A DNA stretch of 34,826 bases from Gemmatimonadota bacterium (GTDB lineage Bacteria > Gemmatimonadota > Gemmatimonadetes > Gemmatimonadales > GWC2-71-9): contig JACQVB010000188.1 in NCBI GenBank assembly GCA_016209985.1, positions 1-34,826 on the forward strand, read 5' to 3'. The position numbers were made by a program, and so were the translations under genes. Below the pieces are notes generated by a model. It was not told the origin of the DNA, ran no database searches, and was given only the letters and a program-made list of their open reading frames with translations. This document shows, piece after piece, positions 1 through 34,826 of the stretch (positions are counted from its first letter, which is position 1; every line of letters begins with the position of its first letter).

Positions 1-756
1 GGATACGAGGAAGCTGCTGGTCAGGGTGTTTTCGCCGGCATCAATGCCGTCCGCCGGCAAAGGGACGAAGAGCCGATCGTTTTGGGAAGGGACGACGGGT
101 ACATCGGCGTGCTCATCGACGATCTGGTTACGCGCGGAGTGGACGAGCCGTACCGGCTTTTCACATCGCGCGCGGAATACCGTCTTCTCCTCCGGCAGGA
201 CAACGCGCTTAAGAGGTTGGGCCCGCTCGCCGAGAAACTTGGGCTACTCACGACGGTGGAGGTTGCGGAGCTCAAGAAGCGCGTCGCCCTGGAGGACGCG
301 CTTCTCTCGACATCCGCCTCGGTTGCCTTGGGCGTTGACGCTGCCAACGAACTGCTGCGCGCACACGGCGAGCGCGAGATCTCAGAACCTCAGCGAGTGA
401 GGGATCTTGCCCGCCGCCCCAACGTTCCTCTTGGGCAACTTCTCTCCAAAGCGGGCGTCTCCTTTCCGGAATTGGATGAGGATGTGCTGGCCGGTGCGGA
501 GATTGAGCTGAAGTACGAAGGTTACGTGGCCCGAGAGCGCGATGCCGCGAGGAAGCTGGCGGATTTGGCGTCGTTTCGGTTGCCCTCAGAACTTTCCTAC
601 CTATCGCTTCTGACACTGAGCACGGAGGCTCGGCAGAAATTGGACCTCGTTCGTCCGGCCTCCTTGGCTCAGGCGGCCAGGATACCGGGTGTCTCCCCAA
701 GCGACCTCCAGAACCTGGTCGTTGAGGTAGTGAAGCTACGCCGTCCGGCGGCCTAG
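1..756 (+). CDS. mnmG: tRNA uridine-5-carboxymethylaminomethyl modification enzyme MnmG, C-terminal part (5' truncated)
   Basis: The reading frame is open from the first base of the window, so the N-terminal FAD-binding part lies outside. The visible 251 residues begin with GYEEAAGQGVFAGINA, the MnmG signature for the end of the FAD domain, followed by GRDDGYIGVLIDDLVTRGVDEPYRLFTSRAEYRLLLRQDNA-type sequence and the C-terminal helical domain that binds MnmE. With MnmE the enzyme installs the carboxymethylaminomethyl group on the wobble uridine of some tRNAs. The ORF-track start at 82 is an internal Met, not the true start. It ends in TAG 147 bases before parA, the usual origin-proximal order, but no rsmG lies between them. 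Identification is secure. Confidence 0.95.
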   Translation, partial: GYEEAAGQGVFAGINAVRRQRDEEPIVLGRDDGYIGVLIDDLVTRGVDEPYRLFTSRAEYRLLLRQDNALKRLGPLAEKLGLLTTVEVAELKKRVALEDALLSTSASVALGVDAANELLRAHGEREISEPQRVRDLARRPNVPLGQLLSKAGVSFPELDEDVLAGAEIELKYEGYVARERDAARKLADLASFRLPSELSYLSLLTLSTEARQKLDLVRPASLAQAARIPGVSPSDLQNLVVEVVKLRRPAA

Positions 757-768
757 GCTTTACCTGGT

Positions 769-784
769 TGTTTCACGTGAAACA
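769..784. promoter_or_regulatory. parS: parS centromere site (perfect 16-bp palindrome)
   Basis: The sequence TGTTTCACGTGAAACA is an exact match to the canonical bacterial parS palindrome bound by ParB. It lies 12 bases after the mnmG stop and about 120 bases upstream of parA. ParB loads here as a CTP-dependent clamp and spreads along DNA to form the partition complex. Confidence 0.96.
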
Positions 785-795
785 CTCCGAACTCC

Positions 796-824
796 TTTAC
801 CGCCTAGGCGACCGTTACTATATA
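796..824 (+). promoter_or_regulatory. Candidate promoter of the parAB operon
   Basis: A TTTACC -35-like hexamer (796-801) and TATATA -10-like hexamer (819-824) are separated by 17 bases, about 80 bases before the parA GTG. A perfect 10-bp palindrome CGCCTAGGCG (801-810) overlaps the -35 end, and its half TAGGCG recurs just after the -10 box (825-830), so the promoter could be operator-controlled. This is a visual match only. Confidence 0.45.
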
Positions 825-903
825 TAGGCGTTAGTCGCGTCCCCCGTCGGAGCGCCCGCCGACCGCAATTTGCGTAAGTACTGTCCTAGTAAGGAGTTAC
901 AGC

Positions 904-1716
904 GTGGGCAGGGTCATAACCATAGCGAATCAAAAGGGAGGCGTTGGCAAGACCACGACCGCCGTGAATCTTGCTGCCTCCTTGGCGGCGGCGGAACGAC
1001 GCACCCTCTTAATCGATGCCGATCCACAAGCAAACGCCACCAGTGGAGTAGGAATCGACCGGCGCTCCGTCAGTGCATCGCTCTATGACGCGTTGATGGA
1101 TGACGTTCCTCTCGCTCGTGTTGTCCGCGGTGCCGTAAACTTCCCCTCGCTCGACGTCGTTCCCGCAACACAGGATCTGGTCGGAGCGGAAATCGAGCTC
1201 GTTAATCGAAGTGCTCGCGAATCGGTCATGCGGCAGCGACTCGCCCAGGTCCGGGACGATTACGAATTTGTATTGATCGATTGCCCACCGTCACTCGGCC
1301 TGCTCACCCTGAACATGCTGGCGGCCGCCGACGCCGTCATCATTCCGATACAGTGCGAGTACTATGCCCTCGAGGGTCTCTCGCAATTGCTGAATACCAT
1401 CAAGGTGGTTCAACAGAATTTCAATGCGGATCTTGCGATTGAAGGGGTATTGCTGACGATGTACGACCCGCGCCTGAATCTCTCCAGGCAAGTTGCGATA
1501 GAGGCGCAGGAATACTTCGGGCCAAAGATGTTCCGCAGCGCCATACCGCGGAATGTGCGCCTTGCCGAGGCTCCCAGTTTCGGTCAACCCATCCTTCTTT
1601 ACGACGTCCAGTCCGTGGGCGCGAAGAGCTATCTATCGCTGGCACAAGAGCTTATCAGGCGGATCGAGCTCGTTCGCGCGGCGGCGACCACCCCTGCCAA
1701 ACAGGTGCCCGCGTGA
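904..1716 (+). CDS. parA: Chromosome partitioning ATPase ParA/Soj
   Basis: A 270-aa deviant-Walker-A ATPase of the usual ParA length for chromosomal systems. The P-loop KGGVGKTTT lies at residues 11-19 with the signature lysine at K11. DADPQANAT (about residues 38-46) and the Walker B-type FVLIDCPPSLGLLT (about 122-135) follow. It starts at GTG 904, preceded by a clear AAGGAG ribosome site 7 bases upstream. ParA binds DNA non-specifically as an ATP dimer and drives movement of ParB-parS complexes. It overlaps parB by four bases (GTGA), so the two are translationally coupled, and parS lies in its upstream region. Confidence 0.96.
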   Translation: MGRVITIANQKGGVGKTTTAVNLAASLAAAERRTLLIDADPQANATSGVGIDRRSVSASLYDALMDDVPLARVVRGAVNFPSLDVVPATQDLVGAEIELVNRSARESVMRQRLAQVRDDYEFVLIDCPPSLGLLTLNMLAAADAVIIPIQCEYYALEGLSQLLNTIKVVQQNFNADLAIEGVLLTMYDPRLNLSRQVAIEAQEYFGPKMFRSAIPRNVRLAEAPSFGQPILLYDVQSVGAKSYLSLAQELIRRIELVRAAATTPAKQVPA

Positions 1717-2606
1717 GTGACCCAGGCCATCGCCGACGGCTTGGTCGAGGCCTCGAGGCGCTACTGGGGCCGTCCGTGGCGGAAGCTCGTGCGGAAGGGT
1801 CGCTCACGCAGCTTCCACTCGCCGCGATACGGCCCAACCCCTATCAGCCGCGCCACGTCTTCGACGAGGGTGCGCTGGAGGAACTCAAGGAATCCCTGAA
1901 GGCATCGGGCTTGCTTCAGCCAATCATCGTTCGACCGGCCGCTGGGGGAACGTTCGAGTTGATTGCCGGAGAGCGTCGTTGGCGAGCGGCCGAGCGTCTC
2001 GGATGGAAGGACATCGGTGCCGTCGTTCGGGAGGTGGACGATCGTACGCTGCTGACGCTGGCCCTGGTTGAGAATCTCCAGCGCGACGCATTGTCACCAA
2101 TCGATGAAGCCCGGGGCTACCAGCGGCTGGTCGTGGAGTTCAGCGTATCGCAGAATGAGCTCGGCGGAATGGTAGGGCGCGAGCGCTCTACCGTGGCCAA
2201 TGCCCTTCGCCTTCTCAAGCTTCCCGAAGATGTTCAGGAGCTCGTGCATGGCGGTCAATTGTCAACTGGTCACGCCCGAGCGCTTCTGCAGCTCAAAGAT
2301 GGAGAGGAGATGGGTCGGCTCGCGCGGCAGACCGTTGAGCAGGGCCTATCGGTGCGCGAACTGGAAGCGCTGGTGCGCGGTGACCGCCAACCACAGCGAA
2401 GGGCTCGCGGCGGGACGCGCACCCCACGTGTCCGGCAGGCGGGACCCGATGTGCGGCGAGTCGAAGAGGCTCTGCGTCACCGGCTCCGCACCGACGTGTT
2501 CCTCACGCCCAGGGGGAAGGGCGGTCGGGTGAGTATCACCTTCTACTCCAACGAAGATCTTGCACGCCTCCTCCACATTATTCTCGGGGAGCCGTTCGAA
2601 GGATGA
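1713..2606 (+). CDS. parB: Chromosome partitioning protein ParB/Spo0J (parS-binding CTPase clamp)
   Basis: A 297-aa ParB. The N-terminal ParA-stimulating tail GRGLEALLG (residues 11-19) is followed by the ParB/Srx domain beginning IRPNPYQPR (39-47). The CTP-binding arginine patch GERRWRAA is at residues 86-93, ENLQRDALSPIDEA at 120-133, and the helix-turn-helix SQNELGGMVGRERSTVANAL at about 146-165. The basic linker (about 224-245) leads to a C-terminal dimerisation domain. The GTG start overlaps the parA stop by four bases, and its own stop overlaps the next ATG (ATGA). It is predicted to load at the perfect parS upstream of parA. Confidence 0.96.
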   Translation: MSDPGHRRRLGRGLEALLGPSVAEARAEGSLTQLPLAAIRPNPYQPRHVFDEGALEELKESLKASGLLQPIIVRPAAGGTFELIAGERRWRAAERLGWKDIGAVVREVDDRTLLTLALVENLQRDALSPIDEARGYQRLVVEFSVSQNELGGMVGRERSTVANALRLLKLPEDVQELVHGGQLSTGHARALLQLKDGEEMGRLARQTVEQGLSVRELEALVRGDRQPQRRARGGTRTPRVRQAGPDVRRVEEALRHRLRTDVFLTPRGKGGRVSITFYSNEDLARLLHIILGEPFEG

Positions 2607-3394
2607 CCCGCGAGCGGCGGGCGCTCACCATCATGATCCATCGCGATGGTGCGCTGGAGTCACTATCCTATCGCGTTCCCTTGTGGGCATTCCGCGCGGC
2701 CGTTGGGGCGGCGATTACCGTGGCTTGTTTGCTCCTTCTCGCCGTGCTTCTCTACGGGCCGACCGTGCGGGCCGCCGCGCGGGTTCCCTTCCTGACCCGC
2801 GAGATCGCCCGGCTCAACGCCGACAACGAGCAGGTGCGCCAACTGGCCGGCCGCCTGGTGGAAATGGAAGCTCGCTACGCGCAGGTCCGTACGATGCTCG
2901 GAGGGGATATCGCTCCTCCGGCGCAATCCGCCGGCGACGCCTTGCCCATTGCTCATCCGGTGCTGGCCTCTCGACCAGGTCGACGGGCCACGACCGCCGG
3001 ACCGTCCGTCCCCCATCGATGGCCACTCGATGAACGAGGTGTGGTGACGCGGGGCCAGATATCGGAAGGGAGCGCCGATGAGACCCATCCGGGAATCGAC
3101 ATCGCGGTGCCTCTCGGAACGCCAATCCGCGCTTCGGGTGGCGGGACCGTAAGTCGCACCGGCCGCGATCCGGAATACGGCATCTACGTGCTTCTCACGC
3201 ACCCTGACGGCTACCAGACGATGTACGGGCACACGTCACGGCTACTCGTTTCCGAGGGTGATGAAGTGAACGCAGGACAGGTGATAGCGCTCTCCGGCTC
3301 GACCGGGCGTTCGAGCGCACCTCACCTGCACTTTGAAATTCGACGCGACGGGCGTTCCATCGATCCTCGGTCTGTCGTGCTGGAGGACTCTTGA
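2603..3394 (+). CDS. Membrane-anchored M23 (LytM) peptidoglycan endopeptidase with coiled coil
   Basis: A 263-aa protein with one hydrophobic segment (about residues 28-52), a short coiled-coil-like stretch (LTREIARLNADNEQVRQLAG, about 64-83) and a C-terminal M23 domain. All expected motifs are present: HPGID (zinc ligands H162 and D166), MYGH (H210) and HLHFE (H241/H243). It therefore looks catalytically competent, unlike degenerate LytM activators such as EnvC or NlpD. It should sit in the inner membrane with the peptidase outside, cutting peptide cross-links. It overlaps parB by four bases and runs into a bactofilin gene. M23-bactofilin gene pairs are known cell-shape modules; here the pair is fused to the par operon. 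Confidence 0.92.
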   Translation: MTRERRALTIMIHRDGALESLSYRVPLWAFRAAVGAAITVACLLLLAVLLYGPTVRAAARVPFLTREIARLNADNEQVRQLAGRLVEMEARYAQVRTMLGGDIAPPAQSAGDALPIAHPVLASRPGRRATTAGPSVPHRWPLDERGVVTRGQISEGSADETHPGIDIAVPLGTPIRASGGGTVSRTGRDPEYGIYVLLTHPDGYQTMYGHTSRLLVSEGDEVNAGQVIALSGSTGRSSAPHLHFEIRRDGRSIDPRSVVLEDS

Positions 3395-3396
3395 CC

Positions 3397-3837
3397 ATGG
3401 CCATTGTATCAACGCGCAGCGAGGCGAGCCTCCGGGACGGCGGCGCTCGATCCGGAGGCCGGGAAGCCCTGTCGGTGATTGCCGCCGGGACCAAGATCAC
3501 CGGTGAGCTCGTTTCCGACGGTATCGTCAAGATAGAAGGAACCGTGATTGGCAGCATTCACGCGGACCGGCAAGTCCTGGTCGCGAAAGGCGGAATCATC
3601 CAGGGGGACATCTTTACCCGCGACGCGATTGTGGGCGGTGAGATTCACGGGGCGATCCTGGCGGATGAGCGCGTCGAAGTCCAGGCAAGCTCGATTATCC
3701 ATGGTGACATCACCACCCTTCGCATAGTGATCCATGAGGGCGGCGAGGTGAACGGCCACGTCCGCATGGGGAACCCCCAAGCCATCGAGCAGGCAAAGGC
3801 AGAGGCAGCCACGAAGGGTGCCCCGGTTGCGGAATGA
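3397..3837 (+). CDS. Bactofilin family cytoskeletal protein (DUF583)
   Basis: About 146 aa. The central bactofilin beta-helix repeats are visible: GTKITGELVSDGIVKIEGTV, then VLVAKGGIIQGDIFTRDAIV and SSIIHGDITTLRIVIHEGG, flanked by short disordered ends. Bactofilins polymerise without nucleotide into filaments that position wall enzymes and, in Myxococcus, the ParABS machinery. The start is uncertain. ATG 3397 has GGAGG ten bases upstream. TTG 3391 overlaps the M23 stop as TTGA, matching the four-base overlaps elsewhere in this operon, and would add two residues. It is the last gene of the par operon and is followed by an AT-rich intergenic region. Confidence 0.93.
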   Translation: MAIVSTRSEASLRDGGARSGGREALSVIAAGTKITGELVSDGIVKIEGTVIGSIHADRQVLVAKGGIIQGDIFTRDAIVGGEIHGAILADERVEVQASSIIHGDITTLRIVIHEGGEVNGHVRMGNPQAIEQAKAEAATKGAPVAE

Positions 3838-3850
3838 GATTTCCACACGA

Positions 3851-3895
3851 GATGTTAGTTCTTTGATATCACCTAATGTGCTAACCTACAACATC
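3851..3895. other. Imperfect inverted repeat in AT-rich intergenic region after bactofilin
   Basis: GATGTTAG (3851-3858) is mirrored by CTAAC (3881-3885) and ACATC (3891-3895), with a five-base insertion in the right arm. It lies in a 129-base gene-free gap that is clearly more AT-rich than its surroundings. It could be a weak terminator for the par operon or a regulator site for the Nif3-like gene. No T-run follows, so a classical intrinsic terminator is not supported. Confidence 0.25.
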
Positions 3896-3947
3896 TTACT
3901 GAGACCACCTGTGAACGATGTTTCGATTACTCACACGTTGGTGTCGC

Positions 3948-3953
3948 TATAAT
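3948..3953 (+). promoter_or_regulatory. Consensus -10 box upstream of the Nif3-like gene
   Basis: TATAAT lies 13 bases before the GTG start at 3967. No good -35 hexamer is visible (GATTAC 17 bases upstream is poor), and no Shine-Dalgarno precedes the GTG. A start site about seven bases after the box would give a leader of only about six bases. Confidence 0.5.
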
Positions 3954-3966
3954 GACCCGATAGTTT

Positions 3967-4758
3967 GTGTCTCCCACCATCGCTCCCACGGCTGAGTCTC
4001 ACGGGGTAGCTCTTCCGGACCTAGTCACCTATCTCGACGGCTATCTCCGGATTTCCGAAGTGCCCGACGACCCACGCGCTCACAACGGGCTCCAGCTAGA
4101 AAACAGCGGATCGGTGACCCGGATCATTGCCGCGGTTGATGCCTCGCGGGGTGCTATCCATCTCGGGGTCGAAGCGCGCGGCAACCTGCTCCTGGTTCAT
4201 CACGGGCTCTTCTGGGGAGGAAGCGGGCCCTTGGTCGGTCCGCACGGGCTCCGCGTACGGATGCTCATCGCGGCGGACATGGCCGTCTATTCCGCTCATC
4301 TGCCGCTCGACTGTCATCGGGAAGTCGGAAACAATTTCGTTCTCGCCCGCAAGCTCGACGTAGAGAACCTGCGGCCGTTCGGAGGGGCGTACGGCGTTCA
4401 GATCGGTGTAGCCGGTGATCTTTCGATCGGGCGAAACGCATTGGTTGCCAAGCTCCAGGGAGAGCTTGGCATCACCCCCCGGCTGGTTCCCGCGGGTCCC
4501 GAGCGCGTCAGCCGCATTGGCATCGTCACCGGTGCAGGGACTTCTGAGCTGGCCGCCGCGGTAGCTGAGGGATTGGACACCTTCCTAACCGGCGAAGGAC
4601 CCCACCATAGCTATCTGCAGGCGGAAGAGCTGGGAATCAACCTGATTTACGCCGGTCACTACGCCACGGAAACCGTTGGTGTGAAAGCGCTGGCAGCGCA
4701 GCTGAGCGGGCGTTTCGGGTTACCCTGGGAGTTCGTCGACTACCCCACGGGAATGTGA
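3967..4758 (+). CDS. Nif3-like dinuclear metal center hexameric protein (DUF34)
   Basis: A 263-aa protein of the Nif3/YbgI/DUF34 family. Metal-site motifs are visible: LLLVHHGLFWG (about residues 75-85), YSAHLPLDCHREVGNN (about 104-119) and the C-terminal GEGPHHSYL and YAGHYATET. The family forms ring-shaped hexamers with two metals per subunit. The cellular role is not settled; the GTP cyclohydrolase annotation sometimes given is weak. It starts at GTG 3967 just downstream of a TATAAT box with no ribosome site. It stands alone between the par operon and a convergent minus-strand operon whose last stop is four bases away. Confidence 0.9.
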   Translation: MSPTIAPTAESHGVALPDLVTYLDGYLRISEVPDDPRAHNGLQLENSGSVTRIIAAVDASRGAIHLGVEARGNLLLVHHGLFWGGSGPLVGPHGLRVRMLIAADMAVYSAHLPLDCHREVGNNFVLARKLDVENLRPFGGAYGVQIGVAGDLSIGRNALVAKLQGELGITPRLVPAGPERVSRIGIVTGAGTSELAAAVAEGLDTFLTGEGPHHSYLQAEELGINLIYAGHYATETVGVKALAAQLSGRFGLPWEFVDYPTGM

Positions 4759-4761
4759 AGG

Positions 4762-5055
4762 TCAGCCTCGAACCGGCACGACGAAACGCACCGTGACGGT
4801 TTCCGCAGTCTGCGGCAGAATGCTGTAGGCACATTGGTCTCCCACCAAACGCTTGACTCCGGCAAGCTCGGCTTCTTCGATCCGCGGTACATCACGGTAG
4901 ACGATCTCGAAGGTGCTGCCCGAAATCACTTGATACGAGACCGGCCGGCCGGCAAGGCGATGATGTGGGTCGACCCGGGCCAAGCCTTCAGCCAGCCGCT
5001 TCTGTACGGCAGAAAGACGCTCCCGCAGGACCGGATCGGTTACGGTGTGCGGCAT
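4762..5055 (-). CDS. Small conserved-looking protein of unknown function downstream of queG
   Basis: A 97-aa ORF that I do not recognise. It overlaps the 3' end of queG by 16 bases in another frame, so it is probably translationally coupled as the last gene of that operon. The N-terminal half is charged and helical (LRERLSAVQKRLAEGLARVD); the C-terminal half is rich in alternating hydrophobic residues (YQVISGSTFEIVYRDV, VTVRFVVPV), consistent with a small alpha/beta fold. It has no signal peptide or membrane segment and no cysteine pattern beyond one C. The plus-strand ORF 4834-5163 over the same DNA lacks operon context. Confidence 0.6.
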   Translation of the reverse strand: MPHTVTDPVLRERLSAVQKRLAEGLARVDPHHRLAGRPVSYQVISGSTFEIVYRDVPRIEEAELAGVKRLVGDQCAYSILPQTAETVTVRFVVPVRG

Positions 5056-6002
5056 TCCGCTATCCGGTTGGTGTTGGCCAATGCGATGCGTGCGTTGCGA
5101 CGCATTCCCTCGGGCCCGGGCCGAGCCAGCGCGGTGGAGGAGTACCGCTTCAGGAACTCCTGATCGGAGATCCCGGACAGCTCCTCCAAATCAAGTAGTG
5201 CGAGATCGGGATTCGGCAGCAGGTCTTGATCGGCCGATTCCGAAGCGAAACTCACGTTCCAAGGACAAACGTCCTGGCACATGTCGCAACCAAAAACGTG
5301 CGCGTCCAGTAGCTGAGCGAGATCGGGCTCGATGGGTCCGCTATACTCGATGGTCAAGTACGAGATACAGCGCCGGCTGTCCAACACCCGCTCCTCCGGG
5401 AAAGCGTTGGTGGGGCATGCATCCAGGCAGCGGCGGCAGGACCCGCAACGGTCGGCCTCGAAGTGGAGGTCGACCGCGAGATCGAGACTCGTGAGGACGC
5501 AACCCAGAAAAAGGAACGAGCCAAGCCGCGGATCGATCAACATCGTGTTCTTACCGATCCAGCCGAGGCCCGCACGTTGCGCCAGTTCGCGTTCCGGTAC
5601 CGGCCCGGCGTCCAGGTATGCTGTGGCAAGCGTCCCGCCGGGCCCCAGCGACTGGATGTAAGAAGCGAGGTCCTCCAGTGGCTGGCGCAGGGTCGAGTGG
5701 TAGTCGACGGCCCGCGCGTACTTGGCCACCAGTCCCGCATTCGCTCTGTCGGGCGGGTCGGGGTGAAAGTGGTTTCTGGTCACGACCACCGCCCGCGTCG
5801 TACCTGGTAGAATCGAGGACGGCTCGCACCGGCGCTCTGCCTGCCGATGCATGTAGGTCATGGTCCCCGCCATTCCCGCGTCCAGCCAGCGGCGCAGTTG
5901 GGCCGCATGCGGAATCGCCGCGAGGTCGGCGATGCCCACGGAATTGAACCCGAGCGCCATCCCGCGATCCTTTACCGCCGCCGAGAGTGACTGTGCCGTC
6001 AT
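5040..6002 (-). CDS. queG: Epoxyqueuosine reductase QueG
   Basis: 320 aa from ATG 6002, which overlaps the stop of the upstream gene as ATGA. The ORF-track start at 6098 reads through that upstream gene and is rejected. QueG reduces epoxyqueuosine to queuosine in tRNA, the last step of queuosine synthesis, using cobalamin and two 4Fe-4S clusters. Both clusters are visible: CGSCRRCLDACP, and FGCDMCQDVCPWN with its partner cysteine in RRCISYLT. The cobalamin-binding N-terminal half carries LGFNSVGIADL and GLGWIGKNTMLI. The length matches family members without the C-terminal HEAT repeats. No other queuosine genes are nearby. Confidence 0.95.
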   Translation of the reverse strand: MTAQSLSAAVKDRGMALGFNSVGIADLAAIPHAAQLRRWLDAGMAGTMTYMHRQAERRCEPSSILPGTTRAVVVTRNHFHPDPPDRANAGLVAKYARAVDYHSTLRQPLEDLASYIQSLGPGGTLATAYLDAGPVPERELAQRAGLGWIGKNTMLIDPRLGSFLFLGCVLTSLDLAVDLHFEADRCGSCRRCLDACPTNAFPEERVLDSRRCISYLTIEYSGPIEPDLAQLLDAHVFGCDMCQDVCPWNVSFASESADQDLLPNPDLALLDLEELSGISDQEFLKRYSSTALARPGPEGMRRNARIALANTNRIAECRTP

Positions 6003-6232
6003 AAGTGGAGGAGTTTTCGACGCCACTCGGCGAAGCGGATCACGTCGTCTATGGGCGGGACCGTTTCCTCGTCCCCGTACGCGGTATACATCCGCCACCG
6101 CAGGTACTCACCGGGGGGAAGGGGCAGAAACGGCGGGGTCCGGTACCAGCGGCGCGCGCGAAAAGCCCAGGCTGCACCGAGGAGATCGAGAGCGAGACGG
6201 GGCCGGAGTATCGCCCGAACCACCAGTGCCAT
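5999..6232 (-). CDS. Small basic protein of unknown function, upstream of and coupled to queG
   Basis: About 77 aa from Met at 6232. The ORF extends to 6391, but that extension would overlap the start of the divergent PLP-enzyme gene. The sequence is aromatic and basic, with a hydrophobic N-terminal stretch (MALVVRAILRPRLALDLLG) followed by WAFRARRWYRTPPFLPLPP and YLRWRMYTAYGDEE. Its stop overlaps the queG start by four bases, which is the main evidence that it is real. The N-terminal segment could be membrane-associated. I do not recognise the family. Confidence 0.6.
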   Translation of the reverse strand: MALVVRAILRPRLALDLLGAAWAFRARRWYRTPPFLPLPPGEYLRWRMYTAYGDEETVPPIDDVIRFAEWRRKLLHL

Positions 6233-6347
6233 TGCCAGTCGCCCCCAGGTGCGGGGTGATTGGGAAGGCGCCGAATGACTTTCCTTGTTCAAATGGTCTC
6301 GCTCCGCCGCCAAGGTTGGATCGAAGCCTCGGGTCTCCCTGTCACTG

Positions 6348-6353
6348 TATATT
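6348..6353 (+). promoter_or_regulatory. -10 box for a probably leaderless transcript of the class V aminotransferase operon
   Basis: TATATT ends eight bases before ATG 6362. No Shine-Dalgarno is present in the short interval, and no convincing -35 hexamer is visible. The spacing puts the expected transcription start at or next to the start codon. Confidence 0.5.
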
Positions 6354-6361
6354 GGGTACCG

Positions 6362-7513
6362 ATGGCCGGCGCAAGCACCGCACAGGCGCACCGATTGGCG
6401 CGCTACCGCACCGAGTTCCCGATCTTCGAGCGACAGATCTATCTCAATTCCTGCTCGCTCGGCGCGCTATCGAAGCGTTCTCGCGCCAAGGTCGTGGAAC
6501 TCCTCGACGTGTGGGAAAGCCGCGGTGCCGCGGCCTGGTATGATGTCTGGTGGCAAGCCCTCGCCGATCTGCGGGGCGGGTATGCCGGTGTCATCGGAGC
6601 CCACCCCGCCGAGATCGCGCTCCATGCATCGGTCTCCACGGCTACGGCGGTCTTGGCGAGCGCGCTCGACTACACCGACCGGCCCAAGGTGGTCACCACA
6701 TCGCTCGATTTCCCGACGGTCGTGTACCAATGGCTTGCCAAACGACCATTGGGAGTCGACGTCGAGATTGTCGAAAGCCGCGACGGGATCTCGGTGGCGC
6801 CCGAGGCTCTTGCCCGCGCCATCGACGATCGTACGGCTCTGGTCGCCACCTCTCATGTTTTTTTCACCAGCGGTGCGATACAGGACATCCAGGCGGTGGC
6901 CGCCGCGGCCCACCAGAAGGGCGCGTTGTGCTTGATCGATGCGTACCAAAGCGCAGGCCAGGTTCCCATCGACGTCCACGCGTCGGGCGTCGATTTCCTT
7001 ACCGCAGGGGGCCTGAAATGGCTGCTGGGTGGTACCGGCATCGTTTTTCTTTACGTCCGGAATGGTCTGGTGAAGGAACTGAAACCGAGTGTGACGGGCT
7101 GGTTTGCCCACGGGCGGCAATTTGCCTTCGAATCCCGGTCGATCGAATGGCAGGAAGATGCGCGCCGGTTCGAACAAGGGACGCCGGCACTGGCCGCCGT
7201 GTATGCTCAGCTCGGCGGATTGGAGTTGATCAACGAAATCGGTATTCCGGCCATTCGCTCAACGGTGAGTGAGCTTACGGAAGACCTGATCTCGCGGGCC
7301 CGGAGTGCGGGGCTGAAGCCCAAAGTTGCCGATGACGCCAGCCAGCGCTCGGCTATCGTGATGATTCCCGCCGCGAATCCGGCCCAGGAAGTGCGGCGGC
7401 TGGCGGAAGCGGGAATCGTGGCGGACGCCCGGCCGGACCACGTCCGGCTTTCTCCATTTTTCTACAATCTCTTCGAGGATAATGGGGCAGCGATCGAAGT
7501 CCTCGCGTCTTGA
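6362..7513 (+). CDS. PLP-dependent class V aminotransferase-fold enzyme (cysteine desulfurase/kynureninase-like)
   Basis: About 383 aa from ATG 6362; the ORF-track start at 6260 adds residues unlike the family and would leave the -10 box inside the gene. The PLP-binding features of fold type I are present: LIDAYQSAGQVPIDV with the cofactor-pairing Asp, and the Schiff-base lysine in LTAGGLKWLLGG. LNSCSLGALSKRS at the N-terminus forms the substrate-entry loop. The family includes cysteine desulfurases, kynureninases and isopenicillin-N epimerase-like proteins, and the substrate cannot be told from sequence. It overlaps the LOG-family gene by 32 bases and heads a three-gene operon with the DHS-like enzyme. 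Confidence 0.85.
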   Translation: MAGASTAQAHRLARYRTEFPIFERQIYLNSCSLGALSKRSRAKVVELLDVWESRGAAAWYDVWWQALADLRGGYAGVIGAHPAEIALHASVSTATAVLASALDYTDRPKVVTTSLDFPTVVYQWLAKRPLGVDVEIVESRDGISVAPEALARAIDDRTALVATSHVFFTSGAIQDIQAVAAAAHQKGALCLIDAYQSAGQVPIDVHASGVDFLTAGGLKWLLGGTGIVFLYVRNGLVKELKPSVTGWFAHGRQFAFESRSIEWQEDARRFEQGTPALAAVYAQLGGLELINEIGIPAIRSTVSELTEDLISRARSAGLKPKVADDASQRSAIVMIPAANPAQEVRRLAEAGIVADARPDHVRLSPFFYNLFEDNGAAIEVLAS

Positions 7514-8237
7514 GCCCGTCGAACGCCCGCCGCAAGCAGTCGGCCGGACCGAAGACGAGCGGCTGTTTCAGCCGGTCAAAGAGCGGGGGGAGTTCACTCA
7601 TTCCGATCCTTGGCGGGTGCTGCGGATTACCGGCGAATTCGTCGAGGGTTTTGACGAGCTTTCCGACATTGTCTCAGCCGTAGCGATATTCGGGTCGGCG
7701 CGTACCCCGCCGCACCATCCCTGGTACAAGATTGCGATCGAGACGGCGCGTCTCCTGGGCAAAGAACATTTTGCCATCATCACGGGCGGCGGGCCGGGCA
7801 TCATGGAAGCCGCAAACAAAGGGGCCCGGGAAGGGGGGACGGTCTCCATCGGGCTCAATATCGAGCTTCCTCATGAGCAGGCGCCCAACCCCTACCTCGA
7901 CCGGATGGTGAACTTTCGCTACTTCTTCGTGCGCAAAACCATGTTCGTGAAATACGCGCACGCATTCGTCGTGTTCCCGGGCGGTTATGGGAGCATGGAT
8001 GAGTTGTTCGAGGCCCTCACCCTGATTCAGACCGGCAAGATCAAGAATTTCCCGGTTGTTCTGATGGGTCGGACGTATTGGAAGGGGCTGATCGACTGGA
8101 TGTCGACCGTCGTAATGCCGGGCGGGAATATCGCGCCAGGCGATCTCAAGCTCGTTCACGTGACCGACGAGCCGGAGGATGCCGTGCGGATCATTGTCGA
8201 GGCGAGGCGACGGCTGGCGAAGTCCGCCAAGGGCTGA
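7482..8237 (+). CDS. LOG-family protein (TIGR00730; nucleotide phosphoribohydrolase-like)
   Basis: 251 aa with the Rossmann-like LOG fold. The two signature motifs are [14 protein letters not shown] (about residues 104-117) and PGGYGSMDE (about 165-173), the latter matching the catalytic PGGxGTxxE pattern with Ser for Thr. Relatives hydrolyse nucleoside monophosphates (PpnN) or cytokinin riboside monophosphates (LOG). Old annotations as lysine decarboxylase are wrong. The start at ATG 7482 lies inside the upstream PLP-enzyme gene, with GAGG three bases before it. The N-terminal 45 residues are a polar extension before the Rossmann core. Confidence 0.9.
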
Positions 8238-8251
8238 ATCGAAAGGGTCGG

Positions 8252-9382
8252 ATGCCCAAAAAACCAGGTCCGTATCTGCGGGGACCGCGCATTCAACCGG
8301 TCGCGATCAAAGGGAGCGAGGAGGCGGCCGATCTCATCGACGGGGCGTTCCTCGCGTATAATGCGGGGCGCCTGCGGGAAGCCTGCCGCCTGTTCGTGGA
8401 CAAGATGCTCGCCGATGACGTGACCGTAGGCATGAGTCTCACCGGCGCGATGACTCCCGCGGGCCTCGGCATCTCTACGCTGATCCCCCTGATGGAAGCC
8501 GGTTTCATCGATTGGATCGTCTCCACCGGTGCCAACCTCTACCATGATGCTCACTTCGGTCTGGGATTGGCCATGCATCGCGGCACGCCGTTCGCCAACG
8601 ACGTCGACCTCCGCGAGCAGGGCGTCGTTCGCATTTATGACATCTTCTTCGATTACCGGATTCTGCTTCAGACCGACCGCTTCATCCGCGAGGTGTCGGC
8701 ACGAGACGAGTTCCAGCGGCCCATGTCCACGGCGGAATACCACTACCTGCTCGGTGGCTACGTCCGCGAGCGGGAGCGGGCGCTCAAGATCGAGCGGCAA
8801 TCGGTACTCTCGGCCGCGCACGAATACGGGGTCCCCCTGTATACCTCGTCGCCCGGCGATTCATCGATCGGCATGAATGTCGCCGAACAGGCGCTGCAGG
8901 GCAGCAAGTTGCGTTTCGACGTCTCCGCCGACGTGAATGAAACGGCGGCGATTGTCCTGGGCGGCAAGCGTGCAGGCAAGAGCGCCGTACTGATCGTGGG
9001 GGGTGGCAGTCCCAAGAACTTCGTTCTCCAGACGGAGCCGCAAATCCAGGAAGTGCTGGGAATAGATGAAAAGGGACACGACTACTTCCTTCAGATCACC
9101 GACGCCCGTGCGGATACCGGCGGTCTTTCTGGGGCTACGCCGGGCGAGGCGGTGAGCTGGGGCAAGGTAGACCCCGACAAGCTTCCCGACGCGGTCGTTT
9201 GCTACACCGACTCCACGATCGCGTTGCCCCTTCTCGCTTCCTACGCGCTTACCCGCCGGAAGCCACGCGAACGCAAACGACTCTATCAGCGCAGGGCCGA
9301 ATTGATGCGTGGGCTGGACCAATCCTACCGGTCCGCTCTCGCCCTCCGGGATCAGCGCGCCACGGAGTCGGCCGAATCGTAG
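8252..9382 (+). CDS. Deoxyhypusine synthase-like protein (NAD- and spermidine-using family)
   Basis: 376 aa from ATG 8252, 14 bases after the LOG stop; the longer ORF to 8078 overlaps LOG and is rejected. Family motifs include [46 protein letters not shown] and [14 protein letters not shown]. The last contains K305, which aligns with the lysine (K329 in human DHS) that carries the aminobutyl intermediate, so the chemistry seems retained. Bacteria lack eIF5A, the DHS substrate. Bacterial homologues have been proposed to move the aminobutyl group to a small amine, for example to make homospermidine; that role is inference here. It is the last gene of the PLP-enzyme/LOG operon. Confidence 0.9.
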
Positions 9383-9405
9383 GCGCAGGGCGCGGTGCGC
9401 GGCCC

Positions 9406-11091
9406 TCAGATCACGGTCGGTGTCTTTCCGAGCTTCTCCCGCAGCTCCGTGCGGAACGAGGCCCCGCGTCGCACTTCGTCGAGATAGGCGGCCAGCTCGC
9501 TGGCCTTCCGAATTCCGTCCCACCCCAGTTCCGCCGCGGCGAGATCAACCACGGTTGCCGCTTCTGCGGCAGCGTGCCCGGTGACCTCGTAAAAGAGATG
9601 GGTTCGCCGCACCAGGAGGTCTGCCAGGGTGATCGCCATTTCGCGGCGAATCGCGTGTACCAGTTCGGCACGGATTGCCGGGTATCCCGGAACAATCGGA
9701 GCTGCAAGGTGCGCGTCGGATCGCGCGAGGCGCAGAATTGCCGGGGCCTCGGAACCGTAGGAGCGGGCGAGGCGCTCGGCGAGCTCATGCGAGATGCCGT
9801 CTCGCTCGGCGTCCTGAACGACTACTTCCAGGTCCGCTACTTCCCCACCCGGCAGCGGTTCACGATGGGTTCGGCAAGGAACGCGTCGCGGGCGCCCATC
9901 CGCTCGATTCAATCGATCGAGCACGATGTTCACCGTCTCCTCGGCCATGGAGCGATAGGTGGTGAGCTTCCCGCCGAGAACGGAGATGAGACCGGTCCGG
10001 CTGATTTCGATGCGATGCTCACGGGATACGGCGCTGGGCAGCCGCGGATCCGCGGGACGGAGCAGCGGCCGGAGACCGGCCCAGGCAGAAAGGACGTCTT
10101 CGGGCTGCAATCGTGCGTGCGGAAAATAGGCGTTCGCCGAACGCAACAGGTACACCACATCGTTTGCATCGGCCGCCACGTTTTCCGGGTCGCGATCCCA
10201 GTCGGTATCGGTAGTCCCGATGTACGAGAGATCACCCCAGGGGACGACGAACATGACGCGGCCGTCGATCGGGGAGGTGAGCGTCAGGGCTTCCTGGTTT
10301 CCCAGGCGCTCACGCGGGACGACGATGTGGGTTCCCTTGGTCCGTCGTAGGACCGGAGGCTCCCCTGCGAGTGCCCGAATCGCGTCGGACCAGGGCCCCG
10401 TCGCGTTGACCACCACGCGGGCGCGAATGTTGAAGGATCCGCCACCGATCACATCGGTCACCCGGCCGCCCCGGACTTGTCCGTCGGCGAGCTCGAAGTG
10501 ATCCAGCCCGGTGTAGTTGGCGACGAGCGCTCCGTACGCCCGCGCGGACCGGGCATTGGCGAGAGCGAGGCGGGCGTCGTCGCATTGAGCATCGAAGTAG
10601 CGAGCGCCGCCGGTCAGCCCCCGCTCGCGCAGGCCCGGCTCGGAGCGCAAGAGCGCGCGCTTGCCCAGCATGCGGTGCGGTTTCACATTCCGGAACAGCG
10701 CCAGGGCGTCATACAGCCACAGGCCCGCGGCCAGTTTCCAGCGGGAGATCCGGCCGCCGTGGTAGACCGGAAAGAGGAAGGAGCGTGGCCAGACGAGGTG
10801 CGGCGCGATCCGCAGCAGGACCCGCCGCTCTCGCGAGGCCTCGAACACGAGCCTCCAGTCATAGAGCTCGAGATAGCGCAGGCCGCCGTGGATCAGGCGT
10901 GACGAGCGGCTGCTCGTGCCCGAGCCGAAATCACCTTTGTCGATGAGCGCCGTGCGGATGCCGCGCATCGCCGCGTCCCGGGCGATGCCCGCCCCCGTGC
11001 TGCCCGCGCCGATCACCAAGAGGTCCACCGGTTCTCGCGCCATGGCGGCGAGATCGTGGCCCCGGCTAGCTTGGGAGAAGGGAGCGTCCAT
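9406..11091 (-). CDS. glpD: Glycerol-3-phosphate dehydrogenase, FAD-dependent (GlpD/GlpA-like)
   Basis: 561 aa. The N-terminal FAD-binding motif LLVIGAGSTGAGIARDAA begins near residue 24, followed by GDFGSGTSSRSSRLIHGGLR, both typical of GlpD. GTTDTDWDRDPENVAA and LSAWAGLRPLL mark the C-terminal part of the DAO domain, and a helical C-terminal domain follows. The start at 11091 is preferred to Met 17 because FSQASRGHDLAAMA matches the short N-terminal helix GlpD proteins carry before the FAD motif. The enzyme oxidises glycerol 3-phosphate to dihydroxyacetone phosphate at the inner membrane and feeds quinones. Its start faces the methyltransferase start only three bases away. No glpK or glpF is nearby. 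Confidence 0.94.
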   Translation of the reverse strand: MDAPFSQASRGHDLAAMAREPVDLLVIGAGSTGAGIARDAAMRGIRTALIDKGDFGSGTSSRSSRLIHGGLRYLELYDWRLVFEASRERRVLLRIAPHLVWPRSFLFPVYHGGRISRWKLAAGLWLYDALALFRNVKPHRMLGKRALLRSEPGLRERGLTGGARYFDAQCDDARLALANARSARAYGALVANYTGLDHFELADGQVRGGRVTDVIGGGSFNIRARVVVNATGPWSDAIRALAGEPPVLRRTKGTHIVVPRERLGNQEALTLTSPIDGRVMFVVPWGDLSYIGTTDTDWDRDPENVAADANDVVYLLRSANAYFPHARLQPEDVLSAWAGLRPLLRPADPRLPSAVSREHRIEISRTGLISVLGGKLTTYRSMAEETVNIVLDRLNRADGRPRRVPCRTHREPLPGGEVADLEVVVQDAERDGISHELAERLARSYGSEAPAILRLARSDAHLAAPIVPGYPAIRAELVHAIRREMAITLADLLVRRTHLFYEVTGHAAAEAATVVDLAAAELGWDGIRKASELAAYLDEVRRGASFRTELREKLGKTPTVI

Positions 11092-11094
11092 CGG

Positions 11095-11640
11095 GTGTTG
11101 TTCTCAGCGCCGACCGTCGAGCGGCCAAGCAGCTGGTTCACCTGGCATGCGGCCCTGATTGGGCCGGGGACGCGTGTCCTCGATCTCGCCTGTGGGGCCG
11201 GCCGTCATGCGATCGCGGCCGCCGAGCTCGGTGCGCGGGTTACTGCCGTGGATAGCGACGCCGGGCGCCTGCGCCATGCCCGTCGCGCGGCACAGCATCG
11301 CCGCCTGTCCGTCGAATGGATTGAGGCTGATCTCGCTCATCATCCGGTTCCCGAGCGCGGGTTCGATCTCGTGATGATCTTCAATTATCTGGATCGTCGC
11401 CGCATGCCGGATTTTACGAGTGCCGTCGCGCGGGGTGGGTACCTCATGGTCGAGACCTTTCTCGAAAGCCAGCGGCAGCTCGGATGGGGGCCGACCTCGG
11501 GAGATCATCTCCTGCGATCGGGTGAGTTACCGGCGCTCTTCGCGCCGCTGGAAATGATCGCGGCCCGCGAAGCGCTGGATTTCTTCGATGGGCGGCCCAT
11601 GGCAATCGCCAGCGCTCTGGCCCAGCGGATCGGAGAATGA
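11095..11640 (+). CDS. Class I SAM-dependent methyltransferase
   Basis: About 181 aa from GTG 11095, which has GGGAG ten bases upstream. The ORF track begins at GTG 11056, but that would overlap glpD by 36 bases. The SAM motif I VLDLACGAGRHAIAAAELG is clear at about residues 28-46, and the post-I acidic residue is in VTAVDSD. WIEADLAHHPVPERGFDLVMIFNYL covers motifs II to IV. The N-terminal PSSWFTWHAALIGPG resembles small TehB/UbiE-like methyltransferases. The substrate is unknown. The thiolase gene follows 43 bases downstream in the same direction. Confidence 0.85.
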   Translation: MLFSAPTVERPSSWFTWHAALIGPGTRVLDLACGAGRHAIAAAELGARVTAVDSDAGRLRHARRAAQHRRLSVEWIEADLAHHPVPERGFDLVMIFNYLDRRRMPDFTSAVARGGYLMVETFLESQRQLGWGPTSGDHLLRSGELPALFAPLEMIAAREALDFFDGRPMAIASALAQRIGE

Positions 11641-11683
11641 TGCGGGGCCGGCGGGGAAGGCCACAAGTGGCCAAGGGAGGCAC

Positions 11684-12943
11684 ATGATTCAGGTGGGAGA
11701 ACGGCGGGTTGCCGTCATCGCCGGCTGCCGGACCCCGTTTTGCAGGGCCGGGACCCTATTCCGAGATGCCCGCGCGGTCGACCTGGCCCGGTTGGCTGCG
11801 CGAGAGCTTCTCCATCGTACCAATCTCGATGGTCACGCCGTCGACGAAGTCATCATGGGGCAGGTGGTGCCCTCGGCACTGGTTCCCAACATCGCTCGCG
11901 AAGTCAGCCTGCTCCCGCAGTTCCCGAGAGAAATCCCCGCCCATTCGTTGAATCGCGCGTGCGCTTCGGCGACGCAGGCCATCGCGGCGGGCCACGACCA
12001 GATCGCGCTGGGGCACGCCGAAGTGATCTTTGCCGGGGGCGCCGAGGTGCTCTCGGATATTCCGATTCTCGCCTCCCGTCGGCTGGCGCGCATCCTGGTC
12101 GAAGCCAGCAAGGCGAAGGGCGTAGGCCAGAAGCTGGCGGCGCTCGCGCGGGTCCGCCCCCGCGACTTGTTGCCGGTCTCTCCCGCGATCGCGGAGCCCT
12201 CGACCGGCGAATCGATGGGCCAGTCCGCCGAGAAGATGGCCAAGGAAAATCACATTAGTCGCGACGCCCAGGATCGCTGGGCCTTCCGGAGTCACAAACT
12301 TGCCGCCCAGGGCACGGCCGATGGCAGACTGACCGCGGAGATCGCGCCCTACTTCCCCGAACGTCCGGGCGACGATCCGGTGAGCCAGGACAACGGAATC
12401 CGCGCCGATACGTCGCTTGAACAGATGGCAAAGCTGGGTCCGGTGTTCGACCGCAAGTACGGTACCGTGACCGCGGCGAACGCGTCGCCACTCACCGATG
12501 GAGCCGGCGTCGTACTTCTCATGAGCGAATCTGCGGCCCGGACGCTCGGCTATCCGCCGTTGACCTTCATTCGCTCGTACGCGGTGGCCGCCGTCGATCC
12601 CGGCTGGCAACTGCTCCAGGGGCCGGTTCGCGCGGTCCCACTGGCGCTCGAGCGGGCCGGCATTGCGTGGCGGGATCTCGGGTTGATCGAGATGCACGAG
12701 GCCTTCGCGTCCCAGGTGCTCTCGAATCTGCAGGGATTTGCCGAAAAGGGATGGGAGATCAATGAGGACATCATCAACGTGATGGGCGGCTCGATCGCCA
12801 TCGGGCATCCTTTTGGCGCCACCGGCGCGCGGTTGGTGACCACGCTCTCCAATGAAATGGTCAGGCGTGACGTGCAGTTCGGGCTGGTGTCGGTATGTGC
12901 CCAGGGCGGAATGGCGTTCGCCATGGTGCTCGAGCGGCGTTGA
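11684..12943 (+). CDS. fadI: Acetyl-CoA C-acyltransferase (thiolase, FadI-like)
   Basis: 419 aa from ATG 11684, preceded by a strong AGGGAGG site; the ORF-track start at 11588 is too early. Catalytic residues are present: nucleophile Cys93 in NRACASATQAIAAG, His in GHPFGATGARL and the second Cys in VCAQGGMAFAM. It cleaves 3-ketoacyl-CoA to acetyl-CoA and a shortened acyl-CoA. The next gene, five bases downstream including the stop gap, is the matching FadJ-like partner, so the pair should form the beta-oxidation complex. The length exceeds the roughly 390 aa of FadA and fits FadI. Cytosolic. Confidence 0.92.
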   Translation: MIQVGERRVAVIAGCRTPFCRAGTLFRDARAVDLARLAARELLHRTNLDGHAVDEVIMGQVVPSALVPNIAREVSLLPQFPREIPAHSLNRACASATQAIAAGHDQIALGHAEVIFAGGAEVLSDIPILASRRLARILVEASKAKGVGQKLAALARVRPRDLLPVSPAIAEPSTGESMGQSAEKMAKENHISRDAQDRWAFRSHKLAAQGTADGRLTAEIAPYFPERPGDDPVSQDNGIRADTSLEQMAKLGPVFDRKYGTVTAANASPLTDGAGVVLLMSESAARTLGYPPLTFIRSYAVAAVDPGWQLLQGPVRAVPLALERAGIAWRDLGLIEMHEAFASQVLSNLQGFAEKGWEINEDIINVMGGSIAIGHPFGATGARLVTTLSNEMVRRDVQFGLVSVCAQGGMAFAMVLERR

Positions 12944-12947
12944 ATCC

Positions 12948-15077
12948 ATGAGCGCCTTCGAAACAACGGTCATCGGCGGGATCGCCCGCGTGGCGTTCAA
13001 TCTTCCAGGCGAGCCGGTGAACAAGATCACCGCCGCGGTACGGAGCGAGCTCGAGCAAGTGATCAGCATGCTGCGCTCCAGTGGCGATGTTCGGGCGGCC
13101 GTCCTGATATCCGGAAAACCGGACACGTTCATCGCCGGCGCCGACATCGAAGAGTTCGTCGCTCTGCAAACGCGCGCGCAGGCCGAGGCGCTGGTTCGCG
13201 CGGGTCAGGCGCTGATCAATCGCCTCGAGGGGACGGGCAAACCGGTCGTGGCGGCCATCCATGGCGCTTGCCTTGGAGGAGGTTTCGAGGCGGCGCTGGC
13301 CTGCACGTATCGAGTCGCCACCGACCATTCCAAGACGGTCATCGGATTGCCGGAAGTACAGCTGGGGATCATTCCTGCCGCTGGCGGCTGCCAGCGACTG
13401 CCGCGACTCATCGGTGCGCGTGCGGCCCTGGACATCATCCTGGCCGGGAAAACGGTGCCTGCCTCCCGGGCGTTCCGCCTGGGGATGGTGGACGAGCTGG
13501 TCCATCCCGCGATTCTCGAATCGGTCGCAATGGGCGCGGCGCGGCGACTGGCCGACGGATGGAAACCCAAGCGGCGGGGTCGGGGGATCGCGGGCGCATT
13601 GCTGGACGGGAACAGTGTGGGACGCGCAGTCGTTTTCTCCGCCGCTCGGAAACAGTTGCGCGCCCGCACCCACGGCCATTATCCCGCTCCACCCGCAGCG
13701 TTGGATGCCGTCGAGGTCGGGCTCCGTTACGGAATACGTGAAGGGCTCGATCGGGAGGCGCGATCGTTCGGCGAGCTCGCCGTAGGCGAGGTCTCGCGGA
13801 ATCTGGTTCAGATTTTTTTTGCTACTACCGCGCTCAAGAAGGATCCGGGCATCGAAGGACCGGCGCCTGAGCCCGCTTCGGTATCACGGGTCGTCGTCGT
13901 AGGGGCCGGCTTCATGGGCGCTGCGATAGGCGCGGTGGCGGTGACCCAGGCTCGTGCCGACGTGAGACTCAAGGATACCGACCTCAACCGTGTGGCCCGC
14001 GGGCTCGACGCCGCCCGGCGCGTGGTGCGCGATCGCCTGACCCGGAGACGAATCACCCGTTTTGAGCACGAGCGTCTGCAGGCCTTGCTATCCGGTGGGG
14101 TCGATTGGTCCGGATTCGGCGGCGCCAACCTCGTCATCGAAGCCGTCTTCGAGGATCTGGCAGTGAAGCAGCAGGTGTTCCGGGAAATTGAGTCTCACAC
14201 CAGTCCGAAATGCATTCTCGCATCGAACACCAGCACCATCCCGATCGGGCGGATCGCGGAGGCGCTCGCGCGGCCGGAGCGGGTGCTCGGCATGCATTTT
14301 TTCTCGCCCGTCGATCGTATGCCGCTGCTGGAAGTAATCGTTACCGGACGCACCGACCCGGCTGTCGTCGTGACCGCGGTCGCCTTTGGCCGGCGGATGG
14401 GCAAGACTGTCGTCGTGGTGAGCGATCGTCCGGGGTTCTGGGTCAATCGGATTCTCGGGCCTTACCTCAACGAAGCCGGTCGCCTGGTGGCCGAGGGCGT
14501 GGCGGTGGAAACGGTGGATCGGGTGGCGGTCAACTTCGGTTTTCCCGTAGGGCCGATCGCACTGATGGATGAGATCGGTCTGGATGTGATCCAGCACGCC
14601 GCCGGCGTAATGCATGACGCATTCGGTGAGCGACTCGCCCCGCTTGCCGGCATCCAGCGCCTGGTACAGGAAAAGCGGCTCGGCCGGAAGTCCGGTCGCG
14701 GCTTCTATGTCTACCAGGGCGGCAAGAAACGCGGACCGGATCCCATCGCGGTGGCACTTCTCGGTGCAACCGGGGATGCCAAGCTTTCGGAGACCGAGGT
14801 CGAACGCCGGCTGGTTCTACCGCTCCTGAACGAAGCCGCCATGGCCCTTGATGAGGGGGTCGTCCGTTCGCCGCGCGATGGAGACGTGGCCGCGGTGTTC
14901 GGGTTCGGGTTTCCGCCTTTCCGCGGCGGCCCCCTCCGCTACGCCGACCGCTTGACCGCGCGACGACTGGTGCAAGATCTGCAAGCGCTCCAGAGCGAGC
15001 AGGGCGAGCGGTTCGCTCCGGCGGAACGGCTCCGGCGCATGGCGGCGTCAGGCGAGGCGTTCTACTCACGGCCATGA
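12948..15077 (+). CDS. fadJ: Multifunctional fatty-acid oxidation enzyme (enoyl-CoA hydratase / 3-hydroxyacyl-CoA dehydrogenase), FadJ-like
   Basis: 709 aa from ATG 12948; the ORF-track start at 12852 is inside the thiolase gene. The N-terminal crotonase domain (about residues 1-190) has the oxyanion-hole segment FIAGADIEEF and the catalytic glutamates in GGGFEAALAC and LPEVQLGIIPAAGG. The dehydrogenase part begins with the NAD motif VVVVGAGFMGAAIG (about residue 310). Its catalytic His and Glu are in GMHFFSPVDRMPLLEVI. Tandem C-terminal 3HCDH domains follow. The protein hydrates trans-2-enoyl-CoA and oxidises the 3-hydroxyacyl-CoA, passing product to the upstream thiolase. It overlaps the next gene by four bases. 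Confidence 0.94.
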   Translation: MSAFETTVIGGIARVAFNLPGEPVNKITAAVRSELEQVISMLRSSGDVRAAVLISGKPDTFIAGADIEEFVALQTRAQAEALVRAGQALINRLEGTGKPVVAAIHGACLGGGFEAALACTYRVATDHSKTVIGLPEVQLGIIPAAGGCQRLPRLIGARAALDIILAGKTVPASRAFRLGMVDELVHPAILESVAMGAARRLADGWKPKRRGRGIAGALLDGNSVGRAVVFSAARKQLRARTHGHYPAPPAALDAVEVGLRYGIREGLDREARSFGELAVGEVSRNLVQIFFATTALKKDPGIEGPAPEPASVSRVVVVGAGFMGAAIGAVAVTQARADVRLKDTDLNRVARGLDAARRVVRDRLTRRRITRFEHERLQALLSGGVDWSGFGGANLVIEAVFEDLAVKQQVFREIESHTSPKCILASNTSTIPIGRIAEALARPERVLGMHFFSPVDRMPLLEVIVTGRTDPAVVVTAVAFGRRMGKTVVVVSDRPGFWVNRILGPYLNEAGRLVAEGVAVETVDRVAVNFGFPVGPIALMDEIGLDVIQHAAGVMHDAFGERLAPLAGIQRLVQEKRLGRKSGRGFYVYQGGKKRGPDPIAVALLGATGDAKLSETEVERRLVLPLLNEAAMALDEGVVRSPRDGDVAAVFGFGFPPFRGGPLRYADRLTARRLVQDLQALQSEQGERFAPAERLRRMAASGEAFYSRP

Positions 15078-15397
15078 ACGATGACTCGACTCTCGGTGGC
15101 TACTTCGAAACGCACCAACGGCCACCGGCGTTCGAAGGCACCGACGGACGAGCCTACTCGGTCGCGGTGTACGTCGAGGAAACCGACAGCCCCGGGGGGG
15201 GCTTTGGCGCGGCGCTGCTGTTTGTCCGGTGGACCACTGCCGGAACCGAGCCCGAAGGGCATCTGGAGACCGAGTATCTGGCTTTCGGCAACACCCCGGT
15301 AGAAGCGGAGCAACGGATTCGGGCTCTTACCCTTCATCAAGTGAAAGAACAACTGGACCGCGTCGTTGCGGGCGCCGAAAACCGGCGAGCATGGTGA
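15074..15397 (+). CDS. Small protein of unknown function between fadJ and rsgA
   Basis: 107 aa, unrecognised. The start ATG overlaps the fadJ stop (ATGA) and its end overlaps the rsgA start by seven bases, so it is embedded in the operon and almost certainly translated. The sequence is acidic, with a beta-rich core (YSVAVYVEETDS, FGAALLFVRWTT, ETEYLAFGNT) and a C-terminal helix (VEAEQRIRALTLHQVKEQLDRVV). It has no signal peptide or membrane segment. A small cytosolic domain is likely; no catalytic motif is apparent. A GGGGGGG run near 15195 is a possible sequencing or slippage spot but does not break the frame. Confidence 0.75.
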   Translation: MNDDSTLGGYFETHQRPPAFEGTDGRAYSVAVYVEETDSPGGGFGAALLFVRWTTAGTEPEGHLETEYLAFGNTPVEAEQRIRALTLHQVKEQLDRVVAGAENRRAW

Positions 15398-16305
15398 GAA
15401 CTCGCGAAGGAACCGTCCTGTCCCGCGCGGGGGGGCGATACCGGGTCTACGACCACGGCGAGACGTTGCTGGCGTCGCTACGCGGTCGCATGAAACAGGA
15501 GTCGGGTGAGCGGATATTGGTTGGCGACCGCGTCGTGATCCAGGAGCACGATCAGGGGGCGACCATCGAGGCGATACTGCCACGCCGATCTTTGCTTCGG
15601 CGTCGACGTCCCGGGCGAATAGGAACCGCGCCCCGTCCGGTTGCGGCGAATGTCGATCAGGTAATCGTCGTCGGGTCGGTGGGCCGGCCAGATTGGGATC
15701 CTCATTTGATGGACCGGTTTATCGCGGTAGCCGAGGCCAGCGGCCTCCCGGCGGTAGTGGTGCTCAACAAGGCGGATCTGGCCCCGGATGCTTCATCATC
15801 GTTGGATGCGTACCGGGCGGCTGGCTACCCGACGCTGGTGACGAGCGTGGTCCAGCAGCTCGGCTTGGATGCGTTGCGTTTCCTGCTTTCGGGGCGGGTC
15901 TCGCTCTTTGCCGGCTCCAGCGGCGTCGGCAAGTCGAGCCTCCTTAACCTGCTGGAGCCGACCTTGAAGTTGCGAACCGGCCAGGTGAGCGAGCGCGCCG
16001 GGACCGGACGCCAGACCACCGTCTCCGCCGAAATGCATCCGATTGCCGACGGCGGATTTGTCGTCGACACGCCCGGACTTCGAGACATCGGTTTGTGGGG
16101 GGTCTCGCCCGCGGACGTCGCAGGGGCGTTTCCCGAGATTCGTAGGCTGGGCGCGCAGTGCCAGTTCGCCGATTGTCGACACCTGTCCGAGCCGGGATGT
16201 GCCGTGATCGAATCCGTCGAGCGTGGGGAATTGCACGAAGGCCGGCTGGATTCGTATCGGCGCTTACTGGAAGAGACTACGTCCGCCGCCCGGTCCAGGG
16301 GGTAG
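15391..16305 (+). CDS. rsgA: Small ribosomal subunit biogenesis GTPase RsgA
   Basis: 304 aa from ATG 15391. This is a circularly permuted GTPase, so the G4 motif VVLNKADLA precedes the P-loop AGSSGVGKSSLLN and the G3 DTPGLRD. An N-terminal OB-fold (about residues 1-75) and a C-terminal zinc motif (CQFADCRHLSEPGCAV) complete the family architecture. RsgA checks late 30S subunit assembly and releases RbfA. It follows the fadJ/unknown gene pair with a seven-base overlap, the last gene of that operon. Confidence 0.96.
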   Translation: MVRTREGTVLSRAGGRYRVYDHGETLLASLRGRMKQESGERILVGDRVVIQEHDQGATIEAILPRRSLLRRRRPGRIGTAPRPVAANVDQVIVVGSVGRPDWDPHLMDRFIAVAEASGLPAVVVLNKADLAPDASSSLDAYRAAGYPTLVTSVVQQLGLDALRFLLSGRVSLFAGSSGVGKSSLLNLLEPTLKLRTGQVSERAGTGRQTTVSAEMHPIADGGFVVDTPGLRDIGLWGVSPADVAGAFPEIRRLGAQCQFADCRHLSEPGCAVIESVERGELHEGRLDSYRRLLEETTSAARSRG

Positions 16306-16374
16306 TCATCCCGCCAGCTTGCCGCATCTCACGGGATCAGGCAATTTGAGGGTCATGCCACAGCGGAGGAGCAC

Positions 16375-17865
16375 GTGAAGTCGCCATTAACCGGAGTCTC
16401 GCGGATGCCGGCCGCTGGGGTCGCCCTCCTGCTGAGCCTCAGCATCGCCGCTCCAGGAGCGGCACAAAGCAACGAGGTCAAGACCCGCATCACCGCGGTC
16501 GAGGCGGGTCTGGTTCCGATCATTGGTGTCGCCGGGCGCTACGCGCCGATGTCGATTCAGGAGCGCATGGCGTATTACGGCGTTCCCGGAGTGAGCATCG
16601 CCGTCATCAACAACTACCATATCGAGTGGGCCAAGGGATACGGAGTGCAGGAGGCCGATCGGAAAACGCCGACTGATACCAACACGATGTTCCAGGCGGC
16701 CTCGGTCTCCAAACCGATCAGCTCTCTTGCGGCCCTCTCGTTGGTGCAGCGCGGTCGGTTCGATCTCGATCAGGACGCGAATCAGGTCCTTACTTCGTGG
16801 AAGATCCCCAGGAGCGATTCGATCGAGAACTTCCTGGTCACGCTGAGAGGGCTGCTGAGTCATACCTCGGGCCTTACGCCGACCGGCTACAACGGATACG
16901 AGCAGGGCACCAAGGTGCCTACCCTTATTCAGGTGTTGAACGGGGAACGTCCGGCCAATACCACCCCGATATCGGTCGACGAGCTGCACGGACAGGGATT
17001 TCACTATTCCGGGGGCGGCTACACCATCCTGCAACAGATGATCCTGGACGCGACCCGCACGAGATTTCCCGACTTCATGCAAGAGACCGTGCTGACCCCC
17101 TTGGAAATGACGCACAGCACCTACGAGCAGCCCCTACCCAAGCGGTTGCGCAAGCACGCAGCGAGCGGTCATCGAAGCAGCGGCCGGCCGTTGCGGGGAA
17201 AGTGGCACGTCTATCCCGAAATGGCCGCGGCCGGGTTGTGGACCACGCCAGGCGACCTGGCGCGGTTTGCTATAGAGATCCAGCTGGCGGCCGCCGGGCG
17301 CTCTAGCAAGGTGATACCGCAACCGCTCGCGATCGAGATGCTGACTCCCCAGCGCGGCGGCCCGGTGGGCCTGGGCCTGTTCCTCCGCGGCAGCGGTGGG
17401 GCGATCCGGTTTGGACATTCCGGCGCCAATGAGGGATTCCGATCCGAATTCGTGGCGTTCGTACACCGTGGGCAGGGTGCGATCGTGATGACCAATTCGG
17501 ATACCGGCGGCGGGTTGCTGAGCGAAATCATCAATTCAGTTGCCGCGGTTTACGGCTGGCCCGACTACGCCAGCGACCCCAAGCCGTTGGCGCAACTCGA
17601 TCCCAGGCTCTACGACCGCTACGTCGGAGAGTACGAAGTGGGACCGAATCAGGTCTTTTCCGTGACCCGTGAAGGGGATCGCCTGTTCATTCAAACCCCG
17701 GATCACGCGAAGGCACCCGTCTTTCTCGAGTCGGAAACGGATTTCTTCCTCACCATGGCCGACGAGCGTATCGGGTTCCTGGTCGACGGAGTGGGGGGAG
17801 TGACAGGCCTGGTGTTGAGACGTGGAGGCGCCGAGATGCGCGCGGTGAAGAAGCGCACCTCGTGA
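16375..17865 (+). CDS. Secreted serine hydrolase, beta-lactamase/class C-like (S12 family), with C-terminal beta domain
   Basis: 496 aa from GTG 16375 with GGAGGA four bases upstream. Residues 1-30 form a signal peptide (GVALLLSLSIAAPGAAQ). The nucleophile motif S110-V-S-K113 lies in QAASVSKPIS, and HSGANEG supplies the third motif. The second motif is YSGGGY (Y211), so the usual Y-x-N Asn is replaced by Gly, as in some esterases and peptidases of this superfamily. The last roughly 90 residues (YDRYVGEYEVGPNQVFSVTR onward) resemble the DUF3471-type beta domain. It may be a peptidase or esterase and need not confer drug resistance. It is set off from rsgA by 69 bases. Confidence 0.9.
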   Translation: MKSPLTGVSRMPAAGVALLLSLSIAAPGAAQSNEVKTRITAVEAGLVPIIGVAGRYAPMSIQERMAYYGVPGVSIAVINNYHIEWAKGYGVQEADRKTPTDTNTMFQAASVSKPISSLAALSLVQRGRFDLDQDANQVLTSWKIPRSDSIENFLVTLRGLLSHTSGLTPTGYNGYEQGTKVPTLIQVLNGERPANTTPISVDELHGQGFHYSGGGYTILQQMILDATRTRFPDFMQETVLTPLEMTHSTYEQPLPKRLRKHAASGHRSSGRPLRGKWHVYPEMAAAGLWTTPGDLARFAIEIQLAAAGRSSKVIPQPLAIEMLTPQRGGPVGLGLFLRGSGGAIRFGHSGANEGFRSEFVAFVHRGQGAIVMTNSDTGGGLLSEIINSVAAVYGWPDYASDPKPLAQLDPRLYDRYVGEYEVGPNQVFSVTREGDRLFIQTPDHAKAPVFLESETDFFLTMADERIGFLVDGVGGVTGLVLRRGGAEMRAVKKRTS

Positions 17866-17867
17866 GG

Positions 17868-18197
17868 TCAGGCGATGCGGGCGCCGTTTTCCACCGCCCG
17901 TTCCGGCTGAAGCAGGACGACGGCGCCTTCCGGCAGCATCGCGCCTAGGACCAGCACCTCGGATACGAAATCCGCCACCTGGCGTGGCGGGAAGTTGAGG
18001 ACCGCTACCACCTGTCTTCCCACAAGCTGGGCAGGCTGGTAGAGCTTGGACAACTGTGCGCTGGACTGCTTGACGCCTTCCGAACCGAAATCGATCTCCA
18101 GCTGAAAGGAAGGCTTCCTGGCGGTTGGGTGGACCCGGGCGGAACGCACGGTTCCGATCCGAATGTCGAATTCCTGAAACTGATCGAAGGTAGGCAT
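17868..18197 (-). CDS. csaA: tRNA-binding domain protein / export chaperone-like CsaA
   Basis: 109 aa, the full length of CsaA. The single OB-fold EMAP/Trbp111-like domain is visible: FDQFQEFDIRIGTV, then KQSSAQLSKLY and VGRQVVAVLNFPPRQVADFVSEVLVLGA. CsaA homodimers bind tRNA-like structures and have been described as secretion chaperones. A GGAGGGAG site lies about ten bases before the start. Its ATG and that of the divergent DUF1015 gene share the bases CATG, so each ribosome site lies in the other gene. Convergent with the serine hydrolase, two bases apart. Confidence 0.93.
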   Translation of the reverse strand: MPTFDQFQEFDIRIGTVRSARVHPTARKPSFQLEIDFGSEGVKQSSAQLSKLYQPAQLVGRQVVAVLNFPPRQVADFVSEVLVLGAMLPEGAVVLLQPERAVENGARIA

Positions 18198-19428
18198 GAC
18201 CCGGAATCTCCCTCCGCTGGTTACGCCGCTGTCGGCCGAACGCTACGCCGCGCTGGACCAGTTGAGCGAACTGATTGCGCCGCCCTACGACGTGATCTCG
18301 CCCTCTGAACGAGCGGAGCTGGGCGCCCGCAGTCCCAACAACATCGTGCATGTGATGTTGCCGGGACAGGACGGCGACCGGTATGCCGTCGCAGCGAAGC
18401 GGCTCAATCAATGGCGCCGCGCGCGCGTGCTGGTACGCGAGCCGGAGCCCTCACTATATGTCTTGCGGCAGGAGTTCTCTACGCCCGACGGCTTGCACCA
18501 TTTGCGGACCGGCGTATTCGTGGGCCTCGCTGCTGAAGGGTACGAGACTGGTCGGGTCCGACCGCACGAGCGGACCCACGCTGGTCCCAAAGCCGATCGA
18601 TTGGCGCTGCTCGAAGCCACTGAGACCATGTTCGAGTCGATTTTCGTTCTCGCGCCCGACCGTTCAGGAGCGCTGCAAACGTGGTTGGCACGGGTGGTCG
18701 CCGGCACGCCGATCGCCCGCGCCGAACTCGCCGGCGCCAGCCTCGCCATGTGGCGTGTCTCCGGCGCCCAGGCGGACGCTATCGCAGCCGTGGCCGGAAG
18801 CAGCCGTCTCTACATCGCGGATGGACACCACCGCTTCGAAACCGCGGTGGCCTACCGCGCCCGGCATGCCAAAGCTGATCGTACGATTGCGCTGGTGGTT
18901 CCTCTGGGAGATCCGGGTCTGGTGGTGCTCCCAACGTATCGTCTCATCCGTGATGGACGAGTCGGAGAGGATCAATTGATCGCCAGTCTCGCTTCCCATT
19001 TCGAGATCGAGGGTCTGGAGTCAGAGCTCAATGCGGTGTCGCTCCTGGCAGAACATGGCCGCGAAACGACCGCCGCGCTGGTGATCCTGCCGGCTGGAAG
19101 AGTGATGGGGCTCCGGTTGCGCCGTGAGGCGGATCTTTCATCACTGGGGCGGGGGTCCGCCGCATCGCTCGATGTCGCCCGCGTGGATGCCCTGATCGTC
19201 GCACCTCTGGTCAGGCTGGCTGGGCCGGGCGCGTCAGTAGACTACACGCCCGATCCGGGCGCTGTCTTTGACGAGGTGTCCAACGGAAACGCGGCGGCAG
19301 GGGTCCTTCTCAACCCCACCAAGGTTTCAGATGTGCTCAAGGTGGCCGACGCCGGCGAGGTAATGCCGCCAAAATCCACCTACTTCATACCGAAGGTTCC
19401 CTCGGGTCTGGTCCTGCTGCCGCACTGA
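18196..19428 (+). CDS. DUF1015 family protein (SpoU-region-like conserved protein)
   Basis: 410 aa with the DUF1015 signatures: IAPPYDVISPSERAEL (about residues 27-42), NNIVHVMLPG, VRPHERTHAGPKADRLALLE, LYIADGHHRFETA and a C-terminal AGVLLNPTKVSDVLKVADAGEVMPPKSTYFIPKVPSGLVL. The ADGHHR and MPPKST motifs are almost invariant in the family and suggest an enzymatic site, but the function is not established. The start codon overlaps that of csaA on the other strand. An AAGG ribosome-site-like tract precedes it inside csaA. The stop abuts the PfpI gene stop with no gap. Confidence 0.92.
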   Translation: MTRNLPPLVTPLSAERYAALDQLSELIAPPYDVISPSERAELGARSPNNIVHVMLPGQDGDRYAVAAKRLNQWRRARVLVREPEPSLYVLRQEFSTPDGLHHLRTGVFVGLAAEGYETGRVRPHERTHAGPKADRLALLEATETMFESIFVLAPDRSGALQTWLARVVAGTPIARAELAGASLAMWRVSGAQADAIAAVAGSSRLYIADGHHRFETAVAYRARHAKADRTIALVVPLGDPGLVVLPTYRLIRDGRVGEDQLIASLASHFEIEGLESELNAVSLLAEHGRETTAALVILPAGRVMGLRLRREADLSSLGRGSAASLDVARVDALIVAPLVRLAGPGASVDYTPDPGAVFDEVSNGNAAAGVLLNPTKVSDVLKVADAGEVMPPKSTYFIPKVPSGLVLLPH

Positions 19429-19965
19429 CTAGTCTGGCGCCCCGCCCAGCGCTGCGATCAAGGCTCGCATGAAGACAGGAAGGTCAGCCGGAGTACGGGA
19501 GCTGATCAGGTTGCCGTCTACGACGACCGGCGCATCGCTCCACAAGCAGCCGGCGTTCTCCATATCGTCGCGAATGGCCCCTACACTGGTGGCCCGTCGT
19601 CCTTTGAGGATTTTGGCGGAAATCGGCACCCAGCCGGCGTGACAAATGAACCCGACCGGCTTCCCGGCGGTGAAAATTTCCCTGGTGAGCTGGAGCAGTC
19701 TGGGGTTGCGGCGCATCCGGTCCGGCGCAAAGCCACCGGGAATGACCAGCCCATCAAAATCCGCAGCGCGCAGCGAGTCGACGGCCGTGTCGACGGTTAC
19801 CGGATATCCGTGCTTTCCTCGATACTCGGCATCGCCCAATCCCGCGACGATCGTCTTCGCCCCTTCCTCTTCCAGCCGGATCTTCGGATACCAGAGCTCC
19901 AGATCTTCGTAGAGGGGACCGGCGAAGAGCAACACGGTCTTCCCGGCGAGAAGGCGGCGAGTCAT
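19429..19965 (-). CDS. PfpI/DJ-1 family protein (type 1 glutamine amidotransferase-like, protein deglycase/protease family)
   Basis: 178 aa from ATG 19965, which overlaps the HNH gene stop as ATGA; the ORF-track start at 20097 reads back into that gene. The fold elements are DFDGLVIPGGFAPDRMRRNP and the nucleophile elbow VGFICHAGWVPISAKIL with its Cys, plus the usual Glu near the N-terminus (LYEDLELWYP). The family includes DJ-1 superfamily members described as proteases, deglycases or glyoxalases; the activity is unsettled. Probably a cytosolic stress protein. Confidence 0.9.
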   Translation of the reverse strand: MTRRLLAGKTVLLFAGPLYEDLELWYPKIRLEEEGAKTIVAGLGDAEYRGKHGYPVTVDTAVDSLRAADFDGLVIPGGFAPDRMRRNPRLLQLTREIFTAGKPVGFICHAGWVPISAKILKGRRATSVGAIRDDMENAGCLWSDAPVVVDGNLISSRTPADLPVFMRALIAALGGAPD

Positions 19966-20312
19966 TCGCCCGCCTCGATCACGGCCTGCCGGTGGCGCGG
20001 CCAGATGTGAAGCGCGCATCGCAAGAAATGTTCTCGCTCCACCGGCCGGCTCTCGAGGTAACGCCATGCCGGCGCGCTGCCCTTCCGGACATTGCACGGG
20101 CTGCAGGCCGTCACGAGATTACCGACCGACATATCACCGTGTTTGGCGCGTGGCTGGACGTGGTCCACCGTGAGTTCCCGGTCGGAAAACTGTTCGCCGC
20201 AATACACGCACCGGTACCCATCACGGCGGAAAAGGGCTGACCGCCGGCTTTCGATGGCAGGCGAAGCGGGCCTTCCCGGAGACCGAATGAGTCCACGATC
20301 CAGAGATCGCAT
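19962..20312 (-). CDS. HNH endonuclease family protein
   Basis: 116 aa. The HNH core is clear: YRCVYCGEQFSDRELTVDHV, then NLVTACSPCNVRKGS, giving two CxxC zinc knuckles around the DHV catalytic His and the Asn. It is preceded by an N-terminal segment SRRSALFRRDG typical of small stand-alone HNH proteins. A GAGG site lies about ten bases before ATG 20312. Its 5' end overlaps the divergent 81-aa gene by 26 bases, and its stop overlaps the PfpI start. The role is unknown; such small HNH proteins are widespread and need not be mobile. Confidence 0.88.
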   Translation of the reverse strand: MRSLDRGLIRSPGRPASPAIESRRSALFRRDGYRCVYCGEQFSDRELTVDHVQPRAKHGDMSVGNLVTACSPCNVRKGSAPAWRYLESRPVEREHFLRCALHIWPRHRQAVIEAGE

Positions 20313-20532
20313 ACTGGCAAACCTCGAAGCTATTTACCGCGATGCCTACGAACGGGCCGGCGCCGCCGGTGACAAGACCCGCATGCTCGATCTGGACGCG
20401 GCATACCAGCGAGAGCAACTGCTCCTTGAGGTGCTTATCGACATCCGGGACGCGCTGACCGCAGGATCGTCCGGCACGGGCTCTGCGCTGGAAAAGCTGG
20501 CAGCGTTGCGTCGGCTCTCCAAGAGCCCCTGA
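20287..20532 (+). CDS. Small helical protein of unknown function upstream of the fused E1 dehydrogenase
   Basis: 81 aa from ATG 20287 with GGAG five bases upstream; the ORF-track start at 20092 lies antisense to the HNH coding core and is rejected. The protein is largely helical and charged (RDRILANLEAIYRDAYERAG, YQREQLLLEVLIDIRDALTA), with no signal or membrane segment. Not recognised. It lies 48 bases before the E1 gene in the same direction, but a separate -10 box precedes that gene, so co-regulation is uncertain. Confidence 0.6.
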   Translation: MSPRSRDRILANLEAIYRDAYERAGAAGDKTRMLDLDAAYQREQLLLEVLIDIRDALTAGSSGTGSALEKLAALRRLSKSP

Positions 20533-20567
20533 ATCGACCCACCGTTCCGACTGAAATATAACCGCAC

Positions 20568-20573
20568 TATCTT
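20568..20573 (+). promoter_or_regulatory. -10 box for a probably leaderless E1 dehydrogenase transcript
   Basis: TATCTT ends seven bases before ATG 20581, with no Shine-Dalgarno between. An alternative box TATAAC (20557-20562) lies a little upstream and would give a short leader. Confidence 0.45.
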
Positions 20574-20580
20574 TTGCTAC

Positions 20581-22713
20581 ATGCCGACTGAAGCCCGTAC
20601 CCGTGGTCGCCGCTCTCCGGCGGCACGGCTCGAAAAACCCGACCTTCTCGATTTTTACCGCCTCATGCTGCTCTCCCGTCGTTTGGACGACCGGGAGATC
20701 CAGCTCAAGCGGCAGAACAAGATCTTTTTCCAGATTTCCGGAGCCGGGCACGAAGCCATCACGGTGGCGGCCGGCAAGGTCCTGCGCCCGGCGTACGATT
20801 GGTTCTTTCCTTACTATCGCGATCGGGGTCTGTGCCTCGCTCTGGGCATGACCCCGACCGAAATGCTGCTGTCGGCGGTCGCGGCCGCCGACGACCCCAA
20901 CTCGGGCGGCAGGCAGATGCCGTCCCATTGGGGGCACAAGGCGCTCAATATCGTCAGCCAATCCAGTCCGACCGGGACCCAATTCCTCACCGCGGTTGGT
21001 TGCGCGGAAGCGTTGTTGCGCTATGACCGGATCGCCGCGATTCCCGATCGGGACAACGCCATCCACGAGGACGAGATCACCTACGTGTCCGCCGGCGACG
21101 GTACGACGAGCGAGGGCGAGTTCTGGGAAGCGATGAACACCGCTTCGAACCTGAGACTTCCCGTTCTTTTCCTGATCGAAGACAACGGTTACGCCATCTC
21201 CGTGCCGGTCGAGGTACAAACGGCGGGCGGCTCGGTCTCGAAGCTGGTCGCGAATTTTCCTGACCTGTACCTCGAGCAGGTGGACGGCTGCGACCCGATC
21301 GCGTCGTACGACGCGATGACGCGCGCGGCCGCCTACTGCCGTGCCCGGAAAGGCCCGGCATTGGTGCACGCCCGGGTCATCCGACCGTACTCGCACTCGC
21401 TTTCCGACGATGAAGTCATGTACAAGCCGCCGGAGGAGCGGGAGACGGAGGCCCGGCGGGATCCGGTAACCACGTTCCCTGCCTATCTCCTCGCCGAAGG
21501 CCAGGCTACGGAGGCAGAGCTCGAGCAGATACGCTCGCAAGTTGAAGAAGAGGTCGAGATGGCGTCCGGGATTGCTCTGGCGTCCCCACAGCCCGCCCCG
21601 GAGACGGTCTATCTCCACGTCTACTCCCCGGACGTCGATCCTGCCAGCGAGCAGTTCGACACCGAGGACGATCCGCAGTTCAGCGGCGAACCGACCACCA
21701 TGGTGGACCTGCTGAACCGCTGTCTCAAGGACGAGATGGCGCGCGATCCTCGAATCGTCGTTTTCGGTCAAGACGTAGCCGATGTCTCCCGTGCCGCGCA
21801 CCTCGGCAAGGTGAAGGGCAAAGGTGGTGTCTTCAAAGTCACCTGGGGTCTGCAAAAGGAGTTTGGGAGCGACCGGGTCTACAACTCTCCGCTGGCAGAA
21901 GCCAACATCGTGGGACGTGCCGTGGGTCTCGCCGTCCGGGGAATCAAACCGGTCGTCGAGATTCAATTTTTCGATTACATCTGGCCGGCCTACATGCAGA
22001 TCCGTAACGAATTGTCGTTGATGCGGTGGCGCAGCAACGGGGCGTTCAGCGCCCCTGCAGTCGTTCGGGTAACCTACGGCGGGTATCTCAAAGGCGGCGC
22101 CGTCTATCACTCGCAGACTGGCGCGGCGGTTTACACCGGCATCCCTGGGCTTCGCGTGGTCTGCCCCGCCACCGCTCTCGACGCGAACGGCTTGCTGCGA
22201 ACGGCGATTCGCTGCGAAGATCCGGTAATCTTCCTGGAGCACAAGCACCTCTACCGGCAGACGTACAACAAGGCGCCCTACCCGGGGCCCAACTTCATGA
22301 TTCCCTTCGGAAAGGCCCGGGTAGCTCGGGAGGGTTCGGACCTCACCGTGGTGAGCTACGGGGCCGTCGTTCAGCGCTCGATCCAGGCAGCCAAGGAAGT
22401 CGAAGAAACTGATGGCATCCGGGTCGAGGTAGTCGATCTGCGGTCATTGAATCCGGTCGACTGGACGACCATCGCGCAATCGGTGAGGAAAACCAGCAAG
22501 GTGCTGGTGGCCTACGAAGACTCCCTATCGTGGGGATATGGGGCGGAGATCGCTGCCCGAATCGCGGATGACTGTTTCCCCTGGCTGGATGCGCCGGTCA
22601 AACGGATAGCTGCTGCGGACACCTTCGTGGCGTATTCACCGCAACTGGAAGACGAGATCTTGCCACAGGCCCCCGACATCGCGGCGGCCATGCGCGAGTT
22701 ACACCTCTTCTAA
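20581..22713 (+). CDS. 2-oxoacid dehydrogenase E1 component, fused alpha and beta subunits
   Basis: 710 aa, the sum of separate E1 alpha and beta chains. The alpha half (about residues 1-340) has the thiamine diphosphate motif [17 protein letters not shown] ending in [10 protein letters not shown], plus [12 protein letters not shown] and [15 protein letters not shown]. The beta half (about 375-710) begins [14 protein letters not shown] and contains [25 protein letters not shown] and [18 protein letters not shown]. It decarboxylates a 2-oxoacid, branched-chain or pyruvate-like, and passes the acyl group to an E2 lipoyl protein. Neither E2 nor E3 is in the window. Convergent with the kinase gene, six bases apart. 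Confidence 0.94.
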
Positions 22714-22719
22714 CACAGC

Positions 22720-24579
22720 TCAGGTACCGGTGGTTTTCCCCAGCGCCTCCCGGATCTCTCCGGCGGCGCTGATGGCCGCCTCCACATCCACGGATAGAGC
22801 TCGCGCTTGCTGCGTCGCGCTGGTGAGGTCGTCCAATACCGCCGCCACTCCCGCCGAGCGCAGGCGAAGAAGATCAAACCGGACGTTCTGGACCGCGAGC
22901 AGACAGGATTCGAACTGCCCTTCGACCTGACCCCGGCGATCGATGAGTTGGGAGAGAGTCTGCCGCTGGCGCTGCAGGAGATCGAGCCGGCGGTCCTGCT
23001 CGGCCGAAGCAGCTTCGCTCTTCAACGCCGCAATCCGCTGGTCCAACCGTTCGAGCGATGCGGTCTCGACCTCGCCCTCCATAGCCTGCAGGGTGCGGGC
23101 CAGCTCCACGGCGCGACTCATGAGCGCGTCGACCGTAGGGACGATTTCCGGCAGAAGCTTCCGTTCTGATTTGGGAAGACGTTCCACGATCCGGACTACC
23201 GCCTCCCGGTCGTGCTTCATCTGGGAGATCTGCGGGGCCAGTTTCCCGAAATCGTCCGGACCGGCGCCGAGCGCGGCAGGAAGCGGCCGCCCGACCGCGG
23301 GAAGCTGTTGGGTTTCAATGGAGTCTTTGGCCGGCGGCCGGTAGATGACGTCGCGCCATGAATACCCCGCCTGCCACAACTTCGCGAACTGGGACGCGAG
23401 CCCGAAGCCCCAGCCTATCGCAGGGAACAGGAACCACGGCTCGGTGATCCCGGTCGCCACGTTCATGAGCAACAGACAGCCGTTGATCGAGACGTAGGTG
23501 GCGAAATGGCCCCGGAATCTCCTGACGATCTCCGCCTCGCGATGTTCGGAGGACTCGGCCGGTACCCGGTCGCGTCCGCGCTCCCTCGTTCGGGCTCTGG
23601 GGGAGGCCGGGGGCCGCGCCTCTGTTCCGCCGCGAGCGGGTCGCAGCTCGGGACTCGAACCCCGCCGTCGGGGCGCGATGCTGCCGCGGCGATAGGGAAC
23701 CGATTTTCGAGTCTCCAGAGCGCGCCGAAGTGCGTCGGCCGTCGGCCAGCGGTCTTCGGGGTCTTTCTCGAGACAGCGCTGAATGGTCGCAGCCAGGTCT
23801 TCGGGCGCGTCGGGGCGACGCTGTAGAATGTCCGGAGTGGGTTCTGCGATGTGCTTCATGAGTATGCCGGGCACGGTTGGAGCATGGAACGGCAGCTCGC
23901 CGATGAGCATTTCGTACGCGACAATGCCGAGCGAGTACAGATCGCTTCGCGCGTCGATCTCCCGTTCGCCAGCGGCTTGTTCCGGACTCATGTACGACGG
24001 CGTCCCGATGGCCACCCCGGTCCCGGTGAGGGTGCCGGCGTCGGAAAGGGCCTTGGCAATCCCGAAGTCGGTTACCATCACCCGGCCACGGGTCCCCTCC
24101 AGCAGGATGTTGTCGGGCTTTACATCGCGATGGATGATCCCCATCGCGTGCGCGAGACCCAGCGCATCGGCCGTTTCTTTCATGATCCGCCGTACCTCTT
24201 CGGCGGGCAGACGGCCCCGGCGCCGCAGGCGAGCCGCGACGGATTCACCATCCACGTACCCCATGACGAAGTAGACCAGTCCGCCTTCGTCGCCAACGGT
24301 GTGAATGGGAACGATGTGGGGATGCGACAGCCGTGCTGCGGTCTGCGCCTCTCTCAAAAAACGGGTACGAATTTCGTCGCGGAAGGCGAGATCGGGCGGC
24401 AGCAGCTTGATGGCGACGCGGCGATTCAACTTGAGGTCGCGGGCGCTGTAGACCACACCCATGCCGCCCCGGCCGATCTCGCTCTCGATCGTATAGGAGC
24501 TCTGGAGCACATCCGCCAGGCGGCTCGCGAGGGAGCGGGAGTTGGCCTCGTCCATTGGCACCAAGTGACGACTGGGCAT
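22720..24579 (-). CDS. PknB-type serine/threonine protein kinase with 2TM domain and C-terminal coiled coil
   Basis: 619 aa. The kinase domain (about residues 30-285) is complete: glycine loop IGRGGMGVVYSA, K58 in VAIKLL, catalytic D152 in HRDVKPDN, D171 in DFGIAKA, GTPSYMSPEQA and RSDLYSLGI. A basic, proline-rich linker (290-345) leads to HREAEIVRRFRGHFATYVSI, the start of a 2TM domain with two membrane helices (about 358-378 and 382-400). Residues about 430-619 are helical and coiled-coil-like. The kinase would face the cytosol. The usual PASTA or beta-propeller sensor is absent. Met 9 is an alternative start. The divergent neighbour is a small unknown gene. Confidence 0.93.
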   Translation of the reverse strand: MPSRHLVPMDEANSRSLASRLADVLQSSYTIESEIGRGGMGVVYSARDLKLNRRVAIKLLPPDLAFRDEIRTRFLREAQTAARLSHPHIVPIHTVGDEGGLVYFVMGYVDGESVAARLRRRGRLPAEEVRRIMKETADALGLAHAMGIIHRDVKPDNILLEGTRGRVMVTDFGIAKALSDAGTLTGTGVAIGTPSYMSPEQAAGEREIDARSDLYSLGIVAYEMLIGELPFHAPTVPGILMKHIAEPTPDILQRRPDAPEDLAATIQRCLEKDPEDRWPTADALRRALETRKSVPYRRGSIAPRRRGSSPELRPARGGTEARPPASPRARTRERGRDRVPAESSEHREAEIVRRFRGHFATYVSINGCLLLMNVATGITEPWFLFPAIGWGFGLASQFAKLWQAGYSWRDVIYRPPAKDSIETQQLPAVGRPLPAALGAGPDDFGKLAPQISQMKHDREAVVRIVERLPKSERKLLPEIVPTVDALMSRAVELARTLQAMEGEVETASLERLDQRIAALKSEAASAEQDRRLDLLQRQRQTLSQLIDRRGQVEGQFESCLLAVQNVRFDLLRLRSAGVAAVLDDLTSATQQARALSVDVEAAISAAGEIREALGKTTGT

Positions 24580-24637
24580 AGATTAGTCTCGGTCTAACCC
24601 CATGGCAACCGGCTCGGTACACCGCGGAGAGCACTCA

Positions 24638-24889
24638 ATGCGCTGGCTCACCGACGAGACGGGCAAACGATGGACGGTCGAGCGCGTCGGGCGCACCTCC
24701 GGGATCGTTCCGCCAAAGCCACGCGCCGAGGTCTTGCCGGAACCCGCCGACATCATCCGCTTCCATTGTGAGTCCGACAGGGCTGAACCCGCCCGCGAGA
24801 CTGCGACCCGCGCAGGACTGCTCGAGCAGCTGACCGATTCCGAACTGCGCGCGCTCCTCAATGTCGCCCCGAGAGCTCCCACAGAATAA
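24638..24889 (+). CDS. Small protein of unknown function divergent from the kinase
   Basis: 83 aa from ATG 24638, preceded by GGAGAG six bases upstream. The ORF-track start at 24602 adds 12 residues and lacks a ribosome site. The N-terminal half, MRWLTDETGKRWTVERVGRT followed by SGIVPPKPRAEVLPEPADIIRFHC, looks like a small beta domain. The C-terminal half, LLEQLTDSELRALLNVA, is a single helix. No signal peptide or membrane segment. I do not recognise a named family. It might work with the adjacent kinase; that is inference from position only. Confidence 0.6.
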   Translation: MRWLTDETGKRWTVERVGRTSGIVPPKPRAEVLPEPADIIRFHCESDRAEPARETATRAGLLEQLTDSELRALLNVAPRAPTE

Positions 24890-24903
24890 GCATTCGTCGC
24901 CCA

Positions 24904-24916
24904 TGCCAACTTGGCA
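24904..24916. promoter_or_regulatory. 13-bp palindrome upstream of lon
   Basis: TGCCAACTTGGCA is a perfect inverted repeat with six-base arms and a one-base centre, in the 168-base gap before lon. The loop is too short for a hairpin, so a dimeric regulator site is more likely. No CIRCE element or sigma-32 promoter is recognisable in this gap; the rest shows no clear structure. Confidence 0.3.
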
Positions 24917-25057
24917 GCGGGAGTAGGAAACACACGCTAGGACGGCGGGACCACGCGGTTGGTTTCACGTATTGGTATGCCGTAGCGACACGCCGGCTGG
25001 CATGATAGGTGCGCTGGGAGGCCCGAAACGTCTCTTGGACTTTGATTGGTGGAAACC

Positions 25058-27544
25058 ATGACAGAACAGAACCCCAAGCGCCATCGACTGCCGGTACTCC
25101 CGTTGCGCGACATGGTGCTTTTTCCGGGCGTAACAGCACCCATCGGTGCCGGGCGTCCCGGTACACTTCGCGCCATCGAGGCGGCGCTCAAGGGCGAGGA
25201 TCGCCTGATTTTTGCCGTTACCCAGCGCGAAAGCAACGACGCGGTACAGGCGGAAGGGCTGTATACCACCGGCACCATCGCCCGAATCGGGCAGTTACAG
25301 CGCGGTTTGGGCGGAATGCAGCTGCTGCTGCACGGCGAGCATCGGGCGACCGTCCTCCACTATGCCCAGGCTGAGGGGTTCATCGAGGCGATCGTTCATG
25401 AAGCCGACGACCAGCCTCCCGCCGACCCGAACGATCCCGCCTTTCTGGCCCTGTACAAGGAAGTGCGAGAGCGGGCCACCGAGTTGGGCCAGAAGTCGGG
25501 TCTTCCGGAAGACGTGATTCAGCAAGTAGTCGAGAGTGTGACCGATCCCGGCCGGTTCGCCGACCTGGTGGCCGGCTACCTGGAGATCTCCTCCAAAGAG
25601 CGGATGCTCCTTCTGGAGACCTTGGGCGTCGAAGAGCGTCTGCGCCGCGTACTGGTACATGTGCAGCGACAGATTCAGCTCGTCGACGCACAGGAAGAGA
25701 TCAAGTCCAAGGTCCAGGAGGAGCTGGGCGAGCGCCAGCGCGAAATGTTCCTGCGCGAGCAGCTCAAGGCGATCCGGAAAGAGTTGGGTGATGAGGACGA
25801 GTCCGGGGAAGCCGACGAGCTGAGTGAGCGGCTCGGGAAGCTCGATCTCCCGCCGGAGGCCCGCAAGGAGGTCGACCGGGAGCTCAAACGCCTCGAACGG
25901 ACCTCACGAGACTCCATGGAAGCGCAGGTCATTCGGACCTTCCTGGAAACGGTGTCCGAGCTGCCCTGGAACCGGCGCAGCGAAGAACATCTCGATCTCA
26001 AGCAGGCGGCTGCCATTCTCGAAGAGGACCACTTTGGGCTCTCGGATGTGAAGGACCGGGTGCTCGAGTTCCTGGCCGTCCGCCAGTTGCGGCACGACAA
26101 GGAGAAGGCAGCAGAGGCGAAAGCGGAACCGGCAGAGGCCGGACCTGCTCCTACGCCGGAAACCGAACACCTGGGAAACGATGACGATCGCCAGAACCGC
26201 GGATCCATTCTCCTGTTCGCCGGGCCGCCCGGCGTCGGGAAGACGTCGATTGCCAAGTCCATAGCGCGAGCCATGGGGCGTGAGTACGTGAGGATCTCTT
26301 TGGGCGGCGCGCGGGACGAGGCGGACATCCGCGGCCATCGTCGTACCTATGTCGGCGCGATGCCGGGACGGATCATTCAGGGAATGAAGCGGGCGGGCAC
26401 CAAGAATCCGGTCTTCCTGCTCGACGAAGTCGACAAGCTGGGCATTTCATTCCAGGGTGACCCCGCGTCCGCCTTGCTTGAGGTTCTCGACCCCGCCCAG
26501 AACGATTCTTTCACGGATCATTACCTGGGCATGCCGTTCGACCTGTCCGAAGTCCTGTTCATCGCGACGGCGAACTTCATTCAGAACATCCCGGGACCGT
26601 TGCTCGACCGGATGGAAGTGGTGCAGTTCTCGGGCTATACCGAACACGAGAAGCTGCATATCGCACGGCGCTACCTGATCCCGCGGCAGCTCAAGGACGC
26701 CGGCCTTACGCCGGAGCAGCTGGATCTCACTGACGAGGCGATCGCAACATTGACCAGCGGGTACACCCGCGAGGCCGGTGTGCGTCAGCTGGAGCGTGAG
26801 CTCGGCAAAGTCGCGCGGAAGGTCGCGCGCCAGATCGCATCGGGCGAAGCGACCCAAATGCGAGTGGATGCCGCCGACATCGGCAAGTTCGCCGGACGCC
26901 CCACGGTGCACCCGGAACGCGCAGCCCGGGAAGATGCGGTCGGTATCGCGACGGGAATGTATTACACGCCGGTCGGTGGGGACATCATGTTCGTCGAGGT
27001 GTCGGTGATGCGGGGCAAGGGCGATCTGGTCCTCACCGGACAGTTGGGTGACGTCATGAAGGAGTCCGCTCGGGCAGCACTGACCTATGCGAAATCAAAT
27101 TCCGACCGGCTGGGCATTCCTGAGCGCATGTTCGCCGGCAAGGACGTCCACATTCACGTCCCCGCGGGCGCCATTCCGAAGGATGGTCCTTCGGCGGGCG
27201 TAACCATGGCAACGGCGTTGGTGAGCGCCTTGTCCTCGACTCCCTCCCGCCACGACCTGGCGATGACCGGTGAAGTAACGCTGTCCGGTCGCGTGCTACC
27301 GATCGGCGGAGTGAAGGAAAAGGTCCTGGGGGCGGTGCGGGCCGGCATTACTACCATCGTACTTCCGAAGGAAAACGTGCCGGACCTGGAAGATCTCAAC
27401 CAGGAAGTTCGCGACCGGCTGACGGTGCACGCCGTCGAGGAATTGAGTGAGGTGTTCGCCGTCGCGCTGCGGGCCGCACCGAGCGGTGCCGCCGGCGCGT
27501 CACCTCCTGCCACAGAGCCGGAGTACGCGGGTTCGACCCGGTAA
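25058..27544 (+). CDS. lon: ATP-dependent protease Lon
   Basis: 828 aa from ATG 25058, with GGTGGA upstream; TTG 25046 and GTG 25049 are weaker alternatives. The N-terminal LON substrate domain begins LPVLPLRDMVLFPG. The AAA+ module has Walker A GPPGVGKTS (about residues 390-398) and VFLLDEVDKLG. The protease domain has the catalytic Ser in PKDGPSAGVTMA (about 711) and Lys in GGVKEKVLGA (about 753). A short charged, Pro/Glu-rich insert (AEPAEAGPAPTPETEHLGND) lies just before the ATPase core. Lon degrades damaged and regulatory proteins in the cytosol. Convergent with the TetR gene, four bases apart. Confidence 0.97.
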   Translation: MTEQNPKRHRLPVLPLRDMVLFPGVTAPIGAGRPGTLRAIEAALKGEDRLIFAVTQRESNDAVQAEGLYTTGTIARIGQLQRGLGGMQLLLHGEHRATVLHYAQAEGFIEAIVHEADDQPPADPNDPAFLALYKEVRERATELGQKSGLPEDVIQQVVESVTDPGRFADLVAGYLEISSKERMLLLETLGVEERLRRVLVHVQRQIQLVDAQEEIKSKVQEELGERQREMFLREQLKAIRKELGDEDESGEADELSERLGKLDLPPEARKEVDRELKRLERTSRDSMEAQVIRTFLETVSELPWNRRSEEHLDLKQAAAILEEDHFGLSDVKDRVLEFLAVRQLRHDKEKAAEAKAEPAEAGPAPTPETEHLGNDDDRQNRGSILLFAGPPGVGKTSIAKSIARAMGREYVRISLGGARDEADIRGHRRTYVGAMPGRIIQGMKRAGTKNPVFLLDEVDKLGISFQGDPASALLEVLDPAQNDSFTDHYLGMPFDLSEVLFIATANFIQNIPGPLLDRMEVVQFSGYTEHEKLHIARRYLIPRQLKDAGLTPEQLDLTDEAIATLTSGYTREAGVRQLERELGKVARKVARQIASGEATQMRVDAADIGKFAGRPTVHPERAAREDAVGIATGMYYTPVGGDIMFVEVSVMRGKGDLVLTGQLGDVMKESARAALTYAKSNSDRLGIPERMFAGKDVHIHVPAGAIPKDGPSAGVTMATALVSALSSTPSRHDLAMTGEVTLSGRVLPIGGVKEKVLGAVRAGITTIVLPKENVPDLEDLNQEVRDRLTVHAVEELSEVFAVALRAAPSGAAGASPPATEPEYAGSTR

Positions 27545-27548
27545 CGGC

Positions 27549-28145
27549 TTACCAGGCTAGCGCCCGCACCAGGAGATCGGCCGTAGTATCTCTCCACGTG
27601 CGGGCGCTCGCCGGGTCTGAAGGAATCTCCCGGAACCGCTCGAAGGCTATGTATCCCAACGCCAGAATGACCGCTTGTTGCGCTGCGCGGTCCGGGTCGA
27701 TGTCGTCGCGAAAATAGCCGTGCGCCTGCCCTTCCACGACGACTTCCCGAATGTGCGACATGAAGCGGGCCAAGGTGCGCCCATAGGTCCCGCGCGCGGG
27801 CCGACGGGTTTCGAGGACGAGCAGTCGTGCCAGCTCGGTGCGCACCGCCAATGAGTCGAAGAGCGCGCTGAAGGCCTCGCGCAGGCTTTCCGAGGCGTGC
27901 CGCGCTTTGCTGCCCGTCTCGGGTTGTTGCATCGCCTCGCCGGCCACCCGCTCGATTATCGAGTCGTACAATCCCTGCTTCGAACGGAAGTAATAGAAGA
28001 CGAGCTGCTTGTTTACTCCCGCGCGTTTCGCGATGCGGTCGACGCGAGCGCCCGCATAGCCGCATTCCGCGAATTCTGCGCGCGCCGCGGCTTCCAGCAG
28101 CGCCTTGCTGTCGCGCTGGCGCCGGCGGCCAGAGGGGCCGGTCAC
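27549..28145 (-). CDS. TetR/AcrR family transcriptional regulator
   Basis: 198 aa from GTG 28145, which overlaps the TrmB-like gene stop as GTGA; the ORF-track start at 28376 runs through that gene. The N-terminal DNA-binding domain is typical: RRRQRDSKALLEAAARAEFA, GYAGARVDRIAKRAGVNKQL and VFYYFRSKQGLYDSII. The C-terminal ligand-binding domain (about 70-198) is helical with a TetR_C-like end. It is co-transcribed with a TrmB-like regulator, an uncommon pairing. The target is unknown; the nearby genes are lon and the TrmB gene itself. Confidence 0.92.
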   Translation of the reverse strand: MTGPSGRRRQRDSKALLEAAARAEFAECGYAGARVDRIAKRAGVNKQLVFYYFRSKQGLYDSIIERVAGEAMQQPETGSKARHASESLREAFSALFDSLAVRTELARLLVLETRRPARGTYGRTLARFMSHIREVVVEGQAHGYFRDDIDPDRAAQQAVILALGYIAFERFREIPSDPASARTWRDTTADLLVRALAW

Positions 28146-28849
28146 GACGGTTCCGGGCCCGAGGTCAAGGCGAGGACGGCAGCGCGCGTGGCTCCCATCA
28201 CAGTTCGGTCCGTGGTCCAGTAACCCTCGAGGCCGTGCGTTTCCAGTCTGGCAACCAAAGCGGCTTCGCCGGCGATCACCATCGTTACCGGGGCGCCGAA
28301 GAGCGATTGAACGTGCGGGAGGGAGACCGTGCCTTGCAGACGAATCGGTAACTCCGCGCTTTCTCCCACCAGCCAAACGTCGGTGGCTAACCCATCCGCC
28401 AATCTCTTCCGGAGCACGGGAAGGAGGGCGGAAACAACACGGTGGGGGCCGATCAGGAGCACCGGACCCCGTTCGCGCGCCGCGGCACGGGCGGCCACGT
28501 CCAGAAACCCGCGCTCACCCGCGATCGGAACGAATGACTCAGTCCCCTCGTCCGGAACCGCCCGAAGCTGTTCTTCCAGCTCATCGAGCCGGCGGGTTTC
28601 CCGTTGAACAATCCCGGCATATAGATCCAGCGGCTTCACAGCTCTGAATCGCTGGGGCTGCCTGCCAACCGCCACGGCCGCTCCCTTTGCAACCAATCCC
28701 CGCAAGGCCTGGTAGACATTGGCACGCGCTACCAGGAGGTCACGAGAAACAGCATACCCGCTCGCAGGACCGCCGTGTAGCAGGCGGGTATAGACCAAGT
28801 TCTCGGTGGCAGTGAATCCGAATGGGGTCAAGTCTAACGAGGTAGCCAT
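28142..28849 (-). CDS. TrmB family transcriptional regulator
   Basis: 235 aa from ATG 28849; GTG 28852 would add one residue. The N-terminal winged helix (about residues 8-75) reads FGFTATENLVYTRLLHGGPA, then GYAVSRDLLVARANVYQALRGLVAKGAA, matching the TrmB HTH domain. A short helix (LYAGIVQRETRRLDELEEQL) links to a C-terminal phospholipase-D-like regulatory domain (GPVLLIGP to VMGATRAAVLALTS). TrmB proteins are best known from archaea, where they bind sugars; the effector is unknown here. A TATAGT box seven bases upstream suggests a leaderless transcript. It is translationally coupled to the TetR gene. Confidence 0.88.
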   Translation of the reverse strand: MATSLDLTPFGFTATENLVYTRLLHGGPASGYAVSRDLLVARANVYQALRGLVAKGAAVAVGRQPQRFRAVKPLDLYAGIVQRETRRLDELEEQLRAVPDEGTESFVPIAGERGFLDVAARAAARERGPVLLIGPHRVVSALLPVLRKRLADGLATDVWLVGESAELPIRLQGTVSLPHVQSLFGAPVTMVIAGEAALVARLETHGLEGYWTTDRTVMGATRAAVLALTSGPEPS

Positions 28850-28856
28850 CACTACT

Positions 28857-28862
28857 ACTATA
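28857..28862 (-). promoter_or_regulatory. -10 box for a probably leaderless TrmB-TetR operon
   Basis: Read on the minus strand, TATAGT ends seven bases before ATG 28849. There is no Shine-Dalgarno in between. The surrounding 60 bases are AT-rich, and a run of seven T on the minus strand (28872-28878) could help terminate the upstream operon, although no strong stem precedes it. Confidence 0.5.
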
Positions 28863-28912
28863 ATGAACAGTCAAAAAAATTCTAGAGACTACGTTCCTAA
28901 GTCATTGTTTTT

Positions 28913-29686
28913 TCAGGTGTACTCAAGCGTCCATCCGGCGAGCTTCGCGATTAGAGCCAGCCGGAAGGTGACATCGACCTTTCGGTGCTCGGGCGACTTC
29001 GCGTCGAGCTCCAGGGGGAACGAAAAGTCGGCCAGACCCGACGGACTCTTGGGGAATCCCCGAAGATTCGCGGGGTTCCAGACTCCCTGCGGATCGCATT
29101 CGGACAAGAGGCGGGAGAGAATGCGCTGCGCGGTGGGCGAACTACCCAACTGCCCCAAGCGCACCAGCAACTCGATCCAGTGAAGCGCCAGCGGGAGGTC
29201 TTTCGGATGGCCGGCGGCATCGGCCATCAAAGGATCTCCCAACAGCTCATAAGAGGGCTTTACCGAGCGCTTCCCCACGTGGACCACGAACGGGCGCTTG
29301 GGGGCCGGTCGTGAAAGATAGGCGCCCAGGCGCTCCACAAAACCAGCGCGCTCCCGTTGGAGCCCCGGCATATAGGCAAGGGTCGCGACCGCGAGGGTCG
29401 TTGGCGGGTTGGCCTCGGGGTGCAGAACCGTCCTGGGTCCCTTTCGGACAAAAGGCTTCTCGGCCAGTTCGCTCCGGAGAAACTGCGATACATCTGAGGC
29501 CATCCGGTGTGCCGCTCCTCGCACTCGAGGGTCTTCCACGTGGCCCCCGTGGGCCAGAGCGGCGGTGGCACCCTGGCGCATCAAACCTCGCGCCCAGGTG
29601 GCCAGCTCGGGGTTTCCTTTGGCGGGCTTGGAAAACTCGAACAGCAGCGCCGGGTCTTCATCACGGGAAAGCAGGCGGAAAAACAC
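28913..29686 (-). CDS. Unknown protein, alpha-alpha-toroid-like (C-terminal part with the first usable start)
   Basis: 257 aa if GTG 29686 is used, but the frame stays open and protein-like for another 380 bases upstream (next entry), so this is likely the C-terminal two thirds of a larger protein. The segments RILSRLLSECDPQGVWNPAN and the upstream KQKRNGTWGDGILG resemble the repeats of terpenoid-cyclase/prenyltransferase toroids and of glucoamylase-like barrels. It also has MASDVSQFLRSELAEKPFVRKG and ends KLAGWTLEYT. There is no signal peptide. I do not recognise a named family. It is the last gene of a minus-strand operon with the M28-like and propeller-like proteins. Confidence 0.7.
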   Translation of the reverse strand: MFFRLLSRDEDPALLFEFSKPAKGNPELATWARGLMRQGATAALAHGGHVEDPRVRGAAHRMASDVSQFLRSELAEKPFVRKGPRTVLHPEANPPTTLAVATLAYMPGLQRERAGFVERLGAYLSRPAPKRPFVVHVGKRSVKPSYELLGDPLMADAAGHPKDLPLALHWIELLVRLGQLGSSPTAQRILSRLLSECDPQGVWNPANLRGFPKSPSGLADFSFPLELDAKSPEHRKVDVTFRLALIAKLAGWTLEYT

Positions 29687-30100
29687 CCGTTCCGCGAGGC
29701 GCAGCGACCGTTCTTCGGCGGGCGCACCAAGGTCGACCAGGTACCGGTATTCGGCTACGCTCCCGACGTTGCGTGCGGTGGGAGAGCGTAAGACACCGGT
29801 CCCAAGAATCCCGTCGCCCCAGGTGCCATTCCTCTTTTGCTTCCTTGCGGCCAGTGTTACCGCCCTATAGGCGAGGACTTCCTGTTTCAGGGCCAGTTGA
29901 TCGGCTTCGGTGGCAGCCCCAGGCGGAAGAATATCGTGGACCGTTCTCCAGCGAATGGGGGCAGAAGCGTTTGTCCTGAGCCAAGTTACAGGAACTCGGT
30001 GGGACGATGGGAGGTCCAGGAATCGCTCCAGGTCCGTGGCCGCCTGCGAGGATGCGCCGACAGCGGGTCAAAAATCGGGCGGGAACTTAGTGTGTTGCAT
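29687..30100 (-). pseudogene. 5' part of the toroid-like gene: open frame without canonical start, in-frame TGA
   Basis: On the minus strand, codons from 30067 down to 29687 have no stop and no ATG, GTG or TTG, yet read like coding sequence in frame with the gene below: LERFLDLPSSHRVPVTWLRT, APIRWRTVHDIL, KQKRNGTWGDGILG, AEYRYLVDLG. The nearest upstream in-frame ATG is 30100, but the frame then meets TGA at 30068-30070 after MQHTKFPPDF. Either a nonsense mutation broke the gene, initiation uses a rare codon such as CTG or ATT, or the sequence has an error. Without this part the gap 29687-30142 would be unexplained. Confidence 0.55.
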
Positions 30101-30142
30101 CAGATTAAGCCAGTACTCAATTTCCTCGTCCAAGCCGGGCCG

Positions 30143-31606
30143 CTATTCGCGTGGCGAGCGAAAGGGTGCGTTCGGGACCCACGTCGGACGCTCGGAACTC
30201 GATGCCAGGTCGAACACCAGTCTCACGAGAGTTCTGGCACAGCCGGTCGAGAGGCACGGCGCCACTTCGATCGCGGGTGCGCCACGCAGCGCGAAGGGGT
30301 AAGCGTCGGATGCGGTGAAGGCGAAGTCCGCGGTAGAGTCCGGAGCCAACGCCACGTCCTCTGCTCTCGCTGCATTGGCGACCGTCGTCGCGAGGGAGGA
30401 GTATCTCAGTCCCGTTGCCGTCATTGGACGGGCGCTATCTGAGCGAGCACGCGAGGCGATTGCGATGGCGGCGGCCAGGTCCCCGGGCGAGCCGCTCTCC
30501 GAGAGGAAGTAGTCCTCGCCGATGCGCCCGCTCGTGGAAACAAACAGGACGGACCTGGGGCGCGCCGGAGTCCTGGACAAGGCGGCCGCCACCGCGAGTA
30601 GCGTCGCGGTCGAAACCGCGTCGTCTGCACGGGCTGCCACGACGACGTCGCCGGATCCGCCGGATCCATCCAGCCTGGCAATCACGTTGGTACCGCGCAA
30701 CCGCCGAACCCGGGTTCGAATGTCGATGGCAGCATGAATGCCTGCGAGAATCGGACTGAATTCCCGCTGCTGAGCACGGCGCAGCAACAGGTCGTAGTTC
30801 CTCCCTGATGCCTCGAGCGCGGCACGTACCGCCTCCTCCCGAAGCCACGCCACGAATCGCACCGATCCGGCGGCGGCCCTGGAGTCAATCTTCAGAATCT
30901 CGCCGGACAGGGTCTTTCGCAGTTCGGGCCAGGGAACGCCGCTACTCTCTTCGGTGTGGATGAGCAGCACTCCAACCGCTCCCATCTTGGCGGCTTGCGC
31001 GAGCTTGAACGCCGGATCGGCATACTTGGTGGGTGCCCGGCCGCCGAAGATCGTCGAGTCGCGGAAGCCGGGATCGTTTGCCAGCAGCAAGACCAGCTTC
31101 CCGGTTTGGGGAACGCCCTTGTAGTCGTCCCAACCCCATTCCGGGGCTTCGACCCCGTACCCGGCGAAGACGACATCGGCATCGAGGTTGATGGTTGAAT
31201 CGGGTGGTTCGGTAAGAACGAGGAAATCATCGAGGGCGTTGAGGGTAATGGTCTGACGACCCGCCCCTAGAATGATCGATGGCTCGCTGAGGACGGCGCG
31301 CAGCGGGACTGCCTGGAGGTAGGCGCCGCTCGCCGCCGCCGGCTTGAGCCCGTCGATCTCGAGCTGAGCGGCGAGGTATCTTGCCGTAATCTCGGCCCCC
31401 TTGGTACCAGGCGCGGCATGCTCCAAAAGGTCATTCGCCAGGAAACGGAAATGCGCATTGACGAGTTGAGGTGTTATCATCGCGAGCGCTGGTTCCACAG
31501 GCGACGGGGCTGGCGTGGGTCCGCGTTGTCTTTGCGCCACGGCGGTTTTCCCGGCCAGGGCCATGGTCGCCACGATCAACAGGCGGACGGCGAGTTTAAA
31601 GGTCAT
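30143..31606 (-). CDS. Secreted M28-like (aminopeptidase-fold) protein lacking metal ligands
   Basis: 487 aa from ATG 31606, which overlaps the upstream gene stop as ATGA; the ORF-track start at 31633 is nine codons earlier. Residues 1-25 form a signal peptide (VRLLIVATMALAGKTAVAQ). A PA-like insert (VFAGYGVEAPEWGWDDYKGV and VGVLLIHTEES) and the M28 core (NVIARLDGSG, VVVAARADDAVSTATLLAVA, PRSVLFVSTSGRIGEDYF, SDAYPFALRGAPAIEVAP) identify the family. The zinc ligands seem lost: AAR replaces the SAH-type His motif, TSG replaces the EE pair, and no terminal His-containing YHxxxD motif is seen. It is probably a non-catalytic relative that binds peptides or another partner. Confidence 0.82.
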   Translation of the reverse strand: MTFKLAVRLLIVATMALAGKTAVAQRQRGPTPAPSPVEPALAMITPQLVNAHFRFLANDLLEHAAPGTKGAEITARYLAAQLEIDGLKPAAASGAYLQAVPLRAVLSEPSIILGAGRQTITLNALDDFLVLTEPPDSTINLDADVVFAGYGVEAPEWGWDDYKGVPQTGKLVLLLANDPGFRDSTIFGGRAPTKYADPAFKLAQAAKMGAVGVLLIHTEESSGVPWPELRKTLSGEILKIDSRAAAGSVRFVAWLREEAVRAALEASGRNYDLLLRRAQQREFSPILAGIHAAIDIRTRVRRLRGTNVIARLDGSGGSGDVVVAARADDAVSTATLLAVAAALSRTPARPRSVLFVSTSGRIGEDYFLSESGSPGDLAAAIAIASRARSDSARPMTATGLRYSSLATTVANAARAEDVALAPDSTADFAFTASDAYPFALRGAPAIEVAPCLSTGCARTLVRLVFDLASSSERPTWVPNAPFRSPRE

Positions 31607-32529
31607 GGCTTCGCGTCTGAGGCATGCGAGCACCGCACCTCGAGCAGGGTGCCATCCTCGTTGCCCAGGGATTCGCTCGTGAGAGCGACCGTTTCCTCAT
31701 CGAGAAAATCGACCGCTTCTCCCTGGGGCTCCACTGCGCCGATCCAGCACGGCCTCCCATCCAGTCGTAGCGACCCGGTCGGCGATCGCCGGAAGAAATA
31801 CAATTCCGAATAGGTGCGGACCACGACCCGGCGCCCACTGGGGGAGATCGCAGCTCCCGTGACCAGCCGACCGAGCGTGCGTTGCGGGGTGATCGGAAGG
31901 GTGTCCACAAATATGGCGGTCGTGGAGTCGCCTCGAAATGCGGCTCTGGGAACCACAAACCGGCGGATGGGCCCGCTCCGTCCCTTGGTGACGATGTTTG
32001 CCCGCCTCTCTCGGTCGACGAAAAGCGCTTCCGCATCGTGGGGGCGGTCAGGATACGTAACGATGAGCTGCCGGGCGGGCGCGGTCTCCAGGGTATCCTG
32101 CCAGGGGCTCGCTGCCGGCGGGTCGGGCTCCGGCACGATGTAGAGACGCACCGACTTTCGCTTCTGGGGATTGTCGCCGATATCGGCGAGGTAGAGGCAC
32201 GATCCCGGTCCGCTGGGGCACGGCGCGAGCGACAGGTCCTCCCAATCTTCCGCCTTGGCTCCCCGGACACGAAAGACGCCGAGCAAGTCGCCGGAGATAT
32301 TGACTGCATAAATGAACGGCCCGTCCCCGGAGTCGTTATGCGTCCACAGCACGCCCGGATGCGAGCGGCTTACCGCGAGACCCGAGCTCTCGCGGACCTT
32401 GCGCGTGCGGAAGGTACCGGTCCGCTCCAGGAGCGATGGAATGGAGTCTTGTGCAGGCGCCGGCCGAACGACCGACAGCGCGGCGATGGTTGCCATCACC
32501 AGGGGGACGCTCGAGCGTACGAAGCTCAT
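31603..32529 (-). CDS. Secreted beta-propeller-like protein of unknown function
   Basis: 308 aa from ATG 32529; the ORF-track start at 32937 runs antisense to the aconitase gene. Residues 1-27 are a signal peptide (MATIAALSVVRPAPAQ). The mature part has repeated short strands with conserved-looking WTHNDSGDGPFIYAVNISGD, AEDWEDLSLAPC, LYLADIGDNPQKRKSVRLYI, HDAEALFVDRERR and AAISPSGRRVVVRTY, consistent with a six- or seven-bladed propeller of the NHL/SMP-30 type. Three or four cysteines could form disulfides. No catalytic motif is certain. It is the first gene of the operon with the M28-like protein. A TACATT box lies eight bases upstream. Confidence 0.82.
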   Translation of the reverse strand: MSFVRSSVPLVMATIAALSVVRPAPAQDSIPSLLERTGTFRTRKVRESSGLAVSRSHPGVLWTHNDSGDGPFIYAVNISGDLLGVFRVRGAKAEDWEDLSLAPCPSGPGSCLYLADIGDNPQKRKSVRLYIVPEPDPPAASPWQDTLETAPARQLIVTYPDRPHDAEALFVDRERRANIVTKGRSGPIRRFVVPRAAFRGDSTTAIFVDTLPITPQRTLGRLVTGAAISPSGRRVVVRTYSELYFFRRSPTGSLRLDGRPCWIGAVEPQGEAVDFLDEETVALTSESLGNEDGTLLEVRCSHASDAKP

Positions 32530-32537
32530 TGAGTCCC

Positions 32538-32543
32538 AATGTA
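32538..32543 (-). promoter_or_regulatory. -10 box for a probably leaderless propeller/M28-like operon
   Basis: Read on the minus strand, TACATT is separated from ATG 32529 by eight bases (GGGACTCA), which contain no ribosome site. The 63-base gap 32530-32592 is shared with the divergent aconitase gene, whose ATG directly follows TACAAT (32587-32592, plus strand). Confidence 0.45.
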
Positions 32544-32592
32544 GCGCCACGCTTGCCTCAGTTGGAGAGAGCCGGCAATTTTCGGGTACAAT

Positions 32593-34635
32593 ATGATTGA
32601 AAGCCTCAAGCAGCGGTTGGTGAAGCCACGTCCCGATCGCGTCAGCCTGCAGGGACGGATTCTCTTCCTGGTAGACGATCCCGAGTCGCTCAAGCGGCAG
32701 CTGGCCGGAGAAGATCTTTCCTGGCCCGTCCGTGCGCCCTTGCGGGACAACATTTCGACGGACGAAATCACTCCCGCGTACATCTGCTACTACTACGACG
32801 AGAAGCTCGGCGATTTCCCGTATCTCGGTCTCAAGGCGGGGAAGGAGTTCCCGGTTACCCGCGGGAGCGTGAAGGCGGGCGGGTTTGTGTGCTCGGTCAG
32901 CGGCAAGCGCCGGGGGAAGGGCTCCTCGCGCGAGCAATCACCCTATGCCGAAATGTGCGCCGGCATTCAGCTGGTGATCGCCGAGAACATCGAGCGGATC
33001 TATCGTGAGAACTGCCAGAACCTCGGCATCCTGACCAGCACCGACTTTTCGTTGATCGAGCGGGTGCGACGCGGTGAAGAGATCCCGCTCAGCGTTTTCA
33101 CCGACGGTGAGGGAGAGATCACCCGGGGCGTCATCCAATACGGGGGATTGTTTCACTACAACCTCGCGCGGCTCCAGGGTGCCGTGCGGGTGTCCCCGCC
33201 CGCGACCCCCCGGCGCCCGATGACGCTCGCGGAGAAAATCGTGGCCCGCCACTGGGTCACGGATCTGGCGCGGGATCAGGTGGGCATCCCCTATGTGAAA
33301 CCGGGCGATGAGGGGTTTGTCCGGACCGACATCCGCTTCAGCCACGAGTATGTCACACCCATGTCCGCCATCTTCTGGCGGGATCACGTGGGTGAAAACG
33401 AAAAGATCAACGACCCGTCTTCCGTGTTCTTCTTCCGTGACCATCTCACCTTCCTCGAGCTGGCCATGACTGACGAGCGGAAGGCGGAAGGTCTGTTGGA
33501 CGTGGCTCTCGAACTGAAGAAGAAGCAGGAGGATTTCGCAGGCCAGCAGGGCGTGCGGCTCTACGGTGAGCTGGCCCGCCCGATGCTCGGACACCACGGG
33601 CTTCCGGCGGGGTCAGAGGCGATCTGTCATTCGAAAATTCTGGAATCGCATGCGTTGCCCGGGCAGCTGATCATCGGGAGCGATTCACACACCCCCCATG
33701 CGGGGGCCATTGGCTGTATCGCTTTCGGCGTCGGCACCACGGCCATCTTCAACTCGTGGCTCACGAGGGATGTCCGGATTCAGATGCCTCCCTCGGTACT
33801 CATCAGAGTCTCCGGCACCACGCCCGAAAATGTGACCGCCAAGGATTTCATGCTGCAGATCCTTCGGCATCCCTACGTCAAGAACGGGCACGCGATCGGT
33901 AAGATCGTGGAGTACGCCGGAGCCGCGGTGGAACGACTTTCGATCGACGAACGCGCCACGATGACCAACATGGCCGCCGAAGTCGGCGCGTTCACCGGAC
34001 TGGTACGGCCGGACGACAAGGCGGTCGAGTTCCTGCATCGGGAACGTGGCATGCCTTCGAGCGAAGCCAGAGCGTTGCTCGAGGGTCTCTCTTCGGACCC
34101 CGACGCCGAGTACGAAACGGTCATCGAGATCGACGCCGATCGACTGCTTCCCATGGTTGCGCTTCCGGGCGATCCCGGGAACGGCTTGTTCATCTCGGAA
34201 CTGGGCGGACGGGTCAAGGTCGACATTGCGTATGCCGGCTCTTGTACCGCGGGCAAGAAGTCCGATATGGATATGTACGCCCGGGTATTTCGCGAGGCCC
34301 TGGAGCGGGGGGATCGGGTCCATCCGGACGTCCACTGCTATATCCAGTGCGGGTCGCAAGAAGTGAAGCGGTATTGCGAAGCGGAAGGCTACCTGGAGGT
34401 TTTTCGGGCGGTGGGCGCGCAATTCATCGAGCCGTCGTGCGGCGCCTGCATCAACGCCGGCCCCGGGGTGTCGTATGACCGCGAGACGGTGACCATCAGC
34501 GCCATCAACCGCAACTTTCCAGGGCGATCAGGGCCGGGTCAACTGTATCTAGCCAGCCCCTACACCACCGCCGCCAGCGCCATCGCCGGCTACATCACTG
34601 CGTGGGAGCCTGGAATGGTACCAGCTGGGCGGTGA
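32593..34635 (+). CDS. Aconitase-family hydratase with N-terminal swivel domain (AcnB-like order, no HEAT domain)
   Basis: 680 aa. The swivel domain comes first (about residues 1-210: DNISTDEITPAY, GSVKAGGFVCSV, GKGSSREQSPYAE, ENIERIYRENCQNLGI). The catalytic part follows, with SDSHTPHAGAIGCIAFGVG and the cluster cysteines C551 (AYAGSCTAGKK) and C616/C619 (EPSCGACINAGPG). All three 4Fe-4S ligands are present. This order matches AcnB minus its HEAT domain, or a fused LeuD-LeuC. The substrate could be citrate, homocitrate, isopropylmalate or methylcitrate; sequence alone does not decide. A TACAAT sequence abuts the ATG, so GTG 32620 is a possible alternative start. No strong ribosome site is visible. 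Confidence 0.9.
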   Translation: MIESLKQRLVKPRPDRVSLQGRILFLVDDPESLKRQLAGEDLSWPVRAPLRDNISTDEITPAYICYYYDEKLGDFPYLGLKAGKEFPVTRGSVKAGGFVCSVSGKRRGKGSSREQSPYAEMCAGIQLVIAENIERIYRENCQNLGILTSTDFSLIERVRRGEEIPLSVFTDGEGEITRGVIQYGGLFHYNLARLQGAVRVSPPATPRRPMTLAEKIVARHWVTDLARDQVGIPYVKPGDEGFVRTDIRFSHEYVTPMSAIFWRDHVGENEKINDPSSVFFFRDHLTFLELAMTDERKAEGLLDVALELKKKQEDFAGQQGVRLYGELARPMLGHHGLPAGSEAICHSKILESHALPGQLIIGSDSHTPHAGAIGCIAFGVGTTAIFNSWLTRDVRIQMPPSVLIRVSGTTPENVTAKDFMLQILRHPYVKNGHAIGKIVEYAGAAVERLSIDERATMTNMAAEVGAFTGLVRPDDKAVEFLHRERGMPSSEARALLEGLSSDPDAEYETVIEIDADRLLPMVALPGDPGNGLFISELGGRVKVDIAYAGSCTAGKKSDMDMYARVFREALERGDRVHPDVHCYIQCGSQEVKRYCEAEGYLEVFRAVGAQFIEPSCGACINAGPGVSYDRETVTISAINRNFPGRSGPGQLYLASPYTTAASAIAGYITAWEPGMVPAGR

Positions 34636-34639
34636 GGCG

Positions 34640-34826
34640 TCAGGGGCCGGAAGGCCCCGTTGACTCGGCTCCCACCCCAGTAGCCGTCCCCACTCTCGAC
34701 GAGTAATCGGACGTCGACCGCAGGGCGGCGGGCGGATAGACGCCCCGCGCATTCCACAGGGCCCAGTCCTGAATGCCGAGGTCTTCCGCGGCCCGGATCT
34801 GGGCGCGCACCTCGTCGGCTGTGTAA
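34640..34826 (-). CDS. Putative glycoside hydrolase (DUF4015-like), C-terminal end only
   Basis: The minus strand is open from the window edge to TGA 34640-34642, giving about 62 residues: YTADEVRAQIRAAEDLGIQD, then WALWNARGVYPPAALR and a low-complexity tail. The pattern of EVRAQI, AAEDLGI and W-x-LWN is typical of the end of DUF4015 (PF13200) TIM-barrel glycoside-hydrolase-like proteins, often lipoproteins or secreted proteins. The N-terminal part lies outside the window. It is too short for the ORF track, whose minus-strand ORF at 34549-34752 is in another frame. Convergent with the aconitase gene, four bases apart. Confidence 0.7.
   Translation of the reverse strand, partial: YTADEVRAQIRAAEDLGIQDWALWNARGVYPPAALRSTSDYSSRVGTATGVGAESTGPSGP
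34643..34658. terminator. GC-rich hairpin between convergent aconitase and glycoside-hydrolase genes
   Basis: GGGGCC-GGAA-GGCCCC is a perfect six-base-pair stem with a four-base loop, eight bases after the aconitase stop. There is no T-run on either side, and the stem overlaps the last codons of the minus-strand gene, so a bidirectional terminator is possible but not certain. Confidence 0.4.

Follow-up and report, generated by a model that had tools for sequence, protein, structure and literature searches.

We asked where translation begins in a minus-strand gene that carries an in-frame stop codon close to its apparent beginning. The gene lies in a window of 34,826 nucleotides, the whole stretch of Gemmatimonadota DNA that was analysed. 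The reading frame was as the initial annotation had described it: the ATG at 30100 is followed by TGA as codon 11 (30070-30068), beyond which the frame stays open from 30067 to the stop codon TGA at 28915-28913. No ATG, GTG or TTG occurs in frame between 30067 and 29687, and the ORF listing gives only the 257-amino-acid ORF beginning with GTG 29686. Reassignment of TGA had rightly been dismissed, and four options had been offered, namely a recent nonsense mutation, a rare start codon, recoding or an error. Homologue N-termini and an upstream spacing that is out of frame favoured the rare start codon and spoke against the other three. We consider it very likely that the gene is intact and starts with a CTG placed by a Shine-Dalgarno (SD) sequence, and that the TGA lies in the leader, and probable that the weakness of the start is selected. 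The features concerned are collected in Table 1.

Table 1. Features of the toroid-like gene and its surroundings (window positions).
Feature	Coordinates	Strand	Remarks
Adjacent TrmB-family regulator gene	28142..28852	-	Pfam TrmB, E 9.5e-13; internal control for start codons
CDS of an uncharacterised, 368-aa alpha/alpha-toroid-like protein (predicted)	28913..30019	-	Probable CTG start to TGA stop; f1/f3 homology, length, model
GTG, choice of standard gene callers	29684..29686	-	Probably internal, codon 112 of the 368-aa protein
Probable start codon CTG	30017..30019	-	Aligned codon in 69 genomes
SD-like GGAG, 6 nt 5' of CTG	30026..30029	-	SD also in 64/69 homologues
TGA in frame	30068..30070	-	Probably 5' UTR; without homology here; just 3' of the conserved motif
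Conserved, gene-specific promoter-like motif TAAGTTCCCGCCCGATTT	30072..30089	-	TAnnTT form in nearly all homologues
ATG of the initial annotation	30098..30100	-	Not conserved; 5' of the motif; probably absent from the mRNA

A search with the whole frame recovered homologues in 60 of 61 order-level relatives, one per genome and free of internal stops, with 33-70% identity to the window frame over a region that included the part upstream of GTG 29686. Most of the genomes compared look fragmented, as metagenome-type assemblies do. In a wider sample of the phylum the gene was present in nearly all genomes of f1, f2 and f3 and in one of f4, and was not found outside these four; the f4 homologue (G205) starts at a contig edge and was excluded from start-codon judgement. 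Alignment revealed that similarity among the f1 and f3 sequences begins at about residue 17 of the frame opening at 30067, that is near window position 30019, and that no f1 or f3 relative is similar upstream of this point. The homologues do not all begin at GTG 29686, the outcome named beforehand as refuting a longer gene, since the alignment placed the beginning of similarity 111 codons upstream. The description of the frame as protein-like held upstream of GTG 29686 and failed further up towards the TGA, as f1/f3 similarity starts at 30019-30017, about 17 codons past it.

Translation from GTG 29686, giving 257 amino acids and leaving the conserved upstream part untranslated, would use the first canonical in-frame start, but it would drop 111 residues that include eight invariant ones among 42 sequences (P10, W13, R25, Q61, G65, W67, G86 and L94). 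The AlphaFold2 model of the protein read from the CTG was mostly helical (pLDDT 91, pTM 0.91), with confident strands at residues 6-9 and 364-367, and the 111 upstream codons were predicted with high confidence to fold. The first canonical codons of the homologues, moreover, were scattered in position, and we regard a start at this GTG as highly improbable.

The codon at which similarity begins was placed in 69 genomes of two families, f1 and f3 (42 genomes first, 27 added); in three of the 69 rows (L049, L062 and L070) the register was shifted by eye, by two to five codons. It was CTG in 58 genomes, TTG in eight, GTG in two, ACG in one and ATG in none. CTG, TTG or GTG occupied the position in 68 of the 69, and CTC, CTT or CTA never did. 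Inside these genes CTC makes up 37% of the leucine codons, and the leucine codon two positions after the start varies freely (CTG 14, CTC 11, CTT 9, CTA 2). Because NTG is used almost exclusively, the valine codon GTG included, and CTC never, the pattern is that of an initiation codon and not of an ordinary leucine. SD matches of at least 4 nt, at a spacing of 4-10 nt, preceded the aligned codon in 64 of 69 genes (93%), compared with 292 of 2,228 internal NTG codons of the same genes (13%). A non-canonical codon (CTG in 58 and ACG in one of the 69) is thus conserved at a single aligned position among orthologues, and the SD sequence before this weak codon is well placed. Counted from it, 41 of the 69 proteins are exactly 368 amino acids long. 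Together these comparisons place the gene start at the CTG with high confidence, and initiation would take place at 30019-30017.

A start hidden in another frame was ruled out, as no ATG, GTG or TTG was present in any frame between -4 and +12 in any of the 69 genomes. One locus, L084 (G252), has ACG at the start position behind AGGAG, and its nearest relative, G008, has CTG; this ACG is either a start codon or an assembly error. In the f2 relatives (33-42% identity) the N-terminus is longer and in many of them rich in proline, and canonical candidate starts are located farther upstream. These properties, together with the lack of a detectable adjacent trmB in f2, confine the CTG arrangement, as far as the sequences compared can tell, to f1 and f3.

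In nearly all genomes the DNA upstream of the start contains a conserved motif, TAnnTT with a CG-rich stretch and a T-run behind it (for example TAAGTTTGCGCCCGCTTTT), at a distance of 42-70 nt from the start codon. The distances from motif to start were variable and were not multiples of three, which indicates that the DNA upstream of the start is non-coding. The strict 18-base motif was found in six of 41 genomes, once in each and by coordinates always directly upstream of the toroid-like gene. The possibility that it is a general promoter was rejected, since in the 41 genomes the strict form occurs nowhere but before this gene. From its sequence and position the motif would be a promoter (-10-like) or an operator specific to the toroid-like gene; with such a motif upstream, the TGA would fall in the leader and ATG 30100 would lie upstream of the motif.

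The same region bears on two explanations that keep the upstream ATG. In the first, ATG 30100 is the genuine start of the gene, and the TGA at 30070 is a lesion, either a recent nonsense mutation or an assembly error. The ATG and the frame are indeed as described, but f1 and f3 relatives have no similarity upstream of 30019, the ATG is not conserved and lies 5' of the conserved motif, and the location of in-frame upstream stops changes from one relative to the next, as is usual for non-coding DNA (in G007 one stands five codons before the CTG). Such a lesion is therefore very improbable. Recoding of UGA, by selenocysteine or by readthrough, would join ATG 30100 to the frame that goes on past the TGA, but the relatives have neither conserved protein nor a conserved TGA at that site. 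The leader RNA from -45 to +12, an interval that covers the leader near the start, showed no structure in excess of chance (mean z 0.12), and of all the explanations considered recoding appears the least credible.

To our knowledge, CTG is a start codon almost never used by bacteria. Its general use in this lineage was gauged in 400-kb samples from two f1 relatives, with starts called by a simple codon-model and SD score, so the counts are estimates. The called starts were ATG 189, GTG 77 and TTG 28 in the first relative (294 genes) and ATG 172, GTG 57 and TTG 22 in the second (251 genes), so that ATG accounts for about 66% of the 545 genes pooled. Clear CTG candidates numbered one to two among the 545: ligA in G019 and, less certainly, a gene in G021. 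The ligA gene is apparently CTG-started in some f1 genomes (L197 in G019, L214 in G001), where the codon forms an NTGA overlap with the preceding stop, and a GTG occupies a comparable place in other f1 genomes.

Non-AUG starts are rejected by IF3, whose own gene, infC, is the textbook case of an IF3-autoregulated non-AUG gene; for this reason infC was examined in 50 of the same genomes (loci L108-L157). CTG was the infC start in 33 of 34 f1 genomes (32 called, and G036 by eye) and TTG in the remaining one, G023, nearly always behind an SD sequence; the window's own genome (G000:C180, L146) has CTG. In f3, infC starts with ATT in six genomes; in G040 it was scored as CTG, with an ATT as the preceding codon. 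In f2 it starts with ATT, ATC or ATA. By this comparison the autoregulatory codon of infC has switched within one order, CUG replacing AUU in a gene in which a weak start is functional. The CTG start of f1 infC behind an SD sequence suggests that the ribosomes of f1, the window's family, very probably initiate at CUG.

The infC result also supports a less favoured explanation of the toroid-like gene, in which CTG is its start but is merely tolerated in a lineage of lax initiation and has no regulatory meaning. The apparent CTG/GTG alternation of ligA and the second possible CTG gene in G021 fit with it as well. Against it, clear CTG candidates are as rare as given above, and the start codon of the toroid-like gene persists among proteins of about 48-70% identity. 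Parsimony on the protein tree gave eight start-codon changes, five to TTG, two to GTG, one to ACG and none to ATG. With ATG at 66%, eight to nine independent states all free of ATG would be expected with a chance of about 1e-4, a figure of our own arithmetic that assumes independence. A study of 36 prokaryotic groups found AUG to be the favoured direction of start-codon change, with only 2 AUG-to-CUG switches among 61,358 ancestral AUG starts (PMC5622118). Mere tolerance is thus a minority explanation, albeit one with an appreciable chance of being right. The deep conservation of CTG, or of weak GTG or TTG and never of ATG, suggests instead that weak translation of the gene is under selection, and we hold such selection to be probable.

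Under the preferred reading, that of an intact gene with a selected weak CTG start, the mRNA would begin 3' of the promoter-like motif at 30089-30072, the GGAG at 30029-30026 would position the ribosome on the CTG at 30019-30017, and the TGA at 30070-30068 would fall in the untranslated leader. The CUG would pair poorly with fMet-tRNA, and such complexes would be rejected by IF3; in E. coli, CUG initiation complexes are less stable than those on AUG, GUG or UUG (PMC11497404). By analogy with infC and sigR, protein output would be low, and it would rise when start-codon discrimination relaxes. Selection for weak initiation would then hold the start at CTG, occasionally at TTG, GTG or ACG and never at ATG, across the two families.

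IF3 as the mediator, suggested by the same analogy, is a possibility that we favour somewhat less than its opposite. TTG and GTG are penalised by IF3 much less than CTG. Not all orthologues have a codon of the discriminated kind: TTG or GTG is present in 10 of the 69 f1 and f3 genomes (about 15%), and f2 has canonical candidates. Strict sensitivity to IF3 is therefore not kept everywhere, and the claim is safer when confined to low initiation as such. A regulon of IF3 acting through CUG starts in one family, comprising infC and the TrmB-linked toroid-like protein, with the protein made when fidelity or IF3 supply drops and selection excluding ATG, is a speculative and rather unlikely extension.

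Comparison with known systems showed both likenesses and differences. The infC gene starts with ATT in E. coli and ATC in Streptomyces (PMC5472188). Like the toroid-like gene, it is a single-copy chromosomal gene whose non-AUG start is conserved and preceded by a good SD sequence, and in the window's own family the two genes share the CTG start; infC, however, encodes the discriminating factor itself and the toroid-like gene an unrelated protein. Streptomyces sigR, which starts with GTC in 32 of 34 species and GTT in two, is repressed by IF3 and was misannotated in the available genomes (PMC5472188). Both sigR and the toroid-like gene have a lineage-conserved rare start and a conserved ribosome-binding site and are missed by gene callers, but sigR uses GTC within one genus and its IF3 effect is experimental, whereas the toroid-like gene uses CTG in two families and is known from sequence comparison. 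Sporadic bacterial CUG starts (PMC5622118) likewise show CUG as a prokaryotic start, but they are isolated switches, whereas the toroid-like family keeps CUG as the majority state. No report of a family-wide conserved bacterial CUG start was found in the literature searched, which was covered in part.

As far as we know, gene callers accept only ATG, GTG and TTG, and CUG starts are consequently missed; databases probably annotate the toroid-like gene in truncated form. The occurrence of CTG, TTG, GTG and ACG at one site offers a natural comparison for studying the retention of a weak start, and the family provides a test case for IF3 control of genes besides infC.

The function of the protein was approached by profile and structure searches. 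The window protein had no sequence match in Pfam, NCBIfam or the PDB. In Foldseek the protein resembled alpha/alpha toroids, among them squalene-hopene cyclases and GH105, only weakly, with a best E of 0.017 and TM values below 0.45. The term toroid-like used in the initial annotation is thus appropriate for the shape and not for the function. Membership in the terpene-cyclase/prenyltransferase or glycoside-hydrolase toroid families was rejected, since no profile or fold match was significant and the resemblance is one of shape only.

A TrmB-family gene lies downstream in 40 of 41 f1 and f3 loci; next to the f2 homologues none was detected. The adjacency in f1 and f3 points to a functional link between the two genes. 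The starts of the adjacent trmB-like genes in the same genomes were mostly ATG; in L032 (G011) and L048 (G027) the expected trmB start has no ATG, GTG or TTG. Directly before the trmB-like start, which has no SD sequence, many relatives (L022-L070) carry the palindrome AGTAGTAG...CTACTACT, and the copy in the window, at about 28840-28880, is less regular than those of the relatives. In its sequence and position the palindrome resembles an operator for autoregulation of a gene that is almost leaderless.
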